Shown in pieces: positions 1 through 64,000 of a stretch of DNA of 64,000 nucleotides. Position 1 is the stretch's first letter. The number at the start of each line of letters is the position of its first letter. The position numbers and the translations under genes are program-made. Source of the DNA: a virus; IMG/VR virus record IMGVR_UViG_3300025646_000031, positions 1 through 64,000 of that record; one strand, 5' to 3'. The notes beneath the pieces are model-generated. The model did not search any database. It had not been told where the DNA came from and saw only the letters and a program-made list of their open reading frames with translations.

Positions 1-723
1 TTTACTATTATATCTTGATCCAACTTTTGCTAAATCTGCAAAAGCACTAATGAATCGTCTTCCTCTATTTAGTAGTGAAACTTCAGGTGGTGGAGTATAC
101 TCAGTAGAAAAGGTTCGAAAACCAAAAGTACATTTAAACTTAAGTAAACTGTTATCACTTCTAGTAAGTTCCATTGCATCATAAGAAATTGGGTATGCAT
201 CATACAATGTGCATTTTAAAGCAGGTCTATTTAATTTCATATCTCTTCGAATAGAAAATATTTCAATTCTAGAATCTTTTGCGTATTCATCATAGTAAGA
301 AAAGACTGGATTTATACTTGTTGGATCGAATTGTCTGTCTTCATCGTTAGAACTCAGTGGTGATGCATAGATCAAACCTTGCCATGCTTCTATAAGATAA
401 CGATCTAAAAAACTTGAATCACATAAAAATTGCATACTAACTGTAGTATCTTGTGATAGACCTGTTACATGAGGTTGTTTTGGTCCATATGGAGAAAAAT
501 CTTTTGTGTCTAATTTACGACTAGGTAGAGAACATGTTTCTACTCTCATACCCATATCAAAACCTAATCTAGGATTTAAAGGTAAATTATTTTGTGATCC
601 ATCAAATTTTGGGTTTCTTAGTATAGATGGCAAAAGAATGTTTACATGAAACAGATTGCTTCTAGCACCTGAATCAAAAATTGATTTGAATCTATCTATG
701 TGTCCTTTATCTAACATGTCCAT
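1..723 (-). CDS. Tail-tube-fold protein, probably baseplate tail-tube initiator gp54 (3' end outside window)
   Basis: The reading frame is open through the window edge, giving at least 241 residues. Its ATG (721-723) overlaps the stop of the upstream gene as TAATG, so the two are translationally coupled. Order of segments: short helical N-terminus, then 'RVETCSLPSRK', a W/Y-rich strand region (MQFLCDSSFLDRY), and a closing strand set ending 'KFKCTFGFRTF'. This resembles the tube-domain pattern of gp19/gp54-type proteins, which seed the tail tube on the baseplate. The assignment to gp54 rests on the fold pattern and the neighbouring gp48 and gp53 genes, not on strong sequence recognition. It could be another tube paralogue. 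Confidence 0.55.
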   Translation of the reverse strand, partial: MDMLDKGHIDRFKSIFDSGARSNLFHVNILLPSILRNPKFDGSQNNLPLNPRLGFDMGMRVETCSLPSRKLDTKDFSPYGPKQPHVTGLSQDTTVSMQFLCDSSFLDRYLIEAWQGLIYASPLSSNDEDRQFDPTSINPVFSYYDEYAKDSRIEIFSIRRDMKLNRPALKCTLYDAYPISYDAMELTRSDNSLLKFKCTFGFRTFSTEYTPPPEVSLLNRGRRFISAFADLAKVGSRYNSK

Positions 724-1289
724 TAGTATTTGTTCCTACTTTGTGCATATACAGTGTTTGCATTTTCGTTGAAGTTTTGAGATGGTATCATTACCAACAT
801 GTCCCAAAATTCTGTTTTAACTTCACATATTCTGGAATCAATATGATCGTAAAGATATCTTTTAACACAAGGTTTAGCATATTTTAAAGCACTTATTGAC
901 TTAATCATACCATAAGTGAATTTGATTCTTGTATCATCATCTTCTTCAGCGTATCTATATAATTCTTCTAATAATAGTAATCTGTCGGCTGGTCTTATAT
1001 AATGAAAATTAACTCCATAAAAACCACCAGAGGCATATCTAAAGGGCAAAACAAATGGGAATCTGTCCCAATATGGGAGTTTGTTTTTCCATTTTGCTTC
1101 ATAAACATACATGTAGAATTTGCCTAACTCTACTGATTCTGCATAATCACCAGATTGTGTTATGAGATTATTGTATGGAACACGAATTCTTCTTAACTGT
1201 TCTCTAAACCAATTTAAACTTTCTCTACTTCTACTTCGTAGTTCAGATGGTTTCTGTTTTTTTATTTCCTCTAGAACACTTAATGCCAT
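723..1289 (-). CDS. Conserved T4-like marine phage protein, possibly DNA end protector gp2
   Basis: 188 residues with a basic helical N-terminus (residues 1-45), then the motif 'LPYWDRFPFVLPF' followed by 'GFYGVNFHYI'. I recognise this pattern from marine T4-like phages, where it is often labelled DNA end protector. In T4, gene 2 sits next to gene 4 and runs opposite to gene 53, exactly as here. T4 gp2 protects the packaged DNA ends from host RecBCD. T4 gp2 is longer (about 274 residues), so the name is by synteny only. A TATAAATA late promoter lies 5 nt before its ATG, so the message may be leaderless. Confidence 0.5.
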   Translation of the reverse strand: MALSVLEEIKKQKPSELRSRSRESLNWFREQLRRIRVPYNNLITQSGDYAESVELGKFYMYVYEAKWKNKLPYWDRFPFVLPFRYASGGFYGVNFHYIRPADRLLLLEELYRYAEEDDDTRIKFTYGMIKSISALKYAKPCVKRYLYDHIDSRICEVKTEFWDMLVMIPSQNFNENANTVYAQSRNKY

Positions 1290-1294
1290 CCATC

Positions 1295-1302
1295 TATTTA
1301 TA
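1295..1302 (-). promoter_or_regulatory. T4-type late promoter, leaderless configuration
   Basis: Exact TATAAATA on the minus strand, 5 nt before the ATG at 1289. With transcription starting about six bases downstream of the box, the RNA would begin at the start codon. No Shine-Dalgarno is present. Confidence 0.6.
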
Positions 1303-1304
1303 CT

Positions 1305-1745
1305 TTAAGACAAATGATCTTCGGTTAAAATTCTAAATTCGTATCTTCTATCTTTGCAGTATTCACCAGCTGCCTTAAACTTCGCCTGATTGATCATGTA
1401 GGTTGCAACTTCATTCATCCATCGTTGTGTTCTTCGTTTAGGTTCAGGTGGTGGTTTGAGGTATTTTTTTGGTTTGACTTCTATAATGACTCTTCGTGCT
1501 TGACCTCTGCTGTCAACATATTTGATATAGAAGTCAGGAAAGTAGCGATGTACTTTTTTGTCTAAGGGAGACTTGTAAGGTATGATGATTTCTTCACTAC
1601 CCCATTCTATGATATTATCATTGTTGTCGCAGTAAACCATAAAGCGTCTTTCCCATAAACTTCTATACCAGATGTTTGTAGGATCACCTTTATATTTCTT
1701 ATAATTTTTCGGTTTGAACTTACCGCTATATGGTTTTTTGGGCAT
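1305..1745 (-). CDS. gp4: Head completion nuclease gp4
   Basis: 146 residues from the ATG at 1743-1745, close to T4 gp4 (about 150). An upstream in-frame TTG at 1754 is less likely. Hallmarks: 'SGKFKPKNYKKYKGDPTNI' at the N-terminus, 'WERRFMVYCD', then the PD-(D/E)xK-type core 'RYFPDF' (Asp71) and 'VIIEVKPKK' (Glu89, Lys91). The family closes the filled head before tail joining and has a nuclease-like active site. It is first in a minus-strand operon with the gp2-like and tube-initiator genes, and has a TATAAATA promoter (1770-1777, minus) 24 nt upstream. Confidence 0.9.
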   Translation of the reverse strand: MPKKPYSGKFKPKNYKKYKGDPTNIWYRSLWERRFMVYCDNNDNIIEWGSEEIIIPYKSPLDKKVHRYFPDFYIKYVDSRGQARRVIIEVKPKKYLKPPPEPKRRTQRWMNEVATYMINQAKFKAAGEYCKDRRYEFRILTEDHLS

Positions 1746-1769
1746 AAATAACAATAAACACTTTAAGAG

Positions 1770-1777
1770 TATTTATA
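1770..1777 (-). promoter_or_regulatory. gp4: T4-type late promoter for gp4 operon
   Basis: Exact TATAAATA on the minus strand, 24 nt before the gp4 ATG. It lies directly in front of the divergent gp48 start. A weaker plus-strand CATAAATA (1743-1750) overlaps the gp4 start codon and could serve gp48. Confidence 0.6.
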
Positions 1778-1778
1778 G

Positions 1779-2918
1779 ATGGCATCCTTCAAAGAAATCA
1801 TAAACAAAATCAACAAAGCGAAACAAGCGGTTAATTCGTTAAAGGGTATTGCATCAAAATTAAGTAATCTAAATTATGAAGGCGTATTCAGTAGTGATGT
1901 ACTTAGAGAACAATACAATATCGCCAGAGATCGCTTAGATGCAAGGCGAGAATCACTACAATCGCAATTAGATGCCTCAAATAGATCATTTTATGAGGCT
2001 AGAAGAGATCCATGTACATCAGTTCAATATTTGACATATCCTTTATCTGATCCATGCAATAACTGGATTGCCTTTACTTCTAGGTCTAGAATTAATAGTA
2101 ATATGAATGATCTATTTGACATACAAATGTATATTCCTGATGGATCTATTATAAGTGATACTACAGTTGAGTATAGTAAACAATCAATGGGTAGAGCAAA
2201 AAGAGAATTGGACAGAATCATAAATTCATTTATGACACAGGGTGCAGGTGCTGGGTTTGAACAAGGATTGGAATCTGCTGGAACCTTGGCAACTGTAGGA
2301 CTTCAAGCATTAGGAAATGAATTGACAGGTGGTTATACCAACTTCAAGTTTGGTCGTGCAAAAAATCCATTAGAAGAACAAACTCTTGTTGGTCCGAGTT
2401 TTAGAGATTTTAGTTTTTCTTTTGTTATGCACCCAAAAAGTGCAGATGAGGCAAGAGAGGTTGAAGATATATGTCGTAATTTTAAAATACTCATGTTGCC
2501 TGATTCATACTCTGATAATTATATAGAACTTTTTAATACAGAAACTAATCAAATGGAACGAGGTGAGGGAGAAGCAGAACAATACTTTAGATATCCAAAT
2601 GTCTTCGATATAGAATGGCGTGGACCAATTGCTAAAAGAGTTGACGGATTTATGCCATCCGTTTTAACATCTTGTAAGGTTACACATAGTTCTGAGAGAA
2701 CAGGTGTATACCATGACGGTTATCCTCTTTACACACAATTAGAATTAGGTTTTAAAGAAATCAAAATTATCACACAAGGTGGTTATAAGAGATATATTGA
2801 TCCTAAAACAAAAGACGGTTCTCTTGCTTTAGTTGCTCAAGACCCTAATCAGAGAGATACATGGTTACAGAATCAAACTAGTTCACCAGGAAATCCAGAC
2901 GGTAACACAGGCGGTTAA
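1779..2918 (+). CDS. gp48: Baseplate tail-tube cap protein gp48
   Basis: 379 residues against about 364 in T4. A helical N-terminus (1-75) leads into a body with 'NPLEEQTLVGPSFRDFSFSF' and 'EARVEDICRNFKIL'-like segments (actual text EAREVEDICRNFKIL). This strand-helix pair is typical of gp48, which caps the baseplate dome and contacts the first tube ring. The C-terminus closes with the tube-like 'VLTSCKVTHSS'. It is divergent from gp4, with gp53 starting 2 nt after its stop. gp48 and the gp54-like protein work together at the baseplate-tube junction. Confidence 0.85.
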   Translation: MASFKEIINKINKAKQAVNSLKGIASKLSNLNYEGVFSSDVLREQYNIARDRLDARRESLQSQLDASNRSFYEARRDPCTSVQYLTYPLSDPCNNWIAFTSRSRINSNMNDLFDIQMYIPDGSIISDTTVEYSKQSMGRAKRELDRIINSFMTQGAGAGFEQGLESAGTLATVGLQALGNELTGGYTNFKFGRAKNPLEEQTLVGPSFRDFSFSFVMHPKSADEAREVEDICRNFKILMLPDSYSDNYIELFNTETNQMERGEGEAEQYFRYPNVFDIEWRGPIAKRVDGFMPSVLTSCKVTHSSERTGVYHDGYPLYTQLELGFKEIKIITQGGYKRYIDPKTKDGSLALVAQDPNQRDTWLQNQTSSPGNPDGNTGG

Positions 2919-2920
2919 AA

Positions 2921-3628
2921 ATGAGTAGTGAGTATTTCAAAAATTTTCCATCAATCAATTACATTATGCCTGATGGCAAAAGTGTAAAGATAAAAGATAT
3001 TTTTAGAAAGGTCGAAATCGAACCTGCAGTTTTTGATAGTGTTATTGAATATAACTTCTATGAGATTGAAGATGGCGAAAGACCAGATGTAGTTGCATCA
3101 AAATTATACGGCGATTCACATCTCTATTGGACTTTCTTCTTAGTAAATCAAATTGATTCATATTTAGATTGGCACAAAAGTAATTCAGAGTTTAACGAAT
3201 TTATAAAACAAAAGTATGAGGGTTATTGGTTAAATGCAACACTCACTTCTGATATCATAACATCTTCTTCTAAGTTTCTTTTAGGTGAAAAAATTACTAG
3301 TTCATCTTCAGAAGGCAATGTTATATTAATCGATCCGACTTTTAAAAGAATTGGTGTTACTGGTGGTTCTTGGTCAGCAAATGATGTTGTAACAGGTGCA
3401 ACAAGTGGCAAATCGTTTACAATCAGTTCTGTTCAAAATAGAGAAGATGGTGTTATCTTCTATGAAAATTCAGATGGTCTTAGAAGAAACAGTTCAGCAT
3501 CTGGTTATAATCCAGTGACATACTTTGACCATGAATACGAACATAACGAAGCAAAAAGGAAAATAAAAATTATAAAACCACGACTTATTAAGACAATCGT
3601 TTCTGAAGTCGCAAGATTATTATCATGA
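2921..3628 (+). CDS. gp53: Baseplate wedge protein gp53
   Basis: 235 residues; T4 gp53 is about 196. The N-terminus 'YFKNFPSINYIMPDGK' and the motif 'VASKLYGDSHLYWTFFLVN' are characteristic of gp53, which locks adjacent wedges through a LysM-like fold. The extra length is a Ser/Thr/Gly-rich beta insertion at about residues 105-190, before the C-terminal 'YFDHEYEHNEAKRKIKIIKP' helix. It overlaps the next gene by ATGA (3625-3628), implying coupled translation. Confidence 0.9.
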   Translation: MSSEYFKNFPSINYIMPDGKSVKIKDIFRKVEIEPAVFDSVIEYNFYEIEDGERPDVVASKLYGDSHLYWTFFLVNQIDSYLDWHKSNSEFNEFIKQKYEGYWLNATLTSDIITSSSKFLLGEKITSSSSEGNVILIDPTFKRIGVTGGSWSANDVVTGATSGKSFTISSVQNREDGVIFYENSDGLRRNSSASGYNPVTYFDHEYEHNEAKRKIKIIKPRLIKTIVSEVARLLS

Positions 3629-5085
3629 CAGATGTAAATTTTAAGGCAGGTGAATTCGTAGTTGAATCATTTACCTTAGTCAATCAATATGGAGATTCCG
3701 TCGATCTGAGAGGATTGGTGTTGAATTTTCGTCTCTACGAAAACATTTATCAAAATTTTTTAACAGGAGACATTACCATTCTTGATGGTTTAGATATCAT
3801 AAAAAACTATCGTATGACTGGTCAAGAAAATATTCGTATATCAATTAAGTCAAAAGAAGGCTTTGGTTATGTAACAAATAAAGAATTTACCATTGATAAA
3901 ACATTTAGAGTTTATAAGATAATTAATGTAAGTAGAAATGGTGCAGGCATACAAACACAAACTTATCAAATAAAAATTTGTGACCCTAGACTTTTCTATG
4001 CAAGAAAACAAAGAATAAGTCAAGTGTTTAGAGGATCATGGTCAGCAATATTACAAAATGCTCTTATCAATAAGGCAAAATTTAAGATAGATGAATTTGA
4101 TCATTTTGAAGATTCATTACGAGACAACTATCAGTTCATATGTCCAAACTGGAATGTGCAACAACTTATAAACTATTGTACGAACAATGCTCAATCTACC
4201 GAGTCAGAATCATTTAAGAGAAGTATGTTCTTTTTTCAAACATTGAATGGTGGTTTCAGATTTAAATCTATCGAAAAAATGTTCCAAGATGAATTTCCTT
4301 TGTCGTTTTCTTTTACGCCTAGAAATAATTTAGATACACAAGAAGTGCCATTAGATGGTGCTAGTGGTTTGAATACTCAGATATTGAGTGTTGTAAGAAG
4401 TCAGGTCTTTGATACATTGCAAGGTTTATCAGGTGGTGCATACTCTTCATCTATGAGTGTATATGAACCTTACACTAAAGAAGAAACTGCAAGACAGTTT
4501 GATTTAACTGAAGTTTTTGCAAGAAAACAAGATCATGCATCTGGATATCCAATGATTCATGTAGATGAAGATGAGATATGGCACACTGCAGGAAATTTAA
4601 TGTCTGCAAATCATTCACCAGATATTAATCAAGTTGATGTCGACTTTCCTTTAAATAAAAGTTTCTTATCGTCCAAAATATACGACTATCACATAGAGCA
4701 CAATTTTGATAATAGACAATTAGACCAAGAACAACAATTTAGAGGTCGTGATAACAATGACAATAGTAGACTTAGACGAAGAGCATTGTTAGAGACCTTA
4801 CAACAAAATAGAATAACAGTTCAGATACCATTGAGAACAGATTTGTCTGTTGGTCAGATGATCAAATTGATTTTACCACCAGCAGAATCAAGTGGTAATA
4901 GACAAATAACTGATAGACTAAATGATCATAGATACCTTATAACTGATATAATGTTAGAGGCAAGTCCAGGCGAAGGCGTAGGTGTTTTAAACTTAGAATG
5001 TGTGAAAGAGAGTTTTGCAGATCGAGTTAAAGATATTAGACCATTGTCTGAAGTAACAAGTGGTTCGCCACATATGGATGATTAA
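3625..5085 (+). CDS. Baseplate hub protein, gp27-like
   Basis: 486 residues (T4 gp27 about 391). The N-terminal stretch 'VESFTLVNQYGDSVDLRGL' and 'FLTGDITILDGLDIIKNY' followed by 'MTGQENIRISIKSKE' is a pattern conserved in marine T4-like phages in the gene before gp5. gp27 forms the trimeric torus that holds gp5, and the position between gp53 and gp5 supports this. The C-terminal part ('TDLSVGQMIKLILPP') is compatible with a tube-like barrel. Function is assigned from context and recalled family pattern. Confidence 0.65.
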   Translation: MTDVNFKAGEFVVESFTLVNQYGDSVDLRGLVLNFRLYENIYQNFLTGDITILDGLDIIKNYRMTGQENIRISIKSKEGFGYVTNKEFTIDKTFRVYKIINVSRNGAGIQTQTYQIKICDPRLFYARKQRISQVFRGSWSAILQNALINKAKFKIDEFDHFEDSLRDNYQFICPNWNVQQLINYCTNNAQSTESESFKRSMFFFQTLNGGFRFKSIEKMFQDEFPLSFSFTPRNNLDTQEVPLDGASGLNTQILSVVRSQVFDTLQGLSGGAYSSSMSVYEPYTKEETARQFDLTEVFARKQDHASGYPMIHVDEDEIWHTAGNLMSANHSPDINQVDVDFPLNKSFLSSKIYDYHIEHNFDNRQLDQEQQFRGRDNNDNSRLRRRALLETLQQNRITVQIPLRTDLSVGQMIKLILPPAESSGNRQITDRLNDHRYLITDIMLEASPGEGVGVLNLECVKESFADRVKDIRPLSEVTSGSPHMDD

Positions 5086-5086
5086 C

Positions 5087-6043
5087 ATGGATTATTTTTA
5101 TGGCATAATTGAAGATAGAAACGATCCTCAAAAACTTGGTAGGGTTCGAGTTCGTGTCTTCGGTATTCATTCAAGTGATAAGTCTATGATTGCAACTCCA
5201 GACTTACCATGGGCTCAAGTAATGTTGCCGACAACTACGGCAAGTTTGTCAGGTTTTGGTATTCAACACGGTCTAGTTGAGGGGTCTACTGTACTTCTAT
5301 TCTTTAGAGATAAAGAAACAAAACAAGATCCAGTTGTTATTGGTTCTGTTCAAGGTTTCAATGTTCAAAAAAGACGAAAAGATAAGGATGGTAATCCTCT
5401 AGGTTTTAATGACCCTAGAAGACTTACAAAGAGTGCATATGACGGCACTGTAGACGGACCAGGTTCTGCAGCTGATCGTACTAGAACTTTCGGATTAGAA
5501 GGATCGTTAGAAGAATCACCAGTTGTGCCTAAAAATATTCGCATAAGTTATGCAAAGGATGGTAATTCTGAAATTACAAATCCTTCATCATCAGAACAAC
5601 ATCTCAACATTCCCTATTATCCGTTAAAAGAGTATATCAACTCTTCAGATATATCTGGTTATGCAACAGGTGATGCTGATTATCAAACATTTTTAAAGTC
5701 AGATCATTTGCCTGATTCACAAGCTGCGCCAAAATATCCATATAACAAGTCAATGTTTACAGAATCAGGACACTTAGTTGAATTAGATGATACAAGAGAT
5801 AAGGAAAGAATACTTGTGTATCATAGATCAGGAACATTTACAGAGATACAACCTGACGGTGAAAGACACACAAGAGTTGTACAGAATGATTATGAAGTTG
5901 TTTGTGGTGATAAAGAAGTTACAGTGTGTGGTGATGTAAAAGTTGTTGTGAAAGGTAATGCAAATATCATAGTTCAAGGACAGACCGATATAACATCAGA
6001 AGGGAATCTTTCTATTATAGCACCAAATATAAGATTAAACTAA
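5087..6043 (+). CDS. gp5: Baseplate hub spike protein gp5, without a lysozyme domain
   Basis: 318 residues from the ATG at 5087, just after the gp27-like stop; a GTG 27 nt upstream would overlap that gene. Residues 1-110 are an OB-fold: 'YGIIEDRNDPQKLGRVRVRV' and 'GLVEGSTVLLFFRD'. The linker 'SGHLVELDDTRDKERI' and 'GTFTEIQPDGERHTRV' precede a valine-rich beta-helix that ends at 'IIAPNIRLN', as in gp5/VgrG needles. T4 gp5 (575 residues) has a lysozyme domain between these parts, and no such domain is present. It would form the membrane-piercing spike with the gp27-like hub. Confidence 0.85.
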   Translation: MDYFYGIIEDRNDPQKLGRVRVRVFGIHSSDKSMIATPDLPWAQVMLPTTTASLSGFGIQHGLVEGSTVLLFFRDKETKQDPVVIGSVQGFNVQKRRKDKDGNPLGFNDPRRLTKSAYDGTVDGPGSAADRTRTFGLEGSLEESPVVPKNIRISYAKDGNSEITNPSSSEQHLNIPYYPLKEYINSSDISGYATGDADYQTFLKSDHLPDSQAAPKYPYNKSMFTESGHLVELDDTRDKERILVYHRSGTFTEIQPDGERHTRVVQNDYEVVCGDKEVTVCGDVKVVVKGNANIIVQGQTDITSEGNLSIIAPNIRLN

Positions 6044-7686
6044 TGGCGCTAACATTACCTAGAATTCCTAACGAGATTCCTTGTCCAGAGGGTGACATAT
6101 TCAATTTCCCTACTGCGGCTGATCTTACAAATCTTTTAAACGAAATTGGTGACATACCCAATAAGTTGAGGGTGTGGATAGTTCAAGCAGGTGATGAAAT
6201 CTCACAAGAAGTAAGAGATGAGATAAATGAAGTTATCAAAACTGTAGAAGAATGGCGAGAGAAACTTGCTGATTTATTGTCACCTTATTGGAATAAAGGA
6301 CTTGTAACTGCAGAGATTAGAGCAAAGTACAACGAATTAATTGCAGAACTTGTTGATGCGGTCGGCGAAAGAAGACAACAGATTATTGACGAGATCAATC
6401 AATTGAGAAGTATGTTTGTTGTTAGAGATTGGCAGAGAGAATGTCGACAAGCGATTACAGAATTTATCCAAGAACTTCATATCTATGTACCAATGAAAGT
6501 TGCTGAGTTGATCAGCAAGATAACATCATTCAGTTTTAAACTTACTCTTTTTGGTATTACTATTGATGTTCTAAAGATTGCCACACGAGAAGAACAAGAA
6601 AGAATCAAAATGCAGATATGTGAGAAAATAGACTTTCTCTATAATGCAATGCCAGAGGCGTATCAAACTTATGACGGTACATTTGGTGTTGATGATGAGA
6701 GAGCAAGATGTCAAGCAATCTGGAGTTGGTTCAAATCCGAAATACAAGATTGGTTAGTTAATGGTGTATTCAAACTCATTAAGACATTAATCAAAATCTT
6801 TAAAGTTATATGGAAAGCATTAGGACTTCCTGATCTCTCAGCTCTCTTTGAATTTGATGTTGCAGGTTTTATTAGTGCAGCTATTGGTAAATTTAAAGAT
6901 AAAATTAATGATATACGAGAAGACTTAAAAAAGGATGACCTAAGTCAACAAGTGAGAGAGGCACTTAATAAACAATTGCAATCTCTTAGAGAACAGGTAT
7001 GTCAAACATTAGAGAGTTTAAACATTTTAGGTTTTGGTGTGTTAGATTTACTTGGTGGAGAAATCAGAAGTACAGTGAGATCATGTGATGAAACTATTCA
7101 GGCATACATAGAAGCATTCAGAGATTTTGCAATCAATTGGAAAAAGAAATTACTCTTTGATTGGATAAAAATTATTAAGAAATTCTTTGATAAGATTGGA
7201 CTTGGTTCAATCTTTAAACCAATTACAATAACATTTTGTGATATACTTAGATTAATAGGCTTTGACTTTAGCATACCAGGTGGTATCAGTGCTGGTCTTG
7301 CTGGTCTCGCCGCTAAACAAATTGTTGATGTTGATGACTCACAAGTATTCAACAGAAATGTAACTGTAAGAGGATCAGGAACAGTTTTTGAGTATTTAGA
7401 AATTGAAGATGAGAACGGTGCAAAGAGAAGAGTTACAAGTCAAACAGAATTAGATACAATACAAGAAAGAGCTGAAAATGTTAATGTTGCATACTACAAA
7501 GCAGATGGTCAGACTGATACTTTTATCGTACCAGGCGGAAAAGGAAACTTACAGGTATACATCAACAACAAAAGAATCGTCAATACAGCTGCTCTAGGTG
7601 TAACTTCATTTACATTGTTCAGAAATTATATACGATTTGCTGAAGTACCAAAAGAAGGTGATAATATTTCACTGGTTAGAATATAA
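6043..7686 (+). CDS. Unknown helical baseplate-region protein
   Basis: 547 residues, start codon overlapping the gp5 stop (TAATG). Residues about 10-410 are mainly long amphipathic helices with hydrophobic runs such as 'LVNGVFKLIKTLIKIFKVIW', and five or more cysteines. Residues about 430-547 form a beta-rich tail ending 'NYIRFAEVPKEGDNISLVRI'. I do not recognise the family. Its place between the spike gp5 and wedge gp25 suggests a virion hub or tail-lumen component, for example a gp28/gp29-type role, but nothing in the sequence proves this. Confidence 0.5.
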   Translation: MALTLPRIPNEIPCPEGDIFNFPTAADLTNLLNEIGDIPNKLRVWIVQAGDEISQEVRDEINEVIKTVEEWREKLADLLSPYWNKGLVTAEIRAKYNELIAELVDAVGERRQQIIDEINQLRSMFVVRDWQRECRQAITEFIQELHIYVPMKVAELISKITSFSFKLTLFGITIDVLKIATREEQERIKMQICEKIDFLYNAMPEAYQTYDGTFGVDDERARCQAIWSWFKSEIQDWLVNGVFKLIKTLIKIFKVIWKALGLPDLSALFEFDVAGFISAAIGKFKDKINDIREDLKKDDLSQQVREALNKQLQSLREQVCQTLESLNILGFGVLDLLGGEIRSTVRSCDETIQAYIEAFRDFAINWKKKLLFDWIKIIKKFFDKIGLGSIFKPITITFCDILRLIGFDFSIPGGISAGLAGLAAKQIVDVDDSQVFNRNVTVRGSGTVFEYLEIEDENGAKRRVTSQTELDTIQERAENVNVAYYKADGQTDTFIVPGGKGNLQVYINNKRIVNTAALGVTSFTLFRNYIRFAEVPKEGDNISLVRI

Positions 7687-7701
7687 AACACTTAAAAAGT
7701 T

Positions 7702-7709
7702 TATAAATA
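7702..7709 (+). promoter_or_regulatory. gp25: T4-type late promoter for gp25, leaderless configuration
   Basis: Exact TATAAATA followed by GTTAA and then the gp25 ATG: a 5 nt gap, with no Shine-Dalgarno. Confidence 0.65.
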
Positions 7710-7714
7710 GTTAA

Positions 7715-8131
7715 ATGGTTGACATAGTAAACGAAGGAAAAACAGTTGCAGTCAAAGAAAGTTTTGCAGATTTAAACATTCTTATGACTCCTCACCCAAT
7801 CACTGGTGATATAACACTTAAAACAGACGCTGAGGCGATAAAAAGATCAGTAAGAAACATAGTGATGACTAATTTTTACGAGAGACCATTTAAACCTAAT
7901 TTAGGAACTTCTTTAAGAAATCAACTTTTTGAGTTAAATGATCTGAGAGTAAGATCAGTAGTATCAAAGAGAGTTAAAAGTTCTTTAGAGAAGTTAGAAC
8001 CTAGAATTTCAGATGTACAAATGTCGTTTGGTGACATGGACAGTAATAATTTGTATGTAACTGTCTTCTATACTATTAGAAACAGTCAAAGGACACAAGA
8101 AGTAGAATTCACAGTTAAAAGGATAAGATAA
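7715..8131 (+). CDS. gp25: Baseplate wedge protein gp25
   Basis: 138 residues (T4 about 132). It has the GPW/gp25 fold signature: 'TDAEAIKRSVRNIVMTNFYE' then 'PNLGTSLRNQLFEL', and the invariant Glu-Pro-Arg at residues 95-97 ('LEKLEPRISDV'). gp25 bridges the inner wedge to the sheath and triggers contraction. The stop overlaps the gp6 ATG by one base (TAATG). It is transcribed from the late promoter 5 nt upstream. Confidence 0.93.
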   Translation: MVDIVNEGKTVAVKESFADLNILMTPHPITGDITLKTDAEAIKRSVRNIVMTNFYERPFKPNLGTSLRNQLFELNDLRVRSVVSKRVKSSLEKLEPRISDVQMSFGDMDSNNLYVTVFYTIRNSQRTQEVEFTVKRIR

Positions 8132-10005
8132 TGGCAGTAAAAAGTTCACTATTAAATATTTCTGATTTAGATTTCGATAAAATTGCTTCAAATCTAAAAG
8201 TTTATCTCAAAGGACAAGATAAATTTAAAGATTACAACTTTGAAGGATCTACAATGTCATTGTTGATTGATCTTTTAGCGTATGCATCTCACATAAGTGC
8301 CTTCAATACAAACTTGGCAGCTTCAGAGATGTTTTTAGATTCAGCACAAATTAGAAAGAATGTTGTATCAAGAGCAAAAGATTTGGGTTTTGTACCTGCA
8401 TCTGAAACATCTGCTATAGCAAAGGTTGAACTTATATTGTCAGATGTTAGAAATCCAGATGGTACATATCCAACTGCAACAGAAATGACTCTATTAAGAG
8501 GTTCAGTATTCTCAACAGTGTTTGATCGTTTAAATGTGCAATTTGTTACAACAAACTCAGTTAAACCAGTTCAAAATGGTAATGAATACAGATACGAAAA
8601 TGTAGAGATCGCACAGGGTACATACATTACTGATACATTCATTAACGATTTACAAATTAAGAACTCTAAGTTTGTAATATCTAATGAAAGAGTTGACAGA
8701 TCAACTCTATCAGTTGCAGTTACTTCAAATGGTATTACAGACACATACAATCTTTCAACAGATGTATCAACCATCACTACAACTTCTAAAGTATACTACA
8801 CACAAGAAAACGAAGAAGGCTTCATAGAGATTTATTTTGGTGATGGTATTCTAGGCAAACAATTATTGGATGGTGATCAAATTGATGTCACATATATTGT
8901 TGTTGATAAAGACCATGCAAATGGCGCTAATATCTTTTCATTACTAACTTCTATTAACGGTTTCTCATCATCTACAGTTATCACACAACAAAAGGCAACA
9001 GGTGGTGGCGAAAGAGAATCTATCGAGTCTATCAAGTTTAAGGCAAACAAATTCTTTACATCACAAAACAGATTAGTTACACTTAACGACTATAAAGCAA
9101 AAGTAACAGAGTATTACCCAAATGCTGATGCTGTTGCTGTATGGGGTGGAGAAGATAACGATCCACCTGAATATGGAAAAGTTTTCCTTGCAATCAAACC
9201 AGCAAATGCAGATTACTTAACTACAGAAGAAAAAAGAGTTATAACACAAAACTTAAGAAAACTCAACATGTTAACAGTGAGACCTACAATTGTCGATCCA
9301 GAAATCATTAAGATATTGGTCTCAACAACATTCAAATATAACCCAAATCAAACACAATTAACATTAGGTGAGATTGAAACTTTAGTCTCAAACTCTATTA
9401 TAGATTTTGATAAAAATAACCTAAACAACTTTGATGCAATCTTTAGACATTCTAAGTTAGTTAGATCAATTGATGATGCCAATTCTTCAATTCTTTCAAA
9501 CATCACTAATATCAGGTTAAGAAAACAAGAAGATATGTCTGTAAATATCGGACAATCAAAAGGTTTCTCAGTTGAGTTTGGCAACAGTCTTTACAATCCT
9601 CATTCAGGTCACAGTGGTGCAACTGGAGGAATTTTATCAACAACAGGTTTTTTACTAGATGGTGATAGTAATACATACTATTTTGATGATGATGGTATGG
9701 GTAATATCAGACGATACAAGTTATCAGCATCTACAAGAATATATACAGATTCACAGGCGGGTACAATAAATTACTCGACTGGAAAACTAACAATTGATGC
9801 ATTGACAATTGCTTCTACAGCAAACACCAATACATCTATTGACTTTACCGTGATACCAAATAGTTATGATGTGGTAGCAACTAGAGGTTCTCTAATTGAT
9901 ATCTCTTCTGAAAATATATCGGTTAAAGGTGAAGTAGACACCATCGCAAGTGGTGAGTCTAGTGCAGGTGTAGGATTCAATTCAACACCTTCAACTAGTT
10001 ACTAA
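8131..10005 (+). CDS. gp6: Baseplate wedge protein gp6 (baseplate J-like)
   Basis: 624 residues (T4 about 660). The N-terminus 'LNISDLDFDKIASNLKVYLK' followed by 'STMSLLIDLLAYASHISAFN' is diagnostic of gp6. The central 'EGFIEIYFGDGILGK' and 'ATGGGERESIESIK' match the J-like core. A C-terminal Ser/Thr-rich beta domain follows. gp6 dimers tie wedges into the continuous baseplate ring with gp7 and gp53. Confidence 0.93.
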   Translation: MAVKSSLLNISDLDFDKIASNLKVYLKGQDKFKDYNFEGSTMSLLIDLLAYASHISAFNTNLAASEMFLDSAQIRKNVVSRAKDLGFVPASETSAIAKVELILSDVRNPDGTYPTATEMTLLRGSVFSTVFDRLNVQFVTTNSVKPVQNGNEYRYENVEIAQGTYITDTFINDLQIKNSKFVISNERVDRSTLSVAVTSNGITDTYNLSTDVSTITTTSKVYYTQENEEGFIEIYFGDGILGKQLLDGDQIDVTYIVVDKDHANGANIFSLLTSINGFSSSTVITQQKATGGGERESIESIKFKANKFFTSQNRLVTLNDYKAKVTEYYPNADAVAVWGGEDNDPPEYGKVFLAIKPANADYLTTEEKRVITQNLRKLNMLTVRPTIVDPEIIKILVSTTFKYNPNQTQLTLGEIETLVSNSIIDFDKNNLNNFDAIFRHSKLVRSIDDANSSILSNITNIRLRKQEDMSVNIGQSKGFSVEFGNSLYNPHSGHSGATGGILSTTGFLLDGDSNTYYFDDDGMGNIRRYKLSASTRIYTDSQAGTINYSTGKLTIDALTIASTANTNTSIDFTVIPNSYDVVATRGSLIDISSENISVKGEVDTIASGESSAGVGFNSTPSTSY

Positions 10006-10076
10006 TTATGCGTAAGTGATCGTGAGTCCCACGAGTAATTTCCCATTTATTTGGATTATATTGGAGGATATAAAAA
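10006..10076 (+). other. gp6-fibre intergenic leader with a small hairpin
   Basis: 71 bases holding a short inverted repeat (TCGTG at 10020-10024, CACGA at 10030-10034) and a strong ribosome site GGAGGA 11 nt before the next ATG. No TATAAATA is seen here. Confidence 0.4.
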
Positions 10077-10550
10077 ATGGCAGATAAAAAAATAAGTGCA
10101 TTAACAGCAGTAGCAGATAGTGATATCGGTGCAGATGATCTATTACACATTGTTGACAATCCTGGTGGCACGCCAGTAAATAAAAAGATGACCATTGGTC
10201 AGTTATTCGAAAATATCCCAACTCACCTTGCAGTTGATGATATAGCATCACTAACAGCAACCGCTTCAAACTTAGCATCTACTTTTGCTACAGCATTTGA
10301 TGGTGGTTCTTTCAGTGGTAACACATCTTTCACATTAGATGACGGTACCGACACTGGTCAAATTAAAGTGATGTACATGAGTTCATTTCACGGTTCTTCA
10401 TACACTGCAACCGTGACAGTATCATCATGGGGTTATTCTTCAACTACTTCAAATCAATTAGTATTTGATGCTTTAGGAGAAGCAGTCATTCTATTCTGGA
10501 ATGGTGCAAACTGGTTCCCAATTGGTTCAGTTGGAGTAACTATTAGTTAA
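10077..10550 (+). CDS. Small virion fibre-like protein
   Basis: 157 residues. The N-terminus 'DKKISALTAVADSDIGADDL' is the short adaptor seen at the start of many phage fibre proteins. The C-terminal half runs 'FTLDDGTDTGQIKVMYM' to 'ILFWNGANWFPIGSVGV', a Gly/Ser/Thr-rich beta module found at tips of marine phage fibres. It lies between gp6 and gp7 with a 2 nt gap to gp7, so it is expressed with the wedge. It is probably a minor surface fibre or decoration, with function unproven. Confidence 0.55.
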   Translation: MADKKISALTAVADSDIGADDLLHIVDNPGGTPVNKKMTIGQLFENIPTHLAVDDIASLTATASNLASTFATAFDGGSFSGNTSFTLDDGTDTGQIKVMYMSSFHGSSYTATVTVSSWGYSSTTSNQLVFDALGEAVILFWNGANWFPIGSVGVTIS

Positions 10551-10552
10551 TC

Positions 10553-13500
10553 ATGTCACACGAAAAATATGTCATAGATAGTTTGTCGCAAAGATTGCCA
10601 GGTCTTCTACCTGAATTTGTCAGAGAAGAAGCACCAGTCTTTGAACAATTTCTAAAGGCATATTTTGAGTACTTAGAACACGAGATTCTAACATTAGAAT
10701 CTCAAAGTGATATAGATGGCATACTATTAGAAGACGGCGATGGTTCTATGTTATTAGAACCATCGACTGTTTTACCTGATCCAGATGCAGAGAGTTCTAA
10801 GATAGTTTTCGAAAGAACTGCAACGAATACAAATTCAAATGCAGATCCTTTTAAACCAGGCGAATACATTTATGGAAAAACAAATGGTTCAGTCGCAAAG
10901 ATTGATCTTATAAACGGCAACACACTTTTCATATCAAGTATTTCAGGAATAGGTTTCTCAAACGGAGAAATCGTTGAAGGTAGAGACGGTGGTCAGACTG
11001 GTACGGTTTCATCTTACAAACAAAATACAATTGTTGCCAATAATAGATTATTGGATATGGGAGATATTGACCATACTTCTGAAGAATTTATCCAATATTT
11101 CCAAAAAGATTTTGTACCGTCATTAGACTTAACTAATGTACCAAACAAAAGACTAGCAATCAAACACATCAAAGAACTTTATCAAACAAAAGGTACAGAA
11201 GAGTCAGTTAAGTTCTTAATGAGAATACTTTTCGGACAAGATTCTGAACTTAGATATCCAATAAACGAAACAATATTTGTATCAGATTCAGAATATAAAG
11301 AACAACGAAGACTTGTTGTAGTGATGGACAAAGATACACTACCACAAGCAACAGATAAAATTACAAAATTTGATACAGACGGAAGAACTGTATTAGCACA
11401 ATCAATTGTTGAGAATGTATATGTAGAAGATGTTGCATCATACACATATTCGATTCATATAAAAAACAATCATTACGGAACATTCTCAGATGGAGATGCC
11501 GTAACATTTTTAGATAGAGACGACAAAACAACATTCACTGGTACTATCAAAGGTATCATTGCAGGAACCAATTTAGACAATTCATCTGTTTATGTTAAAC
11601 ATGATGATGATGGTATTATTCTTTTAGAAGATGGCGCTGGTCTCACACTAGAAACTGCTTCAACAGGTTCAATGTATCTTTTAAATGATAAGATACATTT
11701 TAGTGGTGCTAAAGGCGATAATGATGTTATTAAATCAGAGTCAGTAGTTGATGGTCTCACTTATGGTCCTATTACACATGTTTATATTGAAGATGATGGA
11801 CAAAATTATGATGCAGGTGATCTAATTGTATTTGAAGATAGTCTTAGATCAGGTGGTGCAGAAGCAGTAATCGGTTCTGTAGGCGATGAACTTCTTTTAG
11901 AAAACATAGTCGCATGGGGTCAATTTGAAGTTACTGCAAGTGTTGGTCAAACATTATTTAATGGTGTAGACGATAATGGCAATAGAATATTCTTTAACGA
12001 CAATATAGTTAGAGTCTTTGTAGATGGCCTAGAAAAAACTAGAACAACAGATTTCACATTCCAAAACGATAGAATCACATTCTTAACTCCTTTGTCAGGC
12101 GGTGAGTTAGTTGAAATCTATACATCTTTCAATAGATTGATGTATGAAGATGGCACTCTAATAAACCAAGAAACAACAGTTGGTAATATCAGATCAATAC
12201 AAATCAATGATGGTGGTTGGTATAATAGTGTACCAAGAGTATATCCTGGCGGTTACATTTACTTTGATAACATAACAGGTTTCCAAGAAGGCGAAGTTGT
12301 TACAGGAACAAATTCTTCCGCAACTGCAACTATTCTAAGACTTGAACCAAAGAAAAATAGAATCGTTGTTAAAAGAGAATCGACAGACACAGGTGTGTTT
12401 ATTGACGGAGAACAAATTACAGGTGGTACTTCAAGTACACAAAAATTAAATAAGAACACAACTGTTTCATCAGGAACAGGCGCTAAGATATTTGCATATG
12501 GCGAAAACATTGGCGGTGTTCAATCTATCAATATACAAGATCAAGGTTACAACTTCAGTAGTGATGGTGTCTTATCATCATCATCTTTTGTACCAATGTT
12601 GATCAAAACACCAACTGCAAATTTAACAAGAGATATAGAACTTACAGGTGATATCTCAGGTGCAACTGCAAAAGTTGTATCTTATGATGCAGATAGACAC
12701 ATATTAACTGTTAAAGATTTAGATGGTTGGTTCTTAGATAACGAAACCGTTTCTTACAATAATATAGATGAATTTGATGTAATTAAATTTGATCCTTTCA
12801 CTGGTCGTGGTACACGAGCTGGTGAAGGTATCATGCAAAAACAATTCTTAGATGTTAAATCTTTCCTTGATGAAGATGCATCTAATATACATGATGGTAG
12901 ATATTATCAAACACATTCGTATGTCATCAAAGTTGGTGAATCTATCAACAAATGGAGAGGTGCATTAAAAGACCTAATTCACCCAGCAGGTCATATATTC
13001 TTCGGTGAAGTTGCAATCAAAAACGAAATAGATGCATCTATCGTAGAAACTAGATTCAGACCTACAATTATAATTGGTTTAGAAGTTGTACCTTATGTTG
13101 TAAATGCTTTCACAAACTCAATGAGAGAAGTTGAAATTTACACTAATGCAGATGAGATGAATACACCATTAGTTGTACTCAGAGATGCAGGTGGAGATCA
13201 ATCATCAAATTCTCGAAACGAGAATGCTCATTTCAATGTAAACATACAACAATTACATTCATTATCATCTTCACAGGTAGGTCTACTTACAAATAATGGT
13301 ATACCTACAGTTCTATCGTTAGATACTGCAGATAATAATTATCTAGTTAGAAGTACAGAGAGAAGACCTGCAATTGAAGGTAAAATATACACATCATATG
13401 ATATTATAGATGAAGTATTGATATTAGAAGATGGTGGTCGAATAGAATTAGAAGAAGAACTGTGTGCAGTAAGAATGGAACCTTCAAAAGACGCAAGAGT

Positions 13501-13987
13501 CAAAGGTGATTTCGGTGATACATTCATATTAGAGTCAGGTGAGACACTTAGATTAGAAAGTGCAACAATAGATGAACCAGTTCACTATTTTACAACTGAA
13601 AGATCAATAGAACTCAAAGACAAATACTTCTTATACGAAGATGGAAACAGAATCATCTTCGAAGACGGTGATGCAATCTCAGATGAGGATGCAGGTAGTC
13701 ACAGTTATACTTCTTTTGTCCCATTAGGGTCAACTTATAGAACAATAAATACAATATCAAATCAACAGACTTACAGCATCTCTTATTACTTAAAAGATGA
13801 AACAGATGAAGATGATTTCTTATTAGAAGATGGTACAGGTAATGTTCTAAGTGAAGAAACACGACCTGAAGGCATTAGAATTTATGACTTAGAACATTAT
13901 CTACCAAAAATGTATGTTGCAGATTTACCTCTGCACGAAAGAAGACGAACAAATTTAACATTTAATGCTTACATAAAGTCGGCATAG
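10553..13987 (+). CDS. gp7: Baseplate wedge protein gp7
   Basis: 1144 residues (T4 about 1032). The N-terminus 'LLPEFVREEAPVFEQFLKAY' and 'KRLAIKHIKELYQTKGTEES' followed by 'FLMRILFGQDSELRYP' is the conserved gp7 signature of marine T4-like phages. The middle is a chain of Gly/Asp-rich beta units ('VTGTNSSATATI'). Six short 'LLEDGxGxxLxxE'-type hairpins are scattered at both ends. gp7 is the large wedge organiser bound by gp8, gp6 and gp10-type proteins. A pair of late promoters follows it. Confidence 0.88.
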   Translation: MSHEKYVIDSLSQRLPGLLPEFVREEAPVFEQFLKAYFEYLEHEILTLESQSDIDGILLEDGDGSMLLEPSTVLPDPDAESSKIVFERTATNTNSNADPFKPGEYIYGKTNGSVAKIDLINGNTLFISSISGIGFSNGEIVEGRDGGQTGTVSSYKQNTIVANNRLLDMGDIDHTSEEFIQYFQKDFVPSLDLTNVPNKRLAIKHIKELYQTKGTEESVKFLMRILFGQDSELRYPINETIFVSDSEYKEQRRLVVVMDKDTLPQATDKITKFDTDGRTVLAQSIVENVYVEDVASYTYSIHIKNNHYGTFSDGDAVTFLDRDDKTTFTGTIKGIIAGTNLDNSSVYVKHDDDGIILLEDGAGLTLETASTGSMYLLNDKIHFSGAKGDNDVIKSESVVDGLTYGPITHVYIEDDGQNYDAGDLIVFEDSLRSGGAEAVIGSVGDELLLENIVAWGQFEVTASVGQTLFNGVDDNGNRIFFNDNIVRVFVDGLEKTRTTDFTFQNDRITFLTPLSGGELVEIYTSFNRLMYEDGTLINQETTVGNIRSIQINDGGWYNSVPRVYPGGYIYFDNITGFQEGEVVTGTNSSATATILRLEPKKNRIVVKRESTDTGVFIDGEQITGGTSSTQKLNKNTTVSSGTGAKIFAYGENIGGVQSINIQDQGYNFSSDGVLSSSSFVPMLIKTPTANLTRDIELTGDISGATAKVVSYDADRHILTVKDLDGWFLDNETVSYNNIDEFDVIKFDPFTGRGTRAGEGIMQKQFLDVKSFLDEDASNIHDGRYYQTHSYVIKVGESINKWRGALKDLIHPAGHIFFGEVAIKNEIDASIVETRFRPTIIIGLEVVPYVVNAFTNSMREVEIYTNADEMNTPLVVLRDAGGDQSSNSRNENAHFNVNIQQLHSLSSSQVGLLTNNGIPTVLSLDTADNNYLVRSTERRPAIEGKIYTSYDIIDEVLILEDGGRIELEEELCAVRMEPSKDARVKGDFGDTFILESGETLRLESATIDEPVHYFTTERSIELKDKYFLYEDGNRIIFEDGDAISDEDAGSHSYTSFVPLGSTYRTINTISNQQTYSISYYLKDETDEDDFLLEDGTGNVLSEETRPEGIRIYDLEHYLPKMYVADLPLHERRRTNLTFNAYIKSA

Positions 13988-13988
13988 T

Positions 13989-14007
13989 TATAAATAGTAT
14001 ATAAATA
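13989..14007 (+). promoter_or_regulatory. gp8: Tandem T4-type late promoters for gp8
   Basis: Two exact TATAAATA boxes, 13989-13996 and 14000-14007, offset by 11 nt. They precede a GAGGAG ribosome site and the gp8 ATG at 14027. Two boxes suggest higher output or two start points. Confidence 0.7.
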
Positions 14008-14026
14008 ATCTGAGGAGATTAAAAAA

Positions 14027-15487
14027 ATGGCAGCAATTATAACAGAAAAGTTTAGAGTACACAACGCTAAACAGTTTAAAGAGGATTTTGGTGAATCTGC
14101 ATCATCATCTTATATTTTCATAGGAAGACCATGGGCATGGTCAGACGATAATAATCCACCTTCACCTGCAAACGGTATTGGAGAAGAAGTAGATGCATGG
14201 TCAGATATGATCGCAATGAAGAAGGTTTCTTCTTCAGATGTATCACACGGTTTAACAAGACATAACTGGACTTCAGGAACATCTTACGATGAGTATGCAC
14301 ACGATTACTCATCATCAAATCAAACACCTGCAACATCACAAAATAGTTTGTTTGATGGAAGATTTTATGTCATAACAGACGAGTATCATGTCTATAAGTG
14401 TATCAGAACAGGTAGAGATGCAAGTGGCGCTGTAGTTACTTCAGATGTAAAACCAACAGGTACAAGTTCAACAGCTATTGTTACAACCTCAGACTCAAAC
14501 GCTGCTTCAGGTCGTGGTTATCAATGGAAATACATGTACACAATTTCTGCCTCAGACACAATTAAATTTGTAACTAACGACTTTATTCCTGTCAAAACTC
14601 TCGGTGCTCAAACAGAGATTGATGGTACAGGAACATCTGGTGAAATGGGTTCATCAGCAACAGATGATGGTTCATCACAATGGGATGTTGAAAATGACGC
14701 CGTTGACGGTGCAATCTATCATGTAAGAGTAGATGCAGGTGGATCAGGTTATAATGACGGAACATATACTTCAGTCGCAATTGACGGAGATGGTTCAAGT
14801 GGTGCATGTACAGTTGTAGTGTCATCTGGTGCAGTTTCTTATGTAACAGTGACAACAAATGGTTCTGGTTATAAGAGAGCATCTATAGACATAGACGGTA
14901 TTACAGGCATTGGTTCAGGTTCAAACGCAAGTGTTACACCTATCATCTCACCAATTATTGGACATGGTGCAGATCCAGTACAAGAACTTGGTGGTAACTA
15001 TGTAATCGTAAACTCAAGACTTGAGTTTGCAGAAGGTTCAGGAGACTTCCCAACAGACAACGATTTCCGAAGAATTGGTATTGTTCAAGATCCATTTACA
15101 GTAGGTACAACAACAGTTGCAACAGCAACAACATTGTCTGCTTACAAAAAAATGACACTATCTTCTGTGTCAGGTTTATCAGTTGATGATGTAATCTTAG
15201 ATGCTTCATCTGATGGTGCTGGTGTTGCAGTAGGAAGAATTCTATCAATAACAGGAAATGTAGTTTCTTATATTCCAGTTGCAAACAGTGAAGGTGGTTA
15301 TGCCGACTTCGCAGCTGCTGATACAGTTTATAAGGGTGGTTCATCAATTGGTACAGTATCTTCAGTTGACGCTAATTTCCCAGAAGTTGAAAAATATTCT
15401 GGTCAAATTATGTACATCGAAAATAGAGGCGCAGTATCAAGAGCTGCTGACCAGATTGAAGATATTAAGTTAATTATTGAAATGTAA
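14027..15487 (+). CDS. gp8: Baseplate wedge protein gp8
   Basis: 486 residues (T4 334). The N-terminus 'ITEKFRVHNAKQFKEDF' then 'SSSYIFIGRPWAW', and later 'FYVITDEYHVYKCIRTG' and 'GYQWKYMYTISASD', are the gp8 hallmarks. Residues about 205-330 are a Gly/Ser/Val-rich insertion with two similar turns ('GGSGYNDGTYTSVAIDGDGS' and 'NGSGYKRASIDIDGITGIGS'). This insertion accounts for the extra length. gp8 dimers sit on gp7 in the wedge. Confidence 0.9.
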   Translation: MAAIITEKFRVHNAKQFKEDFGESASSSYIFIGRPWAWSDDNNPPSPANGIGEEVDAWSDMIAMKKVSSSDVSHGLTRHNWTSGTSYDEYAHDYSSSNQTPATSQNSLFDGRFYVITDEYHVYKCIRTGRDASGAVVTSDVKPTGTSSTAIVTTSDSNAASGRGYQWKYMYTISASDTIKFVTNDFIPVKTLGAQTEIDGTGTSGEMGSSATDDGSSQWDVENDAVDGAIYHVRVDAGGSGYNDGTYTSVAIDGDGSSGACTVVVSSGAVSYVTVTTNGSGYKRASIDIDGITGIGSGSNASVTPIISPIIGHGADPVQELGGNYVIVNSRLEFAEGSGDFPTDNDFRRIGIVQDPFTVGTTTVATATTLSAYKKMTLSSVSGLSVDDVILDASSDGAGVAVGRILSITGNVVSYIPVANSEGGYADFAAADTVYKGGSSIGTVSSVDANFPEVEKYSGQIMYIENRGAVSRAADQIEDIKLIIEM

Positions 15488-15490
15488 TTT

Positions 15491-15510
15491 AAGGGGATTT
15501 ATCCCCTTTT
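15491..15510 (+). terminator. Hairpin, possible weak intrinsic terminator after gp8
   Basis: AAGGGGAT (15491-15498) pairs with ATCCCCTT (15501-15508), followed by only a short T tract. It may reduce transcription into the giant downstream gene rather than stop it. Confidence 0.5.
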
Positions 15511-15525
15511 AAAAAGAGAAGGAAT

Positions 15526-18500
15526 ATGCAGAAGACTGATTTAAATATCACTCCATACTATGATGATTTTAGTGAAGATAAAAACTTTCAAAAAGTTTTA
15601 TATAGAGCTGGTAGACCTCTTCAAGCAAGAGAGTTAACACAAACCCAATCAATACTTCAAAATCAAATAGAGAGATTTGGTAATCACTTCTTCAAAGAAG
15701 GTTCTATCATTCAAGGTGCTCAGACAGATGTTAGTATGGATTACTACTATGTCAAAGTATCATCTGCAAACCCTAATTCAAATGGTGATGCGAATGTAGA
15801 AACATACAGAACATCATCACATTTATCTTTTATAAAAGGTAAAACTTCAGGCGTAGTTGCTCAAATATTTGCATCATCTGCTGAAACTTCAGATGATCCT
15901 CTTACACTTTATGTGAAATACTATTCACAAGGTACAGATTCATCAAACTCAACTGCTTTTACAGCAAATGAAGAACTTCAATTTGTAACATTAGATTCTG
16001 ATGGTAATGCTACTGCAACTTCAAGTAATAATGAATTTACAGTTTTAGCGAGTACAGAAACACCAAATGGTCGTGCTTCAATTGCAAACATTTCAGAGGG
16101 TGTGGTATTCTTACGAGGTTTCTTCTGTAAAGTAGATGCACAACAATTAATCTTAGAAAAATATTCAGGCAGACCATCATATAGAGTTGGTTTGAAAATA
16201 ACTGAAGAGATCATTACTTCAGCAAATGATAGTTCCCTTTTAGACAACGCAACAGGAACAAATAACGAAAACGCTGCTGGTGCAGACAGATTAAAACTAT
16301 CATTAACTCTTTCAAAGTATCTTTTAACAGACACAGATGATGTTAACTTTGTAGAGTTTGTAAGAGTTAATAATGGCACTATCGAATTATCAATTCAAAA
16401 TCCAATCTACAACGAAATAGAAAACACACTTGCACGAAGAACTTTTGATGCAAATGGTGACTTTGTTGTAAGACAGTTCACACACAATTTTAGAGAACAT
16501 TTAGACGATACTACAAACAGAGGTTACTATACTTCTGCAAATGGTGGTGATGAAACAAAAGTAATCATGCAAGTATCGCCAGGTAAAGCATATGTAAAAG
16601 GTTACGAAATAGAAAAGATTGGTACAACACCTATTACATTAAACAAAGCAAGAACAACAGTTACATTAGACAACGCAAATACACCTATTAGATTAGGAAA
16701 CTTTTTACGAGTAACTAATGCACATTCATTACCTGAATTTGGTAACGAATCAGGTACAGATGCACAAAGTCCATTTCAATATTGTAAATTATGGCCAAGT
16801 ATAATCTCAAGTCCAGGTGCAGAAAACTCAGAAGATTATATCGGTTTTGCAAGAGTTAGAGATATCACTTTAAATCAAGGAACAGATACATCAAATGTTT
16901 ATGATGATTCTTCTAAATGGGAATTATCAATGTTTGACATTAAGATGTTTACTAAGATATCTTATTCTGGTCATTCAGGAACAGCACAAGCTGGAGATAA
17001 GATTACAGGTTCGTCTTCAGGTGCAACAGGTATTTTAGTATACGATAATAATTCAAATGCCATATATTTGCACGATGTTGTAGGAAACTTTACAACTTCA
17101 GACGCTTTATCTTCAGAAGGTGTTGGTGATTTTTCAATCACTTCTGGTCAGAATACTGCAGTTAGAGACTACAACATAGATAGAGTTAGATCGATTACAC
17201 AAGATCCAAAAGAAACAAGTAGAGAAACATTTACTGCTGATTTAGTAGTTGATGCAGAATTCTCACTTGCTGGTACTGTTACATTTACAAATGCAAGTGC
17301 AACTGTTACAGGTTTTGGTACAAGATTTGCCGCTCAACTTAGAGAAGGCGATAAGATTTATAATCCTGGTAACTCAGAATACTTAATAGTATCATCTGTA
17401 GCAAGTGACACATCACTTACTCTTACAGGTAATGCTGGCGGTGGTTATCAAGGTAAATCAACTAGATTTAGAACACAATTATACAACCAAGATCAAACTG
17501 CAAACATATTTGCTTGGCCGAGAGATTTTGTAAAATCACATACTGCAGAATCAGTAACTATCAGAAGACAACAAGTAATAACAGTTGATGGATCTGGTAC
17601 ATTTACATTAAACACAGGTTCAAACGGAACATTTGGTTCTATTAATACAGATAACTTCACTCTTGCTGTTATCGAACAGAAATCTTCAGGCACACCTGAT
17701 TACAGTAATGGTGATTTATTAAACATAGAAGATTTCACAATATCAGGACCAACCTCTTCAGGTACAGGTCAAACTTTAACAGTTCAAGGTTTAACCAATG
17801 ATGATGGTGCAATTATTAAAGCGACATTTACTGTCACTGTAACTGATCCTGTTAATAGATCAAAAACACTTAGACAAGGTAGACTACTCAAGGTTGGTAG
17901 TAGTAGAACTGCAGGTGGTTTTTATGGAACTGCATATAATGATTCTGAAATATCACTTGGTGTTTCAGATATTCATAGAATTCGTGCAATTTATATGGGT
18001 ACGACACCATTACCACCTAGTGCAACACTAAACAGTATCAGTGGCACTTTCACTTTATATGAAACAGTTGTAGGACAAACTTCAGGTGCAAGAGCAACAC
18101 TAATCGATTATAACGGTTCAAGTGCAACATCATATTGGTATTATACGAATGCAAATAAATTTGTAGACGGAGAGACAATTGTTGGTCAAACTTCATCAGC
18201 ATTCTGTACAATAAGTGGTGTATCACAAGGTTCACAAAACATTGTAAGTCGTTACTTCTTTGATGATGGTCAAAGAGATGGTTTCTATGATTTAGGAAAA
18301 TTAATTAGAAAACCAGGTAATCCTGCACCTAATGCCCCTATTTTAATCGTATTTGATTACTTCACATCAACAGGTAGTGGTGATTTCTACGATATCAATT
18401 CTTATGGTTCAGTAGACTATGACGATATTCCCGTATACTCACCAAACAAAGTTGATTTGGGTGGTTTAGAACCTGATGGTACATTTGAATTATCTGATTG

Positions 18501-21500
18501 TGTAGATTTCAGACCAAATGTAGGACAAGTTTTAGGTACTACAACATTCTCAACTGATACACCAGATGTATCTTCACCTGTTGACTTGAGTAATAGTACA
18601 AGTGGTTCAGTTTACTCACCATTCTCATATGTAAATGGTAGATCGTTCTTGTCATCAAGAACAGGCATCACAGCAACAGGTGCAAATGCAGTAGATACAC
18701 CAGTCAATCAATCAAGTGTTATTGGTGATATAGATTTTTATGTAAGTAGAATAGATAAAGTATATCTACACAAATCTGGTAAATTCCAAATTGCAACTGG
18801 AGACCCAGCACTTACACCAACAAAACCAAAATCAGTTGACGATTGTATAGAACTATTTGAAGTAACAATTCCTGCTTATACAAAAAATTTAAATGACATT
18901 AAAGTAAGATCAAAAGATCATAGACGATTCACAATGTCAGACATTGGCAAGATTAATAATCGTGTCACAAACCTAGAAAGAATTACATCATTATCTCTTT
19001 TAGAAAAAGATGTACAAGGTAAACAAATTTTAGATGCTGATGGTTTTGATAGATTCAAATCAGGTTTCTTAGTAGACAACTTTAGAGGTCATAAAGTTGG
19101 CGATGTATTTCATCCAGATTACAATTGTAGTATTGATGGCAAGAAAGGTCATTTAAGACCAAAATCATTCCAACAGTTCTTTGATATTTCTTTAGATAGT
19201 TCTACATCAAGTAACTACGCAAAAACAGGCGATCTAATTACATTGCCTTATACTGCATATTCTTGGATAAATCAAAACAAGGCATCTAGATCAATCAATG
19301 TAAACCCATATAATGTTTATGCATTTGTTGGTAATGTTAAACTAACTCCTGCTACAGATATATGGCAAGACACTGAAAGATTACCAGATGTAAGAATCAA
19401 TAGAGAAGGTACCTTTGACGCTATGAAAGCGAAAGGCGATATTGGTACAGTATGGAATGATTGGCAAACAACATGGATTGGTGAACCTACAGTTGTATCA
19501 ACCGAAACAGTATCACAAGAAAATGGATATTGGGAAGGCGACCCAACACAAGGTGGTCAATGGGTTGCAGGTTCAGAAACAAGAAGAGAAATTACTGAAA
19601 CGCCAGAGAATCAAACAAGAACTGGTATTGTAACTTCAGTAGTTGAAGACTTTGTAGAAACAAGAAACGATAGAGTAGTATCAGTTTCAATTATACCTTT
19701 CATGAGAGCAAGAACAATTGAAATTGATGCTAAAGGTTTAAAACCAAATACAAATCATTATTTCTTCTTTGATGGAATTAGAGTCGATGGATATGTAAGA
19801 CCATACAGCACAACTTACTCACAAGACAGTGGAACAACTGTTTCATCAGGTGTGAAAACAGATGGTAACGGTAGACTTCGTGCATACTTTGAATTGCCGA
19901 ATAGTACAACTCAAAGTTTCCCAACAGGTTCTAGAAAATTACAAATAACATCAAGTTACTATGATTTACCAGCACCTGCATCACACGGTAGTGCTATCTA
20001 TCAGGCACAAGGTCTATTACAATCTAACCAAACAGAGATTACTTCTACACGAAATGGTAGAGTTATTTTTGAAACAATATCAGATTCAAGACAAATTATT
20101 AGAACGGGTGAACAATTAAACCAATATGCTTGGGATACAAATGCACCTCCAGTAGATAACATACCACCAGATGATGGCGGCGCACCTGACCCTATTGTTG
20201 AAGATGAAATTGATAATCCACCACTAGCAGATGATCCAGATCCTAGAGAGACAGGTCGAAGAAGACAAACTCCACCAATTAGAAGAAATGATAACAGAGA
20301 AATAGATGGCGGTTACATGGATCCCCTTGCACAATCATTTATGGTTGATGCAGCTACAGGTGTTATGTTAACATCTATTGATGTTTATTTTAGAACAAAA
20401 TCAGATAGTTTACCTGTAACAGTTGAAATTAGAAACATGGTGAACGGTTATCCAGGTCAAATTATTCTACCGTTCTCTCAAACAACACTTACACCTTCTC
20501 AAGTCAATGTGACAGAAGATGGAGCAACTGCAACAACATTTACATTCGAATCACCTGTCTTCTTAGAAGAAGGTAAAGAATACTGTTTTGTAGTTCTGTC
20601 AAATTCAAATGATTATGAGGTATTCATTTCTAGAATGGGTGAAACCGATCTAGTAACTGGTCAGACAATTTCAGGTCAACCATATGCAGGTTCTTTATTT
20701 GTATCTCAGAATGCATCAACTTGGACTGCAGAACAAACAGACGATCTCAAATTTAATTTGAAGGCTGCTAAGTTTGATGTTTCAAAAACATCAAATATTG
20801 TTTTTGAAAATGATGCACTATCTTCAAGTAAGTTACAAGAAAACCCAATTCAAACATTTAGTGGTCAAACATATGTGAAAGTTTATAATTATTCACATGG
20901 CATGTACTCAACATCATCTAATGTTATATTAACACAAATAGAGGGTGATAAAGAAGGTGTGGTATTAAACATATCTCATTCTTCTTCAGGAACATTACCT
21001 GTTGCTGGCACATACTCTAGTCAGTCAACTACAGATACCGTTGGTTCTGGTACAGGTTGTACAGTAGAAGTTGTAATCAGTGGTACTGCTGGTAACGAAA
21101 TTATCAACAGTGTAAAAATAGAAAATGGTGGTTCAGATTATACAACATCTTCTTCATTAGAAATTACAAACTTGGGTGGTGAGACTAATACGATCACTAT
21201 AGATGTAGATACAGTTGGTGATACATTAGGTGGAATACCAGTTGATGCAATCAATGCTACATTTACTGCTATTGCAAATATTGGCATGGACTCATTTACA
21301 GTCACACCTGACCTCTCATCATATGACTTTGTATCAAGTTATTCTGCATCATCTTCAACAGTAGGTGGTGGTAGAGATGTTAGATCAACTAGAAACTATT
21401 ACTTTGATGTCATTCACACTATGATACCTAATATATTATTTGCAGATACAAGAATATTCTCATCAATATATGGTACATATATGGATACACCAGAGGGAAC

Positions 21501-22155
21501 AAACTTCGGTACAGTCTATAACAGACAATCAAGTTTAACAAAGATTACATTAAATGATAACTCATTCTTGGGAAGTCCTAGAATTGTTGCATCACCTATT
21601 AATGAAACTAATGAAATGTCTTCAGGCAAATCATTTAAAATTGATTTACAATTGAAATCATTCAACGCCAATGTTTCACCAATTATTGATGTTGCAACAA
21701 TAGGCTGTTTAGGTATTATGAACAGACTAAACAACATAGATTCATCTAGTGATGTACCAACAGGTACAACTTATGTTGCATCAACTGAACCTGATGGTGA
21801 TAACAATGCATTCGTTTACTGCACTAAGAAAGTAAACTTAAAAACACCTGCAACTGCTATTAGAATAACTGCAGATGTTTTCAGACCATCAGGAAATGAA
21901 ATTAAGTTGTTATACAAAATATTAAAGAATGATGATAACACACCTTGGGATGATATTGGTTGGAATTATTTCAACTCAGATGGTTCTGCAGATACTTCAA
22001 TACCTGCAGATGGTAAAAACTTTAAAGAATATGAATTTACTGCAGAAGACTTGGCAGAGTTCAGTGCATTTGCAGTTAAGATAGTAGGGCAAGGAAACAA
22101 TACAAGTAGAGTACCAGTGATATCTGCTTTAAGATGTATTGCACTTGCAACATAA
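15526..22155 (+). CDS. Giant DUF4815-type baseplate/fibre protein
   Basis: 2209 residues. The N-terminus 'VLYRAGRPLQARELTQTQ' with 'IERFGNHFFKEGSIIQG' is the DUF4815 signature, found in marine T4-like phages directly after gp8. The middle holds repeated Gly/Ser-rich beta units. A coiled 'IGKINNRVTNLERITSLSLL' segment lies near residue 1150, an acidic Pro-rich linker near 1540 ('NIPPDDGGAPDP'), then 'GGYMDPLAQSFMVDAATGV', seen in wedge/fibre adaptors. Position suggests it replaces the peripheral gp9-gp12 set and carries fibres. The ribosome site GAAGGA precedes the ATG. Confidence 0.7.
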   Translation: MQKTDLNITPYYDDFSEDKNFQKVLYRAGRPLQARELTQTQSILQNQIERFGNHFFKEGSIIQGAQTDVSMDYYYVKVSSANPNSNGDANVETYRTSSHLSFIKGKTSGVVAQIFASSAETSDDPLTLYVKYYSQGTDSSNSTAFTANEELQFVTLDSDGNATATSSNNEFTVLASTETPNGRASIANISEGVVFLRGFFCKVDAQQLILEKYSGRPSYRVGLKITEEIITSANDSSLLDNATGTNNENAAGADRLKLSLTLSKYLLTDTDDVNFVEFVRVNNGTIELSIQNPIYNEIENTLARRTFDANGDFVVRQFTHNFREHLDDTTNRGYYTSANGGDETKVIMQVSPGKAYVKGYEIEKIGTTPITLNKARTTVTLDNANTPIRLGNFLRVTNAHSLPEFGNESGTDAQSPFQYCKLWPSIISSPGAENSEDYIGFARVRDITLNQGTDTSNVYDDSSKWELSMFDIKMFTKISYSGHSGTAQAGDKITGSSSGATGILVYDNNSNAIYLHDVVGNFTTSDALSSEGVGDFSITSGQNTAVRDYNIDRVRSITQDPKETSRETFTADLVVDAEFSLAGTVTFTNASATVTGFGTRFAAQLREGDKIYNPGNSEYLIVSSVASDTSLTLTGNAGGGYQGKSTRFRTQLYNQDQTANIFAWPRDFVKSHTAESVTIRRQQVITVDGSGTFTLNTGSNGTFGSINTDNFTLAVIEQKSSGTPDYSNGDLLNIEDFTISGPTSSGTGQTLTVQGLTNDDGAIIKATFTVTVTDPVNRSKTLRQGRLLKVGSSRTAGGFYGTAYNDSEISLGVSDIHRIRAIYMGTTPLPPSATLNSISGTFTLYETVVGQTSGARATLIDYNGSSATSYWYYTNANKFVDGETIVGQTSSAFCTISGVSQGSQNIVSRYFFDDGQRDGFYDLGKLIRKPGNPAPNAPILIVFDYFTSTGSGDFYDINSYGSVDYDDIPVYSPNKVDLGGLEPDGTFELSDCVDFRPNVGQVLGTTTFSTDTPDVSSPVDLSNSTSGSVYSPFSYVNGRSFLSSRTGITATGANAVDTPVNQSSVIGDIDFYVSRIDKVYLHKSGKFQIATGDPALTPTKPKSVDDCIELFEVTIPAYTKNLNDIKVRSKDHRRFTMSDIGKINNRVTNLERITSLSLLEKDVQGKQILDADGFDRFKSGFLVDNFRGHKVGDVFHPDYNCSIDGKKGHLRPKSFQQFFDISLDSSTSSNYAKTGDLITLPYTAYSWINQNKASRSINVNPYNVYAFVGNVKLTPATDIWQDTERLPDVRINREGTFDAMKAKGDIGTVWNDWQTTWIGEPTVVSTETVSQENGYWEGDPTQGGQWVAGSETRREITETPENQTRTGIVTSVVEDFVETRNDRVVSVSIIPFMRARTIEIDAKGLKPNTNHYFFFDGIRVDGYVRPYSTTYSQDSGTTVSSGVKTDGNGRLRAYFELPNSTTQSFPTGSRKLQITSSYYDLPAPASHGSAIYQAQGLLQSNQTEITSTRNGRVIFETISDSRQIIRTGEQLNQYAWDTNAPPVDNIPPDDGGAPDPIVEDEIDNPPLADDPDPRETGRRRQTPPIRRNDNREIDGGYMDPLAQSFMVDAATGVMLTSIDVYFRTKSDSLPVTVEIRNMVNGYPGQIILPFSQTTLTPSQVNVTEDGATATTFTFESPVFLEEGKEYCFVVLSNSNDYEVFISRMGETDLVTGQTISGQPYAGSLFVSQNASTWTAEQTDDLKFNLKAAKFDVSKTSNIVFENDALSSSKLQENPIQTFSGQTYVKVYNYSHGMYSTSSNVILTQIEGDKEGVVLNISHSSSGTLPVAGTYSSQSTTDTVGSGTGCTVEVVISGTAGNEIINSVKIENGGSDYTTSSSLEITNLGGETNTITIDVDTVGDTLGGIPVDAINATFTAIANIGMDSFTVTPDLSSYDFVSSYSASSSTVGGGRDVRSTRNYYFDVIHTMIPNILFADTRIFSSIYGTYMDTPEGTNFGTVYNRQSSLTKITLNDNSFLGSPRIVASPINETNEMSSGKSFKIDLQLKSFNANVSPIIDVATIGCLGIMNRLNNIDSSSDVPTGTTYVASTEPDGDNNAFVYCTKKVNLKTPATAIRITADVFRPSGNEIKLLYKILKNDDNTPWDDIGWNYFNSDGSADTSIPADGKNFKEYEFTAEDLAEFSAFAVKIVGQGNNTSRVPVISALRCIALAT

Positions 22156-22156
22156 T

Positions 22157-22369
22157 ATGGATGATTATGCAAAAGTTGAAGGACATTCATCTCTAATTAG
22201 AGATAATAAATCAACTGCTGTTATCAATACAGATATAGAAGCATATTATCTGGCAAGAAAAAGAAAAGAGATGTTTAAGTCTCAAAGAAATGAAATAAAT
22301 ACACTAAAGGAAGAAGTTAACAATATCAAAAACATTCTTCTGCAACTAGTAGAGAAAATAAATGGCTAA
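22157..22369 (+). CDS. Small coiled-coil virion-associated protein
   Basis: 70 residues from the ATG at 22157, directly after the DUF4815 stop; an in-frame ATG at 22139 would lie inside that gene. 'YAKVEGHSSLIRDNKSTAVI' is a conserved N-terminus of small marine T4-like phage proteins. A charged helix then a heptad-like C-terminus ('EEVNNIKNILLQLVEKI') suggest a coiled coil. It overlaps the next gene by 8 nt. Role unknown; probably a connector or chaperone for the neighbouring fibres. Confidence 0.6.
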   Translation: MDDYAKVEGHSSLIRDNKSTAVINTDIEAYYLARKRKEMFKSQRNEINTLKEEVNNIKNILLQLVEKING

Positions 22370-23717
22370 GACAGTAGACAATTTTAGTACTATAGAAAAC
22401 TTTAGAACGAGGTATAATGAACTCGCCACCGATGTTGGTGATATTGCAGGTCTTAGAAGTTCAATTGGTGGTGCAACACTTGTAGATGCACTCAACACTT
22501 TAGAAGATAAATCATTTTTCTTTCAAGAATTTATTTTCAATGCAACTGCATCTCAAACCACATTTAGTGGTAATGATGAATTTGACAATGAACTAAGATT
22601 CAAAAGAAATAGAATTCAAGTTTTCAAAAACGGTAATCATCTATTAGAAGATGATGATTACATTATCGGAGGCCCATCAGGAAGTTTCCACACTTCTATT
22701 ATTCTAAACTCAGGTGCATCTCTAAATGATAAAATTGTCATCTATGCATATACTGGTTCCTTTGAAGGAACAGCTGCATCTTCTAATATTGTAGGATATT
22801 TTTCAGAGTCAACACTAAACACTATTTACAATACTAACGATAATGGTATTATTCTAAATGGTGATAACTCTACACCTACAACACAACTACAATCAGGTTA
22901 TACAATTCAACTTGCAGGTAAGTCATATGCAGAAGATGATATTACGCTTGCAAGTGGTAAGACATTAAATGCACCTATTATTACAGATGGTACTGCACAA
23001 ATCACAGGTGGAGTCGGAACTTCATTCTCAAGTATTACTTCAACAAATTTTGTAGGTAATCTAACAGGTAATATTACCTCAACAGGAACATCAACATTTT
23101 CAAATATAGATGTCAACGGTGGTGCAATAGACGGTGCTGTTATTGGTGCAAACTCAGCAGCTGCAATCACTGGTACAACAATTACCGCAAGTACTAACTT
23201 CTCAGGAAATCTAACAGGTAATGTCACTGGTAATGTGACAGGAACAGTTTCAAGTTTATCTAACCACGATACAGATGATGTAGCAGAAGGATCAACTAAC
23301 CAATACTTCACAAACGCAAGAGCAGACGCTAGAATCGCAGCTGCTAGTATAGAAGATTTGTCAGATGTACACACATTAGGAACACCAACTGCTGGTCAGA
23401 TACTTGCATGGAATGCTTCAAATAATAGATTTGAAATAGCAGACAATGCAACAGTTTCAGGAAGTATTACAGAAACAACAAATAAATACTTTACAGATGC
23501 CAGAGTAAATGATGTAATATCTGCTGGTTCAGGTCTTGCTAAATCTTATAATGCAGGCACTAGTGATCCTTTAGATGGTGTCGCAACATTATCTGTAAAT
23601 ACATCAAACGGTATCAAAATAGACGGTGATGATGTAGAGTTAGATTACGAAACAACTAGTACTACACCTACAAGTGTAGGATCAACAGCTACAGGTCATC
23701 TGTGGTTTGTGATATAA
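22362..23717 (+). CDS. Modular tail-fibre-like protein
   Basis: 451 residues. The N-terminus 'TVDNFSTIENFRTRYNELA' is an attachment-like helix. A strand domain follows ('RIQVFKNGNHLLEDDDY'), then a beta-helix-like run of 'NFSGNLTGNVTGNVTG' turns (about 225-305). The motifs 'DVAEGSTNQYFTNARADARI' and 'ETTNKYFTDARVNDVI' are common in trimeric phage fibres. The C-terminus is 'GSTATGHLWFVI', similar to 'GAVGDLWIYYS' of the fibre at 31741. It is followed by the first repeat-protein gene. Confidence 0.7.
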   Translation: MAKTVDNFSTIENFRTRYNELATDVGDIAGLRSSIGGATLVDALNTLEDKSFFFQEFIFNATASQTTFSGNDEFDNELRFKRNRIQVFKNGNHLLEDDDYIIGGPSGSFHTSIILNSGASLNDKIVIYAYTGSFEGTAASSNIVGYFSESTLNTIYNTNDNGIILNGDNSTPTTQLQSGYTIQLAGKSYAEDDITLASGKTLNAPIITDGTAQITGGVGTSFSSITSTNFVGNLTGNITSTGTSTFSNIDVNGGAIDGAVIGANSAAAITGTTITASTNFSGNLTGNVTGNVTGTVSSLSNHDTDDVAEGSTNQYFTNARADARIAAASIEDLSDVHTLGTPTAGQILAWNASNNRFEIADNATVSGSITETTNKYFTDARVNDVISAGSGLAKSYNAGTSDPLDGVATLSVNTSNGIKIDGDDVELDYETTSTTPTSVGSTATGHLWFVI

Positions 23718-23733
23718 TGAAAAATGGTGAATA

Positions 23734-24846
23734 ATGGCAGACGAAATTTATATAAACACAGGAAGTACATTTCAACAACCGTATAACGCTAGAACACCTG
23801 CAAACGCCCAACAACCTTATATTGCTAATGCACAGCAACCTTATCCATACATTGCGAATGCACAACAACCTTATATAGCAAACGCACAGCAACCGTATCC
23901 ATATATTGCGAATGCACAACAGCCATACATTGCTAATGCACAGCAACCATATCCTTATATTGCCAATGCACAACAACCTTATATAGCAAATGCACGGCAA
24001 CCATATCCTTATATTGCCAATGCACAACAACCATATATAGCAAATGCAAGAAACCCATTTACATATGCTAGACAGGCACAGACACCATATCCTTACATAG
24101 TAAACGCTAGATCACCGTTTACTTATCAGGTGCCATTTATAACTCAGCAACCATACACTTTTAATGCTAGAACGCCGTTTACTTATCAGGCACAAGGTCG
24201 TGTACCTGCAAGTGCCCAACAACCATATACCTTTAGTGCCAGAAGACCTGCAGTAGGTAGAATACCTTACATATATGCAGGTGATACAAGTTATATTGGT
24301 TCGAGTGGTTTAATTATAGATGATTGGGCTGAAACTAGTTCTGGTGGTGTTACCTCAGTTGCTGGTGTAATAATTTATGCTTACTACAGTAGTGCTAGTG
24401 AAATTCAACTAAAAGCACACATTTACTCTGCTGAGGATACTAGTTGGTACAACACTTCAAATGTGCTTCAGGATCCCACTGCAGGAAAAGATTTACCACC
24501 AAACAATTTATTATACAAAATAGAAGATGTTGAAAGTGGTTATACTGTTAGATACTCTATAACTGGTGGTACAACTACAACAGGAGATGATTATGCTACG
24601 GTGACTGGTTATAGTAGTTCTCCTGCAAATGCTAGTATGAGCCCGATTGTAGGTTCAATTTCAACAACTACTATACGAGGTGTCTTATTTAGGCATGTTG
24701 TAACTGTTAGTGACGGTGAATCTGCAAGTGGTGATACTTTGTTTGATAATGTTTCATTTATATTTGAAAAATCTGGTTCAACAACCTTTACAAAAACCTT
24801 TGATATCTTCTGTAATGCAAGTGCAGATTCTTATGGAGGGCAATAA
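23734..24846 (+). CDS. Tyr/Pro/Gln repeat protein A with C-terminal beta domain
   Basis: 370 residues. It begins 'MADEIYINTGSTFQQPY'. Residues 23-106 are near-perfect tandem units alternating 8 residues (ANAQQPYI) and 10 residues (ANAQQPYPYI), an 18-residue period. Residues 107-180 continue with degenerate units such as 'NARSPFTYQVPF' and 'NARTPFTYQAQG'. Residues about 185-370 are a Gly/Ser/Thr-rich, probably beta-sandwich domain. The repeat has no Asp, Glu or Lys and is rich in aromatic and amide side chains. It belongs to a four-gene family here (23734, 25103, 33243, 34508). I know no function; a surface adhesin or fibre is my inference. Confidence 0.6.
   Translation: MADEIYINTGSTFQQPYNARTPANAQQPYIANAQQPYPYIANAQQPYIANAQQPYPYIANAQQPYIANAQQPYPYIANAQQPYIANARQPYPYIANAQQPYIANARNPFTYARQAQTPYPYIVNARSPFTYQVPFITQQPYTFNARTPFTYQAQGRVPASAQQPYTFSARRPAVGRIPYIYAGDTSYIGSSGLIIDDWAETSSGGVTSVAGVIIYAYYSSASEIQLKAHIYSAEDTSWYNTSNVLQDPTAGKDLPPNNLLYKIEDVESGYTVRYSITGGTTTTGDDYATVTGYSSSPANASMSPIVGSISTTTIRGVLFRHVVTVSDGESASGDTLFDNVSFIFEKSGSTTFTKTFDIFCNASADSYGGQ
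23800..24051 (+). repeat. 54-bp in-frame tandem repeat
   Basis: About four and a half copies of a 54-bp unit coding the alternating 8+10-residue repeat. Copies differ mostly at synonymous third positions, which points to selection on the protein rather than very recent slippage. Confidence 0.85.
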
Positions 24847-24848
24847 TA

Positions 24849-25100
24849 ATGGCAGTAACATTTACTATTGATAATGTAGAATTGATAAGTACAACACATA
24901 CTACAAGAAATGAAGAAGATGTTGTAATAAACACTTTTGAAAAGAATAAAACCTTTGCAACAGTAACCTTTACAGATGGTACTAATTCTGTCACTAGACA
25001 ATATAGTGTGAGAAACACAGAATATGCAAATTCTGATAATTTTAATAGTAGATTACAAAATGTCGCAAACTTTTTAGAAACAGAGGTATGGAGTAGTTAA
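24849..25100 (+). CDS. Small unknown protein between repeat genes
   Basis: 83 residues, starting 2 nt after the previous stop with GAGG upstream. 'VTFTIDNVELISTTHTTRNE' and 'TFATVTFTDGTNSVTRQYSV' look like two beta hairpins, with a C-terminal helix 'FNSRLQNVANFLETEVWSS'. I do not recognise it. It sits between repeat proteins A and B with only 2 nt on each side, so it is co-translated with them and may be a partner or chaperone. Confidence 0.55.
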   Translation: MAVTFTIDNVELISTTHTTRNEEDVVINTFEKNKTFATVTFTDGTNSVTRQYSVRNTEYANSDNFNSRLQNVANFLETEVWSS

Positions 25101-25102
25101 AG

Positions 25103-25600
25103 ATGCCTGTAGGTCAACAACCATATATCTATCAACAACCTTACATTGCTTCAGGTAGCACTCCTATTATCGTTCAACAACCATATCCTTATATTGCAGA
25201 AGCTAGACAACCCTATATTGCTCAAGGTAGAACACCGACACCTGCTAGATATCCAGCTGATGCTCAACAACCTTTTACTTTTCAGGCACAAGGTCAGACA
25301 CCTTATCCGTATATTGCAGCTGCACAGCAACCATTTACCTATCAGGCTAGATCACCGTTTACATATGCTAGACAAGGTCAAACACCGTTCACATATCAGA
25401 ACAGGCAACCGTTCACATATGCAACACAAGGCAGAACGCCATTTACCTATCAGAACAGAACTCCGTTCACATATGAAACACAAGGTAGAACACCATTTAC
25501 CTATTCGAATAGAACGCCGTTTACTTATGCTAGACAAGGTCAAACACCGTTCACATATCAGAACAGGCAACCGTTCACATATCAAAATCCTTACATTGCA
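25103..25600 (+). repeat. In-frame PFTY/QPY repeat array
   Basis: Tandem units of 24 and 30 bp alternating over most of the gene, giving a 54-bp super-period. Near-identical stretches such as 'ccgttcacatatcagaacag' recur at several positions. Confidence 0.8.
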
Positions 25601-25747
25601 ACAAGACCTATAGGTCCACTTGCAAAAGTTAAAGGCGTGTATGTAAACCAAGGTGGGTCTGTAGTACAAGTTGATGAAATCTATGTAAACAATTCTGGTA
25701 CATTAGAAAAAATTCATCAACATCCATCTCAACCGTTTGACACCTAA
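25103..25747 (+). CDS. Tyr/Pro/Gln repeat protein B
   Basis: 214 residues. Residues 1-80 mix 'QQPYI' and 'QQPFTFQAQGQTPYPYI' units. Residues about 80-160 alternate an 8-residue unit (xTPFTYQN) and a 10-residue unit (RTPFTYxTQG), the same 18-residue period as protein A but with Phe-Thr-Tyr cores. The C-terminus has two beta hairpins, 'VKGVYVNQGGSVVQVDEIYV' and 'NNSGTLEKI', related to the N-termini of repeat proteins A and C. No signal peptide or membrane segment. Function unknown; a virion surface protein is inferred from its location in the fibre cassette. Confidence 0.6.
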   Translation: MPVGQQPYIYQQPYIASGSTPIIVQQPYPYIAEARQPYIAQGRTPTPARYPADAQQPFTFQAQGQTPYPYIAAAQQPFTYQARSPFTYARQGQTPFTYQNRQPFTYATQGRTPFTYQNRTPFTYETQGRTPFTYSNRTPFTYARQGQTPFTYQNRQPFTYQNPYIATRPIGPLAKVKGVYVNQGGSVVQVDEIYVNNSGTLEKIHQHPSQPFDT

Positions 25748-25752
25748 AATTG

Positions 25753-25760
25753 CATAAATA
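25753..25760 (+). promoter_or_regulatory. Late promoter variant, leaderless configuration
   Basis: CATAAATA, one mismatch from the T4 late box, followed by GTTAT and the ATG at 25766: a 5 nt gap. Confidence 0.5.
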
Positions 25761-25765
25761 GTTAT

Positions 25766-26098
25766 ATGGCTATCATTGCAAACCTATACATAGATCAAGG
25801 AACAGACTTCAGTATAACAGTTGATGTAACTGATAGTGCAGGTGATATTTTAGAACTAAGTGATTACACAGCAGCTGCACAAATTAGAAAAACTTATAGT
25901 TCATCATCTGTCAGTGCGACCTTTGCTACTTCAATTGCAGAGTTAGCAGGTCAAGTAACTATTTCTTTGACTGATACACAAACAGCTGCACTTGAAGCAG
26001 GTAGATATGTGTACGATCTAAATATAACAAGTTCTGCAGGTTTAGTCACAAGAGTGATTGAAGGACAGGCAATCGTAACGCCTGGCGTAACAAGGTAA
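25766..26098 (+). CDS. Conserved Ig-like tail/baseplate accessory protein
   Basis: 110 residues. 'NLYIDQGTDFSITVDVTDS', 'YTAAAQIRKTYSSSSVSATF' and 'QTAALEAGRYVYDLNITSS' ending 'GQAIVTPGVTR' form the pattern of a small beta-sandwich protein common in marine phage tail clusters, resembling the N-terminal domain of upper-baseplate proteins such as BppU. It probably adapts fibres to the baseplate. It has no Shine-Dalgarno and a late-type box 5 nt before its ATG. Confidence 0.6.
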   Translation: MAIIANLYIDQGTDFSITVDVTDSAGDILELSDYTAAAQIRKTYSSSSVSATFATSIAELAGQVTISLTDTQTAALEAGRYVYDLNITSSAGLVTRVIEGQAIVTPGVTR

Positions 26099-26102
26099 TA
26101 AT

Positions 26103-26318
26103 ATGTCAAATATCAAAGCAAGAGTTTTACAAACAAACACAATTCGTGCAAAGCAAGTAGCGATTGGTAACTCATCAACCAATGTAAACTTGTCTGCAAA
26201 ATCTATCAATGAACTTGCAGATGTTAATGTTACTGAAACAGATGATGGACTTCTTTCTTATGATGCAGCTACCGACAAGTGGGTTACAAAAACCAATATA
26301 GACGGCGGAACATTTTAG
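26103..26318 (+). CDS. Short fibre-module protein ending in IDGGTF
   Basis: 71 residues, 4 nt after the previous stop. 'KARVLQTNTIRAKQVAIGN' is followed by 'SINELADVNVTETDDGLLSY', a fibre motif (compare 'IEDLSDVHTLGTPTAGQILA' in the 22362 fibre), and the end 'TNIDGGTF'. The same C-terminal octet pattern ends the fibre at 26465 and the short protein at 31508. It looks like a free-standing piece of a larger fibre, perhaps a trimer tip or docking unit. Confidence 0.5.
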   Translation: MSNIKARVLQTNTIRAKQVAIGNSSTNVNLSAKSINELADVNVTETDDGLLSYDAATDKWVTKTNIDGGTF

Positions 26319-26321
26319 TTT

Positions 26322-26329
26322 TATAAATA
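26322..26329 (+). promoter_or_regulatory. T4-type late promoter with a long leader
   Basis: Exact TATAAATA beginning 3 nt after the stop at 26318 and about 135 nt before the fibre ATG at 26465, the longest leader in the window. Confidence 0.65.
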
Positions 26330-26464
26330 CTCATAACAATCAAGGTGTCATTCAGTGAGACACGACCCACATAGTGAGTGGACTGATATATAATGTATTC
26401 TTCTAGGGATAGTGAACTAGAAATAAGCTTATTAAAAAATAAATTCATTTTTTAGGAGAAAAAA
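26330..26464 (+). promoter_or_regulatory. Structured 5' leader of the 26465 fibre gene
   Basis: Contains two inverted repeats: GTGTC/GACAC (26345-26349 with 26359-26363) and TTCTAG/CTAGAA (26401-26406 with 26417-26422). A 20-codon reading frame (26393-26455) ends with a TAG that overlaps the AGGAG ribosome site of the fibre. No larger gene is present in this gap. A post-transcriptional control role is inference. Confidence 0.45.
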
Positions 26465-28033
26465 ATGGCAACAGTTATTCAAATTAAAAGATCAACTGGC
26501 GTAACCGCTCCTACGACTTCAGACTTATCTGAAGGCGAATTAGCGTATGTTCAGGATAGATCAAACTCTGGTGCTGGTGCGAAACTTTATATTGAGTCAG
26601 TAGATTCTGATAACAGTACTCCTCTTATTCACGCAATTGGTGGTAAGTACTTTACAGACATGCTTGCTGGTACTTCAGCTACTCCTGCAAACTTCAAAGT
26701 ATCTAACGGTTCAACCTCAGGTGGTTCTGTTCAGTTCTTAGAAGATTCAGACAATGGTACAAACTTTGTAGCATTGAAAGCTGCAGATTCAATCGCATCT
26801 TCACTAACTTTTGTATTGCCTTCTTCAGACGGTAGTGCAAACCAAGTATTAGCAACGGACGGTTCAGGTAACCTTTCGTTCTTATCAACAACTTCAACTC
26901 TTGCTGGTGCAACAGACACAGATATCTCATCACCTACTTCAGGACAAATTATTGTTCATGATGGTGTTGATAGTTTTGATAATGTTAGCATCTCAGGAGA
27001 CGCTACATTAGCTTCAGATGGTACATTGACTATCGCTGCTAACGCTGTTCAAGTAGGAAACATTGACTTCTTAGTTGACGAAGACAACATGGCTTCAGAC
27101 TCAGATGTTAAAGTTCCAACTCAGCAATCAGTTAAAGCTTATGTTGATGCACAAGTAACAGCTCAAGACTTAGATGTTTCAGACGGAACTACAGCAATTG
27201 ATATTGACTTAGATTCTGAAACTCTTTCAATCTTAGGTGGTACTGGTGTAACATCAACTGCTTCAGGTACAAGTGTCACACTTGCTATCGGTCAGTCAGT
27301 TGGTACAACTGATAATGTTCAGTTCAACAATGTTCAAGTTGACGGAACTCTTACTTCAGATGACTTAACATCAGCAAACATTACTGCTACAGGTAACTTG
27401 ACTGTTTCAGGTAACTTGACTGTTAATGGTACAACAACTACTGTAAACTCAACAACTACTTCAGTTGCTGATCCAGTATTTGAAATCGGTGATGATTCCT
27501 CAGACGATAACCTAGATCGTGGTATCAAATTCCTATGGAATGATGGTTCTGCTAAAGTAGGTTTCTTTGGTATGGATGATTCTGATTCTAAATTCAAATT
27601 TATTGCAAACGCAACAGATACCTCTTCAGTATTCTCAGGTTCACTTGGAAATGCTGCTTTCGGTGGTTTAGAAGCAACAGGACTTGCACTTTCAGGTTCT
27701 ATTACTTCAGTTGACGGTTCTGCTCCTACTGCTGGACAATTACTCATTGGTAACGGTTCAAACGGAGATATGGAACTTGCAACTATTACTGCTGGTGAAG
27801 GTATTGATATCACAAATGCTGACGGTGCAATTACAATAGATGCAGAAGTTGCTACATCATCAAATCTTGGTGTTGCATCATTCGGTGGAAGTTACTTTAC
27901 AGTAACAGCTGGTGATGTTGCAATCAACGATGCTACAACATCTGCAAAAGGTATTGCTTCTTTCTCAAGTGATAACTTTACAGTAACCTCAGGTGCTGTA
28001 ACTGTTACTGCTATAGATGGTGGTACATTCTAA
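26465..28033 (+). CDS. Tail-fibre-like protein (IQIKRS type)
   Basis: 522 residues. The N-terminus 'MATVIQIKRSTGVTAPT' with 'LSEGELAYVQDRSNS' is a fibre-head motif also present at 28063. The shaft includes 'DTDISSPTSGQIIVHDGVDS', 'VPTQQSVKAYVDAQV' and the module 'LTVNGTTTTVNSTTTSVADP', shared with the fibres at 29406 and 31741. It ends 'VTAIDGGTF'. Gly/Ser/Thr/Asp-rich throughout, as expected for a trimeric beta fibre that contacts the host surface. Late promoter at 26322; ribosome site AGGAG. Confidence 0.75.
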   Translation: MATVIQIKRSTGVTAPTTSDLSEGELAYVQDRSNSGAGAKLYIESVDSDNSTPLIHAIGGKYFTDMLAGTSATPANFKVSNGSTSGGSVQFLEDSDNGTNFVALKAADSIASSLTFVLPSSDGSANQVLATDGSGNLSFLSTTSTLAGATDTDISSPTSGQIIVHDGVDSFDNVSISGDATLASDGTLTIAANAVQVGNIDFLVDEDNMASDSDVKVPTQQSVKAYVDAQVTAQDLDVSDGTTAIDIDLDSETLSILGGTGVTSTASGTSVTLAIGQSVGTTDNVQFNNVQVDGTLTSDDLTSANITATGNLTVSGNLTVNGTTTTVNSTTTSVADPVFEIGDDSSDDNLDRGIKFLWNDGSAKVGFFGMDDSDSKFKFIANATDTSSVFSGSLGNAAFGGLEATGLALSGSITSVDGSAPTAGQLLIGNGSNGDMELATITAGEGIDITNADGAITIDAEVATSSNLGVASFGGSYFTVTAGDVAINDATTSAKGIASFSSDNFTVTSGAVTVTAIDGGTF

Positions 28034-28062
28034 TAAAAGTCATCAACTATAGGAGAATATAA

Positions 28063-28890
28063 ATGGCAACATTAATACAGTTCAAAAGAAGTTCTACTCA
28101 AGGGGCTGCACCAAGCACTGGTGACTTGTCTCTTGGAGAATTAGCTGTCAATACTTATCACGGTAGATTTTATACCGAGAAAAATGATGGTACAGCTGCT
28201 GTTGTGGAAGTAGGATCTAATCCTTCTACACTTACTGTAAATGATGCATTTTCGTTCCCTACAAGTGATGGTTCCGCAAACCAAATACTTAAAACAGATG
28301 GTTCAGGAACTCTTAGTTGGGCTGACCAACCATCTTCTGGCGTAACAAATTTCACTTACACCATTTCATCTACAACAACCTCAATTACAGGTTCAGATGA
28401 TAATTCACAAACACTTTCCTATACCGCAGGTACAGAACAAGTGTATATCAATGGTGTGAAATTAGTCGGAGGTGGTGCAGACTATACTGCTACCAGTTCA
28501 TCTACAATCACTTTGACAGAGAATGCTCTGAGCGGTGATGTAGTCGAAGTTGTTGCAATTACAGAAGCGGCAAACTTAGTACAAGGTTTCTTTACTACAG
28601 TTACCACTTCTACAACAACTTCTGATCAGGTACTATCATCAAACGCAGTTGCAAATAAAGCAATTAAGTATGTTATCAATGCTACACATTCTAGTGCTGG
28701 TACACATGCTGCTGAAGTCTTATTGATCAATGATGGTTCAAGTGCATACTTCGTACAATATGGCGATGTATACTCTAGTGCTTCATTGTTCACTTTGAGT
28801 TCAGATGTAAATTCAGGAAATATGAGATTACTTGTAACTCCTGCCAATACTAATACAACATTTGATACATTTCAAATAAGATTAACATAG
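28063..28890 (+). CDS. Tail-fibre-like protein with a tip domain duplicated downstream
   Basis: 275 residues. The N-terminus 'ATLIQFKRSSTQGAAPST' and 'LSLGELAVNTYHGRFYTE' is the same head as in the 26465 fibre. The middle has 'NFTYTISSTTTSITGSDDNS'. The last 90 residues ('IKYVINATHSS', 'EVLLINDGSSAYFVQYGDVY', 'NMRLLVTPANTNTTF') are paralogous to nearly the whole 136-residue protein encoded next. GGAG lies upstream of the ATG. Probably a host-binding fibre. Confidence 0.7.
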   Translation: MATLIQFKRSSTQGAAPSTGDLSLGELAVNTYHGRFYTEKNDGTAAVVEVGSNPSTLTVNDAFSFPTSDGSANQILKTDGSGTLSWADQPSSGVTNFTYTISSTTTSITGSDDNSQTLSYTAGTEQVYINGVKLVGGGADYTATSSSTITLTENALSGDVVEVVAITEAANLVQGFFTTVTTSTTTSDQVLSSNAVANKAIKYVINATHSSAGTHAAEVLLINDGSSAYFVQYGDVYSSASLFTLSSDVNSGNMRLLVTPANTNTTFDTFQIRLT

Positions 28891-28899
28891 GGGTAAAAA

Positions 28900-29310
28900 A
28901 TGGCTAAAACAAACGCATTTAAAGTTGCTGAGTTGATTAGAGTGTTTTCTTATGATACATCTAATGATGTCATTACTACTTCTAAAGAGTTGGATACTAA
29001 GCATAGAACATCTACAGCTGCAACATATACTTCTACCACAGAAGTCGCTCTTGATACATTTGCTCATGCAGATTTCAGAGCTGCAAGATATGTTATTGCA
29101 ATGTCAGAAGGTGCTAACTATCATTCAACTGAAATAGTATTAGTACATGACGGAAGTACAGTAACCATGACTCAATATGGTACATTGAAAAATAACAGTG
29201 TCGCATCATTTGACGCTGATATCAGTGGATCAGACTTGAGATTACTGATTACACCTGCTTCAGCAAACAGTACAACAGTTAAGTTTCACAGAACTCTAGT
29301 CGGTTCTTAG
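28900..29310 (+). CDS. Free-standing fibre tip-domain protein
   Basis: 136 residues, starting 10 nt after the previous stop. 'ARYVIAMSEGANYHSTEIVL', 'VHDGSTVTMTQYGTLK' and 'SDLRLLITPASANSTTVKF' align by eye with the C-terminal 90 residues of the 28063 protein. It seems to be a tip domain detached from its shaft, or a duplicated tip that can form mixed fibres. It is last in its operon, before a strong intrinsic terminator. Confidence 0.65.
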   Translation: MAKTNAFKVAELIRVFSYDTSNDVITTSKELDTKHRTSTAATYTSTTEVALDTFAHADFRAARYVIAMSEGANYHSTEIVLVHDGSTVTMTQYGTLKNNSVASFDADISGSDLRLLITPASANSTTVKFHRTLVGS

Positions 29311-29332
29311 AACTTTTTTACAAAAAACGAAA

Positions 29333-29358
29333 GGGGGACTTTATGTCCCCCTTTTTTT
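29333..29358 (+). terminator. Intrinsic terminator
   Basis: GGGGGAC (29333-29339), a 5-nt loop, GTCCCCC (29345-29351) and seven T. It ends the fibre operon that starts at 26465. Confidence 0.9.
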
Positions 29359-29371
29359 ACATTCTAAATGT

Positions 29372-29379
29372 TATAAATA
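29372..29379 (+). promoter_or_regulatory. T4-type late promoter for the S74 fibre
   Basis: Exact TATAAATA 14 nt after the terminator's T tract and 26 nt before the ATG at 29406. Confidence 0.7.
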
Positions 29380-29405
29380 GTTATATTATTTCGGAATAAC
29401 ACAAT

Positions 29406-31418
29406 ATGGCAACTCAAAAAAAATTCATTGCAGACCTAGGATTTGAAACTCCAAGTGATTTGACTGTAAATGGTAATGCAACCATTGATGGAAATGCAAC
29501 TGTAACAGGAAATCTTACTGTTAACGGAACATCAACCACAGTTAACTCAACCACTACATCTGTAACAGACTCAATGATTGAGCTTGCGAATGCGAATACA
29601 GGTTCAGATACACTTGATATTGGTATATACGGAAACTATGATGATGGTTTATCAGATGGTGGTGCAAGTGAATACACAGGTTTATTCAGAGATGCTTCAG
29701 ACTCAACTTGGAAACTCTTTGATGGTTTAGAAGAAGAACCTACCACAACAGTCAATACAGCAGGAACAGGTTACGCAAAAGCAGCCTTAGAAGTTGGCGA
29801 TCTATCTTGTACTACACTTACTGCAACTAACAGTCTTACAGGTGCAAGTATTACCTACCCAACCTCAGACGGCACTGCTGGACAGTTTTTACAAACTGAT
29901 GGAAGTGGAACATTATCATTTACTTCTGTTACAAGTTATTCTGATTCAGATGTAGAATCATACTTAGATGGTGGAACATCAACCCCTATTTTAGCAAATG
30001 CAACATTTGGTGGAATGAAACTTTTAAACCAAGCGGGCGGTGGTTCTATAGGATTAAATAGAGACCCTGCTGATGGCAATTATGTTGGTTCTGCAAGTTT
30101 ACAAAGATTCCAAATCAACGGCCCACAAAGTGGTTCAGACTTTTTAGATTTTCAATCTTATAACAGCAGTGGAACATATACAGGAAGTTTTTATCTAAAT
30201 GCTGGCAAGCTTGGTATAGGCACAAACGCTCCTGACGATTTGCTTCATGTCTATGCAGGAAATTCAGGAGCTACACCACATAGTCTCTCAGCAATGAATA
30301 TTGAAAGTAGTTCAGATGTTGCAATGAATTTCCTAACTCCAAATACATCTCAAGCACAAATAAGATTTGCAGACCCACAAGACGATGGAAAAGGCATTAT
30401 TGGTTATAATCACAATGGTGATTACATGTTTTTTGCAACCAATGGGCCTGAGAAAATGAGACTAAATTCTGACGGAAATCTCGGCGTTGGTATATCTACC
30501 ATAGAACAACTCGGTTCAGATAGTGTATACCCAAGAATACAATCATATAGTTCCGATACATCAGGACATTTCTGTGGATTGATGATTGGTCGTCCTAATT
30601 CACCAGGACTTGAATCATCAATGGCATTTACTGTTGGCGGAATTATGGTTGGAAAGATACAACATGACTATGTTGCAGAAAATCATAACGATATGTCATT
30701 TCACCTTAGAGGTTCTTCAGGAGGTGGAGATATAGAGGTAATGAGACTGTGGGCTGGTTCAGGTAATGATACAGCTTTATTGGTAGGTAGAACAACAAGG
30801 TCTTGGGCTAATGCAGCTTTAGAAGTAGAAAGTAATGCAAGAATAGGAAACATATACCTAACTGGTAGTGGTTCAGACAGCACAATATCAGCAGGTAATG
30901 CAAGCTATAAATTTAGCACAGCAACTGTAAATTGTGGTGCAACTGATTTAGATTTTGATGTAAATGTTGTAGTAACTGGTGTAGGAATCGCAAATAGATT
31001 TAAAGTTGATTCCCCAACTGGTGATACATATACAAATGATGGAACAATATCCTCATTATCAGATATAAGAGTTAAAACAGATATAAATGATTTGACAGAT
31101 GGTCTTGAAATAGTAAAACAATTAAGGCCAGTTACTTTTAAATATAACGATAATTCAACAGATGATGATGGAAATGGTATGTTGGCAGCTGCAGACGATA
31201 AAATTCGTTATGGATTTATTGCACAAGAGGTAGAAGAAGTTGCTCCTCATTATGTAGAAACATCAACAAGAAAAATAAACAATGAAGAAGTTAATGATTT
31301 TAAATCTTTATCAACAACAAGAATGATACCTATGTTATTTAAAGCCATCCAAGAACAACAAACCATCATTGAAGACCTCAAAGCAAGAATAGAAACATTA
31401 GAGAACGCAAATTCGTAA
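29406..31418 (+). CDS. Tail fibre with C-terminal S74 intramolecular chaperone
   Basis: 670 residues. The N-terminal shaft contains 'LTVNGNATIDGNATVTGNLT' and the shared 'VNSTTTSVTDSMIEL' module. Residues 552-670 form a Peptidase_S74 (endosialidase-type) chaperone: 'SDIRVKTDINDLTDGLEIVK', 'LRPVTFKYN', 'YGFIAQEVEEVAPHYV', and a terminal coiled coil 'EQQTIIEDLKARIETLEN'. The catalytic dyad would be Ser552 and Lys557. The family trimerises the fibre, then cuts itself off before Ser, leaving a mature shaft of about 551 residues. Host recognition is the likely role. Confidence 0.88.
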   Translation: MATQKKFIADLGFETPSDLTVNGNATIDGNATVTGNLTVNGTSTTVNSTTTSVTDSMIELANANTGSDTLDIGIYGNYDDGLSDGGASEYTGLFRDASDSTWKLFDGLEEEPTTTVNTAGTGYAKAALEVGDLSCTTLTATNSLTGASITYPTSDGTAGQFLQTDGSGTLSFTSVTSYSDSDVESYLDGGTSTPILANATFGGMKLLNQAGGGSIGLNRDPADGNYVGSASLQRFQINGPQSGSDFLDFQSYNSSGTYTGSFYLNAGKLGIGTNAPDDLLHVYAGNSGATPHSLSAMNIESSSDVAMNFLTPNTSQAQIRFADPQDDGKGIIGYNHNGDYMFFATNGPEKMRLNSDGNLGVGISTIEQLGSDSVYPRIQSYSSDTSGHFCGLMIGRPNSPGLESSMAFTVGGIMVGKIQHDYVAENHNDMSFHLRGSSGGGDIEVMRLWAGSGNDTALLVGRTTRSWANAALEVESNARIGNIYLTGSGSDSTISAGNASYKFSTATVNCGATDLDFDVNVVVTGVGIANRFKVDSPTGDTYTNDGTISSLSDIRVKTDINDLTDGLEIVKQLRPVTFKYNDNSTDDDGNGMLAAADDKIRYGFIAQEVEEVAPHYVETSTRKINNEEVNDFKSLSTTRMIPMLFKAIQEQQTIIEDLKARIETLENANS

Positions 31419-31507
31419 AAAACTTCCCTAAAACATATCGTTTGAAGAGTAAGACTTACTAAATACATGTGTATATACCCAAAAACATTTTTTAGGACAC
31501 ACTAAAC

Positions 31508-31741
31508 ATGGCAACACAAAACAAATTTGTTATCGAATACGGACTTAGTGTAGGTTCTACAGAAGTAATCACATCTTCAGGTAAAATCGTTGCAGCTGCA
31601 ATCTCAGACTTAGACACAGACGATCTTTCAGAAGGTTCTACAAATGTTTACTTCTCGACCTCCAGAGTCGATACTCATCTAGCAGACGGAACTGCATCAA
31701 AAACATTAAACAATGTTCAGATTGATGGAGGCACACTATAA
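31508..31741 (+). CDS. Short fibre-module protein ending in IDGGTL
   Basis: 77 residues. 'NKFVIEYGLSVGSTEVITSS' and 'GKIVAAAISDLDTDDL' are nearly the same as the N-terminus of the next gene ('KNFVVKNGISIGSTEVISSS'). Then 'LSEGSTNVYFSTSRVDTHLA' is a fibre motif, and it ends 'NNVQIDGGTL'. The stop overlaps the next ATG (TAATG). It looks like a fibre N-terminal unit standing alone, perhaps an adaptor co-assembled with the 31741 fibre. A TACTAAATA sequence near 31457 may be a variant late promoter. Confidence 0.55.
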   Translation: MATQNKFVIEYGLSVGSTEVITSSGKIVAAAISDLDTDDLSEGSTNVYFSTSRVDTHLADGTASKTLNNVQIDGGTL

Positions 31742-33213
31742 TGGCAGGCGAAAAGAATTTCGTAGTTAAGAATGGTATTTCAATCGGTTCAACCGAAGTC
31801 ATATCATCTTCAGGTAAAATTGCAGCTGCAGCTTTATCATCAAATACAGATTTCACAGAACAGGTACAAGATATTGTCGGTGCTTTTATCACAGGAACAG
31901 GTTCAACAACAGTAACCTACAACGATGCTGGTGATGCACTTACAATCTCATCAACAGGTAAAACCGAAGAAGAAATCCAAGATATCGTTGGTGCTCAGTT
32001 AGTAACTAACGGTTCACATACAAATATCACTGCATCTTATGATGATGCTGGTGATGGTGCTATTGATCTTTCTATTTCAGACGCAACTATTCAATCTAAG
32101 ATTACTGCTGGAACTGGTGTGTCGGTTTCAAGTGGTCAAGTTAGTATCGGTCAGGCAGTAGGAACTTCAGATTCGCCCACATTTGCAGGTATGACACTTA
32201 CAGGTGCATCAACAGTTTCAGGACATATTCTTCCTAGTGCTGATGTTACCTACGACTTAGGTTCAGCATCGTATCAATGGCGAGATGTCTATGTTGGTCC
32301 AGGATCTTTGTATGTTAACGGACAAAAGGTATTAGAAGATAACTCAGGAACAATTGTTGTTTCTGCTGATTCAGATCAGAATCTTCAGATAAAAACTGCT
32401 GGTAGTGGTGACATTGAGTTTAATCCATCAGGCACAGGTATTATTCAAGCAAAAGGTACACTTCAAATGCTTGATGGTGAGTTAATCACTAACAGTGCTG
32501 GTAACAATGTTGCATTCGGAAACAATATCAGTGTAGATCAGATCGCTTCAAGAAGTGCAGACACTAACTTAGTATTGAGTGGTAATGGAACAGGTAATGT
32601 TACACTTAATGATTCAGTTGTAATCACAGGTGACCTTACAGTTTCAGGAACTACAACTACTGTTAACTCAGAGACAATCAACCTTGCAGATAACATTCTA
32701 AACCTAAACTCTGATTTCACTTCAGGTGTACCAACACAGGATGCAGGTTTAAGTATCTCAAGAGGTGGTTCAGCAGCAAAAACATTCTTATGGGATGAGA
32801 CTAACGATAGATGGACAGTCGGTTCAGAATCTATGGTCGCAGGAACATTCATTGGTAACCTAACTGGTGCAGTCACAGGTAATGCATCTACTGCTTCTGC
32901 TCTTTCAAGTGCAGTAACAGTTTCACTTTCAGGTGATGCTTCAGGTAGTGCAACATTTACAAGTGCAGGAGATACTGCTTCAATATCGGTTACAGTTGCA
33001 GATGATTCACACAATCATATTATCGGAAATGTAGATGGACTACAAGCAGCTTTAGATGCAAAATATGGTAGTGGTTCTAATGCAACACTAGGTACAATAA
33101 CAACAAGTAACGCAAGTAATTCAGGCGGATATGTAAGAAATATTTACCAATCAACATCAACTCCAGGTTCTGGTGATGGTGCAGTTGGTGATTTGTGGAT
33201 ATATTATTCTTAA
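31741..33213 (+). CDS. Tail-fibre-like protein
   Basis: 490 residues. The N-terminal 'VVKNGISIGSTEVISSSGKI' head is shared with the preceding short protein. 'SADVTYDLGSASYQWRDVYV' and 'GPGSLYVNGQKVLEDNSGTI' are standard marine fibre modules. 'LTVSGTTTTVNSETINLADN' is the module shared with 26465 and 29406. It ends 'GDGAVGDLWIYYS', like the end of the 22362 fibre. No S74 domain. Probably a trimeric host-contact fibre. Confidence 0.75.
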   Translation: MAGEKNFVVKNGISIGSTEVISSSGKIAAAALSSNTDFTEQVQDIVGAFITGTGSTTVTYNDAGDALTISSTGKTEEEIQDIVGAQLVTNGSHTNITASYDDAGDGAIDLSISDATIQSKITAGTGVSVSSGQVSIGQAVGTSDSPTFAGMTLTGASTVSGHILPSADVTYDLGSASYQWRDVYVGPGSLYVNGQKVLEDNSGTIVVSADSDQNLQIKTAGSGDIEFNPSGTGIIQAKGTLQMLDGELITNSAGNNVAFGNNISVDQIASRSADTNLVLSGNGTGNVTLNDSVVITGDLTVSGTTTTVNSETINLADNILNLNSDFTSGVPTQDAGLSISRGGSAAKTFLWDETNDRWTVGSESMVAGTFIGNLTGAVTGNASTASALSSAVTVSLSGDASGSATFTSAGDTASISVTVADDSHNHIIGNVDGLQAALDAKYGSGSNATLGTITTSNASNSGGYVRNIYQSTSTPGSGDGAVGDLWIYYS

Positions 33214-33242
33214 TACTAAATAAGAATAATTAGTGAGGATAA

Positions 33243-34508
33243 ATGGTAACAGGTAATCAAAAGGTTAAGACCCCTACTGGTTGGAATTCCACGCAAGGTG
33301 CATGGGTTAAAACAGGTGCTACTACTTGGAAAGCAGTAGAACAAATCTATGTAAAAACGCCTACTGGTTGGAACAACGCTTCAGGTCAAGCATTAACACA
33401 ACAACCATATCCTTATATAGCGAATGCTCAACAACCTTATATTGCTAATGCACAGCAACCTTATCCATATATAGCAAACGCCCAGCAACCTTATATCGCT
33501 AACGCTCAACAGCCTTATCCCTATATAGCGAATGCTCAGACACCCTATATCGCTAACGCTCAACAGCCTTATCCGTATATAGCAAACAGTCAGACACCAT
33601 TCACATATCAAGCGAGGTCACCGTTTACATATAGTAATAGATATCCTGCAAATGCTCAGCAACCTTACATTGCAAACAGTCAGACTCCATTTACATATAA
33701 TAATAGATCGCCGTTTACATATAGTGCAAGATATCCTGCTAACGCTCAACAACCTTATATTGCAAACGCAAGACAACCGTTTACATATAATAATAGATCA
33801 CCGTTTACATATAATGCAAGATATCCTGCTAACGCACAGCAACCGTACATAGCTAATGCTAGACAACCTGGCACATATCAGGTTCCTTTCAGTTATCGTG
33901 TTCCATACATCGCTAACGCTAGACAACCTGGCACATATCAAGTACCGTTTTCTTATCGAGTGCCTTATATTGCGAATGCTCAACAACCATTTACATATAG
34001 TTTTAGATTTCCATTCCTTTATCAATCAGCATTCCAGAAATTTGGATTTCAGGGTTGTTTCTTATGTTGTGTACATGATACTATGTTGGTGGCAACTGAG
34101 GAAGATATGAAAAGTATTTACGATTTAAATATAGGTGATAAAGTCATTTCACATAATTTTGAAACTGGACAAGATGAAGTAGTAGAAATAACCGATATCG
34201 TAATTGTTGATAGAGATGTAGATTACAAAGTCAACGATCTGATTATGACAGAAGACCATCCAGTTTACTTAGAGGGTGGCAGAAAAGCTTCAGTAAATCC
34301 TGATGCAACACTTTTAAACTACAAGCAAGAAGTTGATCAGTTAGTTGTTGGTGATAAAATGATGAAACTTGATGGTTCATTAGAAGAAATTACTTCTATA
34401 GAACATTATGAGGGAAATCATAAAAACTTTGCAGTTCAAACCAAGTATAATAATTTCTACGCAAATGGACATTTGGTAGATTCAGTCATTGATAGAGGTA
34501 ATAACTAA
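33243..34508 (+). CDS. Tyr/Pro/Gln repeat protein C with C-terminal Hint domain
   Basis: 421 residues. Residues 1-50 hold two Trp hairpins ('VKTPTGWNSTQGAWVKTG', 'VEQIYVKTPTGWNNA'). Residues 52-260 are repeat units, first 'NAQQPYIA'/'NAQQPYPYIA', then 'NNRSPFTY' and 'QPGTYQVPFSYRVPYIA'. Residues 266-276 are hydrophobic with Cys272, Cys275 and Cys276. Residues 276-415 fit a Hint (hedgehog/intein) fold: 'CVHDTMLVAT' (block A), 'IYDLNIGDKVISHN', 'MTEDHPVYL' with Thr336 and His339 (block B TxxH), and 'NFAVQTKYNNFYANGHLV' (block F). The intein-type C-terminal His-Asn is absent, so only N-terminal cleavage or acyl transfer at Cys276 would be expected. Ribosome site GAGG. Confidence 0.75.
   Translation: MVTGNQKVKTPTGWNSTQGAWVKTGATTWKAVEQIYVKTPTGWNNASGQALTQQPYPYIANAQQPYIANAQQPYPYIANAQQPYIANAQQPYPYIANAQTPYIANAQQPYPYIANSQTPFTYQARSPFTYSNRYPANAQQPYIANSQTPFTYNNRSPFTYSARYPANAQQPYIANARQPFTYNNRSPFTYNARYPANAQQPYIANARQPGTYQVPFSYRVPYIANARQPGTYQVPFSYRVPYIANAQQPFTYSFRFPFLYQSAFQKFGFQGCFLCCVHDTMLVATEEDMKSIYDLNIGDKVISHNFETGQDEVVEITDIVIVDRDVDYKVNDLIMTEDHPVYLEGGRKASVNPDATLLNYKQEVDQLVVGDKMMKLDGSLEEITSIEHYEGNHKNFAVQTKYNNFYANGHLVDSVIDRGNN
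33396..34022 (+). repeat. In-frame PYIA/PFTY repeat array
   Basis: Codes residues 52-260 of repeat protein C. A 54-bp period is clear over the first 180 bp. A longer unit containing 'PGTYQVPFSYRVPYIA' is duplicated at about 33865-33965. Confidence 0.8.
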
Positions 34509-35200
34509 TGCCAATAGCTGAAGGACAACAACCAACGATTGGAAATGCTAGGAGCCCTTTCACCTATGAGGCGAGGTATCCAGCGATTGCTTACTATCCT
34601 GCTAACTATCAGAATCCGTTTACTTACGATGCTAGATATCCAGCGATTGCTTTCTATCCTGCTAACTATCAGAATCCGTTTACTTACAATGCTAGGTCGC
34701 CGTTTACTTATCGTGTGCCTTATATAGCAAATGCTCAACAACCATATATAGCTAACGGACAAAACCCATTTACTTATAACGCTAGATCACCGTTTACTTA
34801 TCGAGTGCCTTATATTGCGAATGCTCAACAACCATACATAGCAAACGCTAGACAGCCTGGCACATATAATGCTAGATCACCTTTTACCTATCAGGTTCCA
34901 TACATTGCGAATGCTCAACAACCATACATAGCAAACGCTAGACAACCTGCAACATATCAAGCGCAAGGTAGAACTCCGTTCACATATCAGAACAGACAAC
35001 CTTCTACATATGAAACACAAGGTAGAACTCCGTTCACATATCAGAACAGATCACCGTTCACTTATGCTACACAAGGTAGAACTCCGTTCACATATCAGAA
35101 CAGAACTCCGTTCACTTATGCTACACAAGGTAGAACACCAGTTGCTCGTTGGGATGGTGTGTTGACACAGCAGTGGCCTGCAACACCTGTATCTTCTTAG
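34508..35200 (+). CDS. Tyr/Pro/Gln repeat protein D
   Basis: 230 residues, ATG overlapping the stop of repeat protein C (TAATG). Almost the whole chain is repeat. A duplicated 21-residue unit built on 'RYPAIAYYPANYQNPFTY' (residues about 23-64) comes first. Then come mixed 'VPYIANAQQPYIAN' and 'NARSPFTY' units, then the 8+10 'RTPFTYQN'/'RTPFTYATQG' pattern to residue 210. The short end 'ARWDGVLTQQWPATPVSS' carries two Trp. No processing domain. It is co-expressed with the Hint protein, so it could be its partner or acyl acceptor (inference). Confidence 0.6.
   Translation: MPIAEGQQPTIGNARSPFTYEARYPAIAYYPANYQNPFTYDARYPAIAFYPANYQNPFTYNARSPFTYRVPYIANAQQPYIANGQNPFTYNARSPFTYRVPYIANAQQPYIANARQPGTYNARSPFTYQVPYIANAQQPYIANARQPATYQAQGRTPFTYQNRQPSTYETQGRTPFTYQNRSPFTYATQGRTPFTYQNRTPFTYATQGRTPVARWDGVLTQQWPATPVSS
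34530..35145 (+). repeat. In-frame repeat array with a long direct duplication
   Basis: Includes two copies of a roughly 63-bp segment (about 34573-34635 and 34636-34698) that are almost identical, plus three near-identical 'GTPFTYQN'-type segments at 34975-35130. Such long direct repeats are prone to recombination in replicating phage DNA. Confidence 0.75.
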
Positions 35201-35203
35201 TGA

Positions 35204-35211
35204 TATAAATA
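35204..35211 (+). promoter_or_regulatory. T4-type late promoter
   Basis: Exact TATAAATA, 30 nt before the glycosyltransferase ATG at 35242. Confidence 0.65.
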
Positions 35212-35241
35212 TTATTATTAATCAATAATTTATTATGAAAA

Positions 35242-36840
35242 ATGACAGAGAAAAAAATACCTACTTGGAAAAGAAATCTAATTAGAATTACTTCTGTAGA
35301 AGAAGCAGAACAAATCAAACCATTAGATTATTCAAATAATTCCATTTTTAAATTACGAATGGATTTACCCACCTATCATTTGGGAACTCTATGTATCAAT
35401 CGTTATTCAGATTATAACGAAACTTACAAAATACTGAAGTATCTTTTTGAAAACAAAATCTTACCACCTTTGAAAATTTTTAAATGGGGTGATGTAATTG
35501 CTGATCGAAAAGAAAAAAGATTGGCTTCTTTTAATGGTTTGAATTATCACTCAATGGTCTATAACAGATTTCTACCTCATGGTTGGACATCTAAACCAGA
35601 CCCAAAATATATTGGTGGTATGAATTTCCAATCAATTGATGGTGACGATAAGACCATACATGATTATTGTATGGAAAAAGACGATCCGTACTACAACGAT
35701 CAGGGCTGGTTAACTTCTTTAAATGCTTCTTACTATCATTCTGCTAAAGCACACTGGTTAGTTCATAGTATTCAAAAGGAAGGACTATGGGCGCCTGTTC
35801 AAGGATTGACATCAGGTACAAAAGAACGATACAGTATTTTCGCACATCCAGGTTCTATCAGATCAGCTATTGTAGAAGAGATGCAAGATCCAGATTTAGT
35901 ATGGCATGTTTGGGATTGTGTTGGTGTTATACCAACTGAACCAAAAACAGTTGATGAGTTTCTTCAGTTTTGGAAAGAAGTTTTAAATAAAAAAAATGTA
36001 AAACAAGATGAAATGTCTTTTATAATACAGGCAGGAGCAATTGAAGTACAAACAGATTTAGCAAGTTTAGAGTTTAGAAATGAAATATATGATTTCAATA
36101 AAAAGGTTTCAAAACTTGCAAAGAAAAAACCATTAAACATTTACATTGGTTATGATTCAACACACAATGATATAGAAAAGATTTCAAAATATTCTATAGA
36201 AGAATCTATTAAGAGAAATTTTTCAGGCGGCAATGATGGTAAGTATACACAATTTGTTCCTGAAATAAAAATGCTTGACATTTCTAAGATTCCAGAATAT
36301 ACTAGACCTTATGCAAATCAAAATACAGAGTTTACTTATAGTAGATTTTTAATTCCGTATTTAGAAAATTATGAAGGATTTAGCATCTTTGTAGATGATG
36401 ATTTCATCTTTAATAAAACTATATTGTCATTGTTATATTACTTACATCCAGATGATGCAGTTGCATGTATTCAATATCCACAATACAAACATGATAACAC
36501 TAAATTTGTTGGTGCAGTTAACATAGATTATCCAAGAAAACTATGGTCTAGTATGATGGTCTTTAATAATGGACATGAAGACTGCAAAAAACTAACACCT
36601 GAAACAATAAATACTTGGACAGGAAAACAGTTACATCAATTTGAATGGACTGAAAAGATCAGTAAGATACCTGAAAAATATATCTTTACTGAAGGTTATG
36701 ATGATCCTGAAACTAAGTGGGATGTTTCAGGTTATCATTATACAAGAGGTGGTCCTTGGATTGACGATATGGACTGTTCAAAAATTTCTAGGTTAGAAGT
36801 TTATGAAAAATTTAAAACGCTTTATGAAAGTGAGAGGTAA
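35242..36840 (+). CDS. Two-domain protein with C-terminal glycosyltransferase
   Basis: 532 residues. The C-terminal half (about 295-532) reads as a GT-A-type transferase: 'LNIYIGYDSTHNDIEKISKY', 'TEFTYSRFLIPYLENYEGFS', the metal-binding acidic triad 'IFVDDDFIF', 'YPRKLWSSMMVFNNGH' and 'GKQLHQFEWTEKI'. The N-terminal half (about 1-290) has 'HWLVHSIQKEGLWAPVQGLT' and 'FAHPGSIRSAIVEEMQDPDL', reminiscent of ParB-like or host-linked domains, unassigned. Acceptor and sugar are unknown. It follows the repeat genes directly, so virion protein or DNA are possible acceptors. Its own late promoter makes structural targets more likely (inference). Confidence 0.7.
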   Translation: MTEKKIPTWKRNLIRITSVEEAEQIKPLDYSNNSIFKLRMDLPTYHLGTLCINRYSDYNETYKILKYLFENKILPPLKIFKWGDVIADRKEKRLASFNGLNYHSMVYNRFLPHGWTSKPDPKYIGGMNFQSIDGDDKTIHDYCMEKDDPYYNDQGWLTSLNASYYHSAKAHWLVHSIQKEGLWAPVQGLTSGTKERYSIFAHPGSIRSAIVEEMQDPDLVWHVWDCVGVIPTEPKTVDEFLQFWKEVLNKKNVKQDEMSFIIQAGAIEVQTDLASLEFRNEIYDFNKKVSKLAKKKPLNIYIGYDSTHNDIEKISKYSIEESIKRNFSGGNDGKYTQFVPEIKMLDISKIPEYTRPYANQNTEFTYSRFLIPYLENYEGFSIFVDDDFIFNKTILSLLYYLHPDDAVACIQYPQYKHDNTKFVGAVNIDYPRKLWSSMMVFNNGHEDCKKLTPETINTWTGKQLHQFEWTEKISKIPEKYIFTEGYDDPETKWDVSGYHYTRGGPWIDDMDCSKISRLEVYEKFKTLYESER

Positions 36841-36846
36841 AATAAA

Positions 36847-37413
36847 ATGAATATGAATACAGTGAATGCACTTGTGTATTGTGAAAACTCAAATCTCTAT
36901 ATTAGAAAACCTAATGGTTTAGAATATCAATTTGATAATGTTGATGCTCCTGCATTGGGTTTTGACTTTGATGTTTTAATCTACGAAGATGGATTAGAAA
37001 CAAAGATATTAAAATGGAACGATGGTAAACCATTGCAGGAACAAGAACAATTTCCTTTATCAGACAATGAAAAGGACATGATTGAAACTTATATTGCAAA
37101 TTCAGAACCGCCTGAAGGTGTCACTTTACAAAGACAATATGTTGAAAGATTAGAAAAAATTGCCGATGAATATGTCGACAGGTATATGTATCAACATAAT
37201 TTTCGTGATTTAAACAAAGTTGTAGCAATTGGTAGAGAAGGATCAAATCATCCAAATAGATCAGATGCTAGAAGAGTATTGGAGTATTTTGATGCAGTTT
37301 CAACTGTATTCATACAGGTTGTAGATCAAATCTATTCTTGTAGAGAAGATATGTTAAAAGAATTCAGAGAATATGAAGTTCTTCTTCCTACTATTGTTAA
37401 TCAATATGAATAA
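36847..37413 (+). CDS. Unknown protein
   Basis: 188 residues, 6 nt after the glycosyltransferase stop, ribosome site GAGAGG. The N-terminal half looks beta ('LVYCENSNLYIRKPNGLEYQ'). 'QFPLSDNEKDMIETYIANSE' and the Tyr/Arg-rich helices up to 'YRYM'-like text (actual 'VDRYMYQHNF') follow, with an acidic C-terminal helix. I do not recognise it. It overlaps the oxygenase gene by 8 nt, so the two are probably translated together. Confidence 0.6.
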   Translation: MNMNTVNALVYCENSNLYIRKPNGLEYQFDNVDAPALGFDFDVLIYEDGLETKILKWNDGKPLQEQEQFPLSDNEKDMIETYIANSEPPEGVTLQRQYVERLEKIADEYVDRYMYQHNFRDLNKVVAIGREGSNHPNRSDARRVLEYFDAVSTVFIQVVDQIYSCREDMLKEFREYEVLLPTIVNQYE

Positions 37414-38155
37414 AGAACTAGATGTAGTTCTAATAGATAAACCATTTGATATAAAAGAACTACCCCTAAAATCAGTTTATGTTTTAGATGATTGGTTGTG
37501 TGATTCATTACACCATTATTTTGATAATTGGGTAACAAAAAACCAAATATGGGCAAAAACAAATCAAGTAGATTCACATAGTAAAACTGGTTTACCACAT
37601 CATAGTTTTTGGGGTACATCCTTCTTAAGAGACGATTTTCAATCAGAGCCTGGTATTGGGAAAGAAAATACCTTTTTTGTTAAATACATAATAAGAAGAT
37701 TACAAACAGAGTTTAGTTTTAAATGGACCAGATTTCAGTATGCTGGCATGAATTCCCAAACAGTAGGTTTACACGGCACAACACATTCGGATTGTCAAGA
37801 TGAAGATGATTGGAATCTATCATTTCTATACTATACAAATAGATATTGGAACCCTAAATGGGGTGGTAAATTAAGATTGTATGATAAAGTTGTTCAGTCG
37901 CCTGAACATGATGATATGATGCAAGGTGTACACGGCAGAACAGAACACATTAAAAACTATCAAATTGCAGAAGTGGATTTCAAACCTAATAGGCTTGTAA
38001 TGTTTGATGGTAGAATACCTCACGGAGCTGATGCTCCAAATGAAAGCGCTAAATACATGGATAGAAGATCGCTAGTGATAAGAGGCGATGAAGTTAGACT
38101 AATTAAAGATAAAAAAGAGTTTTATAATGCCAACGATAGAGTTCACTTGTTATAA
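37406..38155 (+). CDS. 2OG-Fe(II) oxygenase (prolyl-hydroxylase-like)
   Basis: 249 residues from the ATG at 37406; an in-frame ATG at 37373 lies deep in the previous gene. Iron-binding His127 and Asp129 ('GLHGTTHSDC'), strand 'WNLSFLYYTNRYWNPKWGGK', then distal His206 ('DGRIPHGADAP') and Arg220/Arg221 for 2-oxoglutarate form the complete double-stranded beta-helix set. The family hydroxylates protein, nucleic acid or small-molecule substrates. Substrate unknown. It overlaps both neighbours. Confidence 0.82.
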   Translation: MNKELDVVLIDKPFDIKELPLKSVYVLDDWLCDSLHHYFDNWVTKNQIWAKTNQVDSHSKTGLPHHSFWGTSFLRDDFQSEPGIGKENTFFVKYIIRRLQTEFSFKWTRFQYAGMNSQTVGLHGTTHSDCQDEDDWNLSFLYYTNRYWNPKWGGKLRLYDKVVQSPEHDDMMQGVHGRTEHIKNYQIAEVDFKPNRLVMFDGRIPHGADAPNESAKYMDRRSLVIRGDEVRLIKDKKEFYNANDRVHLL

Positions 38156-39014
38156 TTCTGATACAGTAAAGTATTTTAAACCTGTACTTGCTAAAACTGT
38201 TTTACCAGATTGGTGGAAAACCATGAAGATACAGGAAATGACAAGATTTACAAAACAACATACAATACGATCCTGCCCAGCGATGGACGATTGGGTGAAA
38301 TCTGGTTGGTATCTAGTTGCAAATAAAGATATAAGAGTCATTTGCGGAAAAGATAGAGATGGACAAGATACAGATAGTGAAAGTTATTCAACTGAAGATA
38401 CGGAAGGAACTGGTTATTCATCGCCTCCACATCCAAGAGAACAATTTGGCAATGTATTCAATTTCTTAGGAAAAAATAGAGCACCTATTAGAGATGCTTT
38501 TAAGATGAAGAATCCTTGGAATGTAATCACACCAAAGGGATATTCTTGTTTTTATATAGATCCATTTTTACATCAAAACGAATTCTTTGCAACTTGGCCT
38601 GGCATTATAGATACAGACAAGTTTAATAAAAATATGGACAATGCACAAATCATTTTTTATCCTAAGGTAGATCATTCATTCACGATTTTAAAAGGCACGC
38701 CATTATGTCAGATCATTCCTTTTAAGAGAGAGGAATGGGTTGCAAGTTATCAATTTAGAGATGTAAATGATTACATTAAAAATTTATCTCATATAACTTC
38801 GGAACAAAAAAATATGGATGAAAGACCTATGATAGAACACAAAAGAATGGCGCCAGATACAAATATTTTTAAAGCAGGACCTTATCGTAAACATGGATAT
38901 TGGAGTGAAAAGGGCCAATATTTCAAGGAAGAAAGTCCACCACCTGAATGTCCTTTTCATAAAAAAGAAGAAAGTTCAGAGATACAATTGGAGTTTGATT
39001 TCAATGGCAGTTAG
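38127..39014 (+). CDS. DUF6065-like conserved phage protein
   Basis: 295 residues, overlapping the upstream oxygenase by 29 nt. 'LAKTVLPDWWKTM' at the N-terminus, 'KNPWNVITPKGYSCFYIDPF' and 'TWPGIIDTDKFN' in the middle, and 'ILKGTPLCQIIPFKREEW' match the pattern I associate with DUF6065, which is often found beside phage oxygenases. The core looks like a beta-barrel. The C-terminus has a Cys/His pair ('PPPECPFHKKEE'). Biochemical function unknown. Confidence 0.6.
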   Translation: MPTIEFTCYNSDTVKYFKPVLAKTVLPDWWKTMKIQEMTRFTKQHTIRSCPAMDDWVKSGWYLVANKDIRVICGKDRDGQDTDSESYSTEDTEGTGYSSPPHPREQFGNVFNFLGKNRAPIRDAFKMKNPWNVITPKGYSCFYIDPFLHQNEFFATWPGIIDTDKFNKNMDNAQIIFYPKVDHSFTILKGTPLCQIIPFKREEWVASYQFRDVNDYIKNLSHITSEQKNMDERPMIEHKRMAPDTNIFKAGPYRKHGYWSEKGQYFKEESPPPECPFHKKEESSEIQLEFDFNGS

Positions 39015-39702
39015 GTTATTATTTCCAACATTCATTTTTCATAGAAATCTCTTAGATAAGAATTTACCTGAAGATAGAGGTATTACAAAGGAGTATTTAA
39101 ATCTACTTAAACTAGAAATGGATAGTATGAGAAAAAATGATCCTAAGGGACGACAAATCTCTAATGCATATACAGGTTGGCAGTCAAATGATGGGTGTGA
39201 GAAAAGTCCAATATTTAAGAAGTTAATGCACTGTATTCAAATGGCTTTTTATGATGAAGTCTGGCCTTTTCATGGTGTTCAAAGAAAGGACATTACTTGT
39301 TTTGTGGGCAATTCGTGGGCAAACATCAATGATCGTTTAGCATGGAACAGACCTCATACTCACAATGGTTGTTGGTATAGTGGAGTATTCTATGTTAGAG
39401 CAGATGGTGATGAGGGTGATATAAATTTCATAGATACTGATTCTAAAGTTGTTTCAGATTATCCTGCAAGCTCTAGAACATGCACTAGTTGGAACTTTGC
39501 ACCAAGATCAGGAGAATTGATTTTATTTCCTAGTGGTCTAATGCATATGGTAGAACCCAATATAACAGATAAAGATAGATATAGTATCTCTTTCAATTTA
39601 GTACATGATGTTAGAGGCAATTTGCATGGTCATATTGAGAACTATAATGAGAATGAATTTGTTTTTAATTTAAACGAAAAGGGTGATCCCATACTGAACT
39701 AG
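39004..39702 (+). CDS. 2OG-Fe(II) oxygenase (2OG-FeII_Oxy_5 type)
   Basis: 232 residues from the ATG at 39004, overlapping the previous gene by 11 nt. 'SWANINDRLAWNRPHTHNGC' with His118/His120, 'SGVFYVRADGDEG', 'GELILFPSGLMHMVEPN' with His181, and Arg192 ('DRYSISFNL') give the oxygenase core of the family widespread in marine T4-like phages. Substrate unknown. It is the second oxygenase within 1.6 kb and the last gene before a promoter variant. Confidence 0.85.
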   Translation: MAVRLLFPTFIFHRNLLDKNLPEDRGITKEYLNLLKLEMDSMRKNDPKGRQISNAYTGWQSNDGCEKSPIFKKLMHCIQMAFYDEVWPFHGVQRKDITCFVGNSWANINDRLAWNRPHTHNGCWYSGVFYVRADGDEGDINFIDTDSKVVSDYPASSRTCTSWNFAPRSGELILFPSGLMHMVEPNITDKDRYSISFNLVHDVRGNLHGHIENYNENEFVFNLNEKGDPILN

Positions 39703-39706
39703 TTTT

Positions 39707-39714
39707 TCTAAATA
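39707..39714 (+). promoter_or_regulatory. Late promoter variant, leaderless configuration
   Basis: TCTAAATA followed by GTAGT and the ATG at 39720: a 5 nt gap, no Shine-Dalgarno. Confidence 0.45.
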
Positions 39715-39719
39715 GTAGT

Positions 39720-39980
39720 ATGGAAATTATACTAGATGCCCACCTTGTATGGAATGTAATACTCACACTTCTATTAGGACCCTTAGGGTTTCTAGTACGA
39801 AACATTCTATCTGAACAAAAACGAATCGATATACTTCTGAACAAAACAAGAGAAGAGGTTGCTAAAGACTATGTGACCAGAGATGAGTTACAAGAAGATA
39901 TGGAAAGATTAATGAGGTCGATTGAAAGAATTGACGCTAAAATAGATCGTTTGCAGAACAGAACTTACTTCCAAGATTAA
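39720..39980 (+). CDS. Small membrane protein with coiled-coil tail
   Basis: 86 residues. One membrane helix near the N-terminus ('VWNVILTLLLGPLGFLV', residues 10-26), then a charged helix 'NILSEQKRIDILLNKTREEV', and a coiled coil 'ERLMRSIERIDAKIDRLQNR' at the C-terminus. Similar proteins are common in marine T4-like genomes. A holin or spanin-like role is possible from the topology, but there is no direct evidence and no lysis gene next to it. Confidence 0.65.
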   Translation: MEIILDAHLVWNVILTLLLGPLGFLVRNILSEQKRIDILLNKTREEVAKDYVTRDELQEDMERLMRSIERIDAKIDRLQNRTYFQD

Positions 39981-39986
39981 AATCAT

Positions 39987-39994
39987 TATAAATA
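39987..39994 (+). promoter_or_regulatory. gp13: T4-type late promoter for the neck operon
   Basis: Exact TATAAATA, 32 nt before the gp13 ATG at 40027; serves the gp13-gp17 run. Confidence 0.7.
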
Positions 39995-40026
39995 GTAGTA
40001 GAACATAATTTTTATGGATTATTACT

Positions 40027-40842
40027 ATGTCAGAACCAAACAGTAAAGCATCATTAAAAGAATACATTAAGAGAAAACTAGGTGCGCCAGTTTTAGAGAT
40101 CAATATAGATGATGATCAATTAGATGATAGAATTGATGAAGCGCTTCAATATTTTAGAGAATTTCATTATGATGGATCGATCAAATGCTATCTAAAACAT
40201 CAATTATCTGCAGATGAAATAACTACTATGAGGTCAGATGAGACCTTTACAGAGACAGCTGCTGGGTCACAAGTCCATACGGATCAACAATATAAACTAC
40301 AACAGAATTATATCACACTGCCTGAGTTTGTCTTGTCTGTTATAAACATATTCCCATTTAACGACAAACATAATCTCAATATGTTTGATCTTAGATATCA
40401 ATTACGATTAAATGACATCTACGATTTAACAGCGACCAATATTTTGTATTATGAAATGGTACAACAACATATTCAATTGATGGATCAGGTATTGGTTGGT
40501 AGAACACCTATCAATTATTCAACACATCAAAATAGATTATACTTACATATGGATATGAGTAGTATAAATGCAGATGAGTACATCATCATTGAGTGTTATA
40601 GAAAAATCGATCCTACAGACTTCACAGACATCTATAACGACATGTGGTTGAAAAGATATGCAACTGCATTAGTAAAATACCAATGGGCGGAGAACTTATC
40701 CAAGTTCTCAGGAATACAATTGCCTGGCGGAGTATCATTAGATGCAGGTCAAATGAAGACAGAGGCACAAGAGGCAATTACAAAATTAGAAGAAGAATCC
40801 AGACTGAATTATGAAATGCCAGTTATGGATTTAATGGGGTAG
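40027..40842 (+). CDS. gp13: Neck protein gp13
   Basis: 271 residues (T4 309). 'SLKEYIKRKLGAPVLEINID' with 'DDRIDEALQYFREFHYDGSI' and 'LPEFVLSVINIFPF' are the gp13 signatures. gp13 forms the ring between portal and gp14. It is followed 4 nt later by gp14, as in T4. Confidence 0.93.
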   Translation: MSEPNSKASLKEYIKRKLGAPVLEINIDDDQLDDRIDEALQYFREFHYDGSIKCYLKHQLSADEITTMRSDETFTETAAGSQVHTDQQYKLQQNYITLPEFVLSVINIFPFNDKHNLNMFDLRYQLRLNDIYDLTATNILYYEMVQQHIQLMDQVLVGRTPINYSTHQNRLYLHMDMSSINADEYIIIECYRKIDPTDFTDIYNDMWLKRYATALVKYQWAENLSKFSGIQLPGGVSLDAGQMKTEAQEAITKLEEESRLNYEMPVMDLMG

Positions 40843-40846
40843 CTAA

Positions 40847-41695
40847 ATGCCAACCAATGTATTTTTTAATCATGCAGTAAGCACTGAACAACATCTTTAC
40901 GAAGATTTAGTTGTTGAGTCATTGCGATTTTATGGTCATGATGTATACTATCTACCTAGAGAGATTGTAGAAGAAGATAAAATACTAGGCGAAGATATCC
41001 AGTCTACTTTTGGTGATTCTTATCAAGTAGAGATGTACTTAGACAATGTTGAAGGTTTTGAAGGTGAAGACTTGTTTTCAAAATTTGGTGTTCAAGTACA
41101 AGAAGAAGCAACATTCACATTAGCACTTAGAACATGGGAAAGATTCATTTCTTTAGATAGCAACCTTGCAACAAGTCTAAGACCAAATGAAGGTGATCTC
41201 ATATACTTCCCACTTTCAGGTTCTTTATTTGAAATACGATATGTAGAAGATCAGAATCCTTTCTTTCAAATCGGAAAACTTTTTGTCTTCAAACTCAAGT
41301 GTTCATTATTCGAATACTCAGGCGAAGACTTTGATACAAATATTGATGCTATTGATCTAGTAGAAGATCAGAATGCATACACTATTCAAATGACAATGGC
41401 AGATGGTTCAGGCAATTATTATCCAAATGAAAACATATCGTACAACAGTTCAGTGATAGGTGAAGTTGTATCATGGGTGCCTTCAACAAGTAAACTCACA
41501 ATCAAAGATGTAACAAGAACATTAGAGGTGGGTGATACACTTGTGGGTGCTGGTGGTGCATCATGGAATATATCATCAATTACTGATATACTTACAATCA
41601 ATGCAAATGAAGGCCTTGCAACAAACAAAGAGTTTGAAGATGCAGAAACATCTTACCTAGACTTTAGTGAAACAAATCCATTCGGTGAACCATAA
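40847..41695 (+). CDS. gp14: Neck protein gp14
   Basis: 282 residues (T4 256). 'VFFNHAVSTEQHLYEDLVVE' and 'YGHDVYYLPREIVEEDKILG' followed by 'VQVQEEATFTLALRTWERFI' identify gp14. A Gly/Ser/Thr beta extension lies at residues about 185-250. gp14 gates DNA with gp13 and receives the tail. The stop overlaps the gp15 ATG by one base (TAATG). Confidence 0.93.
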   Translation: MPTNVFFNHAVSTEQHLYEDLVVESLRFYGHDVYYLPREIVEEDKILGEDIQSTFGDSYQVEMYLDNVEGFEGEDLFSKFGVQVQEEATFTLALRTWERFISLDSNLATSLRPNEGDLIYFPLSGSLFEIRYVEDQNPFFQIGKLFVFKLKCSLFEYSGEDFDTNIDAIDLVEDQNAYTIQMTMADGSGNYYPNENISYNSSVIGEVVSWVPSTSKLTIKDVTRTLEVGDTLVGAGGASWNISSITDILTINANEGLATNKEFEDAETSYLDFSETNPFGEP

Positions 41696-42732
41696 TGTTC
41701 GGCACATATTTTTACAATGAAACGATAAAGAGAAGTGTGTCTATCTTTGGTACTCTTTTCAATAATATAAAGATCAAAAAAACTAAATCAGATGGTACTG
41801 TTCTAACTGAACAGATCGTGCCTATTTCATATGGCCCAAAACAGAAATGGTTGCAAAGACTCAATCAAGATCCCAAGGCAAGAGACGCCAATATTACTGC
41901 AATGACATTGCCAAGACTTGCATTTGAAATGACTGGTTTTGAATATGATGCTACTAGACAACAAAACAAACTCATAAGACATTCAAAGTCTACAACAGAA
42001 ACAGATGGTACAAATAGAAAGTATATGTATCAACCTGTACCATATAATTTAAATTTCACTCTCAGTGTTATGTGTAAAAATATGACAGATGCATTACAGA
42101 TTGTAGAACAAATTTTACCATATTTTCAACCAGAATATACTGTTAGCATGAAAATGATTGATGATATGTCAGATGTAAGAGATGTACCTATAGTACTGAA
42201 TAACATAACTCTGGAAGATTCATATGAGGGTAATTATGAAGAAAGAAGAGTTATAACATATAATCTAACTTTTACAATGAAAGTATACTTCTTCGGACCT
42301 GTTTACACTGGTGGAATCATCACCAATGTTATTGAAAGAGAATACATTAACGATCAGGCAGGAGTATTTACAACAAGTCAGATAGATCAATCTGGTCTTG
42401 TCAAAGAAGTTAAACATTACGAACCTGCATTCTCAGCGATTGCAAATACAGTTTCTAACTCGACTACAATCACTTTTGATACTGCAATAAATAGTAAGAT
42501 AAGTGTTGGAGATGAAGTATTTTATACAGGAAACACACCTAATCCAACAATCAGTAGTATTGCAAATGATAAATTATCAATCATATTGAATACTGCTGTA
42601 ACTATAACTGAACCGAAAACGATTATGTTTGTAGGATCAGTTGAACCAAATGACACATTTGTAGTTGCAGAAACAGTGACATTTTATGATGATGGTGCCA
42701 AAGAGACATTTAGTGAAACAGATGATAGTTAA
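41695..42732 (+). CDS. gp15: Tail terminator / sheath completion protein gp15
   Basis: 345 residues (T4 272). 'GTYFYNETIKRSVSIFGTLF' and 'PRLAFEMTGFEYDATRQQNK' are the gp15 hallmarks, with 'YNLNFTLSVMCKNMTDALQI' following. The C-terminal 80 residues are a beta extension not seen in T4 ('PAFSAIANTVSNSTTITFD'). gp15 caps the contracted and extended tail and docks it to the neck. Confidence 0.93.
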   Translation: MFGTYFYNETIKRSVSIFGTLFNNIKIKKTKSDGTVLTEQIVPISYGPKQKWLQRLNQDPKARDANITAMTLPRLAFEMTGFEYDATRQQNKLIRHSKSTTETDGTNRKYMYQPVPYNLNFTLSVMCKNMTDALQIVEQILPYFQPEYTVSMKMIDDMSDVRDVPIVLNNITLEDSYEGNYEERRVITYNLTFTMKVYFFGPVYTGGIITNVIEREYINDQAGVFTTSQIDQSGLVKEVKHYEPAFSAIANTVSNSTTITFDTAINSKISVGDEVFYTGNTPNPTISSIANDKLSIILNTAVTITEPKTIMFVGSVEPNDTFVVAETVTFYDDGAKETFSETDDS

Positions 42733-42734
42733 TT

Positions 42735-43145
42735 ATGCCAAAAAATATAGATTCAAAATTAGATGATATCTTAGATATCTCTTCTGAAATAAAAACTCAA
42801 ACAACAGAAGTAGTCAAAAAGGTTCCTGAGAAATCTCAGAATATTGAGAATGATTACAAATATGCCAGAGAGAATCTCTACAATCTCGTAGAGAGAGGAC
42901 AAGATGCAATTGATGGCATACTAGATGTTTGTAAAGAAACAGAGAATCCTAGAGCATATGAAGTTGCAGGTCAATTAATTAAAACTGTAGGTGAAACTGC
43001 AGAAAAACTTTTAGATGTTCAAAAGAAACTAAAAGATTTAGAGAAAGAAGACGAACAGAAAATAGGAGTTCAACACAACCACCTTTATGTGGGGTCAACT
43101 TCAGAACTGCAAAAGTTTCTGAAGAAATCAAAAACAGATGGTTAA
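42735..43145 (+). CDS. gp16: Small terminase subunit gp16
   Basis: 136 residues (T4 164), acidic and helical. 'DYKYARENLYNLVERGQDAI' and 'YEVAGQLIKTVGETAEKLLD' followed by 'VQKKLKDLEKE' form the ring-building helical pair of gp16. It overlaps gp17 by 8 nt. It recognises concatemeric DNA and stimulates gp17. Confidence 0.9.
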   Translation: MPKNIDSKLDDILDISSEIKTQTTEVVKKVPEKSQNIENDYKYARENLYNLVERGQDAIDGILDVCKETENPRAYEVAGQLIKTVGETAEKLLDVQKKLKDLEKEDEQKIGVQHNHLYVGSTSELQKFLKKSKTDG

Positions 43146-44721
43146 TCCAAAAAACGAAGGTTATCTTGGAAATACTCTGGTCAAAAGAGCTGGAGTTGAA
43201 ACCAAGTATACAGAAGAGGAAATGCAGGAATACTTAAAGTGTTCCCAAGAACCTGTTCACTTCATAGAAAATTACACTCAAATTATTTCACTAGATGAGG
43301 GGTTAGTGCCGTTTACTCTTCGTGGATATCAAGAAGCATTAATAGATCATTACAACACTAATCGTTTTAATGTTGTTCTTGCAAGTAGACAGAGTGGTAA
43401 GTCTATAACATCTTGTGCATACCTACTGTGGTTTTTATTGTTTCATCCAGAAGTAACAGTTGCTGTTCTTGCCAACAAAGGTGCAATTGCAAGAGAGATG
43501 ATCGCAAGGATCGTAACCATGTTAGAGTCTGTTCCTTTCTTTCTACAACCTGGTGTTAAGATACTTAACAAAGGAAGTATTGAATTCGCAAACGATTCTA
43601 AAATAGTTGCAGCTGCAACATCATCTAGTTCGATTCGTGGTATGTCAATAAATTTATTATATCTCGATGAGTTTGCATTCGTTGAGGGTGCAGAAGAGTT
43701 CTATACATCAACTTATCCTGTAGTCACATCAGGTAAAGATTCAAAGGTTATTATTACATCTACTGCAAATGGTGTTGGTAATATGTTCTACAAGATATAT
43801 CAGTCTGCTGTTCATAATCAATCAGAGTACAAACATTTTACAATCAACTGGTTTGATGTGCCAGGCAGAGATGAAGAATGGAAAAAACAAACTATTGCAA
43901 ACACTTCGGAAGCACAATTTGAACAAGAATATGGTAACAGTTTCTTAGGAACAGGTAACACACTTGTGAATGCAGACACATTATTAGGAATGAGGACAAG
44001 AGAACCAGAGTATGTTCAGAACTCATTTAAATTATATGAAAAACCACAAGAGGGTCATGTATATGTATGTACTGTTGATGTGTCAAAAGGTCGTGGTTTA
44101 GACTATTCGACATTTAGTATTTTTGATACTTCTGTACAACCTTTCAAACAAGTTGCAACATATAGAGACAATATGATCAGTCCTATGTTGTTTCCAGACA
44201 TCATAAATAAGTATTGTAAACCATATAATGATGCATTAGTTTTAGTTGAAAACAATGCAGAAGGCGCTATGGTTGCTACACAATTACATTATGATATTGA
44301 ATATCCAAATGTTTTCACACAAGGACAACTGAAAGCAGAAGATATTGGTATCACAATGACTAAAAAGATAAAAAGAATTGGTTGTTCTACACTAAAAGAA
44401 CTAACAGAAGAAAATAGATTGGAGTTAGTAGATAGAGAAACTATCACAGAATTGATGACTTTTGTTTCAAAGGGAAACACCTTTGAAGCAGATAGAGGTT
44501 TTCATGATGATTGTGTAATGAATTGTGTATTATTTTCATGGTTTGTAACCACTGAATATTTCACACATTTAACAGATAAATTAGTAAAAAATTTATTATA
44601 TTCGGAACAACAGAAACAAATTGTTGAAGATATAGTTCCAGCAGGTATTTTTGATTATCAGAGAGAAGAATCATTTGTTGATCCTAATGGTGATAGATGG
44701 TTTATTGATGTTGTTGAATAA
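43138..44721 (+). CDS. gp17: Large terminase subunit gp17
   Basis: 527 residues (T4 610). ATPase: Walker A 'LASRQSGKSI' (about 81-90), Walker B 'LLYLDEFAF' (173-181) with the catalytic Glu, and coupling motif 'ITSTANG' (206-212). Nuclease: 'TVDVSKGRGLDYSTF' with Asp314, then 'VENNAEG' and 'HDDCVM' acidic residues of the RNase H-like fold. It is the DNA packaging motor and headful cutter. No intein is visible, unlike some T4-like terminases. Confidence 0.96.
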   Translation: MVNPKNEGYLGNTLVKRAGVETKYTEEEMQEYLKCSQEPVHFIENYTQIISLDEGLVPFTLRGYQEALIDHYNTNRFNVVLASRQSGKSITSCAYLLWFLLFHPEVTVAVLANKGAIAREMIARIVTMLESVPFFLQPGVKILNKGSIEFANDSKIVAAATSSSSIRGMSINLLYLDEFAFVEGAEEFYTSTYPVVTSGKDSKVIITSTANGVGNMFYKIYQSAVHNQSEYKHFTINWFDVPGRDEEWKKQTIANTSEAQFEQEYGNSFLGTGNTLVNADTLLGMRTREPEYVQNSFKLYEKPQEGHVYVCTVDVSKGRGLDYSTFSIFDTSVQPFKQVATYRDNMISPMLFPDIINKYCKPYNDALVLVENNAEGAMVATQLHYDIEYPNVFTQGQLKAEDIGITMTKKIKRIGCSTLKELTEENRLELVDRETITELMTFVSKGNTFEADRGFHDDCVMNCVLFSWFVTTEYFTHLTDKLVKNLLYSEQQKQIVEDIVPAGIFDYQREESFVDPNGDRWFIDVVE

Positions 44722-44729
44722 TGATAGAT

Positions 44730-44737
44730 TATAAATA
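44730..44737 (+). promoter_or_regulatory. gp18: T4-type late promoter for the tail operon
   Basis: Exact TATAAATA 41 nt before the gp18 ATG; an AGGAGA ribosome site follows. Confidence 0.72.
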
Positions 44738-44778
44738 AAACCGTAAAACAAAACTTTTTACATTAACAGGAGAAAAGT

Positions 44779-46773
44779 ATGGCATTTCAAGTATCACCAG
44801 GCGTACAAGTCAGCGAAATAGACTTGACAAATGTTGTGCCTGCAGTATCAAGCACTACAGGTGCTTTCGCAGGTACTTTCAAATGGGGCCCTGTTGATGA
44901 AGTAGTAACAGTTTCAGACGCTAAAGGTTTGGTAGATGAGTTCTTTTCACCTGCAAACACAAATGCTGGAGCTGAAGACTTTTATTCAGCAGAAGCATTC
45001 TTGAAATACGGTTCATCATTAAGGGTAATTAGAATTAACTCAACTGGTTTGTATAGTGCAAACCAAGGCGGAAATTCAACAACACTTCTTAAGAATGAAA
45101 GCGAATACGAATCAACATACCAAGACGGTTCACAAAATGCAACCGTTGGTACATTCGTAGCAAGATATGCAGGTGCCTTAGGAAACTCATTAAAAGTTTC
45201 AGTATGTGCTTCATCCGATGCTTATTTTAACGATAGTGTAACTGCTGTAAACAATCCTTCTAATGAAGCTGCAGGACAATCAGTCATCACAGTAGATGAT
45301 GGTTCTGTGTTTACAGTAAGAGATATCATTAAGTTTGCTGGACATGATACAAAATATCGTGTTACAAACATTGATACTAACGATATCACTATTCAAGCAT
45401 TAGGCGAACCTACAGGCACTGGTCTAACAACAACAGTTAACGATAATACTAATATTGATAGATACTGGGAGTTCTACAATTTATTTGATAGAGCACCAGG
45501 AACATCTGCTTCAGCAACAGCCGCTGGCGGTTCTGCTGACGAAATACATATTGTTGTCGTAGACGAAGACGGTACAATTACTGGAACTAAAAACCAAGTT
45601 TTAGAGATTCATGGTTTTGTATCTTTAGCATCCGACGCTAAAGATTCAGTAGGTAATTCAAATTATTATAAAAAGGTTTTAGAAAGAGATTCTAAATGGA
45701 TTTGGTGGACAGGTCACTCAACAAACATGATGGCTTCTGCAACTGCAGATGTAACTCACACAGATTCAGCATCTAGTGCTTTTTCAAGACCTTCAACTCC
45801 AGAAAATTCATCACTAAGTGGTGGTGCAGACGGCAGATCCCCAACTGCTGCTCAAAAATATGGAGCATGGAACACACATTTTGCAGATGCAGAAACAACA
45901 GACATATCAATTCTAATCGTTGGTTCTACAAGAACAGACAACGGTTCAGGTACAGATCAAGATGTAGTTGCAGATCACAACACAATTGTGAATCAGGCAA
46001 TACAACTTTGTGAAACTAGAAAAGATTGTATGGTGGTTGTTTCACCAAGAAGATCATCTGTAGTAAATGTAACATCTGAATCAACACAATTATCAAATGT
46101 TCTCGCAGATTACGCTTCAGTAACTTCAAGTTCATATGCAGTGTTGGATTCAGGTTGGGTGTATCAGTACGATAGATTCAATGATCGATATGTTTGGGTA
46201 CCAGGTAACGCTCACACAGCGGGTATCATGGCAAGATCAGACTTATTAAGAGACCCATGGTTCTCACCTGCTGGTTTCTCAAGAGGTCAATACTTAGGTA
46301 TTACTAAACTTGCTTTCAATCCAAAACAAGCAAGTAGAGATGACTTATATCGTGCAAGAGTTAACCCAATCGTTACATTCCCAGGTCAAGGAACAGTATT
46401 GTTCGGCGACAAAACAGCATTAACAACACCTTCAGCATTTGATAGAATCAATGTCAGAAGACTGTTTATTGTATTAGAGAAAGCAATTGCAACAGCTGCT
46501 AAAGCACAACTCTTTGAATTCAACGATGCATTCACAAGAGCACAATTTAGAGCTGCAGTAGAACCTTTCCTAAGAGATGTAAAAAACAGAAGAGGTCTTG
46601 TAGATTTCTCAGTTTTATGTGATGAAACAAATAACACAGATACAGTCATTGACAGAAACGAATTTGTTTGTTCAATCTTTGTAAAACCTGCAAGATCAAT
46701 CAACTATATAACTTTAAACTTTATAGCTGCAAGAAGTGGTGTAGAGTTTGAAGAAATCTACGGAGCAGTTTAA
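44779..46773 (+). CDS. gp18: Tail sheath protein gp18
   Basis: 664 residues (T4 659). 'SPGVQVSEIDLTNVVPAVSS' with 'GAFAGTFKWGPVDE' at the N-terminus and 'SIFVKPARSINYITLNFIAA' at the C-terminus are the conserved core strands that weave sheath subunits together. The middle ('WVPGNAHTAGIMARSDLLRD') is the sheath body. It contracts to drive the tube through the host envelope. It has the AGGAG ribosome site and late promoter of a highly expressed gene. Confidence 0.96.
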   Translation: MAFQVSPGVQVSEIDLTNVVPAVSSTTGAFAGTFKWGPVDEVVTVSDAKGLVDEFFSPANTNAGAEDFYSAEAFLKYGSSLRVIRINSTGLYSANQGGNSTTLLKNESEYESTYQDGSQNATVGTFVARYAGALGNSLKVSVCASSDAYFNDSVTAVNNPSNEAAGQSVITVDDGSVFTVRDIIKFAGHDTKYRVTNIDTNDITIQALGEPTGTGLTTTVNDNTNIDRYWEFYNLFDRAPGTSASATAAGGSADEIHIVVVDEDGTITGTKNQVLEIHGFVSLASDAKDSVGNSNYYKKVLERDSKWIWWTGHSTNMMASATADVTHTDSASSAFSRPSTPENSSLSGGADGRSPTAAQKYGAWNTHFADAETTDISILIVGSTRTDNGSGTDQDVVADHNTIVNQAIQLCETRKDCMVVVSPRRSSVVNVTSESTQLSNVLADYASVTSSSYAVLDSGWVYQYDRFNDRYVWVPGNAHTAGIMARSDLLRDPWFSPAGFSRGQYLGITKLAFNPKQASRDDLYRARVNPIVTFPGQGTVLFGDKTALTTPSAFDRINVRRLFIVLEKAIATAAKAQLFEFNDAFTRAQFRAAVEPFLRDVKNRRGLVDFSVLCDETNNTDTVIDRNEFVCSIFVKPARSINYITLNFIAARSGVEFEEIYGAV

Positions 46774-46785
46774 CAGGAGTAAACA

Positions 46786-47286
46786 ATGGCAAGTATAGAT
46801 CAATTTAAAGCACAACTAATCGGAGGTGGACCAAGATCCAACCGATTTAGAGTATTCATTCCTAGAACAGGAAATAGAATCGAATTCTTGTGTTCAGCTG
46901 CTCAGATTCCTGCTGCTGATATTGGCGAGGTTAAAGTTAAATGGATGGGCAATGAATTAAAAATGCCTGGTGACAGAACATTCGCAGATTGGACTGTCAC
47001 AATCATTAACGACATAGAATTCTCAGCCAGAACAGCATTAGAATTGTGGCAAGGTGAAATAGTCGGTTATGGTGACTCTCAAGGTTCTACATCTTTAGAC
47101 TTTATGGTCGACAGAGCATATGTTGAACAGTTAGACAAATCAGATGCAGTATTAGCAAGATATGAATTCTTCAATATGTGGCCAAAAACTATTGCAGCTA
47201 TCTCTCTCAGTTATGAAACTGGTGCTGATGCAGTGCAAACATTTGAGGCTACATTCGCTTTCTCACATTGGGAAAGAGTACTTTAA
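46786..47286 (+). CDS. gp19: Tail tube protein gp19
   Basis: 166 residues (T4 163). 'DQFKAQLIGGGPRSNRFRVF', 'CSAAQIPAADIGEVKVKWMG' and 'GDRTFADWTVTIIND' are tube-fold signatures, closing with 'YETGADAVQTFEATFAFSHW'. It builds the inner tube. CAGGAG upstream; 12 nt after gp18, as in T4. Confidence 0.95.
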   Translation: MASIDQFKAQLIGGGPRSNRFRVFIPRTGNRIEFLCSAAQIPAADIGEVKVKWMGNELKMPGDRTFADWTVTIINDIEFSARTALELWQGEIVGYGDSQGSTSLDFMVDRAYVEQLDKSDAVLARYEFFNMWPKTIAAISLSYETGADAVQTFEATFAFSHWERVL

Positions 47287-47297
47287 TTAGTGAGAAA

Positions 47298-47317
47298 TAA
47301 CACCCTATAAGGTGTTA
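47298..47317 (+). other. gp20: Hairpin fused to the gp20 late promoter
   Basis: TAACACC (47298-47304) and GGTGTTA (47311-47317) form a 7-bp stem with a 6-nt loop. Its 3' arm shares two bases with the TATAAATA box. There is no T tract, so it is a poor terminator. Similar AACA..TGTTATA hairpins occur at 53531-53546 and 56617-56633. Confidence 0.5.
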
Positions 47318-47323
47318 TAAATA
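47316..47323 (+). promoter_or_regulatory. gp20: T4-type late promoter for gp20, leaderless configuration
   Basis: Exact TATAAATA followed by AAATT and the gp20 ATG: a 5 nt gap and no Shine-Dalgarno. Confidence 0.65.
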
Positions 47324-47328
47324 AAATT

Positions 47329-48864
47329 ATGGAATTATTCGGGTTTGAAATCACTCGTAAGAGGGATGAACTAAGAGCAACTGAGGTCGCTAAGGCGCCC
47401 TCATTTGTTCCACCTGTCGATGATGACGGCACTCCTGTCATACAATCGCAACCAGGCGGTTTTATTACAGGAGGTGCATATGGTTCATACATTGACATGG
47501 AAGGTGGTATTAAGAATGAGGCAGAACTCATTCGAAGATACCGAGAAACTTCTTTAATTCCTGAAGTTGATTCAGCGATTGAAGATATTGTTAATGAGTG
47601 TATCACTTCTGATAGTTCAGATAGGATAGTATCACTCGATCTCAGAGATGTGAAACTCTCTGATAGTATCAAGTCAAAGATACAAGATGAGTTTTACCAT
47701 ATCCTAAACATAATGAAGTTCAATCAGAACTCTCATGAACTCTTCAGAAAATGGTACATAGATGGAAGAATTTACTTTCATAAAGTTGTTGACAGTAAAA
47801 GACCTAAAGCAGGTATTGTCGACTTAAGAAATGTTGATCCTATAAAGATCAAAAAGGTCCGTAATATAGAAAAGGAAAGAGATCCAAAGACTAAGGTCGA
47901 AAGGATCAAGAAAATAGAAGAGTTTTATCTCTTCAACGATAAAGGTTTTGATAAGTCTGGTTCAGGCGAGGGTAATACCGTCAAAATCGCACCTGAGGCA
48001 GTATGTTACACTACTTCAGGTTTACTTGACTACACTAAGAATGTAGTAGTTGGGTATCTGCATAAGGCATTGAAGACTGCAAATCAGTTATCAATGATAG
48101 AAGATGCACTTGTTATCTATAGGATTTCAAGGGCACCTGAAAGAAGAATTTTCTACATTGATGTAGGTAACCTTCCAAAGGCAAAGGCAGAACAATATCT
48201 TGCAGATACAATGAACAGGTATAGAAATAAACTTGTTTATAATGCACAGACAGGTGAGATCAAAGATGATCGTAAACACATGTCTATGTTAGAAGATTTT
48301 TGGTTACCACGAAGAGAAGGTGGTAGAGGTACAGAGATCACTACTTTGCCAGGTGGGCAAAACTTAGATGATATCGCAGATATAGAGTACTTCAAAAAGA
48401 AACTATATCATGCATTGAATGTACCATTCTCTAGAATGGAATCAGATAACGGATTCAATATGGGTCGTACATCTGAGATTACTAGAGACGAATTGAAGTT
48501 TAATAAATTTACTAATAGACTTCAGAAAAAATTTGCAAGAGTATTTGTTGACATTCTTAGAACTCAATTGATACTCAAAGAGATTGTAAGTGGTGAAGAA
48601 TTTGATGAAGTTAAGGACTATTTACAATTTGATTTTGCAACCGACAACCATTTTACAGAGTTGAAGGATGCAGAAATACTTAGAGAAAGAGTTGATACTC
48701 TAAATTCTCTAGGTGATTTTGTCGGTAAATACTACTCACATGAATATGTAAGAAAGTATGTACTAAGACAAACAGAAGATGAAATTAAGATCATTGACGC
48801 TCAGATCGAACAAGAAAAAGAATCAGGCGGAAATGAAAAAGAAGATGAATTTGGTGGATTTTAG
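47329..48864 (+). CDS. gp20: Portal protein gp20
   Basis: 511 residues (T4 524). 'ELIRRYRETSLIPEVDSAIE', 'SDRIVSLDLRDVKLSDSIKS', 'FRKWYIDGRIYFHKVVD' and 'EDFWLPRREGGRGTEITTLP' are the classic gp20 motifs used as marine T4-like markers. It is the dodecameric DNA gate and head nucleator. Its start is set by the conserved N-terminus even though no Shine-Dalgarno is present. Confidence 0.96.
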   Translation: MELFGFEITRKRDELRATEVAKAPSFVPPVDDDGTPVIQSQPGGFITGGAYGSYIDMEGGIKNEAELIRRYRETSLIPEVDSAIEDIVNECITSDSSDRIVSLDLRDVKLSDSIKSKIQDEFYHILNIMKFNQNSHELFRKWYIDGRIYFHKVVDSKRPKAGIVDLRNVDPIKIKKVRNIEKERDPKTKVERIKKIEEFYLFNDKGFDKSGSGEGNTVKIAPEAVCYTTSGLLDYTKNVVVGYLHKALKTANQLSMIEDALVIYRISRAPERRIFYIDVGNLPKAKAEQYLADTMNRYRNKLVYNAQTGEIKDDRKHMSMLEDFWLPRREGGRGTEITTLPGGQNLDDIADIEYFKKKLYHALNVPFSRMESDNGFNMGRTSEITRDELKFNKFTNRLQKKFARVFVDILRTQLILKEIVSGEEFDEVKDYLQFDFATDNHFTELKDAEILRERVDTLNSLGDFVGKYYSHEYVRKYVLRQTEDEIKIIDAQIEQEKESGGNEKEDEFGGF

Positions 48865-48873
48865 GAGTAAACC

Positions 48874-49044
48874 ATGAGTGAAATAAGTAAACAAATAGTA
48901 GATCAAATCGCTAATAAAGAATTTAGTGATGCAAAAGATTCAATCTTTCAAGGTCTACACAAAGCAGCTGCTGATACAGTAGACATGAAAAGAGTCGAAA
49001 TGTCAACAGATTGGATGAACAAAGAAAAGGAAACTGAAAAGTAA
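48874..49044 (+). CDS. Small prohead-core candidate in gp67 position
   Basis: 56 residues, ATG at 48874 with GGAG upstream, ending in TAATG shared with the next gene. Helical and charged: 'SKQIVDQIANKEFSDAKDSI' and 'KRVEMSTDWMNKEKE'. In T4, genes 67 and 68 (prohead core proteins) lie between 20 and 21, exactly this slot. No sequence recognition beyond size, charge and place. Confidence 0.6.
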   Translation: MSEISKQIVDQIANKEFSDAKDSIFQGLHKAAADTVDMKRVEMSTDWMNKEKETEK

Positions 49045-49343
49045 TGAAAACTTTCCAACAAATGAGTAGAGAATTGTCTGAAGCAAAAATGAAATTGCCT
49101 TCTGGTCATAAAGAACTCAAAACAGAATTAGTTAAAGTTGGGAGTAAAACATACGAATTGGTCTTTTCACAAAAAGGCAGTAAAGTACATGTCTTTTTAG
49201 ATGGTATGGATACAGGTGAAGAATATAGAGATTTAAAAACTGCAGAGAAAGAAACAAAAAATATCAAAGCAGTTTTAAAACAAATGGGAGAAGATTTCTC
49301 ATTTGAAGAATTCAAGGAGATTTTCAATGAAACTAATATCTGA
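49044..49343 (+). CDS. Small protein in gp68 position
   Basis: 99 residues; start overlaps the previous stop and end overlaps gp21 by 17 nt. An N-terminal helix ('FQQMSRELSEAKMKLPSGHK') leads to a strand pair ('SKTYELVFSQKGSKVHVFLD') and a C-terminal acidic helix. The N-terminus resembles short peptides found at the start of prohead-associated proteins. By position it is a gp68-like prohead core component, low certainty. Confidence 0.55.
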   Translation: MKTFQQMSRELSEAKMKLPSGHKELKTELVKVGSKTYELVFSQKGSKVHVFLDGMDTGEEYRDLKTAEKETKNIKAVLKQMGEDFSFEEFKEIFNETNI

Positions 49344-49980
49344 ATTTAACGACTACGAAGTTTCACCAGTTATTGTAGAACAAAACGAAAAGGGCGAGAA
49401 AGAATACTTTATCGAAGGCATCTTCATGCAATCTGAAATCAAAAACAGAAACGGTAGAGTTTACCCCAAAAATATCATGGAGAAAGAAGTCAATCGTTAC
49501 AGAGAACAATTCATTGACAAGAAAAGGGCATTCGGAGAGTTAGGACATCCTGAAGGCCCAACAATCAATTTAGACAGAGTATCCCATTTGATAACATCTT
49601 TAGAAGAAGATGGTAACAATTTCGTGGGAAGAGCAAAGATTTTATCAACACCCAACGGTCAGATTGTCAGAAATCTGATCAATGACGGTGCAAAACTTGG
49701 TGTATCATCTAGAGGTCTAGGTTCACTAGAACAAAAGGGTGATGCTCAATATGTAAAAGGCGATTTTCAGTTGGCAACTGCCGCTGATATCGTTGCGGAT
49801 CCTTCTGCACCTGAGGCCTTCGTTGAAGGAATCATGGAAGGAGTAGAGTGGATATATGAAAATGGTATTCTAAAAGCACGAAGTGCAGAGAAAATGAGAG
49901 ATGAACTCTTATCTGCAAAGAAAGTCAAATTAGAAGAAACCAAACTGAAGTTATGGAAACAGTTCGTTGAGAACTTATAA
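49327..49980 (+). CDS. gp21: Prohead core protease gp21
   Basis: 217 residues from the ATG at 49327 (AAGGAG upstream); an in-frame codon at 49303 lies inside the previous gene. T4 gp21 has 212. 'EIKNRNGRVYPKNIMEKEVN', 'FGELGHPEGPTINLDRVSHL' with the catalytic His74, and 'LGVSSRGLGSL' with the Ser127/128 nucleophile region define the herpesvirus-type serine protease fold. It matures gp22, gp23 and core proteins after head assembly. Confidence 0.94.
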   Translation: MKLISEFNDYEVSPVIVEQNEKGEKEYFIEGIFMQSEIKNRNGRVYPKNIMEKEVNRYREQFIDKKRAFGELGHPEGPTINLDRVSHLITSLEEDGNNFVGRAKILSTPNGQIVRNLINDGAKLGVSSRGLGSLEQKGDAQYVKGDFQLATAADIVADPSAPEAFVEGIMEGVEWIYENGILKARSAEKMRDELLSAKKVKLEETKLKLWKQFVENL

Positions 49981-49982
49981 CA

Positions 49983-49990
49983 TATAAATA
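49983..49990 (+). promoter_or_regulatory. gp22: T4-type late promoter for gp22-gp23
   Basis: Exact TATAAATA, 30 nt before the gp22 ATG; CAGGAGA ribosome site. Confidence 0.72.
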
Positions 49991-50020
49991 AATAATAGAA
50001 AACTCAAACAGGAGAAAAGT

Positions 50021-51355
50021 ATGGCAGAGTTAGATAAAAACCTAAAAGCAATTGGAGAGGCACAACAGCCTGATTCAAATGCTGAGAAAGGTGACAAAGT
50101 AGCTCCAAAACAAGGTTCGAGTGATGCTGAATCAGTAAATGTTTCAGGTAAAGCTCCAGTCGTCAAACCTGAAGAAAATCCTGTTGACAAAGCTGTCGAT
50201 GCCGTTCATAAGGCAGAAGACGAAACTAAACCTGTCAAAGATGCAGTTAACAAATTATCTGCACCTGCTGAGAAAGGTTCAAAGTTAAAAGAAGATGAAG
50301 ATTCAGATGAAGTCAAACTTTCTAAAATGGAATCCATCAAGGCTGTCGTCAACACTATGAAGGATATGACTAAGGAAGAACTTCTAAAAACTTTTGGTCA
50401 AATATCAGAAGAAGAAGTTGACGAATCCTTGACTAAAGCAGAAGTCGCCAGAAAAATCGTTGAAACTTTAAAAGGTATGGACGAAGCAGATGTTGCTAAG
50501 TTCGCTGAAGGTTGGATGAAAAAAGGCGAAGAAGAGGAAGAAGAGGAAGAAGAACATGAATCAGTTAAAGAAGAAACTGAAAATTCTTCCGAAGTTGAAT
50601 CTTCACTAGTTGAGATTGAAGTAGAAGACGACCTCAATGCAATCTCAGAAGCACTCGAATTATCAAAAGAGAATGCTGAGAAAGCAAGAACAATCTTTAA
50701 AGCGGCTGTTCAATCTAAAGTAAAAGAAATTAAAGAATCTTTAGAATCTCAGTATTCAGAAGAATTGAAAACCTCAGTAGAAAAAGTTAAAGCTGATCTA
50801 TCAGAAGCTGTAGACAAGTATCTATCTTATTGTGCAGAAGAGTGGACGAAAGAAAACGAACTCGCAATCGAAAGAGGTTTGAGATCAGAAATGACTGAAA
50901 ACTTTATCGAAGGACTAAAAACATTGTTCGTAGAACATTATGTTGATGTACCAGAAGACAAGTATGATGTTATTGATGAACTCGCAAATCGTCTCGATGA
51001 GATGGAAGCAAAACTTGACAGTGAAGTCCAAAAAAATATGGAAATAACTGAAGAGAACGACCAACTCAAAAGAGGTAACATTGTGAGACAGGCAGGTGAA
51101 GACCTAACTGAATCACAAAGAGAAAAACTAAATTCTCTATCAGAAGGAGTAGACTTCAAAGATGCAGAAGATTTCGCAGAGAAAATTTCTGAAATCAAAG
51201 AAGCTTATTTCCCTACAGAGAAAGAAACTATTGCTGAAGAAACTGTAGTAGAAGAAGGTACAGGAAGTTTTGAAGATGAAACATCTGAAAAAACTTACTC
51301 ACCTGAAATGAATCAGTATCTAAAAGCGGTTTCTAAATTAAAACCACTAAGTTAA
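50021..51355 (+). CDS. gp22: Prohead scaffold protein gp22
   Basis: 444 residues (T4 269), strongly acidic and helical. Residues 1-110 are a low-complexity Lys/Glu/Ala/Pro region. 'MTKEELLKTFGQISEEEVDE' and a nine-Glu run (about residue 170) precede the scaffold core 'ELSKENAEKARTIFKAAVQS', 'SEAVDKYLSYCAEEWTKENE' and 'AIERGLRSEMTENFIEGLKT', all typical of gp22. It forms the inner scaffold and is digested by gp21. The N-terminal extension is longer than in T4. Confidence 0.92.
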   Translation: MAELDKNLKAIGEAQQPDSNAEKGDKVAPKQGSSDAESVNVSGKAPVVKPEENPVDKAVDAVHKAEDETKPVKDAVNKLSAPAEKGSKLKEDEDSDEVKLSKMESIKAVVNTMKDMTKEELLKTFGQISEEEVDESLTKAEVARKIVETLKGMDEADVAKFAEGWMKKGEEEEEEEEEHESVKEETENSSEVESSLVEIEVEDDLNAISEALELSKENAEKARTIFKAAVQSKVKEIKESLESQYSEELKTSVEKVKADLSEAVDKYLSYCAEEWTKENELAIERGLRSEMTENFIEGLKTLFVEHYVDVPEDKYDVIDELANRLDEMEAKLDSEVQKNMEITEENDQLKRGNIVRQAGEDLTESQREKLNSLSEGVDFKDAEDFAEKISEIKEAYFPTEKETIAEETVVEEGTGSFEDETSEKTYSPEMNQYLKAVSKLKPLS

Positions 51356-51362
51356 TTTTAAA

Positions 51363-51379
51363 GGAGAAAATGTAAAATG
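51363..51379 (+). promoter_or_regulatory. gp23: gp23 ribosome site with an ATG-TAA start-stop element
   Basis: GGAG (51363-51366) is followed by ATG TAA (51370-51375) and then the true ATG at 51377. The authentic start lies 10 nt from the Shine-Dalgarno, and the start-stop codon pair only 3 nt. Confidence 0.45.
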
Positions 51380-52690
51380 TTCTTATCAGAAAATTTACAA
51401 CAAAAGTGGCAGCCTATTCTAGAGCACTCTGATCTTCCTGAGATCAAAGACAACTACAAGAAAGCTGTTACAGCAGTTATCCTCGAAAACCAAGAGAGAG
51501 CTTTATCAGAAGACAGAGCTACTCTTTCCGAGGCTGCACCTTTAAATGCTACTGGAAGTTCTGCAATCAATAATTGGGATCCAATTTTGATCTCATTAGT
51601 GAGAAGAGCTATGCCAAATCTCGTTGCATACGACATTTGCGGTGTTCAACCAATGACAGGTCCTACAGGTCTTATCTTTGCTATGAAAGCAAGATATAAC
51701 GACTATCCAACAGCTGGCCGTGAGAGTAAATCAGAAGCATTGTTTAACGAAGCTCGTTCAACATATTCTTCATCTGCTCAAACAACAACTGCTGGATTAG
51801 GTTCAGATCCTGTAAGTGATCCTTTTGATGCAACTGGTCCTGCCACCTATGCTGGTGATACAGGTTCAGGTATGTCAACAGCATCTGCCGAATCACTCGG
51901 TGATGCAGCTGGCAACCACTTTGCAGAAATGTCTTTCACAATCGAGAAAGCAACTGTCACAGCAAAATCCAGAGCACTTAAAGCTGAGTATACACTCGAA
52001 TTAGCACAAGACCTCAAAGCAATCCACGGTCTTGATGCAGAATCAGAATTAGCAAATATTCTTTCATCAGAAATTCTTGCTGAAATCAACAGAGAAGTCG
52101 TTAGAGAAGTAAACCTTCAAGCAAAAACTGGCGCTTCTGCAACATCAACACCAGGCACATTCAACTTAGATGTTGATGCAAATGGTAGATGGTCTGTTGA
52201 GAAATTCAAAGGATTGTTGTTCCAAATCGAAAGAGAATCAAATGTTATCGCTAAAGAAACAAGAAGAGGTAAAGGTAACTTTATCCTTTGTTCTTCAGAT
52301 GTAGCATCTGCTCTTTCAATGGCAGGCGTACTTGACTACGCTCCTGCTCTTTCAACTAACTTGAATGTTGACGATACTGGCAATACATTTGCTGGTCTTC
52401 TAAACGGAAGAGTTAAAGTTTACATCGACCCATATGCTGGTGTTGATTACTTGACAGTTGGATACAGAGGAAGCAACCCTTATGATGCAGGTCTTTTCTA
52501 CTGCCCATATGTTCCATTACAAATGGTCAGAGCTGTTGGTGAAAACACTTTCCAACCAAAAATCGGTTTCAAAACAAGATATGGAATGGTTCCAAACCCA
52601 TTCGTAACATCTTCACCTTTGAGCGCCGTTGCAGGTGGTCGTGGAAACAACCAATACTTCAGAAAGTTAGCTGTTTCAAACATTCTGTAA
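51377..52690 (+). CDS. gp23: Major capsid protein gp23
   Basis: 437 residues (T4 521). 'LVRRAMPNLVAYDICGVQPM' and 'TGPTGLIFAMKARY' are the universal gp23 markers, with 'AEMSFTIEKATVTAKSRALK' and 'FQPKIGFKTRYGMVPNPF' later. HK97 fold. Cleavage by gp21 would remove an N-terminal acidic helix (about 1-55). The expected insertion-domain region is short (residues about 125-175), which explains the shorter chain. A strong terminator follows. Confidence 0.97.
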   Translation: MFLSENLQQKWQPILEHSDLPEIKDNYKKAVTAVILENQERALSEDRATLSEAAPLNATGSSAINNWDPILISLVRRAMPNLVAYDICGVQPMTGPTGLIFAMKARYNDYPTAGRESKSEALFNEARSTYSSSAQTTTAGLGSDPVSDPFDATGPATYAGDTGSGMSTASAESLGDAAGNHFAEMSFTIEKATVTAKSRALKAEYTLELAQDLKAIHGLDAESELANILSSEILAEINREVVREVNLQAKTGASATSTPGTFNLDVDANGRWSVEKFKGLLFQIERESNVIAKETRRGKGNFILCSSDVASALSMAGVLDYAPALSTNLNVDDTGNTFAGLLNGRVKVYIDPYAGVDYLTVGYRGSNPYDAGLFYCPYVPLQMVRAVGENTFQPKIGFKTRYGMVPNPFVTSSPLSAVAGGRGNNQYFRKLAVSNIL

Positions 52691-52710
52691 GAATCTTACG
52701 ATTCGAACTA

Positions 52711-52739
52711 AAGGGGATCTTTTTAGATCCCCTTTTTTT
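52711..52739 (+). terminator. Intrinsic terminator after gp23
   Basis: AAGGGGATCT (52711-52720), TTTT loop, AGATCCCCTT (52725-52734), then a T tract to 52739: a 10-bp perfect stem. Confidence 0.92.
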
Positions 52740-52752
52740 ATGCACTAAATAA

Positions 52753-52760
52753 TATAAATA
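52753..52760 (+). promoter_or_regulatory. T4-type late promoter
   Basis: Exact TATAAATA 18 nt before the ATG at 52779, with an AGGAGGG ribosome site between. Confidence 0.68.
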
Positions 52761-52778
52761 TCCTTAGGAGGGATTGTT

Positions 52779-53000
52779 ATGTCAGAATATGCAAAAAATG
52801 TGAAAGTGTTAGAAGGACCATGGGAGAGAAGTGCTTTTCCTGATGGTGAAGAAACTACAAATGTAGTAAGTAGAACAGTGATCACACGATATGTTAAAGA
52901 TGGTTATCTTTGTGAAGATGTTGTAACTAGAGAATACAAAAATGGTGATGATTACTTTGATTCAACTACAAGCAAGAGGTTAATAAAACTTGGCAACTAA
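52779..53000 (+). CDS. Small unknown late protein
   Basis: 73 residues with a very strong ribosome site (AGGAGGG). 'KNVKVLEGPWERSAFPDGEE' and 'TVITRYVKDGYLCEDVVTRE' suggest a small beta protein. It overlaps the next gene by 11 nt. I do not recognise a family. Its late promoter and link to a tube-like protein suggest a tail-assembly or virion role. Confidence 0.55.
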   Translation: MSEYAKNVKVLEGPWERSAFPDGEETTNVVSRTVITRYVKDGYLCEDVVTREYKNGDDYFDSTTSKRLIKLGN

Positions 53001-53529
53001 TATCAATAAATCCATTTTAAATAAGAACAATTTTAAACTTCTTATTGACAAAGTTCCTACAGTAGAATACTATGTACAAACTGTTTCAATACCAGGTATG
53101 CAATTTACTGAAACAGTTCAATCTGCAGGTATTGGTTTAGATGCTTATTTTCCAGGCGATAAAATTTCATTTGAAACATTATCTGTAAAGTTTTTAATAG
53201 ATGAAGATTTGGAAAACTATAAAGAGATTTATGATTGGATAAATTCTATAGTTCCTATTTCTAATCCTGCTGATTATAAAAATTATACTGATACTGTTAC
53301 TACTGATAGTGGTAAGTTCAGTTCTATAGAAAATGCACTCAATCAATATTCAGATATTACACTTGTATTAAACACAAACAAAAATATACCTAACAGATAC
53401 TTTAGATTCTACGATTGTTTCCCACTTTCATTAGGTGGTTTAGAGTTACAATCTGGTGGAGAGAATGAACCAGTATCTTGTGAAGTGACTTTTAGATTCT
53501 CATATTACGACATAAATACCTCTAGTTAA
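52990..53529 (+). CDS. Second tail-tube-fold protein (TTG start)
   Basis: 179 residues. The start is TTG at 52990, preceded by AGAGG; no ATG is available before the conserved-looking core. 'NNFKLLIDKVPTVEYYVQTV', 'SIPGMQFTETVQ', 'FETLSVKFLIDEDLENYKEI' and 'GGENEPVSCEVTFRFSYYDI' trace the same strand pattern as gp19. It is probably a minor tube ring or tube-baseplate adaptor, or a gp3-type terminator. TTG initiation and coupling to the 52779 gene imply low stoichiometry (inference). Confidence 0.6.
   Translation: MATNINKSILNKNNFKLLIDKVPTVEYYVQTVSIPGMQFTETVQSAGIGLDAYFPGDKISFETLSVKFLIDEDLENYKEIYDWINSIVPISNPADYKNYTDTVTTDSGKFSSIENALNQYSDITLVLNTNKNIPNRYFRFYDCFPLSLGGLELQSGGENEPVSCEVTFRFSYYDINTSS
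53511..53518 (+). promoter_or_regulatory. uvsY: Late promoter variant upstream of uvsY
   Basis: CATAAATA inside the end of the tube-like gene, 39 nt before the uvsY ATG. An alternative TATAAT lies at 53546-53551 without a clear -35. Confidence 0.35.
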
Positions 53530-53530
53530 A

Positions 53531-53546
53531 AACACATTTTCGTGTT
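53531..53546 (+). other. AACAC/GTGTT hairpin before uvsY
   Basis: AACAC (53531-53535) pairs with GTGTT (53542-53546) across a 6-nt loop and runs into TATAATTATAG before the ATG at 53558. Confidence 0.45.
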
Positions 53547-53557
53547 ATAATTATAGT

Positions 53558-54001
53558 ATGAACTTGGATCAAATCAAAGAAATGTGGAAAGAAGATTGTG
53601 AGATAGATGATATCGAACTTGATAAATCTTCTTTAGAAATACCCAAACTACATGCAAAGTACTCAGAACTATTAACTGATAAAACTGTAGCATTAAAAAA
53701 TCTACAGTTTAAATACAACATATTATTAAGAGATAAGTGGTTGTGGTATAATGCTAAGTTAGATGAAGATACCATTAAGAAATATGGTTGGAAAGATGAT
53801 CCCTTTGATGGTGTTAAAGTGATGAAGAATGATATGAACTATTTCTTTAATTCAGATGAAGATTTACAAAAGATTTCTGCACAAGTTGAATATCATAAAA
53901 TCACCATAGACTTTCTCAAAGAATGTATGCAGAACATTACTTGGAGACATCAAACAATTAAGAACACAATAGATTGGCGTAAATTTATGTCAGGTGCATA
54001 A
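53558..54001 (+). CDS. uvsY: Recombination mediator UvsY
   Basis: 147 residues (T4 137), Lys/Asp/Glu-rich helical. 'MNLDQIKEMWKEDCEIDDIE' and 'KWLWYNAKLDEDTIKKYGW' with the C-terminal 'EYHKITIDFLKECMQNITWR' fit UvsY, which loads UvsX recombinase on gp32-coated single-stranded DNA. It sits two genes before uvsW, close to the T4 arrangement. The stop overlaps the next ATG (TAATG). Confidence 0.85.
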   Translation: MNLDQIKEMWKEDCEIDDIELDKSSLEIPKLHAKYSELLTDKTVALKNLQFKYNILLRDKWLWYNAKLDEDTIKKYGWKDDPFDGVKVMKNDMNYFFNSDEDLQKISAQVEYHKITIDFLKECMQNITWRHQTIKNTIDWRKFMSGA

Positions 54002-54663
54002 TGATATTAAACAAGTATATTTGGGCATTACCGAACGCCTTTAGTGAAATTGAAGTGCAAGAGATCGAAAGACTTGCCTTACAAAATGAAATACAAGATG
54101 CATTAGTTGGTGACAATCAACTTTCAGAACACGGAGAAAAACAAGAAGGAAAGTCAGTTAGTGAAATTCGTACTTCTTCTCTTAGATGGATAGAAAATCT
54201 ATCGCAACCTTTAGAAGATAAAGTAGCTGATCTTGTCAATCAATGTTATTCTGATACAGGTTGGTATTGGAATATACTACATCATCAAACATGGCAATAT
54301 ACAGTTTATAACGAACAACCCAATCGAAAGAAAGGTGACTTCTATACATGGCATACAGATGCTGGTCCAAACACATATGCTGATGGTACAATTAGGAAAT
54401 TGAGTTGTACTATTCAATTATCTAACCCTAATGAGTATGAGGGTGGACACTTTCAGTGGTTAGATGCGACTGCGGAATTTGATAGAATGCAAGATTCTCC
54501 TATCATTAATATGACAAATTCAATACAAACTATACCTTTTAGTATGAAACAAAAAGGTACTATCATATTTTTTCCGTCCTTTTTACATCATCAAGTAACA
54601 CCAGTATTGAGGGGTCAAAGAAAATCATTAGTAGGATGGTTTGTAGGTCCTCCTTATGCCTAA
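54001..54663 (+). CDS. 2OG-Fe(II) oxygenase (PKHD/PiuC-like)
   Basis: 220 residues inserted between uvsY and uvsW. 'GDFYTWHTDAGPNTYADGTI' holds His118 and Asp120; 'KLSCTIQLSNPNEYEGGHFQ' is the core strand. 'GTIIFFPSFLHHQVTPVLRG' gives distal His196/197, and Arg207 in 'QRKSLVGWFVGPP' binds 2-oxoglutarate. The match to PKHD-type hydroxylases is strong. It overlaps uvsW by 8 nt. Substrate unknown. Confidence 0.88.
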   Translation: MILNKYIWALPNAFSEIEVQEIERLALQNEIQDALVGDNQLSEHGEKQEGKSVSEIRTSSLRWIENLSQPLEDKVADLVNQCYSDTGWYWNILHHQTWQYTVYNEQPNRKKGDFYTWHTDAGPNTYADGTIRKLSCTIQLSNPNEYEGGHFQWLDATAEFDRMQDSPIINMTNSIQTIPFSMKQKGTIIFFPSFLHHQVTPVLRGQRKSLVGWFVGPPYA

Positions 54664-56095
54664 TTCTATTAAAATCACACCTGTAGATGAAGTCTTTTTG
54701 ACAGTAGAGTGTGATGATGGTCTCGCAAGAGACTTATATGAATTCTTCTCTTTCACTGTACCCAATGCAAAATTCATGCCGTCTTATAGAAATAAGTTTT
54801 GGGATGGTAAAGTTAGACTTTTTTCATTGAAAACTAAAAAGATTTACATAGGTTTATTGCCTTATGTAGATGAATTCTGCAAAGAGAGGGGCTTTAAACT
54901 TGAGGGTATCAATACAGTTTTAGGTGACAAAACCAAACTTTCAGATGAAGATATAGACTACTTTGTCAAGTCACTTGACTTGCCATTTGAACCAAGAGAT
55001 TATCAACTGGAAGCATTCAAATCCGTAGCGCAATATGGAAGACAACTACTTTTATCGCCAACTGCAAGTGGTAAATCTCTGATTATATATCTTATTCTTA
55101 GATGGTTTGAGGGTGAAATGAGATTTACAAATAGTTGCAAGTCTATTGTTATTGTACCCACAACTTCACTTGTAGAACAAATGGCGAAAGATTTTTCAGA
55201 TTATGGTTATAAAGATAAGGTCTGTAAGATATATCACGGTCAAGAAGTCTTTGATGCACCTATTACAATCACTACATGGCAATCATTCAGTAAAGCACCA
55301 AAAGAAGTACTTCAATCATTTGATGTTGTGATTGGTGACGAAGCACACTTATTCAAAGCACAAACACTGAAAGGCATCTTAGAGAAGATGAAACATACTT
55401 CTGTAAGAGTGGGTACGACAGGTACACTAGATGGTACAGAAGTACATAGACTACAACTTGAAGGTTTATTTGGGCCTGTTAAAAGAGTTACAACCTCTGC
55501 ACAACTTATAGAAGAAGGCACAATAGCTGCGATTGATATACAATGTATCATACTTCGTCATACTAAACAGTCTAAGATGAGTTACCAAGAAGAAATGGAC
55601 TATCTTGTTTCTAATGAGAAACGAAATCAGTTTATAGTCAATCTTGTATCGTCTCTAAAAGGCAATACCCTAGTGTTATTTCAGTATGTAGAGAAACATG
55701 GTGAAGTTCTGTACCCTATGTTAAATGGTAGAGTAAAAGATTTACATTATGTTTACGGTGGTACTGATACAGATGATAGAGAAAAGGTCAGAGAGATCGT
55801 AGAGAAGTCTAAAGAAAGTGTCATATTAGCGTCATACGGTACATTCTCTACAGGTGTTAATATCAAACGAATCAATAACATTGTCTTTGCATCACCATCA
55901 AAGTCTCGTATAAGAAATCTACAGTCTATTGGGAGAGGTCTTAGGAAGTCAGAAGACAAAGATAATATGAGACTGTTTGATATAGCTGATGATCTACAAA
56001 CAGATAACTATACTTTAAGTCACTTAAAAGAAAGAATAAATACTTATAACGGAGAGAATTTTCCCTATGAGATTATTCAGTTTGATTTAAAGTAA
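54656..56095 (+). CDS. uvsW: DNA/RNA helicase UvsW
   Basis: 479 residues (T4 about 503). An N-terminal DNA-binding region ('PSYRNKFWDGKVRLFS', residues 43-58), then the Q-like motif 'FEPRDYQLEA', Walker A 'SPTASGKS' (134-141), motif II 'GDEAH', 'GTTGTLDG' (motif III), 'ASYGTFSTGVNIKRI' and motif VI 'QSIGRGLRKS'. Superfamily 2 helicase that unwinds R-loops and branches forks, switching replication from origin to recombination mode. Confidence 0.95.
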   Translation: MPNSIKITPVDEVFLTVECDDGLARDLYEFFSFTVPNAKFMPSYRNKFWDGKVRLFSLKTKKIYIGLLPYVDEFCKERGFKLEGINTVLGDKTKLSDEDIDYFVKSLDLPFEPRDYQLEAFKSVAQYGRQLLLSPTASGKSLIIYLILRWFEGEMRFTNSCKSIVIVPTTSLVEQMAKDFSDYGYKDKVCKIYHGQEVFDAPITITTWQSFSKAPKEVLQSFDVVIGDEAHLFKAQTLKGILEKMKHTSVRVGTTGTLDGTEVHRLQLEGLFGPVKRVTTSAQLIEEGTIAAIDIQCIILRHTKQSKMSYQEEMDYLVSNEKRNQFIVNLVSSLKGNTLVLFQYVEKHGEVLYPMLNGRVKDLHYVYGGTDTDDREKVREIVEKSKESVILASYGTFSTGVNIKRINNIVFASPSKSRIRNLQSIGRGLRKSEDKDNMRLFDIADDLQTDNYTLSHLKERINTYNGENFPYEIIQFDLK

Positions 56096-56589
56096 TGGCA
56101 ACACCAAGAGATTTACTACCAACAAAATACGAAGTTCTAAGATTACGAAACGGAATTGAAATCTGTGGTATGACTAGAGACACAGGTGCAAAAATTGTAA
56201 TTACTTTACCTATGATCTGTAGACTTTCTGCACCATCTAGAAAAGAAACTCTAGCAACTTTCTATCCATATGCACCTTTAACTTCTGATTATAATATAGA
56301 GTTTCCTTATGATTACATTGTTCATAGAAACAATATGAACACACAATACATTCCTTTTTATGATGAAGCATCTTCTCAATGGATGTCAATGATTGAAAAT
56401 AATAGTATACCATTAATTGATCCAAAAGAATTCACAAAAGCAAAAGATTATATGGATGATGTTTTACAAACAGTCATTGACGATATGAGAAAAAATCGTT
56501 TAGAAGATGAAGATCATCTTTACTATGAAGATCATTATGAAGAGTTTGAAAGATTAAAAACTCCTAAAGATAAGAAAAAGATTCATTAG
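56095..56589 (+). CDS. Sm-like conserved phage protein
   Basis: 164 residues, ATG overlapping the uvsW stop. 'KYEVLRLRNGIEICGMTRD' and 'KIVITLPMICRLSAP' give the strand pattern of a small Sm/LSm-like barrel, followed by 'YDYIVHRNNMNTQYIPFYDE' conserved in marine T4-like phages, and an acidic charged C-terminal tail. Function unknown; RNA or protein binding is inferred from the fold guess only. Confidence 0.6.
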   Translation: MATPRDLLPTKYEVLRLRNGIEICGMTRDTGAKIVITLPMICRLSAPSRKETLATFYPYAPLTSDYNIEFPYDYIVHRNNMNTQYIPFYDEASSQWMSMIENNSIPLIDPKEFTKAKDYMDDVLQTVIDDMRKNRLEDEDHLYYEDHYEEFERLKTPKDKKKIH

Positions 56590-56601
56590 GATTATTTTCT
56601 T

Positions 56602-56609
56602 TATAAATA
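56602..56609 (+). promoter_or_regulatory. T4-type late promoter for the small membrane genes
   Basis: Exact TATAAATA, 55 nt before the ATG at 56665; the hairpin at 56617-56633 falls at the start of the predicted leader. Confidence 0.62.
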
Positions 56610-56616
56610 ATCGCCG

Positions 56617-56633
56617 TATAACAAGGTGTTATA
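56617..56633 (+). other. Perfect palindromic hairpin TATAACA/TGTTATA
   Basis: Seven-base perfect stem with a 3-nt loop at the 5' end of the predicted transcript. It shares its core with the hairpins at 47298 and 53531. Confidence 0.5.
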
Positions 56634-56664
56634 TCAAATTATTAATGGAGTTTATAATACTAAA

Positions 56665-56808
56665 ATGACTGAATTGGTCGCAAAATTATCAAAGTTAAAT
56701 AGAAAAAGAAAACAAGTCTCTCAAGCAGATGTGATTGAGGGATTAGAAGTAATGTTATTACTTTCAATATTCGTAACATGCACATACGCTGTTGCACCCA
56801 TAATATAA
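56665..56808 (+). CDS. Tiny membrane protein 1
   Basis: 47 residues from the ATG at 56665; an upstream in-frame start at 56626 overlaps the hairpin and is less likely. A basic N-terminus ('KLSKLNRKRKQ') is followed by a C-terminal membrane helix 'VMLLLSIFVTCTYAVAPII'. First of three overlapping membrane-peptide genes. Function unknown. Confidence 0.55.
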   Translation: MTELVAKLSKLNRKRKQVSQADVIEGLEVMLLLSIFVTCTYAVAPII

Positions 56809-56918
56809 TGAGAAAGTTAGAAACATGGGAAAAGGAAAATCTCCTTATGGCAGCTACTCTACTTGTATTGATGAACACATTCTTAGTAGGGTTCTTTCAT
56901 TTTGCTAACATAGCATGA
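56808..56918 (+). CDS. Tiny membrane protein 2
   Basis: 36 residues: 'MRKLETWEKENLLMAATLLV' then 'LMNTFLVGFFHFANIA'. Its ATG overlaps the previous stop (TAATG) and its TGA overlaps the next ATG (ATGA), so all three genes are coupled. One membrane span. Too short for confident homology. Confidence 0.5.
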   Translation: MRKLETWEKENLLMAATLLVLMNTFLVGFFHFANIA

Positions 56919-57103
56919 GTGATCTAAATACTAATAAAGTATTGCAAGCAATCAATTTGTCTCCTCCTCTAAACGAAAACTTTTTTGATAAGTTAGAGAA
57001 GATGCATCCGATGAGACAGATTGTATATGCTACTATACTGCAGATTGTTGTATTTGGGTCTATGATGTTGATATTTTATCTACTACATCTATTATTAGGA
57101 TAG
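56915..57103 (+). CDS. Tiny membrane protein 3
   Basis: 62 residues with a polar N-terminus ('LNTNKVLQAINLSPPLNENF') and a C-terminal membrane helix 'ILQIVVFGSMMLIFYLLHLL'. Overlaps protein 2 by 4 nt. Together the three look like an envelope-acting module, for example host exclusion, lysis timing or inhibition, but none is recognised. Confidence 0.55.
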   Translation: MSDLNTNKVLQAINLSPPLNENFFDKLEKMHPMRQIVYATILQIVVFGSMMLIFYLLHLLLG

Positions 57104-57234
57104 CTTCTTAACCGCAACATAGTTATGTTAACATATGGATCTTAATCCGTAAACCTATTTTTTACAAAAAAGTTAAATCAATAAATACCTAAAAACCCCT
57201 TGTAGAAATAAGGGTTTTGGTGTATTATCCATAC
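57104..57234 (+). promoter_or_regulatory. gp55: Leader region of gp55 with hairpins
   Basis: 131 bases without a gene. A 9-bp stem with one bulged C (57192-57201 with 57210-57218, around an 8-nt loop) lies 16 nt before the gp55 ATG. Smaller inverted repeats lie at about 57116-57130 (AACATA/TATGTT). A TTGTAG...TATTAT pair with a 17-base gap could be a sigma70-type promoter starting near the ATG. AATAAATA at 57180 is a weak late-box match. Confidence 0.4.
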
Positions 57235-57792
57235 ATGACTACAAAAAAACAAAATGAACATTATGTAAACAACAAAGAGTTTACAGAAGCAGTCGCTGAG
57301 TATTCTGAAGCAGTCCGTCTTGCAGAGACTAAAGGTAAAGATTTACCAAGAATGTCTGAGTACATAGGAGAGTGTATCTATAAGATCGCAACAAGACTAT
57401 CTACTCGCCCTAATTTTATCAATTACACTTACCGAGACGAAATGATTTGTGATGCAATTGAAAACTGCATTCAATATATCGGTAACTTCAATAGAGAAAA
57501 GTCAGATAATGCATTCGCATATATTACTCAGATTTGTTATTACGCCTTTCTAAGACGAATTCAAAAAGAAAAGAAACAAGTTTATATTAAACAGAAATCT
57601 ATAGAAGAGTCAGGCATTACAATGGATGCCTTCGATACCTTTGATGGAACTCATGATCCAAATCTTATCAATACCAATATTGAATGGATGCAAGATAACA
57701 TGACTCGTGTTGAGTATGAACCTAGAAAGTCAAAAAGACAAAAAAAACAATCAAAACATAATTTAGAAAACTTTACAGACGAAGAATGTTAA
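57235..57792 (+). CDS. gp55: Late-promoter sigma factor gp55
   Basis: 185 residues from the ATG at 57235, identical in length to T4 gp55; upstream in-frame TTG/GTG codons are not supported by a ribosome site. 'EHYVNNKEFTEAV', 'YRDEMICDAIENCIQYI' and 'NAFAYITQICYYAFLRRIQK' are the sigma region 2-like signature that reads TATAAATA. The C-terminus 'HNLENFTDEEC' may bind the gp45 sliding clamp. It overlaps gp47 by 7 nt, tying late transcription to recombination genes. Confidence 0.94.
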   Translation: MTTKKQNEHYVNNKEFTEAVAEYSEAVRLAETKGKDLPRMSEYIGECIYKIATRLSTRPNFINYTYRDEMICDAIENCIQYIGNFNREKSDNAFAYITQICYYAFLRRIQKEKKQVYIKQKSIEESGITMDAFDTFDGTHDPNLINTNIEWMQDNMTRVEYEPRKSKRQKKQSKHNLENFTDEEC

Positions 57793-58853
57793 TAGCCATA
57801 TTGAACGACACACATTGTGGAGTTCGTGGAGATATGATAGAAATGGCCAGATATCAAGGCCGATTCTATAACGAAATTTTCTTTCCATATCTAGACGAAC
57901 ACAACATCAAACACATTATTCATCTAGGTGATTACTTTGATCGTAGAAAGTTTATCAACTTTGCTTCTATGAAAGCGAACATCAAACACTTCATAGAACC
58001 TATGACAGAAAGAGGCATTACTATGGACCTCATCATAGGAAATCACGACACTTATTATAAGAACACTAATGATGTGAATGCACCTGAGTTGTTATTGTAC
58101 AATCAACCTAATGTAAATGTTATCGCAGAATGTAAAGTCAAAGAGTATGATGGATTTAATATCGCACTTGTACCTTGGATTAATAATGAGAACTATGCAG
58201 ACTCAGTTGAGTTTTTACAATCTGCAAATGCATCATGGTGTATGGGACACTTTGAGTTTGAAGGTGCGGTTATGCAACCTGGTATGACCTGTCAACATGG
58301 TTTAGATCACTCATATGTGAAGAGATTCGATAAAGTACTCAGTGGACATTTTCATCATAAGTCAGAGTTTGCAAATGTTAGATATCTAGGATCACAAATG
58401 CAGTTCACTTGGTCAGACTTTGGTGATAACAAATACTTTCATATATTCAATACAGAGACACAAGAGATTACACCTGTAATTAATCCACTTACAATGTTTG
58501 AAAAGGTGTTCTATGATGATACAAACGAAACTTTTGAAACTATTAGTAATAAAGATTATTCAAATGTAACAGGAAAGTTTACTAAGATTATTGTAGTTAA
58601 TAAAGATAATCCATACTGGTTTGATACATTCTTAGATAAAGTGCATGGTAATACTCCACTTCATGTATCAGTGGTAGATGATAATAAACACATGGACTGG
58701 TTGAATGACGAAGACATGGGTGAAGTTGAAGACACGCTCACCATTTTAACCAAGTATATTGATGGTTTAGATATACAAGGAAAGAAAAAACCACTTTCAG
58801 AATTAATGACCTCATTATACCATGAAGCACTTGATGAACATAATTACTTATGA
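57786..58853 (+). CDS. gp47: Recombination nuclease subunit gp47 (SbcD/Mre11)
   Basis: 355 residues (T4 339). Metallophosphoesterase motifs in order: 'ILNDTHCG' (Asp8, His10), 'IHLGDYFDRRKF', 'IIGNHDTYY', 'GHFEF' and 'LSGHFHHKSEF'. It forms the Mre11-type nuclease with gp46 that resects ends for strand invasion. It overlaps gp46 by 4 nt (ATGA). Confidence 0.95.
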   Translation: MLIAILNDTHCGVRGDMIEMARYQGRFYNEIFFPYLDEHNIKHIIHLGDYFDRRKFINFASMKANIKHFIEPMTERGITMDLIIGNHDTYYKNTNDVNAPELLLYNQPNVNVIAECKVKEYDGFNIALVPWINNENYADSVEFLQSANASWCMGHFEFEGAVMQPGMTCQHGLDHSYVKRFDKVLSGHFHHKSEFANVRYLGSQMQFTWSDFGDNKYFHIFNTETQEITPVINPLTMFEKVFYDDTNETFETISNKDYSNVTGKFTKIIVVNKDNPYWFDTFLDKVHGNTPLHVSVVDDNKHMDWLNDEDMGEVEDTLTILTKYIDGLDIQGKKKPLSELMTSLYHEALDEHNYL

Positions 58854-60568
58854 TAGTATTTAAAAAAGTTAGATATAAAAACTTATTGTCTTCTGGCAAT
58901 AAGTTTACAGAAATACAATTAGACAAACATCAAACAACCTTAATTCTAGGTGAAAATGGTGCAGGTAAGTCTACATTACTTGATGCAATGTGTTTCGCAC
59001 TTTATGGCAAAGGTTTTCGTAATCTTAAAAAAGAACTACTTATTAATTCAATTAATCAAAAAGAACTTCTAGTAGAACTAGAGTTTTCTATTGGCAAAAA
59101 AACTTATAAAGTTATTCGTGGTGCAAAACCAAATAGATTTGAGTTGTACTTGAATAATACTTTAATCAACCAAGATGCAACTATGAGAGACTATCAGGAA
59201 CATTTAGAGAAGAACATTCTCAAAATGAGTTATAGATCGTTTACTCAGATTGCTATTTTGGGTTCTGCAAACTTCACACCTTTCATGCAACTTCGTGCTG
59301 TAGAAAGAAGAAGACTTGTAGAAGACCTACTAGATATCTCAATCTTTAGTACAATGGGAGACATTCTAAAGAAAAGGATTTCTAGTCACAACATTGAAGT
59401 GAAAGAAACTAATCATGAAATCGATATTCTGGAAGAAAGAATCAGCGGTCTTAATGAACAACTTAATGCACTCCGTGAGAATCGTGAACAGAAACTTAAA
59501 AAGTTTGAAGGGACTGTTGATGAAACAAATAAAAACATTGACTCACTCATGGAGAGAATAAATGAAAAGACGAAAGATGTGGTGGAGAAAAAATCCACTA
59601 TCAAGGATATCGATCCTCAAAAAGATCGACTTAAACAAGCAGTGGAGTTGGAGAGAAAGCTCTCGGAAAATTATTCTAAAGCACGGAAGCAAATAGAATT
59701 CTACGAATCAAATGATGAATGTCCAACATGTAAACAAGGTTTAGATGAAGAACATAAGAAATCTCATATCAAAGAGATTAACGATAAAGCAATTGAGTTT
59801 CAACATGCCATGGAACAAATATCAGAAACGATAAATGAGGCAAAAAATAGACTAGAAGAAATTCAACAAGTACAGGATGAAATTGATACAATACAAAAGA
59901 AGATTGGTATACTTCAAACTGAGATTATATCCAATCAAAAGTTCATTCAAAAGATTCAGAAAGAAATAGAAGACTTGAAGAATGAACAAAGTGGCAATTC
60001 TAATGTACAAGAGAGAATAGATGATAGTGAAGATAAGTTGGATATCTTACATAAAAAGAAAAAAAACTTAGTTGAACAAGGACATTATTTCGAAATAGGT
60101 CAGATGTTACTAAGAGATCAAGGCGTCAAACAGAAGATCATCAAACAGTATGTTCCTATTATGAACAAGTTGATCAATAAGTACCTTGCATCTTTAGAGT
60201 TCTATGTTGGGTTTGAATTAAATGAGGCATTCGAAGAGACTATCAAGTCCAGATTCAGAGACGAATTCAAGTATGATAACTTCTCACAAGGTGAAAAGAT
60301 GAGAATCGACCTTGCACTTCTATTCACATGGAGAGCAGTTGCAAGAATGAAGAACTCAGTAAACACCAATCTATTGATATTAGACGAAGTATTTGATTCA
60401 TCACTTGACACACAAGGAACAGACGACTTCTTAAAATTATTAAACACCTTGACAGAAAAGACAAATGCATTTATTATAAGTCATAAAGGAGATGCTCTGT
60501 ATGACAAATTCAATGATACCATTAGATTTGAGAAGTATAAAAATTTCTCTAGGGTTGCAGAGACATAA
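58850..60568 (+). CDS. gp46: Recombination ATPase subunit gp46 (SbcC/Rad50)
   Basis: 572 residues (T4 560). Walker A 'LGENGAGKSTLLDAM' (33-47), Q-loop 'SYRSFTQIAILG', long coiled-coil arms (about 180-285 and 300-430) broken by a zinc hook CPTC at 291-294, ABC signature 'FSQGEKMRIDLALL', and Walker B 'LLILDEVFDSSLD'. It clamps DNA for gp47. Its last codons contain a CATAAATA promoter variant for the next gene. Confidence 0.96.
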   Translation: MIVFKKVRYKNLLSSGNKFTEIQLDKHQTTLILGENGAGKSTLLDAMCFALYGKGFRNLKKELLINSINQKELLVELEFSIGKKTYKVIRGAKPNRFELYLNNTLINQDATMRDYQEHLEKNILKMSYRSFTQIAILGSANFTPFMQLRAVERRRLVEDLLDISIFSTMGDILKKRISSHNIEVKETNHEIDILEERISGLNEQLNALRENREQKLKKFEGTVDETNKNIDSLMERINEKTKDVVEKKSTIKDIDPQKDRLKQAVELERKLSENYSKARKQIEFYESNDECPTCKQGLDEEHKKSHIKEINDKAIEFQHAMEQISETINEAKNRLEEIQQVQDEIDTIQKKIGILQTEIISNQKFIQKIQKEIEDLKNEQSGNSNVQERIDDSEDKLDILHKKKKNLVEQGHYFEIGQMLLRDQGVKQKIIKQYVPIMNKLINKYLASLEFYVGFELNEAFEETIKSRFRDEFKYDNFSQGEKMRIDLALLFTWRAVARMKNSVNTNLLILDEVFDSSLDTQGTDDFLKLLNTLTEKTNAFIISHKGDALYDKFNDTIRFEKYKNFSRVAET

Positions 60569-60571
60569 ATA
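60564..60571 (+). promoter_or_regulatory. Late promoter variant, leaderless configuration
   Basis: CATAAATA overlapping the gp46 stop, followed by GTAGT and the ATG at 60577: a 5 nt gap. Confidence 0.5.
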
Positions 60572-60576
60572 GTAGT

Positions 60577-61962
60577 ATGAAAAGTTTTTCAGAGTTCAAT
60601 AATATACCAACCAAGTTAGACTTACCGAAAGTTCAACTTCGTGAGTTAACAGTTTCTCCATACTACACACAAAGAGGTCAAGCGAACCCATACTACGACC
60701 TAGACATTAAATTAGATGTAGTACAACAAACAGTAGGCAAAGGTGAGATTAAATTTAGAAATGTTGAGAACCCTAGTGGTCAAGAACTATTATCAATCGG
60801 TAATGGAAAGTATTTCTTTCAAATAGAACTAGACGGAAAAGAAACACCTTACTATGTCAGAACAACCAAGTCTGCAGTTAAAAGTCATTTTGGTATGAAA
60901 CAAAGAAAAAATTCTACTGCTTCTTCAAATGTCAATGAATTATTAACTGTATATTTTCTTTTGCACACAAATGAATTAAAAATGGATGCTAAAGAATGGG
61001 AGTTAACAGTTACCAAAAAGAGTGGCGCTACAGGTGTTTTACTTGGTGATGGTGGCAAACTTACTTACGATCAATTGATATCTTTATTAGATGAAGATGA
61101 AACTGCTGAAAGAGACATAAAAATTGGTATGTCAAATGCAGTTGCTGTGTTAAATGATCTTGCAGGTAGTTCTATAAAGAATGTCTACTGGACACCTAGA
61201 GCAAAACCAGGTGGTATAAGTAAGAATAATCCTTCAGATGTAATAGTAGAAACTGATGCAGGTTTCATAGGATATTCAAACAAGATATCTGCTGGAAAAG
61301 ATATGACTCCTAAAATGAATGCATCTATTGTTGCTCAGTTTGAAAAACTAGGAGATAGTAGACAAATCAAAACAATTCAGAATTTTATAGACAACTCCTT
61401 GGACTTTGCTATATCTAACATTAAAGATAAGACAGTTAAAAAAGAAGTTGTTGTAAAATTTCAATCAGCTTTACATAGAGACAAATACACTGAAAGCGGT
61501 TCTAAGAAAAACTTTCATGCATTAGGAGTATTATTTACTACAAACAATCTTAATTTTTATGCAGACGATTTTTACTATCCTTTCAGAAACAATCTTATTT
61601 CTCTAGTATCTAAACATTTTAGTAATTCTACAAACTTATTGTACATGTTGAACACAATGGGATACTACACATATCCAGATGCGAACTCTACTCCATGTCC
61701 ATACAAATTATTAATAGGTTCAGAAAGTAAATCAACAATCAAAGATGTTGGTTCAAACGAAGAACTGAGAGCATTATTTTTAAACAAAGACGCCAGAAAA
61801 TTGACAGGTATTAAAGTTGACTATACACAAGGTCAACAATCGTTTAGAGTTTCTTTTACATTCAATAGAAAAAGTTATACATTGCCCATAACACTAAGAA
61901 CAAGAAGTGCTGGTGGTTGGGCAGGAAAAGCACTATACATGTCATCATCAGGAATAATATAA
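60577..61962 (+). CDS. Unknown protein, possible PD-(D/E)xK-type nuclease
   Basis: 461 residues. A helix with 'SSNVNELLTVYFLLHTNEL' (Glu121) precedes, by 100 residues, 'NPSDVIVETDAGFIGYSNKI', where Asp221, a beta hairpin and Ser234-x-Lys236 resemble the core of a PD-(D/E)xK nuclease with Ser replacing the usual Glu. 'ISAGKDMTPKMNASIVAQF' follows. A C-terminal strand domain ends 'TYTLPITLRTR'-like (actual 'YTLPITLRTRSAGGW'). It lies between gp46 and peptide deformylase with its own promoter box. No family name is recognised, so the nuclease idea is a motif-level inference. Confidence 0.5.
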   Translation: MKSFSEFNNIPTKLDLPKVQLRELTVSPYYTQRGQANPYYDLDIKLDVVQQTVGKGEIKFRNVENPSGQELLSIGNGKYFFQIELDGKETPYYVRTTKSAVKSHFGMKQRKNSTASSNVNELLTVYFLLHTNELKMDAKEWELTVTKKSGATGVLLGDGGKLTYDQLISLLDEDETAERDIKIGMSNAVAVLNDLAGSSIKNVYWTPRAKPGGISKNNPSDVIVETDAGFIGYSNKISAGKDMTPKMNASIVAQFEKLGDSRQIKTIQNFIDNSLDFAISNIKDKTVKKEVVVKFQSALHRDKYTESGSKKNFHALGVLFTTNNLNFYADDFYYPFRNNLISLVSKHFSNSTNLLYMLNTMGYYTYPDANSTPCPYKLLIGSESKSTIKDVGSNEELRALFLNKDARKLTGIKVDYTQGQQSFRVSFTFNRKSYTLPITLRTRSAGGWAGKALYMSSSGII

Positions 61963-62591
61963 TGTATCAATTAGTAGAAGAAGCAAGTAAAGTATTACGA
62001 ACACCACCAGAGTTATTTGACTTTGAGAAAGACGGAGATAAGGCACAAGAGATTGCCGATAAGATGTCTGAAGCAATGATCAAGTTTGGTGGTATAGGAT
62101 TGTCTGCAAATCAGGTAGGTTTGAATTATAGAATGTTTGTGATGAAAACAGAAGATAAGGGCATCGTACCTTTCTTCAATCCAGAACTCACAAGAGTATC
62201 ACAAGATACTGATATGATGAAAGAGGGTTGTTTATCATTTCCAGATATCTATTTAATGATTACTAGATCAAAAGTGATTGAACTTAAGTATCAAGATGTA
62301 AAGGGCGAAGAACATACACTTATGTTGAATGGACTTGCAGCTAGATGTGTACAACATGAAATAGATCACTTAAACGGAATACTGTTTTTACAAAGAGCCT
62401 CTAGATTGAAACTTGAGAGAGCATTGAAAGCAAGACCAAAAGAACAAAAGAAAAGAATTGAATTTGAAAAAAGAATGGCAATTGCCAAATATCTTAAAAA
62501 GATAGAAGATGAAAAGGCACAAAAGAATGAATCAAAAAGTGAAGTTCCAGATCCTGTCAGTGAAACAATCACTGAGTCTACAGGAAGCTAA
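61962..62591 (+). CDS. def: Peptide deformylase
   Basis: 209 residues from the ATG at 61962, overlapping the previous stop by one base; an in-frame start at 61917 lies in the preceding gene. Motif 1 'GIGLSANQVG' (44-53), motif 2 'EGCLSFP' (88-94, metal ligand Cys90) and motif 3 'QHEIDHLNG' (131-139, ligands His132 and His136, catalytic Glu133) are intact. The C-terminal 50 residues are a charged tail. The family removes formyl groups from nascent proteins. Marine T4-like phages commonly carry it. Confidence 0.95.
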   Translation: MYQLVEEASKVLRTPPELFDFEKDGDKAQEIADKMSEAMIKFGGIGLSANQVGLNYRMFVMKTEDKGIVPFFNPELTRVSQDTDMMKEGCLSFPDIYLMITRSKVIELKYQDVKGEEHTLMLNGLAARCVQHEIDHLNGILFLQRASRLKLERALKARPKEQKKRIEFEKRMAIAKYLKKIEDEKAQKNESKSEVPDPVSETITESTGS

Positions 62592-63156
62592 ATCTGTAAT
62601 AGATTACCATATTGCAAATAAACATCTTAGATCGATAGGTGACGGTTCGGATTATCGTGCAATCAACAAAATTCATATAAAGAAACTTCACATTAGAGAC
62701 ATACTTAACCGATTGGAACAGATTGCAATCGGCGAAATTAAAAAACATACAGACGATACAGTATTCACCGAAATGTGTAATATAACTGAATGGTCTATCG
62801 GTGGTGTTCAAGAACCACATACAGATTTATATTCATCACATGAACTAAGAAATGAGGTCGAAAATGACGGTTCTCGTGCATGGACAGCAATCATATATCT
62901 AAATACTAATTATCGTGGTGGTAGAACATACTTTCCAAAATCTCAATACAATCCAGTAGAATACATACATAATCCACAACCACAGGAGATGATTCTCTTT
63001 GAAGGCATACATCATTTACACGGTGTAGAAAAAGTTCGTGGCAACAGTCGTCATACTATTGCAATCTGGTTCACCAAAAATCCTAAAAAGATAATGACTG
63101 ATTTGATCACAGAGGATTTAAGTTTAGATCAAATTTCATTGAGATATCCTAAATGA
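62527..63156 (+). CDS. 2OG-Fe(II) oxygenase (P4H-like)
   Basis: 209 residues from the ATG at 62527; an in-frame ATG at 62509 is an alternative. Both starts lie inside the end of the deformylase gene, giving an unusually long overlap of 65 nt. 'WSIGGVQEPHTDLYSSHE' holds His98 and Asp100, 'WTAIIYLNTNYRGGRTYFPK' is the P4H core strand, 'MILFEGIHHLHGVEKVRG' gives His165, and Arg175 binds 2-oxoglutarate. Closest by eye to prolyl 4-hydroxylase catalytic domains. Overlaps the next gene by ATGA. Confidence 0.88.
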   Translation: MNQKVKFQILSVKQSLSLQEAKSVIDYHIANKHLRSIGDGSDYRAINKIHIKKLHIRDILNRLEQIAIGEIKKHTDDTVFTEMCNITEWSIGGVQEPHTDLYSSHELRNEVENDGSRAWTAIIYLNTNYRGGRTYFPKSQYNPVEYIHNPQPQEMILFEGIHHLHGVEKVRGNSRHTIAIWFTKNPKKIMTDLITEDLSLDQISLRYPK

Positions 63157-63587
63157 TAGATTTTTATGATGGCAATATCAACTCATTACTCGAATGGATA
63201 AAAACAGGCAAATACGAAACAGAAAATGCACCTGAACCATATTGGTCTTGGGTCTATGAAAGGTTGCCTGTAAAGTCAAACATTACACATGGTGTAGGGA
63301 AAATGAATGAACAATCTCCATATTTTGGTGATTGGTCTATACCATATCCACATGTACATACACGAAGTATGAAGTGGGATTCAAGAGTCTTCACCATTCT
63401 CACATATCTTGTTGCACCAGAAAAGGGTGGTGAGTTTGCATTAGGCGGTTTAAGTCCTAATGATCCATATCAAGATATCACAATCAAACCTGGACTTACC
63501 ATAGGTTCTTATGCAAATGTATGGCATGGGGTAAGACCAGTTCTTAAAGGCGAAAGAATCGTACTATTTACGATAGGTCATCCCTAA
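63153..63587 (+). CDS. Compact 2OG-oxygenase-like protein
   Basis: 144 residues, small for the family. 'IPYPHVHTRSMKWDSRVFTI' offers His67/His69 and Asp76, 'LTYLVAPEKGGEFALGG' is the core strand, and 'SYANVWHGVRPVLKGERIVL' gives distal His125 and Arg135. All the oxygenase elements may be present in minimal form, but the first motif is atypical, so a cupin-like or inactive variant is possible. Confidence 0.6.
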   Translation: MIDFYDGNINSLLEWIKTGKYETENAPEPYWSWVYERLPVKSNITHGVGKMNEQSPYFGDWSIPYPHVHTRSMKWDSRVFTILTYLVAPEKGGEFALGGLSPNDPYQDITIKPGLTIGSYANVWHGVRPVLKGERIVLFTIGHP

Positions 63588-63591
63588 ACCA

Positions 63592-63616
63592 TTGATCCTA
63601 TAAGGTTTTTTAGGGG
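63592..63616 (+). terminator. Possible terminator before early promoter
   Basis: CCCTAAACC just at the end of the oxygenase gene can pair with GGTTTTTTAGGG near 63604-63615, with three extra T bulged. Imperfect, so low confidence. Confidence 0.3.
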
Positions 63617-63646
63617 TTGACAATAGACCTCTTTTTTTGTTATCCT
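63617..63646 (+). promoter_or_regulatory. Sigma70-type early promoter 1
   Basis: TTGACA (63617-63622), 18-base spacer, TATCCT (63641-63646). Preceded by GGGG and followed by ATAGACC in common with promoter 2. Confidence 0.75.
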
Positions 63647-63680
63647 ATTCACATGATGAGAAATAAAAAAGGAGATATAA

Positions 63681-63884
63681 ATGTCACATCCAAATAATCA
63701 AGCACTTGCAGACAGAGCTGTAGATGATGCAGTAGAACTGGTTGCAAGTTTCAGTGATAATAAAGTAAAACAAGTTCTTCACCTTAACTATGGAGTTAGG
63801 GATGGTGATAGAGACGACCTAATAGAATTCATTGCAAATGATTTCTTCTACGACTACATGAATGCCCCTACACCAGTTGGTTGA
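63681..63884 (+). CDS. Small conserved early protein
   Basis: 67 residues with a strong AAGGAGAT ribosome site. 'NNQALADRAVDDAVELVASF' and 'YGVRDGDRDDLIEFIANDFF' make an acidic, helical protein of a type frequent in early regions of marine T4-like phages. Function unknown. It is flanked by two near-identical early promoters. Confidence 0.6.
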   Translation: MSHPNNQALADRAVDDAVELVASFSDNKVKQVLHLNYGVRDGDRDDLIEFIANDFFYDYMNAPTPVG

Positions 63885-63890
63885 TAGGGG

Positions 63891-63920
63891 TTGACAATAG
63901 ACCACATTTTTTGATACCAT
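63891..63920 (+). promoter_or_regulatory. Sigma70-type early promoter 2
   Basis: TTGACA (63891-63896), 18-base spacer, TACCAT (63915-63920). The stretch GGGGTTGACAATAGACC is identical to promoter 1. The ATG at 63927 follows by 6 nt. Confidence 0.72.
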
Positions 63921-63926
63921 TATATT

Positions 63927-64000
63927 ATGAATGAGAATCTAAGAACACAAAAAGACAATCTTGCCAAATTAATGGCAACTGAAAATTTAACAATCGTGCA
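63927..64000 (+). CDS. Start of an early gene cut by the window end
   Basis: 24 complete codons are visible: 'MNENLRTQKDNLAKLMATEN' then LTIV. The 'LAKLMATENL' text resembles the N-terminus of conserved marine T4-like proteins that I associate with a metallopeptidase-like family, but too little remains to decide. A second ATG at 63931 is out of frame. No Shine-Dalgarno is present. Confidence 0.4.
   Translation, partial: MNENLRTQKDNLAKLMATENLTIV

Follow-up and report, generated by a model that had tools for sequence, protein, structure and literature searches.

A Hint domain shared by tail-region proteins of uncultured phages as a putative self-removing C-terminal module

Hint domains of phages are familiar as inteins residing in replication and packaging enzymes. 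Intein chemistry begins with an N-S acyl shift, followed by Asn cyclisation, and the same thioester is used by Hedgehog proteins for the attachment of cholesterol (PMC7664689). Two further members of the superfamily come close to the domain described here. B-type BIL domains keep the intein motifs except for the C-terminal one, and N-terminal cleavage has been reported for them (PMC7765530), while BIL2, the closest solved structure, links a ubiquitin-like domain to other proteins through isopeptide bonds (PMC8616854).

The window, that is the whole 64-kb stretch of DNA analysed (positions 1-64,000 of the IMG/VR record IMGVR_UViG_3300025646_000031), comes from a marine phage. By its gene content this phage is T4-like, as an earlier note made from the sequence had already held: genes for a tube cap, a baseplate wedge, a sheath and a scaffold are present, and the ORF of interest, with a ribosome-binding-like GTGAGGATAA 5' of its ATG, is located in this structural region (Table 1). 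The same note described Tyr/Pro/Gln repeats that run into a Cys cluster and a terminal Hint-like domain, and this layout is borne out by the ORF list and a motif count. The short N-terminal part carries two VKTPTGWN-like motifs, which are followed by a repeat region of about 210 residues with 19 P-[YF]-[IT]-[AY] units (among them PYIAN 12 times and PFTY 7 times in the N-terminal part). The gene neighbourhood is compatible with the labels 'adhesin' and 'virion protein' for this candidate.

Table 1. Coordinates in the window of the repeat-Hint gene, its parts and its neighbours.
Feature	Position	Strand	Basis
ORF of 421 residues, repeat region and C-terminal Hint domain	33243..34508	+	ORF list; family conservation
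Tyr/Pro/Gln/Ala/Asn repeat region, residues 51-262	33393..34028	+	motif count
CxxCC cluster, residues 272-276 (Cys at -4, -1, +1)	34056..34070	+	subfamily comparison
Hint domain, Cys276 to Ser414 (about 140 residues), ends the protein	34068..34484	+	AlphaFold model, PDB matches, profile
Cys276, predicted block A nucleophile, intein residue 1	34068..34070	+	alignment; structure match
Block B, T336-E-D-H339	34248..34259	+	alignment
Ser414 at the position of the intein terminal Asn	34482..34484	+	alignment; structure match
Tail fibre with C-terminal Peptidase_S74 chaperone domain	29406..31418	+	PF13884 E 7.7e-17; PHROG tail fibre
Repeat protein D, same repeats, without Hint	34508..35200	+	ORF list
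Glycosyltransferase-like protein, weak GT8 match	35242..36840	+	Pfam E 0.0027, below cut-off
2OG-Fe(II) oxygenase	37373..38155	+	PF13640 32.5 bits, above cut-off
2OG-Fe(II) oxygenase	38893..39702	+	PF13759 73 bits, above cut-off

The window sequence alone matched four Pfam Hint families, each below threshold, and as it stays under every Pfam Hint cut-off, relatives and structure were required to prove the identity of the domain. A search of NCBIfam with the window Hint domain yielded no match. Two relatives (L110 and L032) do exceed the Pfam PT-HINT cut-off, and a family profile built from 31 relatives found the solved chain of the NrdJ-1 intein at an E-value of 1.6e-9 and recovered BIL2 at 2e-6. 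The AlphaFold model of the window domain (pLDDT 85.9) matched BIL2 best (6y75: Foldseek E 1.5e-11, TM 0.80; 6tmm: Z 21.6, rmsd 1.9 over 145 residues, about 21% identity); inteins and Hedgehog were next, with Z from 18 to 13, many intein chains being above 15 and Hedgehog 1at0 at 16.4. In the structure match of the VIA model to the RecA intein, residue 1 of the intein is matched by model residue 9 (Cys276), and its terminal residue, 440, by model residue 147 (Ser414). Such matches are far outside chance, and we regard the call as firm: judged by its predicted structure, the last domain of the protein is a true Hint domain. The profile search and structure prediction that the earlier note had named as a check of its Hint assignment thus both came out in its favour, and its positions for block A (Cys276), Thr336/His339 and blocks F and G (about 395-414) agree with the alignment as well as with the structure. 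The AXH (ataxin-1) Pfam model also matches many Hint domains of the family, that of L111 (4126-6456) above the cut-off, which is likely a cross-match; for the window domain, AXH identity was dropped, as it lies under the AXH cut-off and the structure contradicts it.

The N-side of the putative active site is preserved throughout. The block-A Cys was found in all 71 aligned members in which that end is present, and block B shows Thr and His in 72 out of 72 and Asp in 71; the three residues Cys, Thr and His do not vary even among members with as little as about 27% identity. On the C-side, the earlier note had remarked on the absence of the C-terminal Asn, and this proved to be a family trait: Ser stands there in 71 of the 72 aligned members and in 88 of 95 in a wider set, and in the window the domain ends the protein, with the chain stopping at 421, 7 residues past Ser414. 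Among the 95 members, the last two residues of the domain are HS (70), DS (12), SS (4), NS (2) or others (7), Asp413-Ser414 being the version of the window's group, in which Asp takes the place of the penultimate His. Terminal HN is kept by a single relative, L110, where one Lys follows. All 95 chains stop 0-15 residues past block G, and there is no C-extein. When aligned with NrdJ-1, the block-F Asp position is occupied by Ala397 in the window and by Thr in 66 of 72 members, and the block-F His position by Asn403 (Asn in 66 and Asp in 6 of the 72). With Ser in place of the terminal Asn and no C-extein, only the N-side thioester step, the N-S acyl shift, should remain. The dN/dS ratio of the window domain against six relatives was 0.05-0.14, which indicates strong purifying selection and, therefore, a domain that is maintained.

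The triad C272-x-x-C275-C276 is invariant in the window's own subfamily and missing from the rest of the Hint family. Redox-trapped inteins exist, and by analogy with them the cluster may be a putative redox gate.

Relatives were collected in four scans, of which the first gave 8 close ones, the second one relative at 51%, the third 84 matching stretches and the fourth 137; all of them come from uncultured viral contigs. The same Hint domain ends unrelated tail-region proteins in about 100 uncultured phage contigs, and the 12 records that were searched whole contain exactly one copy each. Its N-terminal partners vary and include the following. Tyr/Pro repeats stand ahead of the Hint Cys in the window, L001 and L002; in another phage group (L105, L106, L111) some 600 residues of Tyr/Asn/Gly repeats hold this place, and at 58 loci forming one cluster a 200-residue beta domain does. 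The partner in L014 (2941-4239) is a tail assembly protein of the lambda gpI type (PHROG E 1e-39), the gene of which is flanked by JAB/NlpC (gpK-like) and Phage-tail_3 (gpJ-like) genes, and in L108 the domain is carried by a protein of 1272 residues. A tail-fibre cluster protein is encoded within a few genes at 70 of 98 Hint loci, mostly one to three genes upstream, and another group of loci has a tail-sheath-like protein just downstream. Judged from these varied partners, the Hint tail is a mobile module common to many kinds of phage tail-region protein.

Some details of these loci deserve mention. In L105 (4168-6450), L106 (4168-6450) and L111 (4126-6456) the repeats lead through a Gly-rich linker and CC into a Hint domain ending NFYANGVLTY, and the next gene in L105 and L111 encodes a repeat protein without Hint. 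In L107 (4600-6453) and L110 (4567-6456) the domain ends proteins of about 620 residues, the N-terminal part of which has no name. When annotated phages (50,697 records) were searched by tblastn with the window Hint domain, no match was obtained; other family members gave weak matches there, mostly to true inteins in RNR, TerL, RecA-like and helicase genes, besides an unannotated jumbo-phage record and hypothetical proteins of Ruminococcus phages. Bacterial and archaeal genomes contained no Hint relative at the sensitivity used.

The beta domain was also searched alone for homologues. The start is readable in 76, among which Hint is present in 54 and missing from 19 complete ones; the other 3 are truncated by the end of a contig. 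Eighteen Hint-less copies stop near the Hint junction, the 17 aligned ones measuring 193-209 residues as compared to 196-224 before the Cys in Hint-bearing proteins; for example, the Hint-less L142 ends in ...ITGSITFQGGGFAP, where the Hint-bearing L143 reads ...LTGSITFLSGGF immediately before Cys. Gene order is the same around the four Hint-less copies that were looked at in detail. In L161 (3116-3215) the last Hint residues, TILTKNNNFYAGGVLVHSEIGE, are found directly 3' of the stop of the beta-domain gene, a remnant indicating that Hint was deleted there, and in L195 (246-1100) the Hint position is taken by Peptidase_S74 (25.3 bits, cut-off 22). On these comparisons, the beta domain is complete without Hint, and Hint and S74 are able to take the same site. 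Ten Hint-less copies (L141, L142, L146, L149, L155, L157, L159, L160, L163 and L172) have Pro as their last residue, immediately following the Gly-rich linker; in Hint-bearing ones the Cys is preceded by Phe or Leu at this place. A full-length model of L048 showed a fairly confident beta domain and Hint, and a search of a viral library with it returned mainly Hint matches and no name for the beta domain.

The reading we favour, with a probability of roughly 0.6, is that Hint serves as a C-terminal module of a protein from the phage tail-fibre region, is removable by autoprocessing and would free the repeat region at the 275/276 bond. In this scenario, once the protein has folded, Cys276 would convert its peptide bond with residue 275 into a thioester, with Thr336 and His339 assisting, and resolution of this thioester, for which water or a small thiol is the likeliest attacker, would free the repeat region from Hint and leave a new C-terminus at residue 275. 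By analogy, the role of Hint might be like that of the S74 chaperone, which cuts itself from phage fibres after folding. We counted in favour of self-removal the fold, the invariant N-side residues, the C-side loss, the lack of a C-extein, purifying selection and the varied partners, together with the natural beta-domain copies that have no Hint or have S74 instead. What counts against it is that the assisting block-F Asp of inteins is replaced in the window and in most relatives, and that Hint-less copies ending at the junction are equally expected from plain gain or loss of a C-terminal domain. As any domain fusion gives the same boundary, the junction data fit self-removal without proving it, and they cover the beta-domain family, the window's repeat region being outside their scope. 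The near-invariant Ser at the Asn position may have an extra role outside the self-removal account. The earlier note had proposed that the repeat region is either released or attached to an acceptor such as protein D; from what the sequences suggest, release at 275/276 is probable and transfer possible, and the specific idea of D as a lysine acceptor failed.

Covalent attachment is the best surviving alternative, possible but rather doubtful. An acceptor would attack the thioester at residue 275, and the repeats would become ligated, in an ATP-free manner, to another protein of the virion, to a glycan or lipid, or to a small amine. On one hand, the isopeptide bonds made by BIL2 render such a transfer credible, Hedgehog offers a precedent with cholesterol, and, as there is no C-extein, a productive reaction is open to an outside nucleophile only. 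On the other hand, no adduct-recognition region lies past the Hint domain, no single acceptor gene is common to all loci, and the commonest downstream neighbours also adjoin Hint-less copies. Protein D, whose start codon overlaps the stop of the Hint gene (TAATG), lacks both Lys and Cys in the window and in L001, and it is free of Lys in L105 and L111 as well, which excludes a lysine isopeptide to D in these four; it was rejected in this role and is, by composition, a poor acceptor. If transfer were true, virions would have a new way of being assembled covalently, and C-terminal labelling would gain a compact tool. A bolder and, in our opinion, unlikely version sees in the Hint tail an ATP-independent protein ligase of phage tails. 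The domain would convert the C-terminal end of a surface part into a thioester and transfer it to an acceptor within the particle, and the near-invariant Ser might serve as a relay nucleophile; covalent assembly of tail parts in unrelated phages would then rely on an intein-derived reaction.

The surroundings of the gene offer one more lead. Repeat-Hint, repeat, glycosyltransferase and 2OG-Fe(II) oxygenase genes are clustered in two unrelated phage groups, those of the window (33243-39702) and of L111 (4126-9637, where the oxygenase gene precedes that of a GlcNAc-type glycosyltransferase). These parallel clusters make the Pro/Tyr repeats a candidate for hydroxylation and glycosylation, and they may carry both modifications, which we note as a lead only. 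A signal-peptide-like protein, encoded downstream of Hint at a distance of two or three genes in 58 of the 98 loci (e.g. L058, 2169-2552), matches thioredoxin weakly and lacks WCxxC; it was dropped as a Hint partner, since its gene also stands downstream of Hint-less copies.

It is also conceivable, with a rather low probability, that Hint is catalytically silent and stays attached as a folding or assembly domain. Loss of the C-side catalytic residues and of the block-F Asp would agree with this, but the N-side Cys, Thr and His would hardly be invariant among 72 members, and the Hint-less relatives indicate that the domain is dispensable for the fold of its partner. An ordinary intein or pretoxin-type Hint is scarcely credible and already contradicted by the sequence of the locus: intein and PT-HINT Pfam models do match the family, and a few relatives exceed the PT-HINT cut-off, but there is no terminal Asn, no C-extein and no downstream toxin in the chain, and the hosts are tail-region proteins, not conserved enzymes.

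How, then, does the domain compare with the known systems? BIL2 of the Tetrahymena BUBL1 locus has the same fold over almost the whole domain and the same N-side site, but it is eukaryotic, possesses a terminal Asn and a C-extein, is combined with ubiquitin-like domains and shares little sequence identity. The window Hint displays the motif pattern of B-type BIL domains, a likeness by motif pattern alone, and those occur in bacterial proteins. The Hog domain of Hedgehog is likewise C-terminal and relies on the N-S acyl shift with no Asn step; it differs in having a sterol or adduct recognition region after Hint, where the phage chains end shortly past block G, and in using block-F Asp/His for sterol. 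A class 1 intein has a terminal Asn and a +1 Cys/Ser/Thr with a C-extein, an A-type BIL has a C-terminal His-Asn, and PT-HINT has a toxin domain C-terminal to Hint; in the window, Asp413-Ser414 is found and nothing follows but the last few residues. We place the phage domain in the Hint superfamily, and not among inteins, A-type BIL, Hog or pretoxin Hint domains.

In the literature searched, the phage Hint domains were inteins in enzymes, and no T4-like virion protein with this architecture is described, just as the earlier note had maintained. Multi-domain proteins of uncultured Caudovirales in BFVD ('Hint domain containing', 'Fibronectin type III', 'Collagen triple helix') have the Hint fold at 13-22% identity, these being annotations with no function described, so the combination is present in databases without a description. 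What we report is a distinct Hint family with lost C-side residues and Ser for Asn, shuffled as a C-terminal module among several unrelated marine phage groups, and the sequences suggest that phages might use intein chemistry to trim or attach surface proteins. The Peptidase_S74 chaperone, also a C-terminal self-cutting module of phage fibres and found at the same junction in L195, belongs to an unrelated family with unrelated chemistry and is an analogue in role only; its sequence is absent from the 421-residue protein and present in the neighbouring fibre gene. If the proposed cutting is true, Hint would be, beside S74, a second self-removal device for phage tail proteins.
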